From: Rhodopseudomonas sp.
GTDB lineage: Bacteria > Pseudomonadota > Alphaproteobacteria > Rhizobiales > Xanthobacteraceae
Direction of reading: 5' to 3'
Assembly: GCF_013377015.1 (NCBI RefSeq)
Contig: NZ_JACABA010000001.1
Location: 269,554-333,553 of the forward strand
DNA: 64,000 nucleotides
The position numbers were made by a program, and so were the translations under genes. The notes beneath the pieces were generated by a model, which was not told the DNA's origin, did not search any database, and worked only from the letters and a program-made list of their open reading frames with translations. Positions 1-64,000 of this stretch are shown here, piece after piece (position 1 is the first letter of the stretch; every line of letters starts with the position of its first letter).

Positions 1-395
1 CCCGGCGTGCCGACCACGATATGAGCGCCGGCCTGCAGCTCGCGCATTTCGGCGCGCGGATCCATGCCGCCGACGCAGGAGACCACGCGGGCACCCGCGT
101 ACTGATACAGCCACGCCAGCTCGCGGTGCACCTGCAGCGCCAGTTCGCGGGTCGGCGCCACGACCAGCGCCAGCGGCGCGGCGGCGCGCTCGAAGCGCTC
201 GGCGCCGTCGAGCAGATTGTCGGCAATGGCGAGCCCATAGGCGACGGTCTTGCCGGAGCCGGTCTGCGCCGACACCAGCAGATCGCGGCCAGCGGCGGCT
301 GGTGCCAGCACCGCTGTCTGCACCGGGGTCGGGTCATTGTAGTTGCGCTCCGCCAGGGCTCGGGCGAGCGGCGGGCTGGTGGTGAGGAATGTCAC
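1..395 (-). CDS. DEAD/DEAH-box RNA helicase, N-terminal part (truncated by window edge)
   Basis: Reverse strand reads VTFLTTSPPLARALAERNYNDPTPVQTAVLAPAAAGRDLLVSAQTGSGKTVAYGLAIADNLL...APLALVVAPTRELALQV...VVSCVGGMDPRAEMRELQAGAHIVVGTPG; Q motif, Walker A (AQTGSGKT), PTRELA and VGTPG motifs. GTG start inferred. Confidence 0.88.
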   Translation of the reverse strand, partial: MTFLTTSPPLARALAERNYNDPTPVQTAVLAPAAAGRDLLVSAQTGSGKTVAYGLAIADNLLDGAERFERAAAPLALVVAPTRELALQVHRELAWLYQYAGARVVSCVGGMDPRAEMRELQAGAHIVVGTP

Positions 396-653
396 GAGTT
401 TGGCCTTGGCTGGCGCGTTGCGCCTGAACGGGAAAGGGCCTCGGCCGATCGGCCGAAGTCGCGCGTCGGAACGGCGCGCAGCCGCCTGAAGCGGCGGAAT
501 GATGAGATTGTGCCTGCTTTAGGCCAGAACCGCGCCAAACGCCATCATTGATCGCGCCGGCCACGCCTGTGCACGCCGCGGCCCGCCACGCCGCCGCCGC
601 AAATTGGAACAAAAGCTGTTCCTTGGGGTTTTTTGCTCCAAAGGAGAGCTGAT

Positions 654-905
654 ATGATCAAGGCAAGCGCCGCATGGCTTGCGTTAGGGGCGATCTTCGC
701 TGTCGCCGGCCCGGGTCCGGCTTCCGCGCGCGACTACCCCTATTGCCTGCAGGGCCATGAATGGGGGTATCCGGGAAACTGCCAGTTCACCAGCTATGAG
801 CAGTGCATGGCCACAGCCTCGGGCACGCTCGCCGGATGCGGCATCAATCCCCGTATGGCCTACGACACGCCGCCGGAGCCGCGGCGGCGTCACCGTCGGC
901 ATTGA
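654..905 (+). CDS. small secreted DUF3551-type protein
   Basis: Signal peptide, then DYPYCLQGHEWGYPGNCQFTSYEQCMATASGTLAGCGINP; Cys pattern typical of DUF3551 proteins of Bradyrhizobiaceae. Confidence 0.7.
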   Translation: MIKASAAWLALGAIFAVAGPGPASARDYPYCLQGHEWGYPGNCQFTSYEQCMATASGTLAGCGINPRMAYDTPPEPRRRHRRH

Positions 906-1001
906 TCGAGGACACGCGACCGGGCGGCGCCTCGACCGGGGTTCGACGTCTCGCGCAGCGATCCGCCGATTGCAGGGCGACATCCCGCCGCCCTGTATTT
1001 A

Positions 1002-1430
1002 CTACTCGTCGCGATAGACCTTCTCGCGCTTCTCGTGGCGCTCCTGCGCCTCGACCGAGAGCGTCGCGATCGGACGCGCCTCGAGCCGCTTCAGCGCGAT
1101 CGGTTCGCCGGTCTCTTCGCAATAGCCATAGGTGTTGTCGTCGATGCGTTGCAGCGCGGCGTCGATCTTGGAGATCAGCTTGCGCTGGCGGTCGCGGGCG
1201 CGCAGTTCGATGGCGCGGTCGGTTTCCGATGAGGCGCGGTCCGCCAGGTCGGGATGGTTGACGTTTTCTTCCTGGAGCGTCTGCAGCGTAACCCGAGACT
1301 CCCGCAGGATCTCGTCCTTCCAGGCCAGCAGCTTGGCACGAAAATAGTCGCGCTGCCGGTCGTTCATGAAAGGCTCTTTTTCCGAGGGGCGATAGCTTTT
1401 CAACTTTTCCAAGGGCAATCCATTTGTCAT
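1002..1430 (-). CDS. dksA: RNA polymerase-binding protein DksA
   Basis: MNDRQRDYFRAKLLAWKDEILRES...DRASSETDRAIELRARDRQRKLISKIDAALQRIDDNTYGYCEETGEPIALKRLEARPIATLSVEAQERHEK. Confidence 0.93.
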   Translation of the reverse strand: MTNGLPLEKLKSYRPSEKEPFMNDRQRDYFRAKLLAWKDEILRESRVTLQTLQEENVNHPDLADRASSETDRAIELRARDRQRKLISKIDAALQRIDDNTYGYCEETGEPIALKRLEARPIATLSVEAQERHEKREKVYRDE

Positions 1431-1560
1431 GCAAGGGCAGGAAAATATCCGCCTGCGCCGCAGCTTATATAGCGCGGGGTTGTGACAGACAATATCGTCC
1501 GCAACCGCGAAAACCGGCCGTACAGGGTTTCGGCAGGGAACTTCCCACAGCGATCCGCGA

Positions 1561-1971
1561 TCAGAACTGGCCCGCTTTGGCCAGCTCGACCTCGACCCGC
1601 AATTCGATCTCCGACAGCACCGCGTCGAGACCGGGATCGCCCGAGGACGATTTCAGCTCGGCAGCGGCCGCGCGCAGCCGCGCCACGGTCGAGGCGTTGA
1701 ACGAGCCCGACAGCAGCCCGATCTTGAGGTCATCGAGTACGTCGAGCGCGCCCTTGCCCCGCGCCACCGAACGCTTGCGGCGCTCGACCGGATCCTCGAT
1801 TCCCTGCATCGCCAGCAGCGCGTCGATATTGGCCGGCGCGCGCGGCGCGCTGACGGCCCGTTGTTCCGGGGCGGCCGGCGTTTCCGGCAGCGAAAAGCCG
1901 GTTGAACTGCTGCGCCGGACGTTCGACGCCGGGGCGTTCAGAGATGTACCGTTCGGGCCGTAGATCTTCAT
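1561..1971 (-). CDS. fliX: flagellar assembly regulator FliX
   Basis: MKIYGPNGTSLNAPASNVRRSSSTGFSLPE...IDALLAMQGIEDPVERRKRSVARGKGALDVLDDLKIGLLSGS; FliX family and flagellar neighbourhood. Confidence 0.88.
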   Translation of the reverse strand: MKIYGPNGTSLNAPASNVRRSSSTGFSLPETPAAPEQRAVSAPRAPANIDALLAMQGIEDPVERRKRSVARGKGALDVLDDLKIGLLSGSFNASTVARLRAAAAELKSSSGDPGLDAVLSEIELRVEVELAKAGQF

Positions 1972-2300
1972 CGTGCTGTCTCGCCGGGCCGTCGTGAAAA
2001 CAAGCCGCCTGTGGATCGCTCCTGTGCATTGATCGCGCGCCGCGGCACCGATGGAGGAGACCCTTCATGCAACGTCGTGGTTTATGGTTAACGGCGGGTA
2101 AACAGCCCGGCAAAATCTGCCGGTGACGGCAGTTTCGCCGCCGCGCCGCAGCCCGCGAGCGCCCGGAACATCAAATTTTCATTATTAATTTCAATATCTT
2201 AAGCCGCAAGACGGGATGGCATGGCGCTGGCATAAGGAAGCCTGGGCCAGCTGTATGGGAGTGCGGCGTGGCCCGGAACGACCTCAGCGGGGAGCAGAGG

Positions 2301-3422
2301 ATGCCGAGCGTGACGACGAGAATCCTGCAGCTGGCCTGCGCCGCGCTGTTTGCGCTGGCGCTGACCGGCCTGCCCGCGAGCGCGACCTCGCGGATCAAGG
2401 ACCTCGCCAATATCGAAGGCGTGCGGCAGAACCAGCTGATCGGCTACGGCCTCGTGGTCGGCCTCAACGGCACCGGCGACACTCTCAACAACATCCCCTT
2501 CACCAAGCAGTCGCTGCAGGCGATGCTCGAACGCATGGGCGTCAACATCCGCGGCGCCACCATCCGCACCGGCAACGTCGCCGCCGTAATGGTCACCGGC
2601 AATCTGCCGCCGTTCGGCACCCAGGGCACGCGGATGGACGTCACCGTCTCCGCGCTCGGCGATTCCAAAAATTTGCAGGGCGGCACCCTGCTGGTCACGC
2701 CGCTGCTCGGCGCCGACGGCAATGTCTATGCGGTGGCGCAGGGCTCGGTGGCGATCGGCGGCTTCCAGGCCGAAGGCGCGGCGGCCAGCATCACCAAGGG
2801 CGTTCCAACGGTAGGGCGGATCGCCAACGGGGCGATCATCGAGCGCGAGATCGAATTCGCGCTGAACCGGCTGCCCAATGTGCGGCTCGCGCTGCGCAAC
2901 GCCGATTTCACCACCGCCAAGCGGATCGCCGCGGCGGTCAACGATTTCCTCGGCGCCAAGGCCGCGGAGCCGATCGACCCCTCGACCGTGCAGCTCAGCA
3001 TTCCGCCGGAATTCAAAGGCAATGTCGTCGCCTTCCTGACCGAGATCGAGCAGCTCCAGGTCGAGCCCGATCTTGCCGCCAAGATCGTGATCGACGAACG
3101 CAGCGGCATCATCGTGATGGGCCGCGACGTCCGCGTCGCCACCGTCGCGGTGTCGCAGGGCAATCTCACCGTGACGATTTCCGAAAGCCCGCAGGTCAGC
3201 CAGCCCAATCCGCTGTCGCGCGGACGCACCGTGACCACACCGAACACCAAGATCGGCGTCACCGAGGACGGCAAGAAATTCGCCGTGGTCAAGGACGGCA
3301 TTTCGCTGCAGCAGCTGGTGGACGGGCTGAACGGGCTCGGCATCGGACCGCGCGACCTGATCGGAATCCTGCAGGCGATCAAGGCCGCCGGCGCGATCCA
3401 GGCCGACATCGAGGTGATGTGA
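2301..3422 (+). CDS. flgI: flagellar P-ring protein FlgI
   Basis: SRIKDLANIEGVRQNQLIGYGLVVGLNGTGDTLNNIPFTKQSLQAMLERMGVNIRG...; canonical FlgI. Exact start (2268 or 2301) uncertain. Confidence 0.95.
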   Translation: MPSVTTRILQLACAALFALALTGLPASATSRIKDLANIEGVRQNQLIGYGLVVGLNGTGDTLNNIPFTKQSLQAMLERMGVNIRGATIRTGNVAAVMVTGNLPPFGTQGTRMDVTVSALGDSKNLQGGTLLVTPLLGADGNVYAVAQGSVAIGGFQAEGAAASITKGVPTVGRIANGAIIEREIEFALNRLPNVRLALRNADFTTAKRIAAAVNDFLGAKAAEPIDPSTVQLSIPPEFKGNVVAFLTEIEQLQVEPDLAAKIVIDERSGIIVMGRDVRVATVAVSQGNLTVTISESPQVSQPNPLSRGRTVTTPNTKIGVTEDGKKFAVVKDGISLQQLVDGLNGLGIGPRDLIGILQAIKAAGAIQADIEVM

Positions 3423-3787
3423 TGATCGCCACCAGCAACTACACCAGCTCCGGGACGATACCGACCCTCAACGGCCGGCCGGACACCGTACTCGCCGATG
3501 CGCTGAGCAAGGTGTCGCCGCAGGCGCAGAAGAAGACCCGTGAGAAGGCTCAGGATTTCGAGGCGGTGTTCCTGAACTCGATGTTTTCGCAGATGACCAG
3601 CAGCATCAAGGGCGAAGGCCCGTTCGGCGACACCGTCGGCACCGGCGCGTGGCGCTCGATGCTGACAGATCAATATTCCAAGTCGTTCGCCAAGGCCGGC
3701 GGCATCGGCATCTCCAACGACGTCTTCCGCACGCTGATCCTTCAGCAGGCCAACCGCGCCGCCTCATCGCAAGGAACCACGCCATGA
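3422..3787 (+). CDS. flgJ: rod-binding protein, FlgJ N-terminal-type
   Basis: SPQAQKKTREKAQDFEAVFLNSMFSQMTSSIKGEGPFGDTVGTGAWRSMLTDQYSKSFAKAGGIGISNDVFRTL; in the C-terminal part of the 2216..3787 ORF, with its ATG overlapping the flgI stop (TGATG). Confidence 0.85.
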   Translation: MIATSNYTSSGTIPTLNGRPDTVLADALSKVSPQAQKKTREKAQDFEAVFLNSMFSQMTSSIKGEGPFGDTVGTGAWRSMLTDQYSKSFAKAGGIGISNDVFRTLILQQANRAASSQGTTP

Positions 3788-4272
3788 ATCAACCGCAACG
3801 CCAACAGGCCCCGGCTCCGATCGCTGCGGTCGCCACCATTGCCGACGCCCGCAAGCTTGCCGACGCCCTGATGGAGATCATGAACGCCCTGCTCGCGGTG
3901 ATCGAGCGCGAGACCGAACTGGTTCGCGACGGCAAGATCGGCGAAGCGATCCGGCTGGAGACCAAGAAGACCGATCTGTCGCGGCGCTACATCGGCGCGA
4001 TTTCGCTGGTCAAAGCCAGCCAGACTTATTTCGCCAGGACCACGCCGGATCTGCTGGCCGCGCTGCATCGGCATCACGAGGTGTTCCGCGCCATGCTGCA
4101 GGTCAATCTGACCGTGCTGGCGACCGCGCATGCGGTCTCCGAAGGCATCGTGCGCGGCGTCAACGCCGAGATCCAGCGCAAGAACATTCCGCAGACCTAT
4201 ACCGCCTACGGCAAACGCGCGGCGCCCGGACCGCGCAACATGACGCCGATCGCGGTCAGCCGCTCGCTCTGA
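3784..4272 (+). CDS. FlgN-like flagellar export chaperone / flagellar protein
   Basis: ATGA overlap with the preceding flgJ-like stop; helical MNQPQRQQ...LADALMEIMNALLAVIERETELVRDGKIGEAIRLETKKTDLSRRYIGAISLVKASQTYFARTTPDLLAALHRHHEVFRAMLQVNL; FlgN-like by position and pattern. Confidence 0.65.
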   Translation: MNQPQRQQAPAPIAAVATIADARKLADALMEIMNALLAVIERETELVRDGKIGEAIRLETKKTDLSRRYIGAISLVKASQTYFARTTPDLLAALHRHHEVFRAMLQVNLTVLATAHAVSEGIVRGVNAEIQRKNIPQTYTAYGKRAAPGPRNMTPIAVSRSL

Positions 4273-4457
4273 TCGGCCCCGGCCGACCGGCCGATTGATC
4301 GCAACCGCCGCGATGCCGCGGCGGCTTTGGCGCGCGCGACTGCCGCGGATTTTTGAATCAAATAATCGGAATTTGCGAAGCTGAGAATTCAGACATTTTC
4401 GCCAGTATGATTCTTGGACAGGGTTGGGATTGACTTGATGGAAGCCAGGAGGCTGAC

Positions 4458-4832
4458 ATGAGTAGTGATTTCAACATTAAACCGGCGGGGGCGCCGGTCG
4501 CGACACCGTTCATCAAACCCGCTCCAGAAGCGGTGCGAACGGCTGTGCCGACGGAACTGCCGGCGCCAAAAAGCGTCGCAGCTTCGGACGCGTCGAACCA
4601 CCCCACGCCGGCCACGCTGCAAAGCCAGCAGCCTGCGGGCGACGAGGTTTCGCATCAGATCGTGATCGATCGTGCTGCGGCCGAAATCGTCTATCGGCTG
4701 GTGGACACCAAGACCAGCCAGGTCGTCAACCAGTACCCGGATGCGTCCCGGCTGCGGGCCAGGGCCTATCTGCGGGCGCAGGACAACGCCAAGCAGGACT
4801 ACCAGCGGATCGCCACGGATCGCCAGATCTGA
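4458..4832 (+). CDS. small FlaG-like/uncharacterised flagellar-linked protein
   Basis: Pro/Ala-rich N-terminus, then IVIDRAAAEIVYRLVDTKTSQVVNQYPDASRLRARAYLRAQDNAK; resembles the FlaG C-terminal core (V-x-V-D-x-x-T-x-E-V-I-R-Q-I-P). Flagellar context. Confidence 0.5.
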   Translation: MSSDFNIKPAGAPVATPFIKPAPEAVRTAVPTELPAPKSVAASDASNHPTPATLQSQQPAGDEVSHQIVIDRAAAEIVYRLVDTKTSQVVNQYPDASRLRARAYLRAQDNAKQDYQRIATDRQI

Positions 4833-4957
4833 GCGACGACGGCTGGGAGAGAGTTAGCGACGCGTGAAGCCGGCCATCGGCTTGCGCGCGGTTTTTGTCG
4901 TGCCCGATCGCCGCAACCGCGACGATCCGAGCCGGCGCGACTGAATTGAAATTTGGA

Positions 4958-5329
4958 TTAGGTGGCGCGGCCGCTGAGGCCCGCGGCGATGTTGCGGTTA
5001 ATGTCGATCAGCGTCTGCAGCCGCTCCACCTCGGGCTTGAGCTGAAGCGCCGCCGACTGGGTCATCACGAAAATCCCGATATTGGCGATGTTCTGACGGA
5101 TCGAGATCTGTTCGGGATTTTCATCGCGCAACGCATCCGTGACGAAGATCGACCAGAGCTTGCGGTTGAACATCAGCGCCTCGACAAAACCCGCGTCGGT
5201 CTGATCCCAGTTGGTCATCACGTCCTGGAGCTGCCGCGCGGCCTTCAGCAACGCCTGGGCTTCGATGTCTCGGGGGGATGCGATCCTTTGTGCGGTGCGG
5301 GCGTAAGCTTGAGAAGCAGCACTCGACAT
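4958..5329 (-). CDS. flaF: flagellar biosynthesis regulator FlaF
   Basis: MSSAASQAYARTAQRIASPRDIEAQALLKAARQLQDVMTNWDQTDAGFVEALMFNRKLWSIFVTDALRDENPEQISIRQNIANIGIFVM; FlaF family, adjacent to flbT. Confidence 0.92.
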   Translation of the reverse strand: MSSAASQAYARTAQRIASPRDIEAQALLKAARQLQDVMTNWDQTDAGFVEALMFNRKLWSIFVTDALRDENPEQISIRQNIANIGIFVMTQSAALQLKPEVERLQTLIDINRNIAAGLSGRAT

Positions 5330-5332
5330 AGG

Positions 5333-5710
5333 TTACCTCAAAAGCTCTTCTTCACGCTTGATCAGCGTCCGCAACTCTCTCAGGGCTTTATAGAGATTGC
5401 CGCTTAAAATTAGATTACTCGCGACCTCGATCTGCTCGCGAAAGCTCGGCACCGCTTCGATCAATTCCTTGATGAAGCCGAGATAGAGATCCTGATAATT
5501 CGGAATATCGTCCTCGAGATACATCATCTGCACGCACAGATAGATGCGTTTCGCGGGCGTATTCGCGGTCTCCGAGGTGAGGATGTCCTTCTCACGCAGG
5601 ATCGGCGCATTGCCGTCGATCAGGAAGGTCGTGCGGGTATCCGAATTGGTGATCACGCTTTGGCCGATGATGATTCGCTCAAACGGCTTCAATTCGACTC
5701 GCAAAGGCAT
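5333..5710 (-). CDS. flbT: flagellin post-transcriptional regulator FlbT
   Basis: MPLRVELKPFERIIIGQSVITNSDTRTTFLIDGNAPILREKDILTSETANTPAKRIYLCVQMMYLEDD...; FlbT family. Confidence 0.93.
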   Translation of the reverse strand: MPLRVELKPFERIIIGQSVITNSDTRTTFLIDGNAPILREKDILTSETANTPAKRIYLCVQMMYLEDDIPNYQDLYLGFIKELIEAVPSFREQIEVASNLILSGNLYKALRELRTLIKREEELLR

Positions 5711-5880
5711 CGTTTTTCCTCTTCGAACGCAGCCACCATGAACCGGGCCGGCCGGGACTCACCCGGCCATCGTCTCTGTCTGTTATGCGCAGGCCGGCGC
5801 GATCGATCCAGCGCAAAAAAAACGCCGTGTTGCGGGGGATAAGTGCAGCACGCCATTGCGGTCGGCCGAATCGGCCCGAC

Positions 5881-5917
5881 GAAAAAAGGCGACGGGGTCG
5901 CCCCCGCCGCCTTTTTG
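5881..5917. terminator. Rho-independent terminator downstream of flagellin gene 1 (near-symmetrical, may act both ways)
   Basis: aaaaaaggcgacggggtcgcccccgccgccttttt: GC stem flanked by A- and T-runs. Confidence 0.75.
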
Positions 5918-5934
5918 CAATCGGATCGCCGCTA

Positions 5935-8211
5935 TTATTGCAGCAGCTTCAGCACGCTCTGCTGTGACTGATTCGCCAGCGCCAGCGCCGACACCGCGAT
6001 CGACTGCCGGGTCGACAGCGCCTGGCTGTTGGCGGCTTCCTCGTTGGTATCGGCCAACGTCAAGTTGGACGAGCCGGTCTGCAGCACGTTGATCAGGCTC
6101 TTGGCGAATTCCTGCCGGATCTGCACGATCGACAGGTTGGAGCCGAGCGACGAGGCCTGCGCCCGCAGCGTGGTCGAGGCGGTATTGAGCGCGGCCAGCG
6201 TCTTGTTGGCGGCGGCATTGTCGACGAGGTCGGTGCCGGCGACCAGCGTCGGCAGCCCGAGCCCGGCCGGCGTCAACGCCGCGCCGACGATGTTCAGCGT
6301 CGACTTGCCGGTTTCGTTGAACACCAGCTTCAGGGTGTCGCCGGCGAGCAGGTTGACGCCGTTGAACGAGGCGTCCTGCGAGGTGGTGGTGATCTGGGCG
6401 ATGATGTTGTTGTATTGCGCGACCAGATTGGCGCGGGTCGATTGCGAGTTGAGGTCGGCCACCGGCGGCGACGCGGTGGTGAAGGACAGCGTGGTGGTGA
6501 CGGTGCCGCCGAGCACGCCGCCGTCCAGCACCGAGCCAAGGGTCGACGAGGCATAATCGTTGCCGGCCGCGACCACCAGCTTGCCGGTAGCGTCGACCGT
6601 CGCATAGAGGTTGTTGGCCAGCAGCGCGGTGTTCAGCTGCGCCAGGGTCTTGACGGTGCCGTTGGTGCCGTCGCCGAAGGTGACATTGACCGGGGTGCCG
6701 CCCTTGAACGAGGTGAAGGTCAGGGTCTTGCCGCTGATACCGCCGAGACCGGCGTTGCGGGCGGCGGAGAACACGGTGGCGGTGCCGGTGTTGCCGGCGA
6801 GGCCGAGCGCGGCCAGCGCGTTGCCCGAGCCGGAGACATTGAGGTCGGTGGTGGTGCCGGTCGAGATCCGCAGCGCGCCGGAGGCGGCGACCGACGAAGC
6901 GGTCGACCCGGAAGTGACGGTCAGGGCGGTGCTGCCGGAGGTGTTGTAGGCAGTCTGCACTCCGGTGGCGAGGTCGATCGCGGTCAGCACGTCGCTGATG
7001 TTGCCAGCCTGGAGATAAACCGTCGAGTTGCCGTTGCCGTCGGTGACGAGATGGCTGCCGGCGGGGGTGCCGGAACCGTTCGGAATGTTGGCGGCGAGCG
7101 GTACTGCGGCATTGACGAAGGTGATGGTCTTGCCATCGACGGTCAGGGTCGAGCCGTCCTGGATCAGCGAACCGGTGGTCAGGCCACTGGTGGTGCGCTG
7201 CTGGGTGACGGTGACAGTGCCGGGGCCGGTCGAACTGGTCAGACCGAGCGCCTTCAGCAAGTCGGCCTTGCCGGTGATGCTGAGGTCGGAGCCGGTGCCG
7301 GTGGTCAGGGTGAGCACACCGGCCGCGACGTTGCCCGCGGTGCCGGAGGACAGCGACAGCACGGCGATACCATTGGTGTTCAGGGTCTTCTGAACGCCGC
7401 TGGCAAGGTCGATCGCCTTGGTGAGATCTTGCACGGTGGCGAGCGGCGCTGCCGGGGTGCCGAGATAGACCGTGGTGTTGCCGTTGCCGTCGGTGACGAG
7501 GTTGCCGATCACGCCGGAGCCCGACGCGACGGCCGTGGCGGCCGGCGGCGAACCAGCGCGGAAGGTGATGGTGTTGCCGTTGACGGTCACGGTATCGCCG
7601 TCGACCGGCTGGGCGTTACCGATCAGGCCGGTGGCAGCGGCACCGTTGTTGTCGATCAGTTTGATGCCGTTGGCCAGTGCGGCCACGCCGTCACCGGCGG
7701 TGGCTGCCGCGCCCACCAGATTCGCCGAGATGCCGCCCAGCAGCGAAGCGCCGGTGACGGCTGTGGAGCCGCCGGCGGCGCCGGAATACAGCACGTTAGA
7801 ATTGGCCACCGTGTTGACGAAGCTGGTGGTGCCGCGCAGATCGTCGGCGGTGGCGCCGGAAATCGAAGTCGAGACGTTGGATTTGGTGGAGTAGCCGACC
7901 GGCGTCTGCAGCGCCTGGTTGGCGATCGACTTGGCGGTATCGATCAGCTTGTTCAGCGAGGTGATGCCGGTATTGGCCGCCTGCAGGATCTGCACGCCAT
8001 TGCCGATGCCGTCGAGCAAGTTGTTGATGTCGGAGGCTCTGCTGTCGAGCCCTGCCGCGGTGAAGAAGTTGGTTGGATTGTCCAGCGCCGAATTGACTTT
8101 CTTTCCGCTGGAAAGCCGGTTCTGCGTGGTCGCCAGAAGGTCCGCTGTCGATTGCAACGATAGCAGGTTCTGACGAACCGATGCCGAGAGGACGACGTTA
8201 GCCATTTTCAA
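5935..8211 (-). CDS. flagellin, large (758 aa)
   Basis: N-term LSASVRQNLLSLQSTADLLATTQNRLSSGKKVNSALDNPTNFFTAAGLDSRASDINNLLDGI and C-term SNLTLADTNEEAANSQALSTRQSIAVSALALANQSQQSVLKLLQ; conserved D0/D1 with a long variable middle. Confidence 0.95.
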   Translation of the reverse strand: MKMANVVLSASVRQNLLSLQSTADLLATTQNRLSSGKKVNSALDNPTNFFTAAGLDSRASDINNLLDGIGNGVQILQAANTGITSLNKLIDTAKSIANQALQTPVGYSTKSNVSTSISGATADDLRGTTSFVNTVANSNVLYSGAAGGSTAVTGASLLGGISANLVGAAATAGDGVAALANGIKLIDNNGAAATGLIGNAQPVDGDTVTVNGNTITFRAGSPPAATAVASGSGVIGNLVTDGNGNTTVYLGTPAAPLATVQDLTKAIDLASGVQKTLNTNGIAVLSLSSGTAGNVAAGVLTLTTGTGSDLSITGKADLLKALGLTSSTGPGTVTVTQQRTTSGLTTGSLIQDGSTLTVDGKTITFVNAAVPLAANIPNGSGTPAGSHLVTDGNGNSTVYLQAGNISDVLTAIDLATGVQTAYNTSGSTALTVTSGSTASSVAASGALRISTGTTTDLNVSGSGNALAALGLAGNTGTATVFSAARNAGLGGISGKTLTFTSFKGGTPVNVTFGDGTNGTVKTLAQLNTALLANNLYATVDATGKLVVAAGNDYASSTLGSVLDGGVLGGTVTTTLSFTTASPPVADLNSQSTRANLVAQYNNIIAQITTTSQDASFNGVNLLAGDTLKLVFNETGKSTLNIVGAALTPAGLGLPTLVAGTDLVDNAAANKTLAALNTASTTLRAQASSLGSNLSIVQIRQEFAKSLINVLQTGSSNLTLADTNEEAANSQALSTRQSIAVSALALANQSQQSVLKLLQ

Positions 8212-8508
8212 TGCCTTCCTGATCCGCGCTGGACGCCGACCTTCAGGTCGGCGAGCATGGACGTCCGGGGCAACCGAGTTGCCGGTGGGACGTTGCCGGT
8301 GATGTTTTAGACGCCTGTTCTGGAGAGGGACCTCGGACGCACATACAGGGTGCGACCCGGATCAACGCGGCCGATTCTCGGCCTACCTCATTCCTACTTA
8401 CCTCAAGTCTTATTCGGTACAATTTAAGATATGGTTAACAGCGAATTAAGACCGCGGCGCCGAACCGGCCGATCGCCGAAAAAATTGAAAATACGGGTTT
8501 TCCAACGC

Positions 8509-8536
8509 AAAAACGGCGGGGTTTCCCCCGCCGTTT
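8509..8536 (-). terminator. Rho-independent terminator of flagellin gene 2
   Basis: On - strand AACGGCGGGGGAAACCCCGCCGTTTTT; hairpin plus T-run 30 bp after the stop. Confidence 0.8.
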
Positions 8537-8566
8537 CCGTTCGTACTTTCTGTACGTCTGGTGCGA

Positions 8567-10813
8567 TTAGCGCAGCAGCTGCAGCACGCTCTGCTGCGAG
8601 GTGTTGGCCAGCGACAGCGCGGACACCGCGATCGACTGGCGGGTCGACAGCGCCTGGCTGTTGGCCGCTTCCTCGTTGGTGTCGGCCAGCGTCAGGTTCG
8701 ACGAACCGGTCTGCAGCACGCCGATCAGGTCCTTCGAGAAGGCCTGGCGGGTCTGCACGATGGTCAGGTTCGAACCCAGCGCGGAGGCCTGGGTGCGCAG
8801 CGTGGTCGACGCGGCGTTCAACGTCGCCAGGGTCTTGTTCGTCGACGAGTTGTCGATGAAGTCGGATCCGGCGGTCAGGTTCGCCAGGCCGAGGCCGGAC
8901 GAATTGTAGGTGACGCCGGTGATGTTCAGCGTCGACTTGCCGGTTTCGTTGAACACCAGCTTCAGGGTGTCGCCGCCGAGCAGGTTGACGCCGTTGAACG
9001 AGGCGTCCTGGGCAGTGGTGTTGATCTGCGTCAGAACGTCATTGTACTGCTTCACCAGGTTGGCGCGGGTGGTCTGCGCCGCGGTGTCGGCGACCGGAGC
9101 CGACGGCACCGAGAAGGTCAGCGCCGTGGTCAGGGTGCCACCGATGGTGCCACCGTCGACCGAGGAGCCGAGCGTCGAGGATGCGTAGTCGTTCGAGGCC
9201 GAGATCGTCAGCTTGCCGGTGGCATCGACGGTCGCGGTCTGGTTGTTGGCCTGCAGCGCGGTATTGAGCTGGGCCAGCGTCTTGACCGTACCATTGGTGC
9301 CGTCGCCGAAGGTGACGCTGACAGCCGTGCCGCCCTTGAAGGACGAGAACGACAGGGTCTTGCCGTTGACGCCGCCGCTGCTGGCGTTGCGCGCCGCAGT
9401 GAAGGCGTTGTCGGTTCCGGTGGTGCCGTTCAACCCGAGCACCGAGAGGGCGTTACCAGCGCCGCCCGCGATGTTGAGGTCGGCGGAGGTGCCGGTGCTG
9501 AGCTTCAGCGTACCATTGGTATTGACCGACGAGTTGGTGTCGCCCGAGGTGGTGGCCAGGGTCGCACCGCTCGCAGCCAGCGTCGCAACCTGGACGCCGG
9601 TGGCGAGATCGACCGCCGTCAGCGCGTCCGCGAGAGTGGCGGACTGCAGATAGACCGTCGAATTGCCGCTGCCGTCGGTCTCGATGTTGCCGGTGATGCC
9701 GGTGTGGGTCGAGGACGCCGCCGGCTTCGCCGCGTTGGTGAAGGTGATGGTCTTGCCGTTGACGTTCAGGGTCGATCCGTCCTGGATCAGCGAGCCAACG
9801 GTGGCGGCGCTGGTGGTGCGGGTCGCGCTGATGGTCGCGGTGCCGGAACCGAGCGCCGAGGTGAGACCGAACGCCTTCAGGAAGTCGGCCTTGCCGGAGA
9901 CGCTGAGATCGCCACCGGTCGAGCTCTGCAGGGTGATCGCACCGCCGGTGATCGACGACAGGGTCTGGCCTGCATTGGCCGTCACCGTGCCGGCGTTGTT
10001 GTAGGCAGCGCCCGAAGCCAGATCGATCGCATGCAACACGTCGCCGACCGTGGCGGTCGAAGAGGTGGTGCTGGCGCCGATATAGATCGTGGAGTTGCCG
10101 CTGGTGTCGACCGTCAAGTTACCGGAGATGGTGCTGCCGGTCGGAGCGGTGGTGGGAACCGCGCCTGCCTTGAAGGTGATGGTCTTGCCGTTGACGGTGA
10201 AGCTGTCGCCGTCCGCGACGGTTGCGGTGCCAATGGCGGGGTTCGCGCCGCCGGTGTCGTTGAGCTTGGTCGCCGTGGTGATCGCAGCCGGGGTCGTCGC
10301 CGTGTCGTTGACAACGGAGCCGACCTTGGTGCCGGAAACGCCGCCCAGGGTCTTGGTTGCAACGACCGCGGTGGTGCCGCCGGCTGCGCCGGAAACCAGC
10401 ACGTTGCCGATCGCCGAGGTGTTGACGTAGCTGGTGGTGCCGCGCAGATCGTCGGCGGTGGCGCCGGTGATCGTGGTCGAGACGTTCGACTTGGTCGAAT
10501 AGCCCGACGTGGTCTGCAGCGCCTGGTTGGCGATCGACTTGGCGGAGTCAACCAGCTTGTTCAGCGAGCTGATGCCGGTATTGGCAGCCTGCAGGATCTG
10601 CACACCGTTGCCGATGCCGTCGAGCAGGTTGTTGATGTCGGAAGCGCGGCTGTCGAGGGCCGCGGCAGTGAAGAAGTTGGTGGGGTTATCGAGCGCCGTG
10701 TTGACCTTCTTGCCGGACGAGAGGCGGCTCTGGGTCGTGGCGAGGAGGTCCGCGGTGGCCTGCAACGACGACAGGTTCTGGCGGACGGCATTCGAGAGAA
10801 CGATACCTGACAT
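8567..10813 (-). CDS. flagellin, large (748 aa), paralogue of 5935..8211
   Basis: MSGIVLSNAVRQNLSSLQATADLLATTQSRLSSGKKVNTALDNPTNFFTAAALDSRASDINNLLDGIGNGVQILQAANTGISSLNKLVDSAKS...; near-identical ends to flagellin 1. Confidence 0.95.
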   Translation of the reverse strand: MSGIVLSNAVRQNLSSLQATADLLATTQSRLSSGKKVNTALDNPTNFFTAAALDSRASDINNLLDGIGNGVQILQAANTGISSLNKLVDSAKSIANQALQTTSGYSTKSNVSTTITGATADDLRGTTSYVNTSAIGNVLVSGAAGGTTAVVATKTLGGVSGTKVGSVVNDTATTPAAITTATKLNDTGGANPAIGTATVADGDSFTVNGKTITFKAGAVPTTAPTGSTISGNLTVDTSGNSTIYIGASTTSSTATVGDVLHAIDLASGAAYNNAGTVTANAGQTLSSITGGAITLQSSTGGDLSVSGKADFLKAFGLTSALGSGTATISATRTTSAATVGSLIQDGSTLNVNGKTITFTNAAKPAASSTHTGITGNIETDGSGNSTVYLQSATLADALTAVDLATGVQVATLAASGATLATTSGDTNSSVNTNGTLKLSTGTSADLNIAGGAGNALSVLGLNGTTGTDNAFTAARNASSGGVNGKTLSFSSFKGGTAVSVTFGDGTNGTVKTLAQLNTALQANNQTATVDATGKLTISASNDYASSTLGSSVDGGTIGGTLTTALTFSVPSAPVADTAAQTTRANLVKQYNDVLTQINTTAQDASFNGVNLLGGDTLKLVFNETGKSTLNITGVTYNSSGLGLANLTAGSDFIDNSSTNKTLATLNAASTTLRTQASALGSNLTIVQTRQAFSKDLIGVLQTGSSNLTLADTNEEAANSQALSTRQSIAVSALSLANTSQQSVLQLLR

Positions 10814-11136
10814 TTTTGAAACCTTCCTGGTTTAAGCAACTACGATCTTCTTGATCGATCCGGGGAAGATGAACTGCAGACTCTAAGAATGCGTAAAGAA
10901 CATGCATCGAGTTTAGCCGGCGAGAATCCCAGTATTTACACGGGTTTCTGCGAATTCAGTACGCCCGTTGCACAGCGAATGCGCAACTTGAGCGACGCCG
11001 CCGGAGGGCTGCTGAAGCAGGAAAACATCTGATTTTGCGAGTTTTCAGGGTCGCGAAGCAGCGGCGCGGCCGCTGGGGACGCCGGTCGGGCGCCTCAAAA
11101 AAAGAAACCGCTGTTAGTCAGAAACAATTAACCTAT

Positions 11137-12723
11137 CTAAAGAAACTTGACCAAGCTCATTTTATAGAGATCCGACGTGGTCTGATACGACGCCTGCAAC
11201 GCGGTCTGCAGCGCCAGGATCTTGGTCGCGACCTCGTCGTTGTTGATGCCCTCGATCGAATCCAGCATCGTTTGGGAAATCGTCTTGGTCTGGACCTGGC
11301 GGTCGGCGGTGGCCTTGATCGAGGCCTGGGCGCCGGCGACGTCGGCCTGGATGTCCTGAATCGTCTGGGTGCCAGGGATGATCGCCAAATTCTGCGCGAC
11401 GCGCTGACTCAGCGCCGCGATCTTGCCGCTGGCATTGAAGTCCGTGACCTTGGTCGAGACCGCCGCAAACACCGCTACGGCCTGCAACTGCACGCGCAGC
11501 GCCTGCTCGTCGGCGCGGGCACCATACTGCACGGTGATGGCCTCATCGACCCGCGCCACCGCTGTGCCGCGCGCCGGATCAGTCGCGGAATCCGCTTCGC
11601 CATTATACCAGAAAACGGTGTCAGCCTTGGTACCTGCCACCATCGTGGTCGCGGTATCGAGCGGCGCGGTTGCGATCCGCTGCGGCGGCTCCCCGAAGAA
11701 CTCGTTGCCGGCCTGGATCGCGGAGGCCGCGGCCATCGGCCCGTTGGCGAGGTTCTGGATCGACTTCGTCAGCTCGGTGTTCAGGCTGGCGGCGGTTGCC
11801 GTATTATTGGCGCCGATCAGAAAGCTGTTGGCGGCCAGCGGCGTGGTCGCCGATGCCGTCATCACGATATCCTCGGAGGTGCCGTCCGGCATCTTGAAGG
11901 TGAACTTGATGGTATCGCCGTCCTGCGGCACGGAAGTGCCGAGATCGACGCTCATGGTCCGCTGCGCCGGCGCCGCCGGCAGCGCCGGGGGGATCGTGGT
12001 CGGCAGCACCACCGGCTGGGTCACTGTGGCGCCGGTATTGGTCAGCGAGGTCGCCACTGCCGTGAGCTTGATGCCGAACGGGTTCGCCGTCAGCGGCGGC
12101 GCCGGGGTGGTGTCCTGCTCGGTCAATGTCACCGCAGTCGGCGCCACGCCGACCGCGCTGGAAATTCGCCCGGTCGCCGGCTGCCCGGGAATTACGGTGC
12201 CGAGGTCGGCGGTGAGACGGTCGGCGATCACCTGCTTGAGGCCGGCAACGCCGGCGCCGTTGCCGTTCATGATGACGTCGGCCGGCGTCACCGGAGAGGT
12301 GTCGGTGGCGCGGCCCGAGAACAGGTAGCGATCGCCCGACTGCGCGTTGAGCATGTCGACCGAATCCAGGAAATCCAGCGAGGCGGTCTTCTGCCCCGCG
12401 GTCTGCCCAGTGTTGTCAAGCGTGTTGCCGGCGGCGACCGCGGCACCCTTCACTTCGGAGTTGATCTTGGTCAGCCGCGTCAACGACAGGTTCATCACGT
12501 CGAGCCGCGTGTTGACGTTGGTCGCGGTGTCCGCATAGCTCGCCAAGCCGGCGATCTGGGCGCGCAACCCGACTGCGAGGCTGCGGCCGTCGCCCTGCCC
12601 GGCATAGGTGGTGGAAATCTTGCCGCTGGCGAGCTGCTGCGTCAGCGTGTCGAGCTGGCTGCGCAGGTTGAGGATGCCGGTGCCGATGTAGGAGGTTCGT
12701 CCGCTGACGCCGCTGATGGTCAT
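11137..12723 (-). CDS. flgL: flagellar hook-associated protein FlgL (flagellin-like HAP3)
   Basis: MTISGVSGRTSYIGTGILNLRSQLDTLTQQLASGKISTTYAGQGDGRSLAVGLRAQIAGLASYADTATNVNTRLDVMNLSLTRL; next to flgK. Confidence 0.87.
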   Translation of the reverse strand: MTISGVSGRTSYIGTGILNLRSQLDTLTQQLASGKISTTYAGQGDGRSLAVGLRAQIAGLASYADTATNVNTRLDVMNLSLTRLTKINSEVKGAAVAAGNTLDNTGQTAGQKTASLDFLDSVDMLNAQSGDRYLFSGRATDTSPVTPADVIMNGNGAGVAGLKQVIADRLTADLGTVIPGQPATGRISSAVGVAPTAVTLTEQDTTPAPPLTANPFGIKLTAVATSLTNTGATVTQPVVLPTTIPPALPAAPAQRTMSVDLGTSVPQDGDTIKFTFKMPDGTSEDIVMTASATTPLAANSFLIGANNTATAASLNTELTKSIQNLANGPMAAASAIQAGNEFFGEPPQRIATAPLDTATTMVAGTKADTVFWYNGEADSATDPARGTAVARVDEAITVQYGARADEQALRVQLQAVAVFAAVSTKVTDFNASGKIAALSQRVAQNLAIIPGTQTIQDIQADVAGAQASIKATADRQVQTKTISQTMLDSIEGINNDEVATKILALQTALQASYQTTSDLYKMSLVKFL

Positions 12724-12731
12724 GATCTACC

Positions 12732-14615
12732 TCAAAATGCCTGCATCAGGGCTTTGTACATGTCGTTCACCGTCGACATCACCCGTGCATTGGCGGAGTA
12801 CGCGTTCTGCAGCGACAACAAATGCGCCATCTCCTCGTCGATGTTGACGCCGGAGGCCGCAGATAGTTTTTGCTGCAGCGTGTTGAGCACCACGTTCTGG
12901 CCGTCGGCGAGCTGCGATGCCGCCGCTGCGGTAGCGCCCTGGGTGCTGGTGATCTGCTGCATGAAGGACAAGAGCGTGCCCTTGAACGGCGCGCCGGCGC
13001 TACCGATCCCGGTGTCCGCCGAATATTGAAGCTTCGTTGTGTTCAGTTGCTGACTGATGAAGTCCGAGCGCGTGGTGTCGCCGGCAAGCGTCTGCGGCGA
13101 GGTGCTGTAGATCACCAGCCGCGACGGATCGGCGACCAGACCGGTGTTGACAGTGATCCGTCCGGCGAAGCCGGTGACCTGCGAGCCCCGCGCGCTGATC
13201 GCGCCGGTGTAGGAGGCGCCACCGTCGGTGAACAGCGGCAGCTCGGCACTGCCGGCGGTCAGCGAGGTCTGAGTCTTGGTGGTGGAAGCCGCGTTCACCG
13301 TGGAGAAGCCGGCATTGTTGGTGACGGTCAGCACCTGTGGCGGCGAGGTGCCGGCGAATTGCAGATTGGAGGTGCCGAGCGCGGCGTTGAGCTGGTTCAC
13401 CACCGAGGCGAAGCTGCCGGAAAAATCCACCCCGACCACGGTGTCGTTCGGATTGGGAGTGGTGGTCGCCGGCAGCGGCAGCACCGAGGGATCGTCGACC
13501 CGCACGATGGTCACCGATTTTTGGGTGCCGCTGGCGGTGTCGGTATACGTGACGTTAATGGTGTTGCCGGTCTGCAGCCCAGTAAGATCGAGCTGGAAGC
13601 CGGTCGGCGTCGCCGGCGATGCCGGAAACACCGTACCGCCGGTGGTCTTGTCGGACAAGGTGCTCGACATCGCCGCGGCGAGATGATCGATCTGGGTTTG
13701 CGCATCGACCAGCGTCTTGTCACGCAGTTCAACATAGGCGGCGATCTTGCCGGACTTGATTGTATTGGTGAGGTCGATCGCGCCGCCATTCGAATAGCTG
13801 ACCTTGATCGAGCCGAGCGCACTGAGCGACGCCTGCGAATTCCACAGCGTGTTCGGTGTCACCGTACCCTGGGCGTCGAACGTCAGATTTGCCGCCTCGT
13901 TGCCGACCAGTTGCACGCCGGAATTGGTGAACACCGTGACCTGATTGGCGCCGTTGGTGGTGACGCGGATATCCATCAGCTGCGAGAGCTGGGTGATGTA
14001 CTGGTCGCGCTGGTCGAGCAATGCCGCGGTCGCGGAGTCGGTGGAGGTGCCGCCGAGCGGGTTGGTCTGCAGATGGTTGTTGATGTTGGCGATCTGCTTC
14101 ATCAGATCGTTGGCGCTGGCGACGCTGTCGCTGATCCCGGTCTCGGCGGTACCGCGCAGGGTCTGGATCGCCTGCGTCATCGAATTGAGCTGCTGCGCCA
14201 TCACCTGCGCCGCGTTGACCACGCCGATCCGCGCCGACTGGCTGTCCGGGCTAGTGGACAGCGCCTGCACCGCGGCGGTGAGGCCGTTGAAGGAGCTCTC
14301 CAGCGTGCCGGTGGAATCCGGATTGCCGTAGATGCTCTGCAACTGCTTCAGGATGTCGGATTTCAGCGAGGCGTAGGCGGCGCCAGAGGTCTCGGTGCGC
14401 AACTGCGCCTGAATATAGGCGTCGAGCTCGCGGTTGACGCCGACCACGCTGATGCCCGACCCGATCGAGCCGGTGTTGGTGGTGACCTGATCGATCGCCT
14501 TGCGGACGTAGCCCGGGGTCTCCGCGTTGGCGACGTTCGACGACACCAGCGCCATCGTCGCCTGGTTGACGCGAAGGCCGGCCATTGCGATTGATAGTGC
14601 GTCACCCAAACTCAT
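12732..14615 (-). CDS. flgK: flagellar hook-associated protein FlgK
   Basis: MSLGDALSIAMAGLRVNQATMALVSSNVANAETPGYVRKAIDQVT...; C-term GVNIDEEMAHLLSLQNAYSANARVMSTVNDMYKALM. Confidence 0.93.
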   Translation of the reverse strand: MSLGDALSIAMAGLRVNQATMALVSSNVANAETPGYVRKAIDQVTTNTGSIGSGISVVGVNRELDAYIQAQLRTETSGAAYASLKSDILKQLQSIYGNPDSTGTLESSFNGLTAAVQALSTSPDSQSARIGVVNAAQVMAQQLNSMTQAIQTLRGTAETGISDSVASANDLMKQIANINNHLQTNPLGGTSTDSATAALLDQRDQYITQLSQLMDIRVTTNGANQVTVFTNSGVQLVGNEAANLTFDAQGTVTPNTLWNSQASLSALGSIKVSYSNGGAIDLTNTIKSGKIAAYVELRDKTLVDAQTQIDHLAAAMSSTLSDKTTGGTVFPASPATPTGFQLDLTGLQTGNTINVTYTDTASGTQKSVTIVRVDDPSVLPLPATTTPNPNDTVVGVDFSGSFASVVNQLNAALGTSNLQFAGTSPPQVLTVTNNAGFSTVNAASTTKTQTSLTAGSAELPLFTDGGASYTGAISARGSQVTGFAGRITVNTGLVADPSRLVIYSTSPQTLAGDTTRSDFISQQLNTTKLQYSADTGIGSAGAPFKGTLLSFMQQITSTQGATAAAASQLADGQNVVLNTLQQKLSAASGVNIDEEMAHLLSLQNAYSANARVMSTVNDMYKALMQAF

Positions 14616-14661
14616 GACAAGCGCCGATCCAAACCGTTACCGCGGGCGAAGGCCGCGCGGA

Positions 14662-16509
14662 CTATCGCATCACGTTCAACAGATCCTGTACCATGGTGTT
14701 CGCCGTGGTGATCACCTTGGTGTTGGCCGAATAGGCCTGCTGGGTGACGATCAGTTTGGTGAATTCGTCGGCGATGTCGGTATTGGAGGATTCCAGCGAG
14801 GCACCGGAAATACTGCCGCCCTTGCCGTACAATGCCGCGCCGGATTCATTGGTGGTCTCGAACGCGCCGCCGTCGATGCGCTTCAGGAAGTTCGCGCCGT
14901 TGAAGGTGGCGACGCTGACTTCGGCGAGATCGATGTTGCGGCCGTTGGAATAGGCGCCGACTACGCGGCCGTCATTGCTGACCGACACGCTCTTGAGCTG
15001 GCCGGCAGCGTAGCCGTCCTGGTTGAGCTGATTGACCTGGGCGTTGCCGTTGGTGTCGGCGAACTGCGTGAGGCCGCCGGTGCCGAACGCCATGGTGACG
15101 TTGCCGAGGCTGACACCGCTCACCGAGAGGCCGGTCAGGGTGATCTGCCCGATCACCGGCTGCATCTGGCCGTTGCTGCCGAATTTGAAATCAGTCCCGA
15201 CGTTGACCCATCCCACCGTCGCACCCGTTGCTTGCGGGTTGGTCTGGTAGAATAGATTCCAGGTATCGGTGCCGCCCTGCGCCGCGGAGGCGATTTTCGC
15301 CCAGCGGAACTGCAGGTTCACCGGCGCGCCGTTGCCGTCATAGGCGGTGGTGGCACCACCGCTGATCGATTCGTCGAGGAAAGTCTGATTGTCGCTGCCA
15401 ATCACACTTCCGGTGCCGGCGGTGCCGCCGCCGCTGCGCAGCGCCACCAAGGTGCCGGAGAAGCCGAGCGCACCGAAAGCCGTGGTCGAGGTCGACGAAA
15501 TTTCGATGTCGTTGGCGGTGCCGCTATTCAGGGTGATGGCGCCGCCCGACACCGCCGAGGGTGGCGACGGCGAGACGTTGCCGGAGAGACCGTCGATGGT
15601 GGTGAGCAGGCTGCCTACGGTGGCGGTGGCGAGATCGACGAAAGTGGTGCCGACCACCGGTGCCGGCGCAGCGCCGGTGTAGAATTGGATGGTGTTGGTG
15701 GTGGTGACACCGCCGGTGGTGGTTTTGAGGACGATGGTATCGCCGGAGGAAAAGCCGGTCGGCAGCGAATCGCTGCCGGCCGCGCCGGTCTTCAGCGCGG
15801 TGGTGGCGCTGATCGGTACCGCCGGGGTAGCGAAATTGTTGCGTGCGTTGCCGACAATGCCGGTATTAGAATAGGGCGTCGCGGGGGTGCCCAGGCTGCG
15901 CGGATTGGAGGCGAAATCCGCCGGCCGCAGCAGTTCCGATCCCGGCGCTGAGGTGTTGTGCTTGGTGGTCAGCGGATAGCTCGCGAGGTTGGCGCGGTAG
16001 TCGATCTTGGTGGTGGCCTGCGAGGGCAAAAAGTCATTCTGGAATTTCAGGATGTTGGGCGTGCTGCCGACCGGATTGCCGGTGGTGGAGTCGATCGGCA
16101 CGCCTTCCAGATAGTAGCCAGCGCCGTTCACCAGATAACCGTTCTTGTCGAGCGAGAAGTCGCCGCGGCGCGTGTAGTTGTTGACGCCGGTGAAGATCGG
16201 GTTGTTGTCGGAGAAGGAGCCCGGCTTCTGCACCGCGAAGAAGCCGTCACCGTTGATCGCCATGTAGGTCGACACTGACGCCGACTGTACCGAGCCCTGG
16301 AGCGTGTTGGTGCTGCGCGACTGCGAGGTCACTGAGCCCGCGAGCTGCTGGGTCACGCCGGTTTGCGGGATCAGGTCGAGGAAGCTGGTATCGATCCGCT
16401 TGAACGCGGTGGTTTGTGAGTTTGCGATGTTTCCGGAGATATTTTCCAGCGCGTAGGAATTCGCGCGCAGGCCCGCGACCGATGTGGTCAGAGCGCCGAA
16501 GATACCCAT
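14662..16509 (-). CDS. flgE: flagellar hook protein FlgE
   Basis: MGIFGALTTSVAGLRANSYALENISGNIANSQTTAFKRIDTSFLDLIPQ...; C-term GKGGSISGASLESSNTDIADEFTKLIVTQQAYSANTKVITTANTMVQDLLNVMR. Internal ATG preferred over the ORF start at 16602. Confidence 0.92.
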   Translation of the reverse strand: MGIFGALTTSVAGLRANSYALENISGNIANSQTTAFKRIDTSFLDLIPQTGVTQQLAGSVTSQSRSTNTLQGSVQSASVSTYMAINGDGFFAVQKPGSFSDNNPIFTGVNNYTRRGDFSLDKNGYLVNGAGYYLEGVPIDSTTGNPVGSTPNILKFQNDFLPSQATTKIDYRANLASYPLTTKHNTSAPGSELLRPADFASNPRSLGTPATPYSNTGIVGNARNNFATPAVPISATTALKTGAAGSDSLPTGFSSGDTIVLKTTTGGVTTTNTIQFYTGAAPAPVVGTTFVDLATATVGSLLTTIDGLSGNVSPSPPSAVSGGAITLNSGTANDIEISSTSTTAFGALGFSGTLVALRSGGGTAGTGSVIGSDNQTFLDESISGGATTAYDGNGAPVNLQFRWAKIASAAQGGTDTWNLFYQTNPQATGATVGWVNVGTDFKFGSNGQMQPVIGQITLTGLSVSGVSLGNVTMAFGTGGLTQFADTNGNAQVNQLNQDGYAAGQLKSVSVSNDGRVVGAYSNGRNIDLAEVSVATFNGANFLKRIDGGAFETTNESGAALYGKGGSISGASLESSNTDIADEFTKLIVTQQAYSANTKVITTANTMVQDLLNVMR

Positions 16510-16731
16510 ACTCACTTCTCCAAATTCGGGCCGCTGCTGCGACCGCTGTTTGCCAAGATCCCGAACGCAATCCGGACAACACAGGCGCAAGCACCGTGCC
16601 AAGGCAGAGAAGCTCGTATTTTCAGTGAGTTAGAAAATTCCCGAGGTCCCGGAGCCGGGGCGGAATTGCCGGGCGGGGCAACTATTGCCGGGGCGAAGCG
16701 GTGGGGCGGGAGCCGCGGCCGGCGCCGATCC

Positions 16732-17844
16732 TCATCTCAGAAACTGTCTGAAGCGCTGCAGCGAAAAAGCGAAAAGGATCGTCCCGATCCCAAGCAGCGC
16801 GACCAACTGCGGCCAGACCACGTCGAGGCCGGCGCCCCGGAACAGGATCGACTGCGCCAGGATGACGAAGTGGGTGTTCGGCGCGGCGAGCATCAGGTCC
16901 TGAATGATCTGCGGCATGCTCTCCCGCGGCGTCAGCCCTCCCGACAGGACTTGCAGCGGCAGCATGATCAGCATCAGCAGCAGTCCGAACTGCGGCATCG
17001 TGCCCGCCAGCGTCGCCAGGAAGATACCCATCGAGGTCGTTGCGAACAGATGCAGCGCCGCCCCGAACAGGAACAGCAGCACCGAGCCCTGGATCGGGAC
17101 CGAGAGCAGCCCTTGGACAACCAGTATCAGCGATACGCTGGACGCCAGCAGAACGACCAGGCCCATCGACCAGATCTTGCTTGCCATGATCTCGAACGGG
17201 GTAACCGGCATCACCAGCAGATGTTCGATGGTGCCGTGCTCGCGCTCGCGGATCAGCGCCGCCCCGGTCAGAATGATCGAGAGCATGGTGATCGCGGTGA
17301 TCACCTCGTGAACCGCACCGAACCAGCCCCTGTTGAGTTGCTGATTGAACCGCGTTCGCAACGCCAAGTCGACGGGCACTTTGGTGGCGGCCCGGTAGTG
17401 GCTCAGGAACTCGCTGATTTCGCTGGACACGATCGACTGCACATAGCCACCTCCGGTGAAGGCCTGGGTCATGCGGGTGGCGTCGATGTTGAGCTGGATG
17501 GTCGGCGATCTGCCCGCCAGCAGGTCACGTTGGAAGTCCGGCGGAATGTCGAGCGCGAAAGTGTCGAGGCCGGAGTCCATCCGGCTGTCCATCTCGCGCT
17601 GGGTGATCAGCCGCGGGATCAGGAAATACGGCGGATTGAACGCGGTGATGATGCGGGACGAAACCGGCGACTGATCCTCGTCGACCACGGCGATCGCCGC
17701 GCGGTTGAGGGTCTCGGGGATCGCCTTCGATCCGGTATAGATCGAGACGGTGAAGGCGTAGAAGATCAGGAACAGCAGCATCGGATCCCGGCCGAGGCCG
17801 CGCAATTCCTTGACGCCAAGCTGCAGGATATTGGCCAGGCGCAT
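16732..17844 (-). CDS. ABC-2 type transporter permease (YhhJ/YbhR-like)
   Basis: MRLANILQLGVKELRGLGRDPMLLFLIFYAFTVSIYTGSKAIPETLNRAAIAVVDEDQSPVS...LSGGLTPRESMPQIIQDLMLAAPNTHFVILAQSILFRGAGLDVVWP. Confidence 0.88.
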   Translation of the reverse strand: MRLANILQLGVKELRGLGRDPMLLFLIFYAFTVSIYTGSKAIPETLNRAAIAVVDEDQSPVSSRIITAFNPPYFLIPRLITQREMDSRMDSGLDTFALDIPPDFQRDLLAGRSPTIQLNIDATRMTQAFTGGGYVQSIVSSEISEFLSHYRAATKVPVDLALRTRFNQQLNRGWFGAVHEVITAITMLSIILTGAALIREREHGTIEHLLVMPVTPFEIMASKIWSMGLVVLLASSVSLILVVQGLLSVPIQGSVLLFLFGAALHLFATTSMGIFLATLAGTMPQFGLLLMLIMLPLQVLSGGLTPRESMPQIIQDLMLAAPNTHFVILAQSILFRGAGLDVVWPQLVALLGIGTILFAFSLQRFRQFLR

Positions 17845-17846
17845 GC

Positions 17847-20639
17847 TTAGTCCGCCTGTTTCTTGAGAAGCGCGGCGCCAAGGCCCAGCAACAACGGTAT
17901 CGCGATCAGCAGCGGCACGAACGAGCCCACCAGATCGCCGAAGCCGAGTGCTTTCGAGAACGTGCCGCGCGTGATGTTGACGAAATATGTGGTCGGATAG
18001 ATCCGTCCGATCAGGGCGCCGAACCCCTGCAGCGACGACACCGGATCGGTCAATCCGGAAAATTGAACAGCCGGGATCAGGGTGAGCAGCGCAGTTCCGA
18101 AGATCGCCGCAATCTGGCTGCTCATGAAGGTCGACAGCACAAGTCCCATGCTCGTCGCGATAATGACGTAGAGCAACGCTGCTCCCGTGTAGGTCACGAG
18201 GCTCCCGGTAAACGGGACGCGAAAGACGAAGGCTGCGAAGGCGGTCAGCAGGAGCGCGTTCAGCATCGCAAGCACGACATAGGGAATCTGCTTGCCGATC
18301 AGGAATTCGAACCGCGTGACCGGCGTCGCGTAGAAATTGATGATCGATCCAAGCTCCTTCTCCCGGACCACACTGAGCACCGCCAGCATGGCGGGTATCA
18401 TCAACAGCAGCAGCGGGATCACCGCGGGCGCCATCGCAACGAGACTTTTGACATCCGGATTGTATCGGTAACGGAGCTCGATCTGAAAGCTGCTCGCCGT
18501 CGCGGCGGCGCCGTAGATCTCCCGCGCCTTCTGGGTCAGCCAGCTCAGGTGCATGGCCTGGACGTAGCCGCGTGCGGTCTCTCCCCGCATCGGCATCGCA
18601 CCGTCGATCCATGCGCCGATCTCGACGTCGCGTCCGTGTGCGACGTCACGTGCGAAACCCGGCGGAATCTCGATCGCGACGGTGAGCTGGCCGCTGCGCA
18701 TGCGCCGATCGAGATCCGCATAGTCGATGATCGGATCTCCTTCCTTGAAATAGCGCGAACCGGCGATTTGCAGGATATAGTCGCGGCTGATCGTGGTGTC
18801 GTCGCGGTCTAGCGCCGCGAACGACAGCTTCTCGACATCGAGGTTGATGCCGTAGCCCAATACGAACAACAGGATGATGCTGCCGATGGTGGCAAGCGTG
18901 GCGCGGATCGGGTCGCGGCGCAGTTCGAGCGCCTCGCGCCCTGTGTAAGCCAGCATGCGCCGCAGATCGAACAGCCGCCTGGTCTGGCCATGAGCCGCGA
19001 CCGCGCGCTCGGCCGGCGCGGCCTCGGGCGCGGGGGCGGCAGCGGCAGCGGCGTTCGATGGCGCGGCTTCCGTCTGTTCGATGGCATCCTCCAGATAGGC
19101 GATGAAGGCCTGTTCGAGGGTGGCGGCCGAACGCAGTTCGACGATCTTGGCGGGCGCATCGCTGACCAGCACCCGGCCGGCATGCATCAGCGAGACGCGG
19201 TCGCAGCGCTCGGCTTCGTTCATGAAATGCGTGGAGATGAAGATCGTGACGTTGTCCTTGCGGGACAGGTCGGAGAGGATTTGCCAGAAACTGTCGCGGG
19301 CCACCGGATCGACGCCGGAGGTCGGTTCGTCGAGAATCAGGATGTCGGGCGAATGGATCATCGCCACCGCCAGCGACAGACGCTGGCGGACGCCGAGCGG
19401 AAGCGGGGCCGGCAGCGAATCCATCACCTCGCCCAGATCGAACCGCTTTGCCATCTCGGCGATCCGCGCCGGAATGTCTGCGGGGGTCATGCGGAACAGG
19501 CGCGCGTGCAGTTCGAGGTTCTGTCTGACCGTCAGTTCTGAATACAGCGAGAAGCCCTGCGACATGTAGCCGACGCGGCGCCGGACATTCATGTCGTTCG
19601 GGTCGATTTCGTTTCCGAACAGCCTGGCTTTGCCCTCGCTAGCCGGCAACAGTCCGGTCAGCATCTTCATCGTCGTGGTCTTGCCGCAGCCGTTCGAGCC
19701 GAGGAAGCCGAAGATTTCGCCGCGCTCAATGCGGAAGCTCACATCGTCGACGGCGGTGAAATCGTCGAACCGCATGGTGAGGTGCTCGGCTTCGATCGCG
19801 ACGTCGCCGTCAAGTGACGCGGCGCGCGGCGGAATCGTCACCCCCGCATAGCCTTGGCGATCCTGTTCCGGGAGCAGAGCGATGAAGGCGGCATCGAGCG
19901 TGGCCACGCCGGTCTGCCGCAGCAGGTCAGTCGGCGCGCCGGTGGCGAGTACGCGCCCGGCATTCATCGCCACCAGCCAGTCGAAACTTGCCGCCTCTTC
20001 CATATAGGCGGTCGCGACGATCACGCTCATCCCGTCGCGGCTGCCGCGAATTTCCTCGATCAATTGCCAGAACTGGCGGCGCGACAATGGATCGACGCCG
20101 GTGGTGGGTTCGTCGAGGATCAGCAAGTCTGGGTCGTGGATCAACGCGCAGCACAGGCCGAGTTTTTGCTTCATGCCACCCGACAGCTTGCCTGCCGGAC
20201 GATCGGCGAATGGCGCCAGCCCGGTGCTTTGCAGAAGTTGCTGGATCCGGCGCTTGCGTTCGCGATTGTTGTGGCCGAACAGACGGCCGAAGAAGTCCAC
20301 ATTCTCGAACACGGAGAGCGTCGGATAGAGATTCTTGCCGAGCCCCTGCGGCATGTAGGCGATTCGCGGGCAGGTCAGCCTCCGCTGCGTGGCATCGGCG
20401 ATGTCGGCGCCCAGCACCTCGACGCGACCGTTCTGAATGACGCGGGCGCCGGCGATCAGCGACAGCAGCGTGGACTTGCCGACACCGTCGGGCCCGATCA
20501 GTCCGACCATGCAGCCGGCGGGCAGGTCGAGGGTGATGGCCTCGAGTGCCACGGTCTTGCCGTAGGACTGTCCGACAGCGTTCAGGCGCACGACAGGCGG
20601 CGGAGCGACAGCCGCCGGCTCGGTCGCGCGGTCGCTCAT
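17847..20639 (-). CDS. RbbA/YhiH-like ABC transporter: two ATPase domains fused to an ABC-2 permease
   Basis: Two Walker A motifs ([18 protein letters not shown]), signature LSGGMKQK, two LILDEPT blocks, then an ABC-2 membrane domain with C-term [26 protein letters not shown]. Confidence 0.88.
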
Positions 20640-21706
20640 TGTAGTAGCTTTCCCTTGAGACTGGTCGGCCATTCTGCCGCTGGTTCCAGCTGGATATAGG
20701 CCATGCCGGGTAGGCCGGTCTTGACCTGCCGGATATATTTCTTGAGCAGCTCCGGAGAAATCCGCGCCTTGACCCGGAACATCAGCTTCAGACGTTCCTC
20801 CTCGGTTTCGACGGTCTTCGGCGTGAACTGCGCGACGTCGGCGACGAAGCTGGCCTTGGCGGGGATCACATATTGCGGAACCGCGTCGAGCACCAGGCGG
20901 ACATCGGTGCCGATCGCGACGCGCCCGGCCTGCGCGGTCGGCAGGAAGAACGTCATATACACATCGCTGAGATCGACGAGGTTGAGAACCCGACCTCCCG
21001 CGGAGAGAACTTCGCCGGGCTGCGCCACGCGGTATTGCACGCGCCCATCGCGCGGCGATCGCAACGTGCTGTCGTTGATCTCGACACTAATGCTCTCGAT
21101 CGCGGCCTGGGCGGCGTCGACTGCCGCGCCGGCATCGACCACTTGCGCCTTGGTGGCGCTGATTGCGGCTTCCGACGCGGCGATCTGGGCCTGGGCCGCG
21201 GCCACCGCGGCCTTCATTCCTTCGGCATTGGCGCGATCGTCGTCGAGCACCTGTTGGGATACCGCGCTGGTCTTGATCAATTGCGCCGAGCGCGCGAGCT
21301 TTCTGTCCGCAGCATCCAGTTGCGCTTCGCGCTGGGCCAGCACAGCCACCGCTGCCGTTCGTTCCGCTTCGCGCTGCACGACCAGACTCTTGGCGGTGTC
21401 GACGCTGATCGACGCCCGGTGCAACTGCGCCGTCGCCTGGCGGCGCTGGGCTTCCATCTGGTCGGTGTCCATCCGGGCAAGCACCTGCCCCGCCGTGACA
21501 AAATCGCCCTCGGCGACGAGGATTTCGCGGATCCGCCCGGCGGCCTTGGTTGAAATGTCGATCTCGATCGCTTCAATGCGGCCGTTGCCGCTGGCAATCC
21601 CGGGGGGCAGATCGGCTTTGCCGAATGTCAGCCAAGCGTAGTAACCGCCGATGCCGACAGCAATGGCGACGACGGCAATGAGCCAGCGCTTCCGGTCCAT
21701 TCTCAT
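20636..21706 (-). CDS. HlyD-family membrane fusion protein (YhiI-like)
   Basis: One TM, then [49 protein letters not shown]...[52 protein letters not shown] overlap with the next gene. Confidence 0.92.
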
Positions 21707-21896
21707 CAGGGGAATCTTCTCTTGCCTGTCCGAGGCGGCGGCGGCGCAGCCTCGCTCGCGCGGACGTAAGATACCATTGTGTTTTGAAAATTAATTCGCA
21801 ACGCGGGATAAGACCTTGACTTGAATCAACAGCCGTTGACTCGGTGCGACGATATCGTGCGGAAAGTTCCATCGAGATTGATTTCGCGAGGCTCTG

Positions 21897-22484
21897 ATGC
21901 GGCGGCGTCCGGACGTGCAGCCTGCGGTCGCCACGCGCGACCGCATCCTGAATGCTGCAGTTCTGCGGTTTTCAAGACACTCCTATGAAGCAACCGGGCT
22001 TCGGGACATCGCTGCCGATGTCGGCGTCGACGTCGCTTATGTGCATCGGTGTTTCGGCTCCAAGGAGCGCCTGTTCGCCGAGGCCGTCGGAGCGGCCATG
22101 GAACCAGCTCTGCTTCTCAACGGGCCTGCCGACGAACTCGCCGGGGCGCTGGCGAAGCAGATCTTTGCGCACGACGCCGCGCGTGGCCGCGACGAGGTCG
22201 GACCGCTCGACATCGTCATCCGCTCGCTTTCGAGTCCGGAGGCGTCACGCGTGTTGACGGAATTCATCGTCAAAGATTTCATCCAGCCGCTGGCCGGCAA
22301 GCTCGATCAGCCGGCGGCAGCGCGGGCCGCCGTGATCGCCGCGTTCCTGGCCGGGCTCGGCATTCTCCGCAACGTGCTTCGCATCTCGCCTTTGCAGGAG
22401 GCCGAGGGCGGCGACGTCGAGCATCTGATTGCAAGCGCGATCGGGCAGATGATCAATGCCGGCGTCGGCGTCCGGCCCGCATAG
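21897..22484 (+). CDS. TetR/AcrR-family regulator
   Basis: VATRDRILNAAVLRFSRHSYEATGLRDIAADVGVDVAYVHRCFGSKERLFAEAVG; TetR HTH; divergent from the HlyD/ABC operon. Confidence 0.9.
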   Translation: MRRRPDVQPAVATRDRILNAAVLRFSRHSYEATGLRDIAADVGVDVAYVHRCFGSKERLFAEAVGAAMEPALLLNGPADELAGALAKQIFAHDAARGRDEVGPLDIVIRSLSSPEASRVLTEFIVKDFIQPLAGKLDQPAAARAAVIAAFLAGLGILRNVLRISPLQEAEGGDVEHLIASAIGQMINAGVGVRPA

Positions 22485-22560
22485 TCCCTTGCGCTGCCCC
22501 CTCGGCCTTCGATCAGGTCCGCCTGACCGAAAATGCATTCAAAAAGATCGACGATTCGAT

Positions 22561-22670
22561 TCGTCATTGCGAGCCGAGGGTCGGCGCGGAGCGCCGCCCG
22601 ATGGCGAAGCAATCCAGGGCACCAAGCGAAGACTGTATTGCTTCGTCGCAAGTGCTCCTCGCAATGACGA
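22561..22670. repeat. intergenic palindromic repeat (REP-like)
   Basis: tcgtcattgcgag ... ctcgcaatgacga termini with inner gcgaagcaat / attgcttcg; imperfect inverted repeat. Confidence 0.75.
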
Positions 22671-22713
22671 ACTCAGACGCCTGATTTTGTTGAGCGCATC
22701 TTGAGTCAGACTC

Positions 22714-23208
22714 TCAGCTCGCCCCCGCCGTCGCCGGGTGGAACACCAAGGCAAAGCCGTCCATGCAGTAGCGCAGGCCGGTGGGCTTCGGGCCATCGTC
22801 GAAGACGTGGCCGAGATGGCCGCCGCAGCGGCGGCAATGCACCTCGGTCCGGGTCATGCCCAGCGTGCCGTCCTTGCGCTCGCCGACCGCGTTCGGCAGC
22901 GGCTGCCAGAAGCTCGGCCAGCCGGTGCCGCTCTCGAATTTGGTCTCGGAGGAGAACAGCGGCAGGTCACAGCCAGCGCAGGCGAAAGTGCCCTTGCGAT
23001 GCTCGTTCAGCAGCGGGCTGGAGCCCGGCCGCTCGGTGCCCTCCTCGCGCAGGATGTTGTACTGCATCGGGGTGAGCTGCTTCTTCCACTCCTCCGGGGT
23101 CTTTTCGATCTCGAATTTCTCCGCGGCGGCGCGCGCCGGCTGCAGCCAGCGGAAGCCGAACAAAGCGGCCATGGCGACGGAAGCGAGCAGAATGCGGCGA
23201 TCAATCAT
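22714..23208 (-). CDS. msrB: peptide-methionine (R)-S-oxide reductase, exported form
   Basis: [19 protein letters not shown] signal, then [30 protein letters not shown]...[40 protein letters not shown]. Confidence 0.94.
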
Positions 23209-23320
23209 GGTGTCTCCGTGCGAAGCGAGGGCGGTGGCATTGCCTGAGTTACGGCCGGCGGCGGCCAAGGTTACATCCCTGCCCGCAAACCCCGCTCACA
23301 ATGTCGCGAGGCAGTAATCC

Positions 23321-24793
23321 TCACTGCGCCGGGGTGGTCTCGTGCGGCTCGGCGGCCGCTGGCTGGTCCGCCAGCGCCGGCTTCGGCGGCCGCGGCGGGC
23401 GCGCCTGCCGGGCGTTCTGCTTGGCCGCCTCCAGCCGCGCTTCGTGGATCGCTTCGCGCGCCGCGGCGCGTTCGCGATAGCGCGCCAGCAGGCCCGCCGC
23501 GCTGGCGCCGGCGCGGACCGCGGTGCTGATCGCCTGGCCGGCGATCCGGCCGGTGCGGCCCCCGGCCCAGACCAGCTCGAACGGCGAAAACAGCCGCCAG
23601 CGCTCGTCGCCGTGCATGATCGCCTGCGCGATCAATTGCCCGGCCATCGCCGTGGTGTTGAGGCCCTGCCGCCCGAACCCGCTGGCGACCCACAGCCCGC
23701 GGCGCAATTGCCCGACCTGCGGCATGCCGTGGACGGTCTGGCCCACCACCCCGCTCCAGATCTGGTCGATCTCGACCGCGCCGAGCTGCGGAAACACCGT
23801 GCGGATCCGGCGCCGGATCGCGCCACCGAGCCGTTTCGGCTGCGCCGCCCAGGTGGTTTCCGGGCTCGACCATAGCAACCGGTCGCCGTCGACGATGCGG
23901 TAATGGTCGATGCCGTCGGTATCGGTCACCGAGCCGGCAAAGCTGATGGCCTCCGCCAGCCGCGCGCCGAGCGGCTGGGTCAGCGCCGCATAGCGCCAGA
24001 CCGGCAGCAGCGTGTCAGACAGCCGTTGCAACGGCGCGCCGAGATGGACATTGCCCGCCAGCACGATGTCGGAGGCGCGCAGCCGCGCTTCCGGGGTGAC
24101 GATCCGCTTTCGGATCCCGGACGGGTCGATGCTGACCGCCGGGGTGTCCTCGAAAATCCGCACCCCGGCCTGGCGCGCCAGCGCTTCGAGGCCGCGGAGG
24201 TATTTACGTCCGTCGAGCTGGAACGCGGTCGGGTAATGGATGGCGTGGAAATAGCGGTCGGTCTTCAGCACGTCGCGGACGTGGTCGATCTGCCAGCCCT
24301 CGACCTCGGTGCTGAAATCCTCGCCCAGCATCTGCAGCCGGCCGATCAGCCGGTCGCCGATATCGACGTTGGAAACCTCGAGCGCGCCCTGGGTCAGATT
24401 GATGCCGGGCATCGTTTCCTCGGTGGCGAGGTCGCGGACATAGTCCATCCCCAGTTTCGCCAGCGACCAGAGGTCGCGGGTATCGTGGAAGCCGATCCGG
24501 GCGATCAGATCGCCGATCGGCACGCCAAACCCCGGCATTACGGTGCCAATCTGATGGCCGGAGGCGTTCCAGCCGACCTGGCGAGCCTCCAGCACGGCGA
24601 CGCTGGCGCCCATCCGGGCCGCCTCCAGCGCCACGGTCAGGCCGGCGAGCCCGGCCCCGATCACACAGATATCGACGTCGAGATTGAAGCTCAGCCGGTC
24701 GCGGTGCGGAATCGCAAAGCCCACCGCGCCGGCCGGCGTGGGCGCAGGCGCGTCGTCCGGTCCTTTGGTCGCACTTGTCGCGGGCTGGGTCAT
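23321..24793 (-). CDS. FAD-dependent amine/amino-acid oxidoreductase (DadA/PuuB-like)
   Basis: DICVIGAGLAGLTVALEAARMGASVAVLEARQVGWNASGHQIGTVMPG...; C-term GLWVASGFGRQGLNTTAMAGQLIAQAI. Confidence 0.85.
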   Translation of the reverse strand: MTQPATSATKGPDDAPAPTPAGAVGFAIPHRDRLSFNLDVDICVIGAGLAGLTVALEAARMGASVAVLEARQVGWNASGHQIGTVMPGFGVPIGDLIARIGFHDTRDLWSLAKLGMDYVRDLATEETMPGINLTQGALEVSNVDIGDRLIGRLQMLGEDFSTEVEGWQIDHVRDVLKTDRYFHAIHYPTAFQLDGRKYLRGLEALARQAGVRIFEDTPAVSIDPSGIRKRIVTPEARLRASDIVLAGNVHLGAPLQRLSDTLLPVWRYAALTQPLGARLAEAISFAGSVTDTDGIDHYRIVDGDRLLWSSPETTWAAQPKRLGGAIRRRIRTVFPQLGAVEIDQIWSGVVGQTVHGMPQVGQLRRGLWVASGFGRQGLNTTAMAGQLIAQAIMHGDERWRLFSPFELVWAGGRTGRIAGQAISTAVRAGASAAGLLARYRERAAAREAIHEARLEAAKQNARQARPPRPPKPALADQPAAAEPHETTPAQ

Positions 24794-24888
24794 GCCGTTT
24801 TCTTACGGACACCTTGGATGCTTGTCACCTTGTCCTGACGCGGCTTCTCGATTAATCCGCAGACGGGTCTCCCTTCCGGATTGCACAC

Positions 24889-25422
24889 ATGCGCCGTTTG
24901 ATTCTGCTGCGTCACGCCAAGACCGAGACGGACGCGCCGAGCGGCAAGGACCAGGACAGGCGTCTCGACGACCGCGGCCGGGTCGACGCCGCCGCGATCG
25001 CCGGCTGGCTGGTCCGCAACCGGCTGGTACCGGATGCGGCGCTGATTTCCACCGCGGTGCGGGCGCAGCAGACCTGGGAAATCATCAGCGGCGTGATCCC
25101 CGCCGAGCTGATGCCGATGCAGGTCGCGCATCTGCCGGAGCTTTACGGCGCCGGCGCCGCGCAATTGCTGCAGGAGATCCACGCCGTCGCCGACCAGCCG
25201 CGGCGGCTGTTGGTGGTCGGGCACAATCCCGGACTGCAGGAACTGGCGCTCGGGCTGACCTGCAACGGCACCGCCGCCGAGCGCAAGCCGCTGAACGGCA
25301 ACATGCCGACCAGCGGGCTGGCGGTGATCGATTTCGCGATCCGCGACTGGGCCGACGCCGCGTTCGGCGGCGGCAAGCTTTCGCATTTCGTCAGCCCGAA
25401 GATTTTGCGCGAGGCATCCTAG
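24889..25422 (+). CDS. SixA-like phosphohistidine phosphatase (histidine phosphatase superfamily)
   Basis: MRRLILLRHAKTETDAPSGKDQDRRLDDRGRVDAAAIAGWLV...RRLLVVGHNPGLQELAL; RHA and GHN motifs. Confidence 0.9.
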   Translation: MRRLILLRHAKTETDAPSGKDQDRRLDDRGRVDAAAIAGWLVRNRLVPDAALISTAVRAQQTWEIISGVIPAELMPMQVAHLPELYGAGAAQLLQEIHAVADQPRRLLVVGHNPGLQELALGLTCNGTAAERKPLNGNMPTSGLAVIDFAIRDWADAAFGGGKLSHFVSPKILREAS

Positions 25423-25495
25423 GACGCCAGGTTCGTCATTGCGGCCGGTTTGATCTAGACTGCGCGCGAGGCCGACGCCCCGGAGCCAGACCCGC

Positions 25496-25921
25496 ATGTT
25501 CAAATCCATTCTCGTCCCGATCGACCTGTCCGACACCGACCTGACCAAGCCGGCGATCGACACCGCCGCCACGCTGGCGCAAACCTATCGCGGCACGGTC
25601 CGGCTGATCACCGTGATGCCGATGACGCCGGTGATGCTGGCCGAATATGTCCCGGCGGATTTCGACGCGCAGCAGCGCGAATTGTCCGAGCAGGGGCTGG
25701 CGAAAGTGGCACGCGAATCCGGCATCGACGCGGCGCGGATCTCCACCGTGGTGCGACAGGGCGGGATCTATCACGAGATCCTCGAAGAGGCCGCTGCCTG
25801 CGGCGCCGACCTGATCGTGATGACCTCGCACAAGCCGGCGATGCGGACCTACTTCCTCGGCTCCAACGCCGGCCATGTGGTGCGCTACGCCACCTGCTCG
25901 GTGCTGGTGGTGCGGCAGTGA
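25496..25921 (+). CDS. universal stress protein (UspA family)
   Basis: MFKSILVPIDLSDTDLTKPAIDTAATLAQTY...GADLIVMTSHKPAMRTYFLGSNAGHVVRYATCSVLVVRQ. Confidence 0.93.
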   Translation: MFKSILVPIDLSDTDLTKPAIDTAATLAQTYRGTVRLITVMPMTPVMLAEYVPADFDAQQRELSEQGLAKVARESGIDAARISTVVRQGGIYHEILEEAAACGADLIVMTSHKPAMRTYFLGSNAGHVVRYATCSVLVVRQ

Positions 25922-25969
25922 AGCCGGCAGCATCGTCGCGCTGAGATGATCCAGGCAATTCAATTGCGT

Positions 25970-26100
25970 TCGTCATTCCGGGGCGCGCGCAGCGCCAGCT
26001 GCGAGCGAACCCGGAATCTCGCACCACACTGACCAGGTCAACACCCGGCGCAGGATTCCGGGTTCGCTCGCCCAAGAGGCTCGCGCCCCGGAATGACGAG
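25970..26100. repeat. intergenic inverted repeat, family A copy 1
   Basis: cgtcattccggggcgcgcgcagcg...gcgagcgaacccggaat ... attccgggttcgctcgcc...ctcgcgccccggaatgacg; same unit at 32117 and 34780. Confidence 0.85.
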
Positions 26101-26117
26101 CATGAAGTGATCGGCCC

Positions 26118-26738
26118 CTACGGCAACAACTCCTTCGGCAATTCCTCGAAGGTGTAGCTGCGCGGTTTGTTGCGGCGGATGAAGCCACCGACTTGCCAGC
26201 CGAACAGCGCGGCGAAGCCGACGATGAACAGCACGCCGCCCCATTGCGCGGTGGCGACCGCGCGCGCCAGCAGGCCCGTCATCGCCACGCCGAGCAGCGC
26301 GATCAGCACCATCGCGCCGATATGGATGGCGGGCTTCAGCCCGCCGACCAGCGCGGCGTGGCTGCCGACCTGTTGCATCCGCCGGTGCAGCGCCACGATG
26401 AAGGCGCGGTAGTCCTCGTCCTGCGGCGCCATCAGCGCCACGGTCTGCCAGGTGGTGGAGATGATGCTGACGCGGGCGCCTCCGACGTCTTCGAGATCGG
26501 CGCGAAACCGCCGCGATTGCATCGACACCGGCCGGTAGCTCAGCCGCACGCTGGCGATGGTGGCGTAGGGCCACAGCCCGGCCTTGCCGCCGACCCGCCA
26601 CGACAACCCGTCATCGGTGAGCTCGAACTGCTGCGCGGCGCCGACCAGCGAAGCCTTGTAGGCGTAGCTCGTGCCGGGCGCGGCTTTGTCGCGTCTTGCT
26701 TTTGAGATTGCGGCCAATGCGGTGGTCTCCCTGCGCAT
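26118..26738 (-). CDS. conserved hypothetical membrane protein
   Basis: Soluble N-terminal region, two hydrophobic helices (AIHIGAMVLIALLGVAMTGLLARAVA; GGVLFIVGFAALFGWQVGGF), C-term YTFEELPKELLP. Confidence 0.6.
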   Translation of the reverse strand: MRRETTALAAISKARRDKAAPGTSYAYKASLVGAAQQFELTDDGLSWRVGGKAGLWPYATIASVRLSYRPVSMQSRRFRADLEDVGGARVSIISTTWQTVALMAPQDEDYRAFIVALHRRMQQVGSHAALVGGLKPAIHIGAMVLIALLGVAMTGLLARAVATAQWGGVLFIVGFAALFGWQVGGFIRRNKPRSYTFEELPKELLP

Positions 26739-26799
26739 CCCTCATTGCAGGAGGGTCGGCCGGACGCAACTTGCGATCATGACTACCGCGCGTCAAAGT

Positions 26800-26845
26800 G
26801 TGTACTTATACACTTGCCGAGTCGTCATTGTGTGTATAGATACAC
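26800..26845 (+). promoter_or_regulatory. putative hicAB operator/promoter with two palindromes
   Basis: GTGTActtaTACAC (26800-26813) and GTGTAtagaTACAC (26832-26845), 32 bp apart, the second abutting the hicA ATG. Confidence 0.6.
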
Positions 26846-26846
26846 C

Positions 26847-27035
26847 ATGAACTCGCGTGACATCATTGCGGCGCTAAAGGCCGACGGGTGGGTTCAGGTC
26901 GCCCAGAAGGGCAGCCACCGTCAGTTCAAACACCCGACCAAACCGGGCCGCACCACGGTCCCGCATCCGAAGCGTGATGTCCCGCTGGGAACGCTGCGCA
27001 GCATCGAGCAGCAATCCGGTCTCAAACTGAGGTGA
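26847..27035 (+). CDS. hicA: HicA-type mRNA interferase toxin
   Basis: MNSRDIIAALKADGWVQVAQKGSHRQFKHPTKPGRTTVPHPKRDVPLGTLRSIEQQSGLKLR; HicA dsRBD-like fold with GSHxxF motif. The ORF track start (26745) is too far upstream. Confidence 0.93.
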   Translation: MNSRDIIAALKADGWVQVAQKGSHRQFKHPTKPGRTTVPHPKRDVPLGTLRSIEQQSGLKLR

Positions 27036-27433
27036 CGCCCATGCGCCATTACATCGCACTGATCCACAAGGACGAAGGCAGCGACTACGGGGTTTCGTTT
27101 CCCGATCTGCCCGGCGTCATCAGCGCCGGCCGCACCCTGGACGAAGCGCGCGACATGGCGGCCGAGGCGCTGGCACTGCACCTGCAGGGCATGGCGGAAG
27201 ACGGCGACGCCGTGCCCGAGCCGTCGACGCTGGAATCGATCATGCAGAATCCGCAGAACCGCAACGGCGTCGCCGTTCTGGTGCCGGTGATTCCGCCGGC
27301 GGTCAGATCGGTACGGATCAACATCACGCTTCCCGCCGACATCCTCGAACAGATCGACGCCTATGCCGAACGCGAGGGTTTCACCCGGTCCGGCTTTCTG
27401 GCGCAGGCGGCGAAGAAGTCGATGGCGGCCTAA
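27032..27433 (+). CDS. hicB: HicB-type antitoxin
   Basis: YGVSFPDLPGVISAGRTLDEARDMAAEALALHLQGMAEDG, then RHH-like INITLPADILEQIDAYAEREGFTRSGFLAQAA; overlaps the hicA stop. Confidence 0.93.
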   Translation: MTPMRHYIALIHKDEGSDYGVSFPDLPGVISAGRTLDEARDMAAEALALHLQGMAEDGDAVPEPSTLESIMQNPQNRNGVAVLVPVIPPAVRSVRINITLPADILEQIDAYAEREGFTRSGFLAQAAKKSMAA

Positions 27434-27556
27434 CTAACAGGTCGTAATCGCTGCGCTTGCACGGGCGGTGGGCTTTTCTTACAAGTCACGGATGCGAGCG
27501 CGTCACCCCGCTCTCGCCAACGACGTTGCCACAACCCTCTGGTCCAGCGAGCGCTC

Positions 27557-27994
27557 ATGGCCCAACCCGCCGCCTATTTCCCGCGCCGCCTGATCCTCGC
27601 GGCCGCGATGATTTCCGGCATGCTGCTGGCGCTGGCGCTGCACATGCTGGGGCAGCGCTTCGGGCTCGATCTCGGCGGGCTGTGGCGCAGCGATCTCACC
27701 AGTTTCATGCCCGCGGGCGCGGCGTTGGCTTGGTGGTTGGTGGCGACCGCGGGGTTTGCCGGCGGCTATCTCACGGCGGCACTGATGCACAGCGCGGTGT
27801 CGGGCCAGATCCCGCCGCGGATGCGGCAATTCCTGATCGGGCTCGGCGTGCTGGTGTTGGCCGCCGCGGGCCAGGCGGCATCGGCGCCCTCGCCGCTGCC
27901 GACCATCGCTGGCGTGCTGGCGGGCCTGGCGACGTTGTGCCTCGGCGCGCTGATGGCGTTCTGCGGCGCGCATTTCGCGTTGCGCAAGGTCTGA
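27557..27994 (+). CDS. hypothetical small membrane protein
   Basis: Hydrophobic segments LILAAAMISGMLLALALHML, AALAWWLVATAGFAGGYLTAAL, FLIGLGVLVLAAAGQAA; starts after an intergenic gap. Confidence 0.6.
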   Translation: MAQPAAYFPRRLILAAAMISGMLLALALHMLGQRFGLDLGGLWRSDLTSFMPAGAALAWWLVATAGFAGGYLTAALMHSAVSGQIPPRMRQFLIGLGVLVLAAAGQAASAPSPLPTIAGVLAGLATLCLGALMAFCGAHFALRKV

Positions 27995-28010
27995 GGTGGT
28001 TCGGTGAACG

Positions 28011-28041
28011 AAACGCCGCGCAGGAACCTGCGCGGCGTTTT
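28011..28041 (+). terminator. Rho-independent terminator
   Basis: aaacgccgcgcaggaacctgcgcggcgtttt; perfect stem with T-run. Confidence 0.85.
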
Positions 28042-28067
28042 GCCTCAGTTCAATATTGCACGCATCG

Positions 28068-28574
28068 TCAGCTCGCGGCGCGAAGATTGACGCGTGTTTC
28101 GGCCAGCGTAGTCAGCTTGCGGTCGGTGGCCTTTTCCTCGTCAAGGGTCTTTTGCAACACCGCGGCGCAATCGTTGCGGCCGAGCTGCTTGGCCCAGGCG
28201 ATCAGACTGCCGTAGCGGGCGATCTCATAGTGCTCGACGGCCTGCGCGGCGTTGATCAGCGCGGCGTCGAGCACCGCCTTGTCGTCAATCTCGCCGGTCA
28301 CGTCATCGGCTTCTGCGATGATACCGTCGATCGCCGGGCATGCCACCGCCTTGATCGCGGCGCCGTGCATCTCGAATACCTGTTCCAGCCGCTGCACGTG
28401 GCCTCGGGTTTCATCGAGGTGGGTCAGAAATCCCTGCTGCAGCTGCCGATCGGTGGCCTTGTCGGCCATTTTCGGCAGCGCCTTCAATAGCTGCCTTTCG
28501 GCGTAATAGATGTCCTGCAATTGATGCACGAACAAGTCATCCATGGTCTTGATGTCTTTGGTGAAAAGTCCCAT
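28068..28574 (-). CDS. DUF892/YciE-YciF ferritin-like protein
   Basis: MGLFTKDIKTMDDLFVHQLQDIYYAERQLLKALPKMADKATDRQLQQGFLTHLDETRGHVQRLEQVFEMHG...; YciF family. Confidence 0.9.
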   Translation of the reverse strand: MGLFTKDIKTMDDLFVHQLQDIYYAERQLLKALPKMADKATDRQLQQGFLTHLDETRGHVQRLEQVFEMHGAAIKAVACPAIDGIIAEADDVTGEIDDKAVLDAALINAAQAVEHYEIARYGSLIAWAKQLGRNDCAAVLQKTLDEEKATDRKLTTLAETRVNLRAAS

Positions 28575-28959
28575 CGCCAGATCCTCGCAATGTGGAACAT
28601 GACAGCTTTGCGACACCCGCTGCGATGCTCCGATGTGATGAGCGACGTTAACCAGCGAAACGAAACTCTGTTCCTTGCGCGCGGCGGACATGCGCATCAT
28701 ATCGACAGCAGCACGGCCCGATCGGCCCAGAGTGAGCCATTGCGGCCATGACACGACGGCGCACCAAGTTTGCGTTACATCAAAGGCCGATCGGGCCCGC
28801 CGCCGCAATGATGCGCGATCTTGTCGCCGCAGCCGATTGGATTGCACTGTGGGCTGGTTTTGCCCTAAAGAATGTCGCGTAAATGAGTAGGTTGGCTGCC
28901 GCTTGCCGAAGATCGCTGCGATCGGCGCTCGCCATGTTGCCGCCCCGCCGGGAGGACGA

Positions 28960-30027
28960 ATGCATCGAGTGCTGACCGCGCTGGGGCGTGGCTTCAAGAG
29001 ACATGTCGGCTGGAAACGAGTCGGGATTGTCGCAAGCGTCCTCATCGTCGCCTTCGCCATCACGTCGCTGGTCCGCACCCTCAAGGGCGTCGACAGCGGC
29101 ACCATTCTTGTCGCGCTGACCGAAAAGACCCATGGCCAGATCGGGCTCGCGGCGCTGTGCGTGCTTGGCGCGTTCTGCACGCTGACATTCTATGATTTCT
29201 TCGCGCTGCGCACGATCGGCAAGCTGCACGTGCCGTACCGGATCGCGGCGCTGTCGGCTTTCACCAGCTACGTGATCGGCCACAACATCGGCGCCACGGT
29301 GTTCACCGGCGGCGCGATCCGATTCCGGATTTATTCCGACTACAGCCTGAGCGCGATCGACGTCGCCAAGATCTGCTTCGTCTCCGGACTGACCTTCTGG
29401 CTCGGCAATCTGTTCGTGCTCGGCACCGGCATGATCTGGCATCCGCCGGCCGCCAGCGCGATGGACCTGTTGCCCGACGAGATCAACCGGCTGATCGGGG
29501 TGGGCTGCCTGTCGGGTATCGCGGCCTATTTCATCTGGCTGGCGCTGGGCAAGAAACGGCGCGAACTCGGCCAGAACGGCTGGAAAGTCGTGCTGCCGTC
29601 GGCGCGACTGACGCTGGTGCAGGTGCTGATCGGCGTCGTCGACCTCGGCTTCTGCGCGCTGGCGATGTATCTGCTGATGCCGTCCACGCCGCAGATCGAC
29701 TTCGTCTCGCTGGCGGTAGTGTTCATTCTCGCCACTTTGCTCGGCTTCGCCAGCCACGCGCCCGGCAGCCTCGGCGTATTCGACGCCGCGATGCTGGTGG
29801 CGCTGCCGCAATTCGCCCGCGAGGATTTGATCGCCACATTACTGATCTACCGCGTGCTGTATTTCATCCTGCCGTTCGGGCTCGCGATTTCGATCCTCGG
29901 GACGCGCGAACTCTGGCTCAGCGTGATGGTGCCCTGGCAGAAGCGCCGCAGCGCCATCGCCGCCGCCGCGACCGCGACCGCGACGCCAGTCCGCCAGATC
30001 GCGCATCGCCCGGCGCCGAAGCGATGA
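28960..30027 (+). CDS. UPF0104 / lysylphosphatidylglycerol synthase TM-region-like integral membrane protein
   Basis: Multi-TM; SYVIGHNIGATVFTGGAIRFRIYSDYSLSAIDVAKICFVSGLTFWLGN...FASHAPGSLGVFDAAML...YRVLYFILPF; AglD/MprF-like core. Confidence 0.85.
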   Translation: MHRVLTALGRGFKRHVGWKRVGIVASVLIVAFAITSLVRTLKGVDSGTILVALTEKTHGQIGLAALCVLGAFCTLTFYDFFALRTIGKLHVPYRIAALSAFTSYVIGHNIGATVFTGGAIRFRIYSDYSLSAIDVAKICFVSGLTFWLGNLFVLGTGMIWHPPAASAMDLLPDEINRLIGVGCLSGIAAYFIWLALGKKRRELGQNGWKVVLPSARLTLVQVLIGVVDLGFCALAMYLLMPSTPQIDFVSLAVVFILATLLGFASHAPGSLGVFDAAMLVALPQFAREDLIATLLIYRVLYFILPFGLAISILGTRELWLSVMVPWQKRRSAIAAAATATATPVRQIAHRPAPKR

Positions 30028-30095
30028 TCCGATGCGCGGCCCGGTCGGGCAGCGCGGTCTCTTATTTTTGCCCCATCCGGGGCGTCAAACGTCGC

Positions 30096-32078
30096 ATGAT
30101 CACGATATCCTCGATCCGTTCGTTCTTCCCGCTCGCTATCCTGCTGGCCGGCCTTCTCGCCGGCATCGGCCTGCTGCCAGCCGAACGCGCCGTGGCGCAG
30201 CCGGCCGGCGCCGTCACCCAGCCCGACGCCGACGCCGCGATGCAGATTTCCTGGGAGGTCCGGAACAGGTTCCGGCTGTTCCGCGAGGAGCGCGACTTCC
30301 TGCTGCACGCCGAGACGCTGCGCGGCCGCGGCGTGCTGGCCTCCGAGCAGGCGCTGGAACAGCAGAGCGACGGTCGCGGCTGGGCCCGCAATACCGTCAA
30401 CCGGCTCTGCATCGATCTGACCGGCCGGGTCAACGAACCCTGCTTCCGCGACGGCGTCAGGGAGAGCTACCTGACCCCGACCGATCACCCGGTCACGGTG
30501 CGGCTGACCGGCACGATTCCGGTCGGAGCGACCTGCGCCTGGAGTTTCGACGACGGCGACGGCCCGCGGGCCTCGACGCTGGATTGCAACGAGCCGGTGA
30601 ATTTCCGCGCCCGCTACGGCCGCCCGACGGTGGCCACGGTGGACGTCTCCAGCGGCGCCGAGCCGGCGCAGCATATCGTCGGCAACATCTTGGTGCGCGA
30701 CATCCTGATCGCGGGGCTCGGCGACTCGATCGCCTCGGGCGAAGGCAATCCGGACCGCGAGATCGCGCTGGCCGACGACGGCTTCTGCTTTCGCTCCTAT
30801 CTCGGCCTGTCCGGCCAGTTCTATCGGCCGAGCCGTGCCGGCTACAAGGGCGGCCGCGCCTGCGAGGCGCCGGACACGCTGCAGGCCTGGCAGCGCTACG
30901 GCGCATTGTGGTTCAACTCGCCCTGCCACCGCTCGCTGTACAGCTACCAGACCCGCACCGCGCTGGCGCTGGCGGCGCGCTATCCGCATATCGCGGTGAC
31001 GCTGCTGCCGCTCGGCTGCACCGGGGCGACGATTGCCGACGGCCTGTTCGGCGCGCAACGCGCCCGCGAATGCCTGCTGTCCAAGGGGTCGTTCAACTGC
31101 CGCGGTAGCGTCAACGCTCAGCTCGCCGAATTGCGCGAGGCGATGGCCGCGGTGAAGAAGCGCCAGCCGAACCGCGCGCTCGATCTGGTGCTGCTGTCGG
31201 TTGGCGCCAACGACATCAACTTCTCCGGGCTGGTCGCCGACGTGATCGTCGACAATCCGACCGAGCGCGCGCTGTTCCGTCGCTCCGGGGTGATCGGATC
31301 GATCGACGAATCCCGCACCGCGCTGGCGCGCGAGCTGCCGCGCGCGTTCGGCAAATTGCGCGAGGCGTTGAAGCCGTTGGTGGGCGACCTCGAGCGCGTG
31401 CTCTATGTGTCCTACGCCAATCCGACGCTGGTGAATGGCGGCGCGCCCTGCGCCGGCGGCCGCGCCGGCTTCGACATCCATCCGTCGTTCAACGCCGATC
31501 CACAACGGCTCGCCGCGGTGTCGGCCTTCGTGAAGGACGAGTTCCTGCCGCAGCTGCGGAATCTGGCGCTGTGCGAGGGCGGCGTGCTGTGTGGCGATCC
31601 CGCCGCCGACCGCATGACGCTGGTCGATTCGCATCAGCGTGCCTTCGCCGATCACGGCTTCTGCGCCCGCGCCGAAACCGATCCGGAATTCGACCGCGCC
31701 TGTTTCTCGGCGAGCGGCGATAGTTTTACCACCGACCTGGTCGCCGCGGCGAGTTCGCCGCTGACCTGCGGCGCCGGCGCCAGCAGCTTTCGCGCCTATC
31801 TGCCGCGGGCGCGCTGGATCCGCGACGCCAATGACAGCTATTTCGCGGCGATGACCTATCCGCAGGGCCTGCCGGGCGCGATCCAGCCCGCCGACATCCA
31901 TGACGCCACCTGGGGCGTGGTCTCGGCGGTCTATGGCGGCGCGGTGCATCCCTCGGCCGAGGGCCACGCCGCGATGGCCGACGCGGCGACGCCGGTGGCG
32001 GCCGCGGTGCTGCGGCTGCCCGCGCTGTCGCAGGTGATCGAACAACCGCTGCCGCCGCTCGAGCGGCCGCGGGAATAG
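30096..32078 (+). CDS. large secreted/periplasmic SGNH/GDSL-type hydrolase
   Basis: Signal peptide; IAGLGDSIASGEGNPDRE (GDS block), LLSVGANDINFSGL (GxND), C-term GAVHPSAEGHAAMAD (HPxxxGH). Confidence 0.82.
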   Translation: MITISSIRSFFPLAILLAGLLAGIGLLPAERAVAQPAGAVTQPDADAAMQISWEVRNRFRLFREERDFLLHAETLRGRGVLASEQALEQQSDGRGWARNTVNRLCIDLTGRVNEPCFRDGVRESYLTPTDHPVTVRLTGTIPVGATCAWSFDDGDGPRASTLDCNEPVNFRARYGRPTVATVDVSSGAEPAQHIVGNILVRDILIAGLGDSIASGEGNPDREIALADDGFCFRSYLGLSGQFYRPSRAGYKGGRACEAPDTLQAWQRYGALWFNSPCHRSLYSYQTRTALALAARYPHIAVTLLPLGCTGATIADGLFGAQRARECLLSKGSFNCRGSVNAQLAELREAMAAVKKRQPNRALDLVLLSVGANDINFSGLVADVIVDNPTERALFRRSGVIGSIDESRTALARELPRAFGKLREALKPLVGDLERVLYVSYANPTLVNGGAPCAGGRAGFDIHPSFNADPQRLAAVSAFVKDEFLPQLRNLALCEGGVLCGDPAADRMTLVDSHQRAFADHGFCARAETDPEFDRACFSASGDSFTTDLVAAASSPLTCGAGASSFRAYLPRARWIRDANDSYFAAMTYPQGLPGAIQPADIHDATWGVVSAVYGGAVHPSAEGHAAMADAATPVAAAVLRLPALSQVIEQPLPPLERPRE

Positions 32079-32116
32079 CGCAGGATCGTCCCGCGCAGGT
32101 TCGTCTCGCGCAGGGT

Positions 32117-32258
32117 TGTCATTCCGGGGCGCGCGCAGCGGTAGCTGCGAGCGAACCCGGAATCTTGCAACACGAGGAAGCGTCAACACACCGCGGACGG
32201 AGTCCGTGGGCGAGATTCCGGGTTCGCTCAAGCTGCGCTTTCGCGCCCCGGAATGACA
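32117..32258. repeat. intergenic inverted repeat, family A copy 2
   Basis: tgtcattccggggcgcgcgcagcggtagctgcgagcgaacccggaatct...gagattccgggttcgctcaagctgcgctttcgcgccccggaatgaca. Confidence 0.88.
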
Positions 32259-32267
32259 GGTGGCGTG

Positions 32268-32906
32268 CTATTTCGCCGGGGCGGGCGCCGGGTTCGCCAT
32301 TTTCGGCGCCGGTGCCATCGGTGCGGGCGCCTTCGGCTTCGGCGGTGCGGCGCCCGCCGTCCCCGGCTTCATCGCCGCGGCTTGGGACGGCAGGAATTTC
32401 TGCACGATCGCCGGATCGAGCTGGGCGATCGCGGTGTCGGGCAGCCGCTGCCAGGTCTCGTCCTGGCCGAGCGCCGGGGTCAGCACATAGCCGCGCAGCG
32501 TCAGCGCCTGGCCGTCCGGGCTGACGGTCAGCATCGCCTTCCAGATATCGCCGTTGCGCGGATCGAGGATGTTGCCGCCCTCGTATTTCAGGCCGTTGCG
32601 CTTCATGTCGCGGATCAGCGAAATGCCCAGCACCGGCTGGTTCTTGCGATCGTCCTCGCATTCGCTGCAGATCGCATTGCCCGGCGCGCCGGGCTTCGGG
32701 AAGGTCTTGGCGACCACCCCCTCATACATGCCGCCGCCGCGGTCGAGCATCAGCAGCCAGAGCACGGGCTTGCCGTCCTCGCTACGCTGCCACATCCCGG
32801 CGGCGCTGGGCTGCTCGGCCGCCTTGAGCGGCGCGGAGGTGAACAGGGCCAAGCCGGCCAAGGCGGCGATAGCGGCGAATGTCGAGAGCGAGCGGTGTAT
32901 CTTCAT
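32268..32906 (-). CDS. DUF2147 domain periplasmic protein
   Basis: Signal peptide, then AAGMWQRSEDGKPVLWLLMLDRGGGMYEGVVAKTF...LGISLIRDMKRNGLKYEGGNILDPRNGDIWKAMLTVSPDGQALTLRGYV; Pro/Ala-rich tail. Confidence 0.82.
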   Translation of the reverse strand: MKIHRSLSTFAAIAALAGLALFTSAPLKAAEQPSAAGMWQRSEDGKPVLWLLMLDRGGGMYEGVVAKTFPKPGAPGNAICSECEDDRKNQPVLGISLIRDMKRNGLKYEGGNILDPRNGDIWKAMLTVSPDGQALTLRGYVLTPALGQDETWQRLPDTAIAQLDPAIVQKFLPSQAAAMKPGTAGAAPPKPKAPAPMAPAPKMANPAPAPAK

Positions 32907-33207
32907 GGCCTCACCTGAAACATCGCGATGGGTCGAGATTATGGCGAAACGCGCCGCAGAGCCAGAGGGGCGATGTAAACGGCGCCGCGCGGACCGCAGC
33001 GCGGCCGCCCGGCACTATGCGCCAGCCGCGAGCCACCCTTCCTCCTGCGCGGGCTGTCGTATATGAGAGAATTGCCTCCGGAGCGTGCCGATCGTTCCCA
33101 GGAGCGGATTGGCGACGTCGATGGTGGCGGCGGTTATTCAATTCAAAAATCGCGAGCTGACACGTGATCGACGCAAACGCGGACAGGCATTTCAACCAGG
33201 ACTTGGC

Positions 33208-34755
33208 ATGGTCAATCGATTGACGACGACGCAATCCACCGTGGCGATGCGGCGTTGGGGGCCTGCCGCCCTCGTGACGGTTGCGGCGATGGCCGCACTG
33301 ATGGCGCTGCCCGCCGACGCGGCGACAAAACGGGCTCGTCCCGCGCCGTCCATCGAGGCGACAGCGCCGCGCGAGGCCGGCGAGCCGATCATGGCGATCG
33401 TGTCGATCAAGAGCCAGAAGGTCACTTTCTACGACGCCGACGGCTGGATCCTGCGGGCGCCGGTGTCGACCGGCACCACGGGACGCGAGACGCCGGCCGG
33501 CGTGTTCGCCCTGCTCGAGAAGGACAAGGACCACCACTCGAGCATGTATGACGACGCCTGGATGCCGAACATGCAGCGCATCACCTGGAACGGCGTCGCC
33601 CTGCATGGCGGGCCGCTGCCCGGCTATGCGGCCTCGCACGGCTGCGTACGGATGCCTTTTGGCTTTGCCGAGAAGCTGTTCGACAAGACCCGGATCGGGA
33701 TGCGGGTGATCATCTCGCCGAACGACGCCGAGCCGGTCGAGTTCTCCCATCCGGCGCTGTTCGTTCCGGACCGGGAGGCGATCGCGGCCGCACCGGCCAA
33801 GGCCGAGACGTTCCCGCGCGAGGCGGCCGAGGCTGCCAAGACCGCCGACGAGGCGAAGAAAGCCGCCGCGACAGCGACGCGCGAGACGGCTTTGCTGACG
33901 GCGTCGCTGCGCAAGCTGGAAAAGCTCAAGACCCGTGCCGACACCGAGCTCGCCACCGCCGACAAGGCGCTCGCCGCCGCCAAGACCGACGAGGCCAAGG
34001 CGCGGGCCGAGGACCTCAAGCAAAAGGCCGCCGCCAAGGCCGCGGACCTGGCGACCCAATTCGAGACCGCCAAAGCCGACGCCAAATCGAAGCTCGACGC
34101 AGCCGCCGCCGCAAAGGAAGCCGCCAAGGCGGCGCAGACCAGGAAGGCCGATACGGCCAAAGCAGCGAGCGAGGCGAAGCTCGCGCTTGAACCGGCGTCG
34201 ATCTTCATCAGCCGCGCGACGCAGAAGCTTTACGTGCGGCGCAACACCCATAAGCCGGCGCCGGACGGAGGCGGCGAGGTGTTCGATGCGACCATCGAGG
34301 TTCCGGTCACGATCCGCGATCCCGGCAAACCGATCGGCACGCATGTGTTCACGGCGGTGACGCGCAACGATGCGGGCCTGCGCTGGACCGCGGTCACGAT
34401 CGACAACGCCGACGACGCCAAGGCCGCGCTCGACCGCATCACCATTCCGCAGGAGGTGCTCGATCGCATCGCGCCGACCGCTTCGCCGCGAACCTCGATC
34501 GTCATCTCGGACGAGCCGCTGAGCGCCGAGACCAACTATCGCACCGAATTCGTCGCGGTGCTGAACAACCAGCCCCAGGGCGGCTTCGTGACGCGCCGGC
34601 CGACGGCCGATGTCCGCGTATCGGACAATGACGATCAGGACGGCGGCGGCTTCGGCTCGTTTTTCCAGCGCAGCTGGAACCCGCAACCCGTCAACCCGAA
34701 CCCGCGCCGGCGCGGCGGCCCGGTCTATTATCAGCAGCCGCGCGGCTGGTGGTGA
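33208..34755 (+). CDS. L,D-transpeptidase (YkuD) with long Ala/Lys-rich coiled-coil insert
   Basis: VSIKSQKVTFYDADGWILRAPVSTGTTGRETPAGVFALLEKDKDHHSS...ALHGGPLPGYAASHGCVRMP (catalytic HxG..SHGCVRM), then AAKTADEAKKAAATAT...KAAAKAADLATQFETAKADAKSKLDAAAAAKEAAK, then a second domain FISRATQKLYVRRNTHKPAPDG. Confidence 0.87.
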   Translation: MVNRLTTTQSTVAMRRWGPAALVTVAAMAALMALPADAATKRARPAPSIEATAPREAGEPIMAIVSIKSQKVTFYDADGWILRAPVSTGTTGRETPAGVFALLEKDKDHHSSMYDDAWMPNMQRITWNGVALHGGPLPGYAASHGCVRMPFGFAEKLFDKTRIGMRVIISPNDAEPVEFSHPALFVPDREAIAAAPAKAETFPREAAEAAKTADEAKKAAATATRETALLTASLRKLEKLKTRADTELATADKALAAAKTDEAKARAEDLKQKAAAKAADLATQFETAKADAKSKLDAAAAAKEAAKAAQTRKADTAKAASEAKLALEPASIFISRATQKLYVRRNTHKPAPDGGGEVFDATIEVPVTIRDPGKPIGTHVFTAVTRNDAGLRWTAVTIDNADDAKAALDRITIPQEVLDRIAPTASPRTSIVISDEPLSAETNYRTEFVAVLNNQPQGGFVTRRPTADVRVSDNDDQDGGGFGSFFQRSWNPQPVNPNPRRRGGPVYYQQPRGWW

Positions 34756-34779
34756 GGCGCTGACCGCAACCTGCCGTGG

Positions 34780-34834
34780 TGCGAGATTCCGGGTTCGCTC
34801 GCGGCTGTCGCCGCGCGCGCCCCGGAATGATTGA
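34780..34834. repeat. intergenic repeat, family A, half element (copy 3)
   Basis: gcgagattccgggttcgctcgcggctgtcgccgcgcgcgccccggaatga; matches the right arm of copies 1 and 2 only. Confidence 0.75.
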
Positions 34835-34927
34835 CGCGAGCGATGAACTGCCGTCGTGGCGCATGCCGACTCGAGGCAGCGTCATTGGACGAGGCGACGC
34901 ATCGCCTCGCCGCAACTCACAATCCGC

Positions 34928-36112
<1,185 letters not shown>

Positions 36113-36130
36113 TCAAGAAAACTCGGAGAA

Positions 36131-36592
36131 ATGGCCTTGACCGCACGATCCCGCGACGCCGCGCTGCCGGTTCTGGAGGATTTTCCCTATCGACTTTCGG
36201 ACAATGTCCGGTTCGCTGACCTCGACCCCAACAACCACGTCAACAACGCGGTGTATTCCAGCTACTTCGAATCCGGCCGGGTCAGCCTGGTCAAGGACAA
36301 GGCCAACGGGCTGATGCCGCCGGGGCTGAGCTGGGTGCTGGTGCGGCTCGATATCCACTTCCGCAGCGAGCTGCACTGGCCGGGCAAGATCGAGCTCGGG
36401 CTCGGCGTGGTACGGCTCGGCCGCACCTCGACGCATTTCGATCAGGTGGTGTTTTCCGAAGGCATCTGCGTCGCCTCGGCGCGCTCGATCACCGTGCTGG
36501 TCAACGAGCAGAGCCGCAAGCCGACGCCGCTGACCGAACAGATCATCGGCAATCTCAAGCGCTGGGCGCTGCGCGGCGTCGAGCTGGCGTAG
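36131..36592 (+). CDS. acyl-CoA thioesterase (4-hydroxybenzoyl-CoA thioesterase-like hotdog fold)
   Basis: VRFADLDPNNHVNNAVYSSYFESGRVSLVKDKANGLM...LVRLDIHFRSELHWPGKIELGLGVVRLGRTSTHFDQVVF. Confidence 0.88.
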   Translation: MALTARSRDAALPVLEDFPYRLSDNVRFADLDPNNHVNNAVYSSYFESGRVSLVKDKANGLMPPGLSWVLVRLDIHFRSELHWPGKIELGLGVVRLGRTSTHFDQVVFSEGICVASARSITVLVNEQSRKPTPLTEQIIGNLKRWALRGVELA

Positions 36593-36596
36593 CCGA

Positions 36597-36917
36597 TCAG
36601 GCCTGCCGCTCGGGCGTCGAGACCACCAGGCCGTCGAGTTCGTCGGTGACCTTGATCTGGCACGACAGCCGCGACGACGGGCGGACGTCGAAACCGAAAT
36701 CGAGCATGTCCTCTTCCATCGGCGACGGCCCGCCGACCTTCTCGCGCCAGGCTTCGTCGACATAGACGTGGCAGGTCGCGCAGGCGCAGGCCCCGCCGCA
36801 CTCCGCCTCGATGCCCGGGACGGCGTTGCGGATCGCCGCCTCCATCACCGTCGCGCCGTTCTCGACCTCGATGGTGCGGGTTTCGCCGGTGTGGTCAACA
36901 AAGTGAATCTTGGCCAT
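36597..36917 (-). CDS. [2Fe-2S] ferredoxin (adrenodoxin-type)
   Basis: [98 protein letters not shown]. Confidence 0.95.
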
Positions 36918-37028
36918 GATTGCTCGTCGGTAGGGATGGGATACGGGCTGTCCTATAACCGGTCGATTTGCATTCCGCCAGCGCTCGCGGCGAAATCCGC
37001 GCGGTCCGGGCTGCGGAATTGATCCGGA

Positions 37029-37445
37029 TCAGGAGCGACGCAGCCGGGCGCTGATCGCTTCGCGCGCCGCGGCCACGGCGAAGCCGACCGCAGGCAGCGC
37101 GTGCGAGGTGTCGTCGCCGCAGCGCAGCGCAGCTTCCAAGCTGTCGACGGCTTCCGCCACGCCGAACGCGCCGATCGCCCGCGCCGATCCCTTCAACGTA
37201 TGCGCCAGCGCCGCGGCGTCGTCCGGCAGCGACGCCAGCGCCGCCATCAGACTGGCGGCCTGCGCCGAGAACAACGCCAACACCTCGCGCTCAAGCCCGG
37301 CATCGCCAAGCGTCATCCGCGACAGATGCTGAATGTCGAGCGGTTCGGAATCCGGCACCAGCGGCGGCGATGGCATCCATTCGATCCGTTCAAGGCGCAG
37401 TGGCATTGCTATCCCCAGAAATGCCGGCACCACACGATCCGGCAA
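37029..37445 (-). CDS. histidine phosphotransfer (HPt) domain protein
   Basis: LFSAQAASLMAALASLPDDAAALAHTLKGSARAIGAFGVAEAVDSLEAALRCG; HTLKGSA phosphoacceptor motif. Confidence 0.87.
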   Translation of the reverse strand: MPDRVVPAFLGIAMPLRLERIEWMPSPPLVPDSEPLDIQHLSRMTLGDAGLEREVLALFSAQAASLMAALASLPDDAAALAHTLKGSARAIGAFGVAEAVDSLEAALRCGDDTSHALPAVGFAVAAAREAISARLRRS

Positions 37446-37794
37446 CGGAAATCACCCCAACCAACCACAAAATTGGTTAACGGATCATTTCGGTACATTG
37501 CCGCAAGTTTGCCTCGTTTTTGACGACATATCGCCACGGTTCGACCGGGCATCCTGGATTTTTGCGGTAGCAGAAAGGTTTAGCCGTCACTCCCGTTAAC
37601 GATGATTAAGATGTTCTTAACGGCGACCATTTCATTCGCTCCGCCGAGCCAATAGGATGTTTGTGGAAGTAGCGGACAAGCTGGGCGCATAGGGGTTCGA
37701 TTTCGCCCGGCTTCAAGCACCAGAGCCGGAGACATGCAGCGGTCACCGACCGCGCGGGCGTCCCCCGGATGCGTAGAACAAGGGCGTAGACCAA

Positions 37795-40700
37795 ATGGCG
37801 AACAATCCCAAGAAGATCAAAGATCCGACCGAAGTCGCGATGTCCGCAATTCAGGAAGCCCTGAATATCAGCGACGCGCCGGCGACCGGCAGCGATCAGA
37901 TCACCATCAGGACTGAGAGTTCGTCGACCTCATCCGCGGCGCCTCCTTACGACGGTGGCAGCTTCGACAGCCGGATCGGCAACGACCGCAAGAGCTTCGA
38001 GCCGGTCGACGAACAGCGCTTTGCGCAGCGTCCCGCCAATGACGATCGCGAGACCATCGGCCAGTTGTTGCAGGCAATTCAGAAGGGCCGCCCCGCCCGC
38101 AACGTCTACATGCTGGCTTCGGTGTTCGCCGGCATCTGGATCGTCGGCGCCGGCCTGCTCACCATCGCCTTCCTGCCGTCGCTGCAAGCCTTCATCGGCC
38201 AGGGCAGCGGCGGAACGCTGGCGCTGGCTGGCCTCGCCGCGCTGTTCTTCGCGCCGGTGATGCTGTTCTATTTCCTGGCGAGCCTCGCATGGCGCGGCCA
38301 GGAGCTGCGGATGATCGCGCAATCGATGGCGCAGGTCGCGATCCGCTTCTCCGAACCCGAGGGCGCGGCGAGCGATTCCATGGTCACGGTCGGCCAGGCG
38401 ATCCGCCGCGAAGTCGCCGCGATGGGCGATGGCGTCGAGCGCGCGATCGCACGCGCCGGCGAACTCGAAACCCTGGTCGCCAACGAAGTCTCCGCGCTGG
38501 AACGCGCCTATTCGGACAACGAAGTCCGCATCCGCGCGCTGCTGCAGGACATCGCGCATCAGCGCGACAATCTGGTCGGCCAGGCCGAACAGGTCCGCAG
38601 CGCCATCTCCGGCGTGCAGATCGATCTGCGTCATGACATCGCGCTGATTTCGGATGCGATCGCCTCGCGCGTCGATGAAGTGGCCAAGAGCATCACCGGC
38701 GCGCTGGAAGAGCGCGGCGCCCACATCACCAGCGCGCTCAGCAACGCCGGCGACAACATGATTCTGGCGCTCGGCGAGCGCGGCGGCGATCTGCTCGACC
38801 GCCTCGAGGAGGCCAGTGCCGAGACCACCCGCGCGGTGCTCGACGCCAGCGAACGGCTCACCACCAGCCTCAATTTCAAGACCGGCCACGTCCACGACGA
38901 ATTCGTCGAACTGGCCGACCGCGTCCACGACATGCTGAACGAACGCATCGACCGCATCACCAGCGAGTTCGAGCAGCGCTCCTCCACCATCGTCGACGGC
39001 ATCTCCGATCGTACCGAGCAGGTCCACGACTCGCTGAAGAATTCCAGCGACTCCCTGCTGCTGGAACTCGAACTGCGCAGCGGCGATCTGGTCAGTAAGA
39101 TCGACGAAGCCGGCAACCGCCTCGCCACCCAGATCCTGACCAGCGGCGACAAGGCCTCCGAGGCGCTCGACGTCACCGTCAACACGCTGGTCGCGAAGGT
39201 GGTCAGCCAGACTGAGAATGCCCACGACACGCTCAGCCTGCAGATGAGCGCCTTCGACGAATTGGTGAAGGACCAGGGCGCGGAGCTGGCCGAGAAATTT
39301 TCCCGCGACAGCGGCACCCTCGGCGCGCTGATCACCAAGCATATTTCGGAATTCGACCGCACCGTGAAGACCTACGGCGGCGACATCGTCGACCGCATGG
39401 GACAGCGAACCCAGGATATTTCCGAGACCCTGAAGAACTACGTCGACACCTTCGACACAAGGCTGACCGCCAACGGCGGCACGATCAGCGCCGCGTTGGA
39501 TCAGCGCCTGACCCAGTTCGAGACCACTTTCGAATCCCGCGTCACCAGCCTCGACGGTTCGCTGCACAGCAAGATCCAGACGTTCGACGATTCGGTCGGC
39601 GGGCATCTCAAGTCGCTGGAGCAGACCTTCGACGATCGCGCGAAGTCGGTGACCGAGACCATCGACACGAGGATCGAGAAGCTGTCCACGACGCTGACCA
39701 CCGGCACCGAGCAGGCGATCGAGTCGATCGACTCGCGCTTGACCCATCTGACGACGTCGCTGTCCACCGGCGCGATCCAGGCCATCGAGTCGATCGACTC
39801 GCGCCTGACCCATCTGACGTCGGCTCTGACCGATGGCGCGACCCAGGCAGTGCAATCGATCGACACCCGCCTCGCCCATCTCACGACGACGCTGACGGAC
39901 GGAACCACCCAGGCGATCAGCGCGATCGACCAGCGCATCAGCGACGTGACCGAAACCATCGATTCCCGCAGCAACCACCTCGCCAGCACCGTTAGCGCCC
40001 GGTTCCAGGAAATTCACGAAGGCCTGGAAAGCCGCGTCGGCGCCGTCGCGAACGACATCGATATTCGCGTCACCCAATTCGAGGATCTGCTGGGGTCGCG
40101 CGTCGAAGCCGTCGCCGGCCGTTTCGAGAGCAGCGGACGCCAGGCCAGCGACACGCTGATGGCCCGCGCCGAAGAGTTGTCGATCGGCATCAAGTCGCAC
40201 GTCGCGGACGCCGAACGCTCGTTGACCAACCTCGTCGTCAACACCAGCGAGACGATCCAGAGCGGCGCCCGCGCCGCGCAGCAATCGCTGCTGACAGTTT
40301 CCTCGGATGTCGGCGAGCAGCTCAAGCTGACCTCGTCGGAGGTCGAACGCGCGCTGACCGAGGTCGGCACCACCGCGGCCAATTGGATCGTGGTCAGTGC
40401 CAACGAGGCGCGAACCACGCTGGTGTCGGCATCCACCGACGCGGCCAACCAGATCAAGTCGCTGTCCGCCGACGTCGAACGCACCCTGTCGGCCGCCGGC
40501 ACCTCCACGGCGGCGTCGGTTCTCGCCGGCGCGCGCGAGGCCCAGAGCACGCTGGTCAGCACATCGACCGACGTCGCCAGCCAGATCAAATCGCTGTCCA
40601 CCGACATCGAGCGCACGCTGTCGGATGCCGGCAGCGCCACCACGGCGTCGGTCGTGGCCGGTGCGCGCGAAGCGCAGAACACCCTGATGGCGACGTCCTC

Positions 40701-43700
40701 CGAGGTCGCCAAACAGATCCGGTCGCTGTCCTCGGACATCGAACGCACGCTTTCCGAAGCCGGAAGCTCGACTACGTCGTCGGTCGTCGCCGGTGCGCGC
40801 GAAGCGCAGAACACACTGGTGTCGACGTCGTCCGACGTCGCCAACCAGATCCGGTCGCTGTCCGCCGATATCGAGCGGACGCTGTTCGCCGCCGGCACCG
40901 CCACCGCTGAATCCGTGCTGACCGGCGCCCGCGCCGCGCAGACCACACTGGTGAACGCTTCGGCGGATGCATCGACCCACGTCATGACGCTGACGGCCGA
41001 CGTCGAACGCACCCTCTCCGCAGCAGGAGCCGCGACCGCCGAATCGATCGCCGCCAGCGCCCGCGAAGCCCATGACGCGATGGTTGCGGCCTCCAGGGAA
41101 GCATCGGCCGAGGTCAAATCGCTGACCGCCGACGTCGAGCGCACCCTGTCCGCAGCAGGAACCGCGACCGCCGAATCGATCGTTGCCGGCGCGCGCGAAG
41201 CTCAGAGCACGCTTGTTGCAGCATCCACCGATGCATCGACCCAGGTCAAATCCTTGGCCGGCGATGTCGAGCGGACGTTGTCCGCCGCAGGCGCCGCCAC
41301 CGCCGGCTCCATTATCGCCAGCGCACGTGAGGTCCAGAGCACGCTCGTGACCGCTTCCACCGACGCCTCGACCCAGGTCAAATCGCTGACCGCCGAAGTC
41401 GAGCGCACGCTGATCGCGGCCGGTATCGCGACCTCCGACTCGATCGTCGCCGGGGCGCGCGAGGCGCAAAATACCCTGGTGACCGCATCCAACGATGCGG
41501 CCAACCACGTCAAATCGCTTGCGACCGACGTCGAGCGCACGCTGACCGCGGTCGGCGCCGACACTGCCGCGTCAATTCTCGGCAGCGCTCGCGAGGTGCA
41601 GACCACGCTGGTGACGGTCACTACGGAAGCGGCCAACCAGATGAAGTCGATCTCCGGCGACATCGAACGGACGCTGACGACCGTCACCGCCAACACCACG
41701 GACAATATCCAGACCAGCGCGGCGAATGCGCATTCGTCGCTGGTGATGGCGTCCAACGAGGTCAGCGCCAAGATCAAGACCACTTCGGCCGAGATCGAAC
41801 GTTCGGTGTTCGCCGCCAGCGGCAGCTTCGGATCGACGATGACCGGAAAGACCGACGAGATCGTCACCTACGTCCAGCAGCAGACCGACCGTCTGTCGCA
41901 GATGATCGATGGCAAGCGCGGCGCGCTGGTCGATGCGATCTCCAACAAGACCAACCAGCTCTCGGTCGATATCGACCGCGTCACCACCGACGCGCTGAAG
42001 GCGATCGAAACCCGCGGCAAGGTGTTCTCGAATTCGATCACCACCAACGGCACCGAAGTCGCGCGCACCATCACCGGCGCGGGCGAACTCGCCACCGGCG
42101 CCATCAACAAGTCGTTGAAGGATCTCGAGCAGGCCTCGCGTTCGGCGATCGAGCAGTCGCGCCAAGTGTCGATCGCGGCGGTCACCGAGATGCAGGAAAC
42201 CAGCACGATCCTGCGCACCGACACCGTCGCGCTGTTCGAACGGCTGCGTGAAGGCAACATCCTGCTTCAGGAAGTGCTCACCGGCGCCCACGAAAACCTC
42301 AACTCGCTGGAACGGGCCCTGGTCACCCGTGTCGCCGAGTTCGTCTCGACCATGAACGACGTCAATTCCCGCAACGGCGTCGCCACCCAGGCACTGGAAG
42401 ACCAGCTGTCCACGTTCAACGTCAAGACCTCGCGGGCGCTGGAAGATCTCGGCGCGCTGTCGAGCCAGTTCGAAGCTCATGGCAACGCCCTGGTCGAGGC
42501 CGCAGCGCTGGTCGAGCAGAGCAACCGCAGCACCAGTTCGTCGGTCGCCGAACGCAAAGAGGCGCTGGAATCGCTGGTCACCACCATCGATCTTCGGACC
42601 GCCGATCTCGATCAGCGCCTGACCCGGTTCACCGGTCTGCTCGATGAATCGCTCGCCGCCGCCGAAGAACGCGCGCGCGATATCGCGCGGGTTGTCGCGG
42701 AAACCGCCGGAGCCGGTTCTGCCTCCATCAGTCAGCAATTCGAGGCGGTGCGCAGCGCCGCCGAGGAAGAACGCCGGCTGACCACCGAGGCCATGCATCA
42801 GATCTATCAGCAGGGCACCCAGGAAGCCGACGCGATGTTCAGGCAGTCGGCGGACAAGTTTGCTTCGATGGTTCAGGGCATCAAGCAGATGGCCTCCGAC
42901 ATGCACAACGAACTCGAAACCACCCGCGACGAACTGCGTCGCGGTGTCCTGGAGATGCCGCAGGAAGCCGCTGAAAGCACCGCGCAGATGCGCAAGGTCA
43001 TCGTCGACCAGATCGAGGCGCTCGCCGAGTTGAACCGGATCGTCGCCCGCCACGGCCGTGGCCTCGACGTGGTCAGCGCCGGCCGCGGTTCGCAGCGCGA
43101 GGAAGAGCCGATGCTGGCGACCGCCGGCGGACGCAACGAGCCGGCGCCGCGCCCAGCAGCACGGATGCGCGATAGCAGCGCGTCGAACCTGCCACCGCCG
43201 GATCTCGGCATGCCGGCACCGCGCCGCACCGAGGCCCCCTCGGTCAGCCCCGCTGCCGCCGCCGACCAGGGTCGCGATGGCTGGCTGTCGGACCTGCTGA
43301 GCCGCGCCGACACCACCGCGGATCGCGATGCAACAGCGCCGCGCGGCCGCGCGCCGCAGCAGGCGATCACCGGCAATCCGCTGGAATCGCTGTCGCTCGA
43401 CATCGGCAGGCTGATGGACCGCAATCTCGCCGCCGAAATGTGGGATCGCTATCAGCGCGGCGAGACCAAGGCCTTCACCAAGCGGCTCTACACCCCGGCC
43501 GGCCAGAAGGCGTTCGACGAAGTCGGCCGCAAGTATCGCGGCGACCGCAACTTCAAACAGACGGTGGATCGCTACATCACCGAGTTCGAGCGGCTGCTCG
43601 ACGAGGTCGCTCGCGACGAACGCGGACCGGCGATCCTGCGCAGCCACCTCACCTCGGAGACCGGGCTGGTCTACACCCTGCTCGCGCATGCGGCGGGACG

Positions 43701-43710
43701 GCTGGGCTAA
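37795..43710 (+). CDS. giant (1971 aa) N-terminally membrane-anchored apolipoprotein-like coiled-coil repeat protein; candidate GPR/RgsE-type growth-pole ring protein
   Basis: Two hydrophobic helices near residues 100-160 (VYMLASVFAGIWIVGAGLLTIAFL; LALAGLAALFFAPVMLFYFLASLAW), then about 1600 aa of helical repeats and a conserved-looking globular C-term LMDRNLAAEMWDRYQRGETKAFTKRLYTPAGQKAFDEVGRKYRGDRNFKQTVDRYITEFERLLDEV. Confidence 0.8.
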   Translation: MANNPKKIKDPTEVAMSAIQEALNISDAPATGSDQITIRTESSSTSSAAPPYDGGSFDSRIGNDRKSFEPVDEQRFAQRPANDDRETIGQLLQAIQKGRPARNVYMLASVFAGIWIVGAGLLTIAFLPSLQAFIGQGSGGTLALAGLAALFFAPVMLFYFLASLAWRGQELRMIAQSMAQVAIRFSEPEGAASDSMVTVGQAIRREVAAMGDGVERAIARAGELETLVANEVSALERAYSDNEVRIRALLQDIAHQRDNLVGQAEQVRSAISGVQIDLRHDIALISDAIASRVDEVAKSITGALEERGAHITSALSNAGDNMILALGERGGDLLDRLEEASAETTRAVLDASERLTTSLNFKTGHVHDEFVELADRVHDMLNERIDRITSEFEQRSSTIVDGISDRTEQVHDSLKNSSDSLLLELELRSGDLVSKIDEAGNRLATQILTSGDKASEALDVTVNTLVAKVVSQTENAHDTLSLQMSAFDELVKDQGAELAEKFSRDSGTLGALITKHISEFDRTVKTYGGDIVDRMGQRTQDISETLKNYVDTFDTRLTANGGTISAALDQRLTQFETTFESRVTSLDGSLHSKIQTFDDSVGGHLKSLEQTFDDRAKSVTETIDTRIEKLSTTLTTGTEQAIESIDSRLTHLTTSLSTGAIQAIESIDSRLTHLTSALTDGATQAVQSIDTRLAHLTTTLTDGTTQAISAIDQRISDVTETIDSRSNHLASTVSARFQEIHEGLESRVGAVANDIDIRVTQFEDLLGSRVEAVAGRFESSGRQASDTLMARAEELSIGIKSHVADAERSLTNLVVNTSETIQSGARAAQQSLLTVSSDVGEQLKLTSSEVERALTEVGTTAANWIVVSANEARTTLVSASTDAANQIKSLSADVERTLSAAGTSTAASVLAGAREAQSTLVSTSTDVASQIKSLSTDIERTLSDAGSATTASVVAGAREAQNTLMATSSEVAKQIRSLSSDIERTLSEAGSSTTSSVVAGAREAQNTLVSTSSDVANQIRSLSADIERTLFAAGTATAESVLTGARAAQTTLVNASADASTHVMTLTADVERTLSAAGAATAESIAASAREAHDAMVAASREASAEVKSLTADVERTLSAAGTATAESIVAGAREAQSTLVAASTDASTQVKSLAGDVERTLSAAGAATAGSIIASAREVQSTLVTASTDASTQVKSLTAEVERTLIAAGIATSDSIVAGAREAQNTLVTASNDAANHVKSLATDVERTLTAVGADTAASILGSAREVQTTLVTVTTEAANQMKSISGDIERTLTTVTANTTDNIQTSAANAHSSLVMASNEVSAKIKTTSAEIERSVFAASGSFGSTMTGKTDEIVTYVQQQTDRLSQMIDGKRGALVDAISNKTNQLSVDIDRVTTDALKAIETRGKVFSNSITTNGTEVARTITGAGELATGAINKSLKDLEQASRSAIEQSRQVSIAAVTEMQETSTILRTDTVALFERLREGNILLQEVLTGAHENLNSLERALVTRVAEFVSTMNDVNSRNGVATQALEDQLSTFNVKTSRALEDLGALSSQFEAHGNALVEAAALVEQSNRSTSSSVAERKEALESLVTTIDLRTADLDQRLTRFTGLLDESLAAAEERARDIARVVAETAGAGSASISQQFEAVRSAAEEERRLTTEAMHQIYQQGTQEADAMFRQSADKFASMVQGIKQMASDMHNELETTRDELRRGVLEMPQEAAESTAQMRKVIVDQIEALAELNRIVARHGRGLDVVSAGRGSQREEEPMLATAGGRNEPAPRPAARMRDSSASNLPPPDLGMPAPRRTEAPSVSPAAAADQGRDGWLSDLLSRADTTADRDATAPRGRAPQQAITGNPLESLSLDIGRLMDRNLAAEMWDRYQRGETKAFTKRLYTPAGQKAFDEVGRKYRGDRNFKQTVDRYITEFERLLDEVARDERGPAILRSHLTSETGLVYTLLAHAAGRLG
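39658..39921 (+). repeat. four 66-bp (22-aa) tandem coding repeats
   Basis: TIDTRIEKLSTTLTTGTEQAIE / SIDSRLTHLTTSLSTGAIQAIE / SIDSRLTHLTSALTDGATQAVQ / SIDTRLAHLTTTLTDGTTQAIS. Confidence 0.9.
40264..41847 (+). repeat. twelve tandem 132-bp (44-aa) coding repeats without indels
   Basis: Consensus GAREAQsTLVsASTDAa-qiKSLsaDvERTLsAAGtaTAeSivA; unit 1 starts 40264 and unit 12 starts 41716, exactly 11 x 132 bp later. Confidence 0.92.
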
Positions 43711-43747
43711 CGCCGCCCTGCCCGATCGGGCAGCGGGCTGACAAACG

Positions 43748-43777
43748 AAAGCGGGGGCCCATGGCCTCCGCTTTTTT
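43748..43777 (+). terminator. Rho-independent terminator of the 1971-aa gene
   Basis: aaagcgggggcccatggcctccgctttttt: stem plus T6. Confidence 0.85.
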
Positions 43778-43983
43778 CTTCAATCAGCTATTCGATCTTG
43801 GCTGGAACGCCATCGAGCTGACGGGTGCCGTAACTCGAGCAGAGGTCCGCTTGGTGCCACAAGCGGTCATTGTCGAGCGGTCGCTCGCGGCAACCCTTCA
43901 GGTCGCGACAATTTGCTGGCGTTTGATGCCTTGGTAGTGGAGTGCTGTGCTATTGATCCCTTAATCTATTTCTGAGGACGTCC

Positions 43984-44757
43984 ATGAAACCAGTTCCGTT
44001 TGCCACAGCTGCCAAAATCGCAATCTGCGCTTTGTTCATGCTGGCGCACGCCCAGTTAGCACGGTGCGCAGAGGTCACGGTCATGAGCGTTCTGCCACTC
44101 AAGCCATTTCTGAATGAACTAGGCCCCCAATTCGAGCGTGCAACGGGCAACAAACTAACGATCAAGTACGATGTATCTGCCTCATTGAAACGGCAAATTG
44201 ATGCCGGCGACACGTTCGATGTGGCCGTGCTACTGCCGGCCCTCATCGACGATCTGCTCAAACAAGGCAAAGTCGCCGTAGGTACAAGGGTGGACGTCTC
44301 TCGTGCGGCCGTCGCCGTGGCGGTTAAGAAGGGCGCACCGAAGCCCGATATCGGTTCGACCGAAACTCTCAAGAAAACGCTGCTCAACGCCAAATCGATC
44401 GCCTATTCGAGCGAAGGCGGAAGCGGAACCTATTTCAAAGGTCTGATCGAACGCCTTGGCATCGCCGCAGAAGTTAGCGAAAAGCTCAAGCCGCTGGCAT
44501 CCAGTGCGGTGGTGCCATCTGTTGCAAAGGGCGAAGTGGAGCTCGCGGTGATCTCGCCGCCCGCCATTCTTGCGGATCCCGGCGTTGAATTGGTCGGCCT
44601 CATGCCGAAAGAGTTGCAGCAATACGTCGTCTACACCGCAGGCGTCAGCGCTGCTGCCAGGGAAGCAGAAGCAGCCAAAGCACTGCTCAAGTATCTCACC
44701 ACTCCGGCCGCCCTGATAGTAATGAAGGCCAAAGGCTTAGAACCCGTCGAACCGTAA
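43984..44757 (+). CDS. ModA-like molybdate/anion ABC transporter substrate-binding protein
   Basis: AEVTVMSVLPLKPFLNELGPQFERATGNKLTIKYDVSASLKRQIDAGDTFDVAVLLPALIDDLLKQGKVAVGTRVDVSRAAVAVAVKKGAPKPDI...; PBP type II, no modBC alongside. Confidence 0.85.
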   Translation: MKPVPFATAAKIAICALFMLAHAQLARCAEVTVMSVLPLKPFLNELGPQFERATGNKLTIKYDVSASLKRQIDAGDTFDVAVLLPALIDDLLKQGKVAVGTRVDVSRAAVAVAVKKGAPKPDIGSTETLKKTLLNAKSIAYSSEGGSGTYFKGLIERLGIAAEVSEKLKPLASSAVVPSVAKGEVELAVISPPAILADPGVELVGLMPKELQQYVVYTAGVSAAAREAEAAKALLKYLTTPAALIVMKAKGLEPVEP

Positions 44758-44884
44758 TGACGTTTGGTTCTTTAAACACGAAAACGGTTGGCGGACTTTC
44801 GAAGTCCGCCATGGGATAAGCGGCGAAATTCATTCACAGCAGGCGTGTCGCTTCAGCGTGAGCGCCCGCGCACAATTTTCCCGA

Positions 44885-44914
44885 TTGACAACCTCGCCAA
44901 CATAGGACTATATT
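44885..44914 (+). promoter_or_regulatory. near-consensus sigma-70 promoter
   Basis: TTGACA (44885-44890), 18-bp spacer, TATATT (44909-44914); predicted start at or near A44921. Confidence 0.6.
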
Positions 44915-44919
44915 CCGCT

Positions 44920-45395
44920 CATCCCGCCTCACACGAGGGGCGGCTCGCGATCGTCACGGACGCGGGGCGGGATGCGGTGGCCGGCATGCGGCGTTCGAAC
45001 TGCCGGGGTGTGAAAAGCGCCCCGGATGACGACCTCGCCAAGGCCGGACGGTGGAAGGCGTGGACAGTCCCGGTGCGGTTGCCCCGCACCAGATGAGGTC
45101 GGGTCGGCCCCCGCGATCGCTCCCTCGGGAGAAGGTCGTGGCGGCGGTAAGCGTGAACCCGGCAAACGGCGGTAACCCGGAGCGACCGCCGGGGGCGCCA
45201 CGCAATACACCGTTCCTCCACCGCGCGCGGAACGCCGGATGATTCCGGCGCAACCGTGGTGACTACGCTCGTGTGCTTTTCACTTTGCACACGGGGCCGC
45301 GGGTGCATCGGGCACCCGGCGTTCCGCGCGCCCTCTTCTCCGAAGGGGGCACGGGACTCAAGCAAACCCCGGGCGCTTTGCGCCGCGGGATCGCG
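44920..45395 (+). ncRNA. candidate large structured RNA / dispersed noncoding element (3' boundary uncertain)
   Basis: No supportable ORF. Perfect stems include CATCCCGCC/GGCGGGATG (44920-44928/44966-44974), 45003-45025, GGTGCGG/CCGCACC (45072-45090), CGGCGGT/ACCGCCG (45167-45191), CGCCGGA/TCCGGCG (45233-45250), CGTGTGC/GCACACG (45270-45293), GGGTGC/GCACCC (45301-45317), long-range GCGCGCGGAACGCC/GGCGTTCCGCGCGC (45223-45236/45318-45331), GGCGC/GCGCC (45372-45384). Consensus-like promoter directly upstream. Confidence 0.5.
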
Positions 45396-45492
45396 AAGCC
45401 GTGGCTGTTTGATAGTCGAATCGGAATGCGAGTTGAGGAGCGGATGCTGCTCTGCACCCGGCAGCGAGGCACCAGCGCCCCTCCACACACAC

Positions 45493-45595
45493 CGTCATCG
45501 CCCGGTTTGACCCGGCGACCCAGTATTCCAAAGTGACAGCGATCAAATCACAAGCGCTCTGCAATACTGGTTCCCCGCTTTCGCGGGGATGACAG
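45493..45595. repeat. intergenic inverted repeat (family B)
   Basis: cgtcatcgcccggtttgacccggcgaCCCAGTATTcc ... gcAATACTGGttCCCCGCtttcGCGGGGatgaca; nested inverted repeats. Confidence 0.75.
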
Positions 45596-45709
45596 TGGTG
45601 AGAGATCGAGCCCGGCAATGACGACGGACGACATCAATGCCACCGTATCCGTCGCCGCTTGCTCGCCGAGCGAAAACGGCCAGCGCGACGCTCCCGGCGA
45701 CGCGCGCGC

Positions 45710-46612
45710 TTACTGCGCCGGCCGTCGCCGCGGCGCCGGCTGTTCGGCGCGCGGTCCCGGAGCGGCGGCTCTGGCAGGCGCCTGGGCCGGCTCCTGCGCC
45801 GTCGCATTGCTCGGCCCGAACAGGATGCGGGTCGGGTTCTTGTCGAGATTGTTGACCGCGCGGCTGATGTCGCCAAGGGTCTTGCGGCCGTCCATGATCA
45901 ACGTCGCGGCGCGCTTGTCGAGATTGTCGGCCAGTTCGCGGAACGACTTCACCGCCTGGAACAGCTCGCCGCCGTCCTTGCCGCCGGCCAGCGCGTCGAT
46001 GCCCTGCATGACGCTGTCGGTCTTCGCCATCACGCCGTCGACCCTGGCCATGATGCTGTCGATCTTGTCCGAGCTGCGCGCCAGACTTCCGGTGAAGGTC
46101 TGTAGGTTCTGCAGCGACGACTTCACCGTATCCTCGTTTTCGGCGACCATCCGGTTGACGTTCTTCAGCGTCGCCTTGATCGACTCGGAAATGTCCTGCA
46201 GCGAATTCGGATCGGCGGTCAGCACCGGCACGCCGTCCTCGTCCAGCGGAACCGGCGGGGCGGTCTCGAGCCCGCCCTTCAGCGAGATCGCCGCCACGCC
46301 GGTCAGGCCCTGGAACTCCAGGCCGACCAGGGTATCCTTGCGGATCGGGGCGGTGTTTTCCACCATCGCCAGCGCCACCACCCGGCGCGGATTGTCGAGC
46401 TTCACCGAGGTGACTTCGCCGACCCGGACGCCGTTGAAATTGACGCTGCCGCCGTTGCGCAGGCCGGACGCCGCGCCTTCGAACACGATGCGCAGCGGGC
46501 TGCGCAGCTTGGTGGTGTGCAGGCTCTGGAACCAGAGCACAAATCCGAACGCCGCCGCGATCACCGCGAGCGTGAACGTGCCGATCAGAAAGTAGTTCGC
46601 CCGCGTTTCCAT
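45710..46612 (-). CDS. MlaD/MCE-domain lipid transport protein
   Basis: METRANYFLIGTFTLAVIAAAFGFVLWFQSLHTTKLRSPLRIVFEGAASGLRNGGSVNFNGVRVGEVTSVKLDNPRRV...KDTLVGLEFQGLTGVAAISLKGG. Confidence 0.93.
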   Translation of the reverse strand: METRANYFLIGTFTLAVIAAAFGFVLWFQSLHTTKLRSPLRIVFEGAASGLRNGGSVNFNGVRVGEVTSVKLDNPRRVVALAMVENTAPIRKDTLVGLEFQGLTGVAAISLKGGLETAPPVPLDEDGVPVLTADPNSLQDISESIKATLKNVNRMVAENEDTVKSSLQNLQTFTGSLARSSDKIDSIMARVDGVMAKTDSVMQGIDALAGGKDGGELFQAVKSFRELADNLDKRAATLIMDGRKTLGDISRAVNNLDKNPTRILFGPSNATAQEPAQAPARAAAPGPRAEQPAPRRRPAQ

Positions 46613-46637
46613 TCAATCAACTCCAGTACTGGCGAAT

Positions 46638-47408
46638 CTAGCCGACGACGGCGCGGGCCCGCTTGCCGTGAAAATAGGATCGCAGCCATGGATGTTCCGA
46701 GGCCTGCATGTCGGCCATCGTTCCCGCCGCGATGACCTTGCCGCTGCCCAGAACGGCGATGCGGTCGCACGCTGTATGAAGGCTGTCGAGGTCATGAGTT
46801 ACCATAAAAACCGTCAGACCCAAAGTACGCTGCAGGGTCCGCACCAATTCGTCGAAATCGCCGGCGCCGATCGGGTCCAGCCCCGAGGTCGGTTCGTCGA
46901 GGAATACAAGTTCCGGATCGAGCGCCAGCGCCCGCGCCAGCGCCACACGCTTGATCATGCCGCCGGATAGTTCCGACGGAAAGCGGTCGACCACCTCGGG
47001 CTTCAACCCCACCATGCCGAGCTTGGCGATGGTAATCTCATCGAGCAGGCGCTGCGACAAATTGAGATATTCGCGCACCGGGAACTGGATGTTCTGTCGC
47101 ACCGTAAGCGAGGAAAACAGCGCGCCCTGCTGGAACAGGATGCCCCAGCGCCGCTCGACACCGCGCCGCTCGGCTGCGTCGGCGGCGTCGAGATCGATCC
47201 CGAACACCTCGATCCGCCCGCTGACCTTCGGCACCAGGCCGATGATCGTACGGGTCAGAACCGATTTGCCGGCGCCGGACGGGCCGACGAAGCCGAGGAT
47301 TTCGCCGCGCCTGACGTCGAGGCTGAGCTCGTCGAGAACCTTGGTGGAACCGAACTGCACGGAGACGTCGCGAACCCGGATGATCGCGTCGGATGGGTCG
47401 ACAGCCAT
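46638..47408 (-). CDS. MlaF-like ABC transporter ATP-binding protein
   Basis: VRDVSVQFGSTKVLDELSLDVRRGEILGFVGPSGAGKSVLTRTIIGLVPK...SELSGGMIKRVALARALALDPELVFLDEPTSGLDPIGAGDFDELVRTLQ. Confidence 0.94.
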   Translation of the reverse strand: MAVDPSDAIIRVRDVSVQFGSTKVLDELSLDVRRGEILGFVGPSGAGKSVLTRTIIGLVPKVSGRIEVFGIDLDAADAAERRGVERRWGILFQQGALFSSLTVRQNIQFPVREYLNLSQRLLDEITIAKLGMVGLKPEVVDRFPSELSGGMIKRVALARALALDPELVFLDEPTSGLDPIGAGDFDELVRTLQRTLGLTVFMVTHDLDSLHTACDRIAVLGSGKVIAAGTMADMQASEHPWLRSYFHGKRARAVVG

Positions 47409-47410
47409 CG

Positions 47411-48559
47411 TCACATCCCGATCGATGCGAAGAAGATGGCAAATACGCCGTCCATCACGATGACGAAGAAGATCCCCTTCACCACCGACGCGGTAGTGTG
47501 CTGGCCGAGCGACTCGGCGCTGCCCTGCACCGCGAGGCCCTCGACGCAGGCGACGATGCCGATCACAATCGCCATCACCGGCGCCTTGATCATGCCGACG
47601 GTGAAGTGATTGATCGAAATTGCGTCGCGCAGCCGCAGCAGGAAGGCGTCCGGATCGACGCCGCCATACAGCCAGGCCACCAGGCCGCCGCCATACAGCG
47701 CGGCCATCGCCCCGAGAAAGGTCAGGATCGGCATCGCCAGCACCAGCGCGATCATCCGCGGCACGATCAGCACGTCGATCGGGTCGAACCCCATGGTCCG
47801 CAGCGCGTCGATCTCCTCGCGCATCTTCATCGAGCCGAGCTCGGCCGTATAGGCGCTGCCGGAGCGGCCGGCGACCATGATCGCGACCAGCAGCACGCCG
47901 ATTTCGCGAAGCACCAGCACGCCGAGCATGTCGACGACGAACACATCGGCGCCGAATTTGCGGAAATGGAAGATGCCCTGCTGCGAGATGATACAGCCGA
48001 TCAGGAAGGTGATCAGCACCACGATCGGCACCGCGCGCCAGCAGACCTGTTCGAGATGATGAACCGTCGAGGTCAGGCGGAAGGTCGATGGATGCAGGAT
48101 CGCCCGCAGCATCGCCGCCAGCACCGCGCCCATCATGCTGATCAGCGCCACCAAGTCGTCGCCGAACGCGTAAACGGTCCGGCCCAACCGCTCGATCGGC
48201 GCCCGGAACGAACCCGAGACCGGTTCCGCCGGTCCGGTGGGCTCGACCCGGCGCACCTCGTCGACCAGGCTGGAATAATTCGCCGAGAGCCCGGCGATCT
48301 TCGCCTCGACGCCGCCCTCGGTCAGGCTGCGACGCAGACGCTCGATCAGCCAGGCGCCGAAGGTGTCGAGCTTGGCGACATCGGAGACGTCGATGAAGAT
48401 GTTGGGACGCGTTCCGGTCAGTTGCTCGGCGTCCGCGACGATACGCTCGAGCGCGGGCGCGAACATTGCGGTCCACGACCCGGCAGCGCACAGCGCCAGG
48501 CCCTCGCCCCTCGCAATTCGTTCAAGTGTCGGGCCGTCCAATTTCAACTCCTGTGCCAT
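47411..48559 (-). CDS. MlaE-like ABC permease with N-terminal STAS-like domain
   Basis: N-term about 120 aa STAS-like (NIFIDVSDVAKLDTFGAWLIERLRRSL), then GAVLAAMLRAILHPSTFRLTSTVHHLEQVCWRAVPIVVLITFLIGCIISQQGIFHFRKFGADVFVVDMLGVLVLREIGVLLVAIMVAGRSGSAYTAELGSMKMREEIDALRTMG. Confidence 0.94.
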   Translation of the reverse strand: MAQELKLDGPTLERIARGEGLALCAAGSWTAMFAPALERIVADAEQLTGTRPNIFIDVSDVAKLDTFGAWLIERLRRSLTEGGVEAKIAGLSANYSSLVDEVRRVEPTGPAEPVSGSFRAPIERLGRTVYAFGDDLVALISMMGAVLAAMLRAILHPSTFRLTSTVHHLEQVCWRAVPIVVLITFLIGCIISQQGIFHFRKFGADVFVVDMLGVLVLREIGVLLVAIMVAGRSGSAYTAELGSMKMREEIDALRTMGFDPIDVLIVPRMIALVLAMPILTFLGAMAALYGGGLVAWLYGGVDPDAFLLRLRDAISINHFTVGMIKAPVMAIVIGIVACVEGLAVQGSAESLGQHTTASVVKGIFFVIVMDGVFAIFFASIGM

Positions 48560-48678
48560 TCTGCACCGAATACAGTTATCAAATGCTTATTCAGCTGACG
48601 TCTTGTGAGCGAGGCTCATTACCAGCCATACTTGTTAGCGCCGAGCAACCCTCGATTCCGAGTTTAATAGATTCAGCA

Positions 48679-49674
48679 ATGAGTTCCACGAAGCCGCCAC
48701 AATTGGCCGCCGGGATCGAGCGTTGGCCGATCGCGGGCGCCTTCACCATCAGCCGCGGCGCCAAGACCGAAGCCGTGGTGGTGGTCGCCGAGATCAGCCA
48801 TCGCGGCCACATCGGCCGCGGCGAATGTGTTCCCTATGCCCGCTATGGCGAAACGCCGGAAGCCACCCTCGCGGCGATCCAGGCGATGCAGCAGCGGCTG
48901 CGCGACGGGATCGGCCGCCAAGCGCTGCAGACGGCGATGCCGGCTGGTGCCGCCCGCAACGCTCTGGATTGCGCCTTTCTGGACCTTGAGGCCAAGGCCA
49001 GCGGCCAACGGGTCTGGAACCTACTCGGCAGCGCCGCGCCGCGTCCCGCCACCACCGCCTACACCATCTCGCTGGGAACGCCGGACGCGATGGCTGCCGC
49101 CACCGCCAAGGCGGCGGGACGGCCGCTACTCAAGATCAAGCTCGGCGGCGACGGCGATGGCGACCGGATCGCGGCGGTGCGCAGGGAGGCGCCGGAATCC
49201 GAACTGATCGTCGACGCCAACGAGGCCTGGACGCCCAACAACCTCGAACAAAATCTCGCCGAATGCGCCGAGGTCGGCGTCACCCTGGTGGAACAGCCAC
49301 TGCCGGCCGGACGAGACGGAGCGCTGGCCCGGATTCGCAGGCCGATGGCGGTTTGCGCCGATGAAAGCGTCCACGACCGGGCCTCGCTCGAGGGCCTGCG
49401 CGAGCGCTACGATGCGATCAATATCAAACTCGATAAGACCGGCGGTCTGACCGAGGCGATGGCGATGGCCGAGGCAGCGCAAGCCCTCGGCTTCGAAATC
49501 ATGATCGGCTGCATGGTGGCGACCTCGCTGTCGATGGCGCCGGCGATGCTGCTGGCGCAACGCGCACGCTTTGTCGATCTCGACGGCCCGCTGCTGCTGG
49601 CGCGGGACCGCGACAATGGCCTACGCTATGACGGCAGCACGATCTATCCGCCTGAGCCGGCGTTGTGGGGCTGA
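48679..49674 (+). CDS. dipeptide (L-Ala-D/L-Glu) epimerase, enolase superfamily
   Basis: GRGECVPYARYGETPEATLAAIQAM...TAYTISLGTPDAMAAATAKAAGRPLLKIKLGGDGDGDRIAAVRREAPESELIVDANEAWTPNNLEQ...VEQPLPAGRD...CADESVHDRASLEGLRERYDAINIKLDKTGGLTEAM. Confidence 0.9.
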   Translation: MSSTKPPQLAAGIERWPIAGAFTISRGAKTEAVVVVAEISHRGHIGRGECVPYARYGETPEATLAAIQAMQQRLRDGIGRQALQTAMPAGAARNALDCAFLDLEAKASGQRVWNLLGSAAPRPATTAYTISLGTPDAMAAATAKAAGRPLLKIKLGGDGDGDRIAAVRREAPESELIVDANEAWTPNNLEQNLAECAEVGVTLVEQPLPAGRDGALARIRRPMAVCADESVHDRASLEGLRERYDAINIKLDKTGGLTEAMAMAEAAQALGFEIMIGCMVATSLSMAPAMLLAQRARFVDLDGPLLLARDRDNGLRYDGSTIYPPEPALWG

Positions 49675-50864
49675 TCCACGACCGAAGGATGGGCGTCGAG
49701 CCAGCGCCGCCCCAGTAACATTACCAGTGCGCCGACGATCGCCATCGCCGCCATCAGATAGTAGACGCGCTGGCCCTGCTGCGCGTAGATCGCGCCGCAC
49801 AGCATCGCGGCGCCGCTCATGGCGATCCCGGTGCAGGCGGTGAGATAACCCTGCGCGCGCGCGACCACATGACCGGGGACGTAGCGGATCAGCAGCCCCA
49901 TCGTGCCGACCTGGGTCAGGCCATAGGTCAGCCCATGCAGCAATTGCACCACGGCGAGCGCCGCCAACGGCGGATCCTGCGCGGTGATCAGCCAGCGCGC
50001 CACCGCACTCAGCGCTCCGATCACCACCAGCAGCGCCGGCGATAAGGCGAACCGCGGCGACAGCGCGAACACCACGATCTCGGCGATCACCCCCAGCACC
50101 CAGAGCGCGGCGATGGTCATCCCGCCGAAGCCGGCGCCCTGCCAGGCAATCGACGCGAAAGTGTAATAGGCGGCGTGGCTGCCCTGGATCAGCGCCGCGG
50201 CCACGATGATCGCCAGAAAGCCCGGGCTGCGTAGCAGCGCCGTGGTGCGCTGCGGCGCTACCGAACTCCTTGCCGGCGCATCGAGCGGCCGCAACCCGAA
50301 GCTGGTGATGGCGCCAAGCGCCGCCGCGCCGGCGATGACGAAGATCAGCTTCTCGGCCGCGATCACATCGACCAACAGCCCGCAAACCAGCGCGCCGACC
50401 ACGAACGCGGCCGAACCCCACAGCCGCAGCGGTCCGTAATTCAGACCGTAGCGTGCCACGCCCTTCAGCGCATAACCGTCAGTCAGCGGCACCATCGGCG
50501 TCCAGGCGCAAGCAGTCACCACGAAGACGACGAACACCGCGAAAGGCTGACGCAAGGTGCCCAGCGCGGCAAAGCCGGCGACGGTGACGATCGCGGTCAC
50601 GATCAGCGCCCCGCGCAACGCCTGACGCCGTTCCGCGAGCGCGGTGACGAAAGGCAGGATGGTGAAACGGGTGACCGAGGGCGCCGCGACGATCACGCCG
50701 ATCCACCACGCATCGATCCCGATCGCCTTCAGCCACACCGTGAAAAACGGCAAGTAAGTGCCGACCACCCCGAAGATCGCGCCATAAAATAGCGCCAGGC
50801 GAATCGCGAATCGCCGGGCCTCCAATTGCGATCGGATGGGGATTTGTGATTCGGACGGCATCAA
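49644..50864 (-). CDS. MFS transporter (3-phenylpropionate/PPP-type)
   Basis: RLALFYGAIFGVVGTYLPFFTVWLKAIGIDAWWIGVIVAAPSVTRFTILPFVTALAERRQALRGALI...; 12-TM-like pattern. Confidence 0.87.
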   Translation of the reverse strand: MMPSESQIPIRSQLEARRFAIRLALFYGAIFGVVGTYLPFFTVWLKAIGIDAWWIGVIVAAPSVTRFTILPFVTALAERRQALRGALIVTAIVTVAGFAALGTLRQPFAVFVVFVVTACAWTPMVPLTDGYALKGVARYGLNYGPLRLWGSAAFVVGALVCGLLVDVIAAEKLIFVIAGAAALGAITSFGLRPLDAPARSSVAPQRTTALLRSPGFLAIIVAAALIQGSHAAYYTFASIAWQGAGFGGMTIAALWVLGVIAEIVVFALSPRFALSPALLVVIGALSAVARWLITAQDPPLAALAVVQLLHGLTYGLTQVGTMGLLIRYVPGHVVARAQGYLTACTGIAMSGAAMLCGAIYAQQGQRVYYLMAAMAIVGALVMLLGRRWLDAHPSVVDQPHNAGSGG

Positions 50865-50936
50865 TTCAATTGCGATTCGCTGCGGATCATGGTGATCGTT
50901 ATCTCAACGCGCAATGATTTGCGCCACGAGTCCATG

Positions 50937-52220
50937 ATGGCCGAAGAAGCATTTGCCCTATCGCCGATCGCCGCCCGCGCATCGCTGCCCAGCGAAGCGG
51001 ACTACGAGGCGATTCGCGAAGCGTTCATGGAAACCGCGCGCGGCCGCTGGTTTCTCAGCGAGTACGGCAAGCGCAACCGCAACGCCGACACCAGCATGGT
51101 GCTCGACGCCGTGGCGCGGATTGAAACGACTCTGGCCGCGCAGAAGCAGGCTCCCGCCAACGCGCTGATCGATTCGCTCGGAGCGATTCGGGTGATCGTC
51201 GGCGAAGCGCGCGCCGGCGTCGCGCTGGCGCTTGCGGCTTTGGAGGTCAGCGGGACCCTCGCGGCGGCGCATGAGGGCGTGCGAATCATCCGCGAAGTCG
51301 CCTGGACGTTGCGCGAATGCGGCGCCGATGCCCGGATCTGCGATCTGCTCGACGCCCAGGTCAACGCGATCGATTCCGGCCACCGCCAGATCGCGGCGAT
51401 CGATCGCGACGAGGTGCTGGCGGCGTTCGATCTGGTGATTCGTCGGATCGCCGATCTGGCCGGCGACGAAGCCGCGGCTTCGCCTCCGCACGAAGCGGCA
51501 GCTGTCGAGCCCGAACAGGCGGCTTCGTCGGCGCCGGTTGTGAGCAATGAATTGCAGCAGGCTGCTTCGAATCTTCCAGAAGCGTCAGCCTCGGAGATTG
51601 CCGAGGTCGACACGGACGCCGCTGCGGAAATGGCCATGGAGCTGCCGCCGGATCCAGCCGACACCGCGGCGCAGATCGATATGCCCGAGGCGGTCGTGCT
51701 GAAAGCCGCCGCCGAGGATCAAACTGGAATCGCCGCTCAGGCGGCGACGATCGTCGAACCGAACACCGCCGCGGAGTTGGCGCCGGCGGTCGAGCACGCG
51801 ATGGCCGAGAACGATGCCGATGTGCTCGACCTGGAGACCGCGCTGGATGTCGCCGTTCTGGATCTGGTGGCGATGGAGATGGCCGCGCTGGATTTCGCGG
51901 ATGAAGAGACTACCCCGGCGCGCGAGACGGAGCCCGGCGAATTGGCTTCCGCCGAACCAATTGCTGCCGAGCCGTCTTACGATGAGCCGATGGCCGTCGA
52001 GCCGGTTGCAGCAGAATCGGTCTATCGCGAAGCCAGCGCGGCCATGGCAGAGACGATGGTCATGGAGTCCGCGATCGTGACCGAGAACCCGCCGCCACCG
52101 TCGCTTGGCGCGGCGCTGCTGGCGCGCGGGATGGTGGCGCCGCCGGCCGTATCCAACGTCGATCCGCTGGCGCCAATCCGCCGCATGAGCCAGGCCGAGA
52201 AGATCGCGTTCTTTTCGTAA
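50937..52220 (+). CDS. uncharacterised protein: conserved helical N-terminal domain plus long acidic Ala/Glu-rich tail
   Basis: EADYEAIREAFMETARGRWFLSEYGKRNRNADTSMVLDAVARIETTLAAQ...; C-terminal DPLAPIRRMSQAEKIAFFS. Start 50934 or 50937. Confidence 0.75.
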   Translation: MAEEAFALSPIAARASLPSEADYEAIREAFMETARGRWFLSEYGKRNRNADTSMVLDAVARIETTLAAQKQAPANALIDSLGAIRVIVGEARAGVALALAALEVSGTLAAAHEGVRIIREVAWTLRECGADARICDLLDAQVNAIDSGHRQIAAIDRDEVLAAFDLVIRRIADLAGDEAAASPPHEAAAVEPEQAASSAPVVSNELQQAASNLPEASASEIAEVDTDAAAEMAMELPPDPADTAAQIDMPEAVVLKAAAEDQTGIAAQAATIVEPNTAAELAPAVEHAMAENDADVLDLETALDVAVLDLVAMEMAALDFADEETTPARETEPGELASAEPIAAEPSYDEPMAVEPVAAESVYREASAAMAETMVMESAIVTENPPPPSLGAALLARGMVAPPAVSNVDPLAPIRRMSQAEKIAFFS

Positions 52221-52227
52221 GGCGGCT

Positions 52228-53214
52228 TCAGACGATCAATCGCGCATACAGGTCGGCATCGACATTGCCGCCCGACAGCACGATGACAACGGTCTTGCCG
52301 CGCGCATCGAGCCGGCCCGACAGCAAAGCGGCGAGCGCCACCGCGCCGCCGGGCTCCGCCACTAGCTTCAATTCCCGGAACAAGAAGGCAACCGCCTGCG
52401 CGATTTCGGCGTCGGATGCGGTGACGCCGCGGGCCAACAGCCGCCGGTTGATGGCAAAGGTCAGTTCGCCCGGGATCGATGCCATCAGCGCATCGCAGAT
52501 AGTACGGCCCTCGGCGCTATGCGGTTCGCGATGACCCGCCGCCAGCGAGCGGGCGTGATCGTCGAAGGCATCAGGCTCGGCCGAGATGATCGAGGCCTGT
52601 GGAAAACGCGCTTTGACCGCCACCGCGATCCCGGCGATCAGCCCGCCGCCGGAAACCGGCGCAACGACGATATCGGGGGCGAGACCAAGCCCGGCGAGAT
52701 CCTCGGCGATCTCGCGACCGACCGTGCCCTGCCCTGCAATGACCCAGGGATCGTCATAGGGCGGCACCAGCGTGGCCCCGCGCGCCGCAGCGATCTCGCG
52801 GGCGATCGCCTCGCGATCCTCGCGGTCGCGGTCGTACAGCACCACCTCGGCGCCGTAGCCCCTGGTCCGTTCGCGTTTCGACAGCGGCGCATCCGCCGGC
52901 ATCACGATGGTCGCGCGCATGTCGAGGATCTGCGCCGCCGCGGCCACACCTTGCGCGTGATTGCCAGACGAGAACGCCACCACACCGCCGCCGCGCGCAG
53001 CTTTCGGAATCGACGACATCTTGTTGAAAGCACCGCGAAACTTGAACGAACCGGTCCGCTGCAGCATTTCCGGCTTCAGCAGCACCCGGGCGCCGGTCAC
53101 CGCGTCGAGCGCCGGGCAACTCAGCAGCGGGGTCCGCACCGCATAAGGCACCAGCACACCGGCCGCGATGTCGATATCCGCGGCGGTGACTGGCAAATCA
53201 TCCGAATCTGTCAT
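52228..53214 (-). CDS. threonine/serine dehydratase (PLP-dependent, TdcB/IlvA-like)
   Basis: TPLLSCPALDAVTGARVLLKPEMLQRTGSFKFRGAFNKMSSIPK...GVVAFSSGNHAQGVAAAAQILDMRATIVMPADAPLSKRERTRGYGAEVVLYDR...APVSGGGLIAG. Confidence 0.93.
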   Translation of the reverse strand: MTDSDDLPVTAADIDIAAGVLVPYAVRTPLLSCPALDAVTGARVLLKPEMLQRTGSFKFRGAFNKMSSIPKAARGGGVVAFSSGNHAQGVAAAAQILDMRATIVMPADAPLSKRERTRGYGAEVVLYDRDREDREAIAREIAAARGATLVPPYDDPWVIAGQGTVGREIAEDLAGLGLAPDIVVAPVSGGGLIAGIAVAVKARFPQASIISAEPDAFDDHARSLAAGHREPHSAEGRTICDALMASIPGELTFAINRRLLARGVTASDAEIAQAVAFLFRELKLVAEPGGAVALAALLSGRLDARGKTVVIVLSGGNVDADLYARLIV

Positions 53215-53258
53215 GCACGCTTGTATCGTGCGCCCCGCCGTACCGGCAAGCTGCGGAG

Positions 53259-54317
53259 TCAGGCGACGAACCGAGCCTGTTTCGGCGCCGCGCGGGCCGA
53301 ATCGCGGTCCGGATCCATCATCCAGACCCGCGTGACATTTTCGATGAAGGCGCGGGCCGACGCCGCCCAGGTTTGCGATGCCGCGAATTCGAGGCAGGCT
53401 TGCGGCGAAATCTTCAGCGCCGACAGGCACGCCTGCTGCAGGTCGTCGCTAAGCACACCAACCGGCGCATCGCCGATCACGTCGCGGGGGCCGGTTACCG
53501 GGAACGCCGCGACCGGCACGCCGCTGCCCAGCGCCTCTAGCAGCACCAATCCGAAGGTGTCGGTCTTGCTCGGAAACACGAACACGTCGGCCGCGGCATA
53601 GGCCTGCCCCAGCGCTTCGCCCTGGCGGGCGCCGAGAAATACCGCATCCGGATAGGCCAGCTGCAGCCCGGCGCGGGCCGGGCCATCGCCGACCACGACC
53701 TTGGTCCCCGGCAGATCGAGCGCCAGAAAGGCTTCGAGATTCTTTTCGACAGCGACCCGCCCGACCGACAGAAACACCGGACGCGGCAAGCCAAAATCGG
53801 CGCCCTCACGCGGATGGAACAGGCCGGCATCGACACCGCGCGGCCACAGCACCACATTGCGAAAGCCCCGGCTGCGCAATTCCTCGGCCAGTGCCGGCGT
53901 CGCCGCCATCACCGCCTGGCTTCGGCCGTGGAAGCGGCGCAGCCAGGCCCAGACCCAGGATTCCGGGATCGGCAGCCGCGCCGAGATATATTCCGGAAAC
54001 CGGGTGTGAAAACTGGTGGTGAAGCGCAGTCCCCGCTTGCGGCAGTAACTGCGCACGGCGATTCCGATCGGCCCCTCGGTGGCAATGTGGATGCAGTCGG
54101 CCTGCGCTTCGGCGATCAGCCGAGCGATCTTCGCCGGGCGCGGGATCGCAACGCGCAGGTCCGGATAGCTCGGCAGCCCGACGGTCGGAAACGATTGCGG
54201 GGTAATGAAGCTGACATCGGCGCCAAGCGTCTTGGCGGCGTCGGCCATCATGGTCAGCGTCCGTACGACGCCGTTGACCTGCGGATGCCAGGCATCTGTG
54301 GCGACTAGAATACGCAT
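53259..54317 (-). CDS. GT4-family glycosyltransferase
   Basis: MRILVATDAWHPQVNGVVRTLTMMADAAKTLGADVSFITPQSFPTVGLPSYPDLRVAIPRPAKIARLIAEAQADCIHIATEGPIGIAVRSYCRKRGLRFTTSFHTRFPEY...; GT4/GtfA-like. Confidence 0.9.
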   Translation of the reverse strand: MRILVATDAWHPQVNGVVRTLTMMADAAKTLGADVSFITPQSFPTVGLPSYPDLRVAIPRPAKIARLIAEAQADCIHIATEGPIGIAVRSYCRKRGLRFTTSFHTRFPEYISARLPIPESWVWAWLRRFHGRSQAVMAATPALAEELRSRGFRNVVLWPRGVDAGLFHPREGADFGLPRPVFLSVGRVAVEKNLEAFLALDLPGTKVVVGDGPARAGLQLAYPDAVFLGARQGEALGQAYAAADVFVFPSKTDTFGLVLLEALGSGVPVAAFPVTGPRDVIGDAPVGVLSDDLQQACLSALKISPQACLEFAASQTWAASARAFIENVTRVWMMDPDRDSARAAPKQARFVA

Positions 54318-55114
54318 CAGGCGGCGCGCGCCGCGACCGAGGCCACCGGCAGGTTATGCTTGACCGGGTCGGTCCAGGTGATGATCTCGAACCGGCCGTC
54401 CTCGTGCTCGGCCAGCGCCGTGCAGCTCTCGACCCAGTCGCCGCAATTCATGTAGCGGATGCCGTGATCGTCGCGGATCGCGGCGGTGTGGATGTGGCCG
54501 CAGATCACGCCGTCGGTACCGTGGCGGCGCGCCTCCTGCGCCAGCGTCTGCTCGAACGCGCCAATGTAGTTCACCGCGTTCTTGACCTTCAGCTTCGCCC
54601 ATTGCGACAGCGACCAGTACGGCACGCCGAACCAACGCCGGAACGCGTTGACCAGACGATTCATCCGGATCGCGAAATCGTAGGCCTTGTCGCCGACATG
54701 GGCGAGCCAGCGCGCGTTCTGCACCACGAGGTCGAACATGTCGCCGTGGATCACCAGGTAGCGGCGACCGTCGACGCCGACATGGATCGCATTCTCGACG
54801 ACGTCGATGCCGCCGAAATGGGTGCCATAATAGGAGCGCAAGAATTCGTCGTGGTTGCCCGGGATGTAGAGAATGCGGGCGCCCTTACGGCCCTTGCGCA
54901 GCAGCTTCTGCACGAAGTCATTGTGCGACTGCGGCCAGTACCAACTCGATTTCAGCGCCCAGCCGTCAATGATGTCGCCGACAAGATAGATGGTGTCGGC
55001 GTCGTGAACGCGGAGGAAGTCCAGCAGCCGTGTGGTCTGCGAACCGCGCGCGCCGAGGTGTACGTCGGAGATGAACAGGGTGCGAAAGCGTCGTTCCGGA
55101 TTCTCGTCACTCAT
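54317..55114 (-). CDS. metallophosphoesterase (UDP-2,3-diacylglucosamine diphosphatase LpxH-like)
   Basis: RTLFISDVHLGARGSQTTRLLDFLRVHDADTIYLVGDIIDGWALKSSWYWPQSHNDFVQKLLRKGRKGARILYIPGNHDEFLRSYYGTHFGGIDVVENAIHVGVDGRRYLVIHGDMFD...GVICGHIHTA. Alternative start at 55129. Confidence 0.9.
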   Translation of the reverse strand: MSDENPERRFRTLFISDVHLGARGSQTTRLLDFLRVHDADTIYLVGDIIDGWALKSSWYWPQSHNDFVQKLLRKGRKGARILYIPGNHDEFLRSYYGTHFGGIDVVENAIHVGVDGRRYLVIHGDMFDLVVQNARWLAHVGDKAYDFAIRMNRLVNAFRRWFGVPYWSLSQWAKLKVKNAVNYIGAFEQTLAQEARRHGTDGVICGHIHTAAIRDDHGIRYMNCGDWVESCTALAEHEDGRFEIITWTDPVKHNLPVASVAARAA

Positions 55115-55170
55115 GACGTGACTTCCCATGCGCGCGCTGCTGGCAGCGCTGGATGACAGCTTGATGGCGT

Positions 55171-55842
55171 TCAGGCCGCGAGCGGCTCGAACGTCCTCTC
55201 GAAACAAACCAGGGTGTAGATGCCGAACGGCGCGATCTTGCGCCGCTCGACCAGAATTGCGTTCTTGTTGGCGTGAGCCCAGGCCTGCAGCCGGGCGAAG
55301 GGAAATTCCGGACGCAGACCCATGCCCCTGGTGCGCTGCGCGGCCCATCGCTCGACCGCCGCAGCAACGCCAACCTCGGAATACAGATGGTTGACCAGAA
55401 TGATGCGACCGCCCGGCTTGACCACGCGATGGCACTCGGACAGCACCAGCTCGGGATTGGCGACCAGAGTGATGACAAATTGCGCGACCACGCAGTCGAA
55501 GGTCGCGTCGTCGAATTCCATCTGGTGGGCGTCCATCACCCGGACGTCCTTGACCCAAGGATAGCGTCCGCTCGCCATCTTGGCGCGGGCCTTGTCCAGC
55601 ATCGGGCCGCTGAGGTCGATCCCGGTAATTTCGGTCGTGGCATCGTAATCGTCGAACGATAGTCCAGTACCGACGCCGACCTCGAGGATCTTACCGCCGA
55701 GCGAACGCGCCTCGGCGGCCGCGGCGCGACGCCCCTTGACCATCACAGGACCACAAACAGCGTCGTAGATCGGCGCCCATCGGGCATAGGCCGTTTGCAC
55801 TGCAGATTTATCGAGGTCAGGAGTCATCATCGGAGCCGTCAC
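55171..55842 (-). CDS. SAM-dependent methyltransferase, phosphatidylethanolamine N-methyltransferase PmtA-like
   Basis: YARWAPIYDAVCGPVMVKGRRAAAAEARSLGGKILEVGVGTGLSFDDYDATTEITGIDLSGPMLDKARAKM...VTLVANPELVLSECHRVVKPGGRIILVNHLYSE. Confidence 0.82.
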   Translation of the reverse strand: MTAPMMTPDLDKSAVQTAYARWAPIYDAVCGPVMVKGRRAAAAEARSLGGKILEVGVGTGLSFDDYDATTEITGIDLSGPMLDKARAKMASGRYPWVKDVRVMDAHQMEFDDATFDCVVAQFVITLVANPELVLSECHRVVKPGGRIILVNHLYSEVGVAAAVERWAAQRTRGMGLRPEFPFARLQAWAHANKNAILVERRKIAPFGIYTLVCFERTFEPLAA

Positions 55843-55927
55843 CAGAGAATCACAAAATCATCGTGAATCCCGGATAGCAGTCGAGTGCGACGGCACCACG
55901 ACAGCGGACCCGACCGGCCGTGGAGCT

Positions 55928-56728
55928 TTAGTCGAAAGCAAAAAAGTGGTGGATAGGGCCGTGGCCGTGGCCGACATCGAGCCGGTCGGCGGCGGCGATC
56001 GCTGCGCTGACCCAGTCCTTGGCGCGGCCTACCGCGGTTTCCAGATCCTGCCCCTTGGCGAGCCCCGCGGCGATCGCCGCGGACAGCGAGCATCCGGTGC
56101 CGTGGGTGTTCCTGGTGGCAATTCGCGGAGCCTGCAGTGCCAGAATATCGGTCCCGCTGAACAGGTAGTCGGTGCTCATCGGCCCATGTCCGTGGCCGCC
56201 CTTGATCAGCACCGCGCCGCAACCCAGCGCCAGTAGCCGCCGGCCCTGGTTCTCGATGGCGGCCGCGTCGCCGGCCACCGCTTCATCCAGCAAGGCAGCC
56301 GCCTCCGGCAAGTTCGGCGTGATGATCCCGGCGCGGGGAATGAGGCCACGGCGCAGCGCCTCGACGCAGTCAGCCGCCAGCAGCCGATCGCCTGAGGTGG
56401 CCACCATAACCGGATCGAGCACGACATTTTCGGGCGACCAGCGGTCGAGCCCGGCAACGATCGCCTCGATGACGGGGCGCTGCGACACCATTCCGATCTT
56501 GACCGCCTTGACGGCGAGATCGCTGAACACCGCGTCGATCTGGGCGGTCACGAATTCCGCCGGCACCTGATGGATTGCGCTGACGCCTTGGGTATTCTGC
56601 GCGGTCAGCGCGGTGATCACCGACGCGCCATAGACGCCGTTGGCGGCGAAGCTCTTGAGGTCGGCCTGAATGCCGGCGCCGCCGCTCGAGTCAGAGCCGG
56701 CGATAGTGAGGGCGATCGGAATCGTCAT
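55928..56728 (-). CDS. thiD: hydroxymethylpyrimidine kinase / phosphomethylpyrimidine kinase
   Basis: MTIPIALTIAGSDSSGGAGIQADLKSFAANGVYGASVITALTAQNTQGVSAIHQVP...VLDPVMVATSGDRLL...HGTGCSLSAAIAAGLAKGQ. Confidence 0.94.
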   Translation of the reverse strand: MTIPIALTIAGSDSSGGAGIQADLKSFAANGVYGASVITALTAQNTQGVSAIHQVPAEFVTAQIDAVFSDLAVKAVKIGMVSQRPVIEAIVAGLDRWSPENVVLDPVMVATSGDRLLAADCVEALRRGLIPRAGIITPNLPEAAALLDEAVAGDAAAIENQGRRLLALGCGAVLIKGGHGHGPMSTDYLFSGTDILALQAPRIATRNTHGTGCSLSAAIAAGLAKGQDLETAVGRAKDWVSAAIAAADRLDVGHGHGPIHHFFAFD

Positions 56729-56864
56729 GATATTGCTCGTGCGCGGACCCGGCTGGCCGAGGCCGGCCGCTGGTGGTAGCGCGCCGCTCGACCGGCAGCA
56801 AGCTTGCCACAGCGGGCGGTTTTGGGCTTGATGCGTTCAACGCAAGACCCCCGGAGATACAGCG

Positions 56865-57110
56865 ATGGTTCCCTTCTTCGTGCAGTTCAAATGCAAGCTC
56901 GGCCAGTCCTATGCGGTCGCGAACGCGATCGCCGAGGCCGAGATCGCGTCTGAGATCTATTCGACGGCGGGCGACTACGATCTGCTGGTGAAATTCTACG
57001 TCGATCGCGACACCGACATCGGCCATTTCATCAACGAGAAGATCCAGGTCATCCCTGGGATCCAGGACACCCACACCATCATCACCTTCAAGGCGTTCGG
57101 GTCGCGGTAA
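56865..57110 (+). CDS. stand-alone Lrp/AsnC ligand-binding (RAM) domain protein
   Basis: MVPFFVQFKCKLGQSYAVANAIAEAEIASEIYSTAGDYDLLVKFYVDRDTDIGHFINEKIQVIPGIQDTHTIITFKAFGSR; no HTH. Confidence 0.9.
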   Translation: MVPFFVQFKCKLGQSYAVANAIAEAEIASEIYSTAGDYDLLVKFYVDRDTDIGHFINEKIQVIPGIQDTHTIITFKAFGSR

Positions 57111-57125
57111 GCGCCGCTGACGCAT

Positions 57126-58064
57126 TTAGCCGTTCTTGCGCGGCGGTCGCGGCGGGCGCGGCGGTCCATCGACCGCAGGCAGCGATTTGAGATAGGCCGC
57201 CATCGCCGCGCGATCCGCAGCGCTCAATTGCGAGGTGTTGCGGATCACCCGCGCCATCGAGCCGCCAGCGCTGTCATTATTCGGCGTGGTTCCGGTCTCA
57301 AGGAAGTAGGCGAGATCCTCCTCGCTCCAGTCCTTCAGGCCCTTCTGGGTGATGTTCGGCACCCAGCCCTCGCCTTCCGGATTGGGACCGCCGGCAAAGC
57401 GTTGTGCTTCGACAATGCCGCCGAGGCCATTGCGCGGGCTGTGGCATTCGGCGCAATGGCCGAGACTGTTGACCAGATAGGCTCCGCGATTCCATTGCGA
57501 GGAGCGTCCGGGATCCGGCGTGAACGGCTTGCCGTCGAGAAACAGCAGCTTCCATATCCCGACGGCGCGGCGGATGTTGAACGGGAACGGCAACTCATGG
57601 CCAGGCGCCCGGCCGGACACCGCCGGCAAAGTCTTCAGGTAGGCGAACAGGTCGCGGATGTCGTCCAGCCGGGCGTGCTGGTAGGAACCATAGGGGAACG
57701 CGGGGTAGTAATGGGCGCCGGCGGGAGAAGTGCCCTCGATCACCGCGGTGACGAAATCGGCCTCGCTCCAGCGACCGATGCCATCCACCGGGTCGGGCGA
57801 AATATTCGGCACGTGAAAGGTGCCGAAGGGCGACGGAATCGCCAGACCGCCGCCCAGCTTGGTGCGGTCGGGTTGCCCCAGGGTGGCGTGGCAGGACGAA
57901 CAGCCTGCGGCGTTGAAGACCGTCAGTCCCTTCGCCGGAACCGAGAGGCGCGGTGGGAGTTGCATTTGGGCTATCGTCAGCGGGGCGGTCAACCACCAGA
58001 ACGCGGCGACGCCGACGATAGCGACAACACTGACCGCCAGAACAAGGTTTCTCGCCACATTCAA
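57126..58064 (-). CDS. membrane-anchored diheme cytochrome c
   Basis: N-terminal TM; two CxxCH motifs (CSSCH, CAECH) with VFNAAGCSSCHATLGQPDRTKLGGGLAIPSPFGTFHVPNISPD and LVNSLGHCAECHSPRNGLGG. Confidence 0.92.
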   Translation of the reverse strand: MNVARNLVLAVSVVAIVGVAAFWWLTAPLTIAQMQLPPRLSVPAKGLTVFNAAGCSSCHATLGQPDRTKLGGGLAIPSPFGTFHVPNISPDPVDGIGRWSEADFVTAVIEGTSPAGAHYYPAFPYGSYQHARLDDIRDLFAYLKTLPAVSGRAPGHELPFPFNIRRAVGIWKLLFLDGKPFTPDPGRSSQWNRGAYLVNSLGHCAECHSPRNGLGGIVEAQRFAGGPNPEGEGWVPNITQKGLKDWSEEDLAYFLETGTTPNNDSAGGSMARVIRNTSQLSAADRAAMAAYLKSLPAVDGPPRPPRPPRKNG

Positions 58065-58196
58065 TCCGTCGTTATTGCGCTGGGTCGCCGATGCAAATCA
58101 GGCGACAATTTGCGCGTTTCGAGTGCCCCGCGGGAATATTCCCCGCGCGACATTGTTAGCAGTCGTCACGAGCAGAACACCAACAGGGAGAAGACC

Positions 58197-58628
58197 ATGT
58201 CAAAGACCAGGAAGATTGCCGGCGCGATCGCGCTCGGTGCCATCATGATCGCGGCCGGTCCGGCCTTGGCCGACAAGATGGCGATGAAGGCGACCCTTAA
58301 CGGCGCATCCGAAGTGCCCCCCAATACCACCGCCGGCAAGGGCACTGCCGACGTCAATTACGACACCGCGTCCAAGATGCTGAGCTGGAAAGTGACATAT
58401 TCCGGCCTGACCGGCCCCGCAACCGCCGCGCATTTCCATGGCCCGGCTGAAGCCGGCAAGAATGCCGGCGTCGCCGTGCCGATCCCGGATATTGCCAAGA
58501 GCCCGGCTGAAGGCTCCGCCACCCTGACGGATGCGCAGGCCGCCGACCTGATGGCAGGCAAATACTACGTCAACATCCATACCGAAGCCAATAAGGGCGG
58601 CGAAATCCGCGGCCAAGTCACCAAGTAA
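58197..58628 (+). CDS. CHRD-domain secreted protein
   Basis: Signal peptide; MKATLNGASEVPPNTTAGKGTADVNYDTASKMLSWKVTYSGLTGPATAAHFHGPAEAGKNAGVAVPI...YYVNIHTEANKGGEIRGQV. Confidence 0.92.
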   Translation: MSKTRKIAGAIALGAIMIAAGPALADKMAMKATLNGASEVPPNTTAGKGTADVNYDTASKMLSWKVTYSGLTGPATAAHFHGPAEAGKNAGVAVPIPDIAKSPAEGSATLTDAQAADLMAGKYYVNIHTEANKGGEIRGQVTK

Positions 58629-58719
58629 GTCGGCCTGGTGTAAGCAGAATTCTCGGGGGCGAACGTTCCGCGTTCGTCCCCTTTTCGTCCTACCTAAATG
58701 TGGCTTGTCCGGTCTGCCG

Positions 58720-59169
58720 CTACCTCAATTTGAGGCGGTAAGTCTCGTGGCAATCGTTGCAGCGATCGTTGATCTCGGTGTAGGCGGCTTTGAGGCTGGC
58801 GACGTCCTTGATCTTGCCCTTGGCGTCGTTGATCGCCTTGGTGACCGGCGGAATCTTGGAATCAAAATCAGCTTTGTTCTGCCAGATCTTTGGCGACGAG
58901 CCGTAGTCCCCGCCGAACACGTCTTCCTTGGGATTGACCGCGAACACGGTCGCGATCTTGCCGACACTCTCTTCGAGTTGAACGAGCGCGGCGTCGATCG
59001 CCGCCTGATCGTAGGGAGACTGGCCCCTGACGGTGCGGGAGATCACCCCGTAGAGGTATTTCGCTTGAGTCCGCATCAGATTGTCTTGCTGAACGGCAAG
59101 ATCCTGCTGCGCCATCACCGCGCCGGCACTGAGCAACAATGCTCCGGCGAGAACACCTCTGAATAGCAT
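58720..59169 (-). CDS. cytochrome c'/c556-family protein
   Basis: Signal peptide; QQDNLMRTQAKYLYGVISRTVRGQSPYDQAAIDAALVQLEESVGKIATVF...INDRCNDCHETYRLKLR with C-terminal CNDCH haem motif. Confidence 0.92.
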   Translation of the reverse strand: MLFRGVLAGALLLSAGAVMAQQDLAVQQDNLMRTQAKYLYGVISRTVRGQSPYDQAAIDAALVQLEESVGKIATVFAVNPKEDVFGGDYGSSPKIWQNKADFDSKIPPVTKAINDAKGKIKDVASLKAAYTEINDRCNDCHETYRLKLR

Positions 59170-59283
59170 CCATCCACTCCGTGCTGACGATGGCGGCGGG
59201 CACCATGCCCTCGCACGCCATTTTCCAGCTTAGCAATTAACCCCGATGCCACAGAGGTATTCCCGTGGCGCGGCGTCACCTTG

Positions 59284-61590
59284 TCACAGCCGATGCTGAC
59301 GCTCGTGCTCGCGGATCGCCATCCACACCCGTTCGGGTGTCGCCGGCATGTCGATGTGGTCGATCCTGTATTCGCGATACAGACCGTCGATGATGGCATT
59401 GACCACCGCCGGACACGAGCCGATCGCGCCGGCCTCGCCCGCGCCCTTGACGCCGAGCGGGTTGGTTTTACACGGCACATTGTGGGTCTCGAAAGTGATC
59501 GGCGTACCGTCTGCGGCGCGCGGCACCGCGTAGTCCATGAACGTCCCAGTGACCAGCTGGCCGTCCTCCGGGTCGTAATACGCCCGCTCCATCAGGGCCT
59601 GGCCGATGCCCTGCATCGTGCCGCCATGGACCTGGCCGGCGAGCAGCAGCGGATTCAGCGTCACACCGAAATCGTCGACGATGACGTAGTTGACGATCGC
59701 GATCTTGCCGGTGGCGGGGTCGATCTCGACTTCCACCAGATGGGTGCCGTTCGGGAAGGTGCCATCGGCGCTGGAGAATTTTTCGCTGGCGTTCAGCTTC
59801 GCCGGATCGACGCCGGGACGCTTGGCGAGATCGGCGAAGGAGATCGCGCGGTCGGTGCCCGCGATCCGCACCGTGCCGTCGCTGATCTCCAGATCGGCCG
59901 CGCTGGTTTCCAGCGCATCGGCGGCGATCTCCTTGAGGCTGGCGCCGAGCTTGCGGGTCGCGCGCTGGACGCTGACGCCGCCGGACGGAATCGATGCCGA
60001 CCCGCCGGTGCCGAGCCCGGTGGCGATCTTGTCGGTGTCACCCTGCAGGATGTGGACACGCTCCGGCGCCAGTCCGAACTGTTCGGCGATCAGCTGCGCA
60101 TAGGCGGTCTGGTGGCCCTGCCCGCTCGACTGGGTGCCGATCAGGATAGTGACATCGCCATTGGGGTCGAGCGCGACATTGGCGGTCTCCTCGCCCATCG
60201 TGCCGCAGACTTCGACATAGGAGGCCAACCCGATGCCACGCACCACGCCGAGCTTCTTCGCCGCCTTGGCACGCTTGGGAAACTCCTTCCAGTTTCCAAT
60301 CTCCATCGCCCGCTTCAGGTGCGCGGCGAAATCGCCGGAATCGTAGACCTTGCCGGTGGCGGTCTTGTACGGCATCGCCCGCGGCGCGATGAAATTCTTG
60401 CGCCGGATCGCGTCCGGCATCATCCCGAGCTTGCGCGCCGCCGCATCGACCAGGCGCTCGACCACATAGGCGGCTTCGGGGCGGCCGGCGCCGCGATAGG
60501 CGTCGACCGGCACGGTGTTGGTGAACACTGTGCGCACCCGGCAATGGAATGTCTGGATGTCGTACAGTCCCGGCAACATGCCGGCGCCGCCGTGCGGAAT
60601 GTAGGGGCCGAAGGTCGACAGATACGCGCCCATGTCGCCGATCAGGTCGACGTCCATGGCAAGAAATTTGCCGTCCTCGGCCAGCGCCATCCGCGCGGTG
60701 GTGACGTTGTCGCGGCCCTGGGCGTCACCAACGAAATGATCGGCGCGGTCCGCGGTCCAGCGGATCGTCCTGCGCAGCTTCTTGGCGGCCACCGCAATCA
60801 GCGCGTATTCGCGGTACGGAAACAGCTTGGTGCCGAAACCGCCGCCGACGTCGGGGCAGATCACCCGCATATTCTCGACCGGAATCTTCAGCACGTTCTG
60901 GCACAGGATATCGCGCAGCCGGTGGCTGCCCTGGCTGCCGATCGTCAGCGTCAGATGATCGCGCTTGGCGTCGTATTCGCAGACCGCCGCGCGGGTTTCC
61001 ATGTAGTTGGTGATGATGCGCGGATTGACGATCCTGATTTCGGCCACCGCGTGGGCCTTGGCGAACACCGCATCGACGGCCTTCTTGTCGCCGATCGGCA
61101 CGTCGAACAGCACGTTGCCGGCATGATCCGGCCAGACCTGCGGCGCGCCCGGCTTCACCGCATTGGCGGCACCGACCGCCGCGGGCAGCGGCGTCCATTC
61201 CACCGCGATTGCCTCCAGCGCGTCCCGCGCCTGCGGCAGCGTCTGCGCCACCACAAACGCCACCGCGTCGCCGACGTGGCGAACCTCGTCGCTGGCCAGG
61301 ATCGGATATTCCGGACCGGTGAACGGGTTGTCCGGCAGGTTGAACAGACATGGCAGGCCGCCAAGATGCTTGACGTCGACGGCGGTCAGGATCGCGAGCA
61401 CGCCAGGCAGGCTGCGCGCGGCCGTGGCGTCCAGGCTGAATTTCGCGTGCGCGTGCGGCGAGCGCAGCATCAGCGCGTGCGCTGCTGCCTGCGGCGCGTG
61501 ATCATCGGTGTAACGGCCTTTGCCGCGAATCAGCGCATCGTCTTCCTTGCGCAGGACGCTTTGGCCAACGCCGAACTTGATGGGAGCCAT
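59284..61590 (-). CDS. xanthine dehydrogenase/CoxL-family molybdopterin-binding large subunit (form II-like)
   Basis: [67 protein letters not shown]...[30 protein letters not shown]...[11 protein letters not shown]...[20 protein letters not shown]. Confidence 0.92.
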
Positions 61591-61779
61591 CGGATCTCCG
61601 GTTACCTTGCTGGTTTCGGCTATCTTGCAGCGGATCGGGAGCCGGCGCAAACCGTTCGCATTGGTCGCAGACCGATGCCAATCGCCGCCCGCAATGAAAA
61701 AGGTGCACCGGATCCCCGATGCACCTTGTTCTTGTTTCAGATTGTCACGATCTTACCGTCGACGGTCGGCGAGCGAAGA

Positions 61780-62061
<282 letters not shown>

Positions 62062-62500
62062 CTAGGATTCTCCCGGTCTTGTTGAGCATCGACGCCGACA
62101 AATATTCTCACCGATCAAGCCGTGAAAATGTCAGGGCGCCTCATATGGGTCGAAATTAATAGCGACTTGGTTCGTGGCCGTCGAAAAGATTATGATCAAG
62201 CAACGGTTTCGGTCAAGCAGTGAATGATTGTGAGCTAGCGCACACTCCCCTGAACGCGAAAATCCTACCGTGTTTGCACCGCACTATATGCTGGCGCAGC
62301 GATGGTCTTCCGCGCCGCACGCCCCGTCGTTCAGCATCGGAACCAAAGATATGTTCAAGCACCGGCCAATCGCTATATTGGGGAACAATTGAATATCGAC
62401 ACAATCGCACCGACATCTTGCATCTTGCGTGGATCCTCCGCGGCCCGGCGACAGCTTCTCCACCCAGCGTGGCCGGGAACTCTCCTTCAGAAAACGGCCA

Positions 62501-64000
62501 ATGTCCAAACAGCACACTTATGTCCTCGGTTTGAACACTTATGATCACGACGTCAGCGCCTGCCTGCTGCGCGACGGCGAGATTGCATTCGGCATCATGA
62601 AAGAACGCATCACGCGGGAAAAACACGCCAGTGGCTTTTACAAGCGGGCGATCGACTATTGCCTCGAGGCCGAGGGCATCACTCTGGACGACATCGATCT
62701 GGTGGTCCGCAATTGCTACATCCTGCCGGTGCCGGAGATGGAAGATCGGCTGGTTTATCAGGACATGCCGGGGTTTCTGCCGGAGTATGAACGCGGCGAC
62801 GCCTTCAAGCATCCCTGGTTTCGGGCCAACTCCAACAAGATCGTGACGATCTCGCACCATCTGGCGCACGCCTACAGCGCGTTCGCGGTCTCGCCATTCG
62901 ACGAAGGTGTGGTGATGATCGTCGACGGCGTCGGGAGCTACCGCTCCGACGTCGACGAGACCTTTCCGGCCACCGACACCGCGTCGCCGCTCGCGCGCGA
63001 ATCCGAGAGCTATTACAAGTTCAGCGGCACCAAGCTCGAATGCCTGAAAAAGGTCTGGATGGAGCCCGACCGCGGCTTCCTCAGCGACGAGTTCTACAAC
63101 ATGCCGGGCCTCGGCGCGCTGTACAGCCGCGCCTCCAGCTACGTCTTCGGCGACTGGAACAAGTGCGGCGAGCTGATGGGGCTTGCGCCCTACGGCCGGC
63201 GCGAGCAGATCAAGCCGCTGATGGAGATTGTCGACAACATCTTGACCGTGCCGCGCTGGACGCCGGAATTCAACCAGCCCTACATCATGGACAGCCCGGG
63301 CAAGTGGGAAGACAGCGCCTCGATGCGGCACTGGGAGGACATGGCCTGGCGCGTGCAGGACGATACCGAAAAGGTGCTGCTGGCGCGGGCGCGCTGGCTG
63401 CGCGAAACCACCGGCGCGAAGAACCTCTGCATTGCCGGCGGCGTGGCGCTGAACTGCGTCGCCAACGGCCGACTCGCACGCGAGGCCGGATTCGAGAACG
63501 TCTGGATTCAGCCCGCCGCGGGCGACGACGGCATTGCGATCGGCTGCGCCTATTACGGTCACCTCGTGGTCCAGGGCAAGCCGCGCGCCTTCGAGATGAA
63601 GCACGCTTATCTGGGCAAGAGCTATCCCGAAGCCGACATCAAGGCGGCCACCGAGAAGATGCTGGTCAAGGTCCAGATCGACGTGGTGCGCAGCGACAAT
63701 ATCTGCGCCGACACTGCCAAACTGCTGGCGGACCAGAAGGTCATCGGCTGGTTCCAGGCCGGTTCGGAATTCGGGCCGCGCGCGCTCGGCAATCGCAGCC
63801 TGCTCGCCGACCCGCGCCAGCCGGAAATGAAGGATATTCTCAACAGCCGGGTTAAGCATCGCCAGCCGTTCCGGCCGTTCGCTCCGATCGTGCTGGCCGA
63901 GCGGGCCGATGAGATATTCGAAGGCAGGGGGAACTCGCCGTTCATGCTGATGGCCAAGACTGTCCGCCCGGAATGGCGCGACAAGATCCCGGCGGTCGTC
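62501..64000 (+). CDS. NodU/CmcH-family carbamoyltransferase (truncated by window edge; absent from the supplied ORF track)
   Basis: Read directly: MSKQHTYVLGLNTYDHDVSACLLRDGEIAFGIMKERITREKHASGFYKRAIDYCLEAEGITLDDIDLV...ISHHLAHAYSAFAVSPFDEGVVMIVDGVGSY...NLCIAGGVALNCVANGRLAREAGFENVWIQPAAGDDGIAIGCAYYG...FGPRALGNRSLLADPRQPEMKDILNSRVKHRQPFRPFAP; 500 codons open to base 64000. Confidence 0.93.
   Translation, partial: MSKQHTYVLGLNTYDHDVSACLLRDGEIAFGIMKERITREKHASGFYKRAIDYCLEAEGITLDDIDLVVRNCYILPVPEMEDRLVYQDMPGFLPEYERGDAFKHPWFRANSNKIVTISHHLAHAYSAFAVSPFDEGVVMIVDGVGSYRSDVDETFPATDTASPLARESESYYKFSGTKLECLKKVWMEPDRGFLSDEFYNMPGLGALYSRASSYVFGDWNKCGELMGLAPYGRREQIKPLMEIVDNILTVPRWTPEFNQPYIMDSPGKWEDSASMRHWEDMAWRVQDDTEKVLLARARWLRETTGAKNLCIAGGVALNCVANGRLAREAGFENVWIQPAAGDDGIAIGCAYYGHLVVQGKPRAFEMKHAYLGKSYPEADIKAATEKMLVKVQIDVVRSDNICADTAKLLADQKVIGWFQAGSEFGPRALGNRSLLADPRQPEMKDILNSRVKHRQPFRPFAPIVLAERADEIFEGRGNSPFMLMAKTVRPEWRDKIPAVV

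Follow-up and report, generated by a model that had tools for sequence, protein, structure and literature searches.

A putative gene family for a structured noncoding RNA of about 500 nt, dispersed in Rhodopseudomonas and its relatives

What lies between the gene for a ModA-like solute-binding protein (SBP_bac_11; 43984..44757, +) and the convergent gene for MlaD (45710..46612, -) in the 64,000-nt stretch of a Rhodopseudomonas genome analyzed here (hereinafter the window)? The original prediction, made from this sequence, was of a large structured noncoding RNA, or alternatively a dispersed element, with its own sigma-70 promoter and no credible reading frame, extending over 44885-45395. We find that both halves of that proposal are supported: the promoter is conserved in position across copies and the fold covaries, and the unit is multi-copy, with six full copies in the window genome. 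On the strength of the comparisons presented below, the segment is likely to be the gene for an independently transcribed, trans-acting, folded noncoding RNA of ~500 nt that belongs to a dispersed multigene family. It would represent a previously undescribed RNA family, with members of about 450-690 bases and no match in Rfam.

The window copy begins with a sigma-70-type promoter (44885..44914, +) exactly where it had been predicted, comprising a -35 TTGACA (44885-44890), an 18-nt spacer and a -10 TATATT (44909-44914), with a predicted +1 at ~44921. The perfect 9-bp stem proposed to follow is equally in place, as CATCCCGCC at 44920-44928 is the exact reverse complement of GGCGGGATG at 44966-44974. 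Together, the promoter and 5' stem of this copy exceed chance level. The folding energy of the 497-nt segment is -286.3 kcal/mol (z = -6.2), which none of 100 dinucleotide shuffles equals. The 5' domain (44920..44974, +) consists of the P1 helix (44920-44930/44964-44974) around a hairpin (44940-44950/44954-44963), and holds the most conserved block of the element, GAGGGGCG..TCGCGATCGTCACG. Next comes the long-range P2 helix GGTGG/CCACC (44976..45222, +; 44976-44980/45218-45222), 88-99% paired across 67 copies, which encloses a variable multibranch middle domain (44982..45213, +). This domain, whose anchor-to-anchor length ranges from 165 to 408 nt among copies, is the least conserved part of the window copy; it contains conserved inner helices (45048-45052/45209-45213, 45058-45063/45198-45203, 45068-45071/45192-45195 and 45072-45077/45085-45090, +) and a helix at 44982-44994/45035-45046 that is partly broken in this copy. 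The 3' domain (45223..45331, +), the basis of our covariance model R1, is closed by the 14-bp P3 helix (45223-45236/45318-45331) and carries inner hairpins at 45237-45239/45244-45246, 45268-45276/45287-45295 and 45301-45306/45312-45317 (+). Thereafter follow the P4 hairpin CCCTCT...GGGG (45332..45347, +), weak in the window copy, a 3' hairpin CCCGGGCGC-TTT-GCGCCGCGGG (45368..45389, +), and a conserved tail, GCTGTTTGATAGTCGAATC (45404..45422, +), common to this family (alpha) and the sister family described below (beta), which marks the approximate 3' end of the unit. The proposed end at 45395 falls short, the unit running on to this tail. A separate repeat of ~100 bp, with dozens of copies in four relatives, is situated directly downstream of the element at 45483-45604.

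Is the fold itself under selection? A sequence-only alignment of 67 non-redundant copies was analyzed with a covariation script of our own, similar to but not identical with R-scape, using tree-simulated nulls. Structures derived from half of the genera and evaluated in the remaining half showed significant covariation at 10 of 118 and 6 of 127 pairs, against 0.05 expected. This less gappy train/test design superseded a test over all column pairs, gappy columns included, which was underpowered because its null tail was too long. In the 3' (P3) domain, 92.8% of the cells in the 67 copies pair, and double-change cells number 129 as opposed to 45 in shuffles, with none of 500 shuffles reaching the observed value. 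Two pairs of the GGGTGC/GCACCC hairpin swap almost evenly (GC 34/AU 32 and UA 38/CG 26), and the covariation signal of the 3' domain is lost on shifting the partner by 1-3 columns; the pairing initially offered for this hairpin by RNAalifold is wrong by covariation. The 5' stem is 88-100% paired in the 67 non-redundant copies. In the GCGGAACGCC/GGCGTTCCGC stem, for which compensatory changes had been predicted, a C-G pair has become G-C in 10 of the 67 copies, and another position displays four pair types. Covariation across homologs, the absence of which had been named as grounds for abandoning the RNA, is present.

The paired columns contain 846 G-U and 199 A-C cells, an excess of G-U which indicates that the RNA corresponds to the + strand. 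A feature acting at the level of DNA, such as a palindromic repeat with a role in chromosome organization or recombination, would account for the long perfect palindromes, and might account for a bias in orientation: the copies that point away from the record start, in both halves, number 30 of 37 in genome G394, 13 of 17 in G024 and 13 of 21 in G122, which suggests co-orientation with replication if these records start near the origin. However, a DNA palindrome leaves both the G-U excess and the conservation of the promoter unexplained, and local GC skew gave no signal of replication co-orientation, so that we regard this explanation as very improbable. The possibility that the segment is coding sequence, intact or degenerate, draws on long GC-rich open frames on both strands, the longest slightly exceeding those of shuffles (109 versus 92 aa, sd 28). 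It is already contradicted, to the point of being negligible, by the compensatory nature of the changes in helices and by the spacing of conserved anchors, whose distances modulo 3 are uniform across 84 elements (30/27/27 and 29/28/27), implying that no reading frame is kept. Arg/Pro-rich hypothetical proteins are called over the element in Bradyrhizobium, spurious calls which it may explain.

To what extent does the element bring its own promoter? Our set comprises 84 full elements, which measure 438-691 nt with their promoters according to profile coordinates, and the background consists of 6384 windows drawn from the same loci. TTGAC with a -10 matching at four or more of six positions, correctly spaced and just upstream of P1, occurs in 60 of the 84 elements versus 11 of the 6384 background windows; with a -10 matching at five or more of six, the count is 56 of 84, these being the copies near consensus, versus 0 of 6384. 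The 24 copies outside the 60, mostly Bradyrhizobium-type, have different upstream sequences as candidate promoters. These fall mostly into three classes, one Bradyrhizobium-type and the others TTATCCCC...TTATCAT and AATCCCCGC...CTTATG, each common to the members of its group; a few are degenerate sigma-70-like sequences. A promoter palindrome, TAGGA-N-TCCTA, was considered as a regulon marker and set aside, as its 18 matches in 7 genomes included at least five element promoters by position and no clear other target.

These promoters bear on whether the element might instead act in cis, as a leader, 3'UTR stabilizer or REP-like terminator for a neighboring transcript. In favor of this, the first gene downstream runs in the same direction as the element in 57 of 82 cases, an over-representation, and all group A copies precede an SLT_2 gene. 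Nevertheless, in the remaining 25 of 82 that gene is convergent, as it is in the window, where the element is hence not the leader of a gene, the co-directional upstream gene likewise lying outside it. The neighbors moreover differ between most copies, and the element possesses both a promoter and a tail of its own; a cis-acting role thus appears quite improbable.

The relatives that the original prediction proposed in Bradyrhizobium and Rhodopseudomonas genomes do exist: Bradyrhizobium-type copies carry GCGCAGGGAA...TTCCCTGCGC and GCGGGTGCA...GCACCCGG. Of 150 family genomes searched at the DNA level, 59, spanning 23 of 47 genera, contain relatives, a lower bound since BLAST misses divergent copies. 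Among the matches listed, those with names come mostly from Bradyrhizobium and also from Rhodopseudomonas, Tardiphaga and Afipia, with a few contigs labeled otherwise. By the 3'-domain covariance model, for which genome counts depend on the candidate filter and E-values are rough, three complete genomes of Bradyrhizobium type (the name given here to genus g24 from its sequence) have 37, 21 and 17 copies, and other genomes 2-6. The window genome gives eight rows with this model, two of them on the opposite strand of the palindromic domain, and the sole genome of the same genus in the set has at least three copies. The window copy itself scores 131 bits (E = 2.4e-24) against R1, a match by construction as it is one of the 67 source sequences; it displays the R1 match, the 5' domain and the tail in order, the combination that defines the alpha family. 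R1 also matched two genomes from another family of the order, and one of these matches (L378) is a full element in which P1 and P3 are kept through compensatory change. Six contigs of genome G141 (C6, C9, C11, C15, C19 and C20) end inside element copies, indicating that near-identical copies break the assembly, a type of break which the element may explain; the true copy number is probably higher than counted. A plasmid collection yielded nothing, and 50,697 annotated phage records no match. Among 2.9 million viral contigs, exact patterns matched three, and the tail pattern gave 77 matches, a figure that says little for want of a control.

How have the copies come to be where they are? Copies occupy common loci across genera: beside an SLT_2 gene in eight genomes of five genera and beside mlaD in three, the window's own locus being shared with G001 and G141. 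Several pairs of copies, moreover, have both flanks conserved. Judging by their sequences, in which group E bodies are 84-89% identical, some of these loci are vertically inherited. Synteny on the side of GroEL (group B) was discarded as a shared locus because GroEL is well conserved, often multi-copy, and ~1.3-2.9 kb away. Some paralogs within a genome have bodies that are 93-98% identical behind unrelated promoters, and at some loci the body is closer to a same-genome paralog (up to 96-98%) than to its syntenic copy (60-74%). This similarity begins near the predicted +1 and stops near the tail, with unrelated flanks on either side; in the L023/L024 pair, which has different promoter classes, downstream similarity extends ~130 bp beyond the tail. 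Among the testable copies, the closer relative is a paralog for 19 and the syntenic copy for 14, with one tie, a count that takes in the group B copies with their weak synteny; homogenization by concerted evolution is thus partial. Among Bradyrhizobium-type species, many sites that carry a copy in one have no detectable copy in others. Further, at L267:2010-2066 of G001, orthologous to the C23 copy of G000, a class-2 promoter and CATCCCGCCCC are joined directly to GAATCCGACTTGTG, so that the promoter and the tail end are kept and the body is missing. Together, the variable occupancy and this body-less locus imply frequent gain and loss. Directly beside the tail hairpin in L267, L303, L305, L312 and L327 there is a palindromic repeat of the GTCCCGGGCGCG type, as if attracted.

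Such turnover gives the main rival explanation its force, namely that the element is a selfish, non-autonomous mobile repeat that brings the cell no benefit and uses its structure and promoter to propagate itself, either transposing as DNA or having its RNA reverse transcribed. It would be consistent with up to 37 copies in a genome, with sites filled in one Bradyrhizobium-type species and empty in others, with the G001 locus that keeps its promoter but not the body, with the breaking of G141 contigs inside near-identical copies, and with a homogenized block that in several pairs begins close to the predicted +1. Yet neither a transposase nor a reverse transcriptase was found in association with it, nor was a target duplication: the window locus has no transposase, the empty or emptied sites compared display no clean junction or duplication, and an insertion sequence or intron that would explain the segment, as the original prediction had allowed for, was likewise not found. 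Furthermore, several loci are common to different genera, the promoters are kept though they lie outside the homogenized block, the fold is retained over deep divergence, and the element is absent from the plasmids and annotated phages searched. A selfish repeat hence accounts for the turnover, but not for the shared loci or for the promoters beyond the homogenized block, and we judge it an unlikely, if still the strongest, alternative to a trans-acting RNA gene.

A second family came to light through the tail. Exact matches to GCTGTTTGA...AATC numbered 10 in one genome and 7 in another, with a reversed-pattern control near 0. Some belong to elements that share promoter, 5' stem, 3' hairpin and tail with alpha but differ from it in the body; these elements we term beta (L304, L306, L308, L309, L312 and L268, in G000 and G001; body core CACTTGTTAGTTGGCTGGACGCGG...CCCCGGAAGCACGG). 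A supposed 5'-truncated copy in G000 (C1:150609) turned out to be a beta copy. Beta is present in 55 of 150 family genomes and 24 of 47 genera, with up to 8 copies. Its consensus fold repeats the helix order of alpha: P1, long-range P2, multibranch middle, P3, P4, 3' hairpin and tail; 56 of its 125 pairs have two or more double changes, a count made without a null. Alpha copies align over their full length with an iterated beta profile, a result to which the common promoter and tail may contribute, and the two families are, on these sequence comparisons, probably homologous.

Do these RNAs resemble anything known? At gathering score the window has no match in Rfam 15, which covers among others OLE, ROOL, GOLLD, HEARO, group I/II introns, tmRNA, RNase P and 6S; as the original prediction would have it, nothing exceeds chance, the only matches at E<=5 being chance ones to miRNAs. 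Twelve diverse copies likewise gave 0 matches, and beta copies only sub-threshold chance matches, which miss the core or lie on the opposite strand. The element shares with OLE, ROOL and GOLLD (PMC12286853) a large size (~500-800 nt), an elaborate covariation-supported fold, noncoding character and a largely unknown function, and with GOLLD a division into one well and one poorly conserved region, but there is no sequence or covariance-model match to any of them. ROOL and GOLLD are known from phages and prophages near tRNAs (PMC12286853), whereas the element is chromosomal, with 2-37 copies per genome and a promoter per copy, in relatives of Bradyrhizobium. The best reading of the comparison is that it may work in the manner of OLE, ROOL and GOLLD while being a member of none. 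Br-REP1 and Br-REP2 (PMC5082802) are, like it, intergenic structured repeats of Bradyrhizobium and Rhodopseudomonas, but are palindromes of 20-40 nt in 3'UTRs with ~50-200 copies, and neither a promoter nor a 500-nt architecture is described for them; their quoted consensus was not seen in the element in a comparison by eye, and Br-REP2 is stated, with data not shown, to belong to a larger repeat that is not specified (PMC5082802). The same lineage has noncoding transcripts in B. japonicum, BjsR1-BjsR10 (PMC5082802) and BjrC68/BjrC174 (PMC4842269), some in 2-4 imperfect copies; these are described as small RNAs, and no Rfam model matched the 12 element copies. Finally, multigene families of the rRNA type also have several loci with their own promoters and partly homogenized bodies, but are unrelated in sequence, and the element is less completely homogenized and far more variable in copy number. 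No description of the element was found in the open-access literature searched.

We accordingly return to the RNA gene as the preferred reading. RNA polymerase would start near 44921, and the transcript would fold into P1, the P2-closed variable multibranch domain, P3 and P4, ending near 45422. The stable RNA might then act in trans as a folded molecule, either providing a scaffold for a protein or assembling with itself, and its variable middle would be a tolerated or specialized module. Gene conversion or duplication may keep the copies partly alike, and gene dosage may raise the amount of RNA. More speculatively, and with considerable doubt on our part, the alpha and beta superfamily could constitute an RNA-only or RNP particle, its genes behaving as a second fast-evolving multigene family of stable RNAs with numerous chromosomal copies, a strong promoter for each, homogenized bodies and a cargo-like variable middle. 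Few bacterial RNAs of such size and complexity are known, most of them without a function. As a multi-copy member of an agriculturally central and genetically tractable group, the element offers a test bed for the evolution of large RNAs by gene conversion and for the role of multi-copy RNAs.

Two further observations concern the neighborhoods of individual copies. In L113 and L387 of G122, what appears by eye to be the same IS110-like transposase is encoded a few hundred bases downstream of two copies. At L020:5960-6772, just upstream of the second C1 copy, there is a gene for a predicted pPIWI-associating nuclease (PF18165), possibly part of a defense system.
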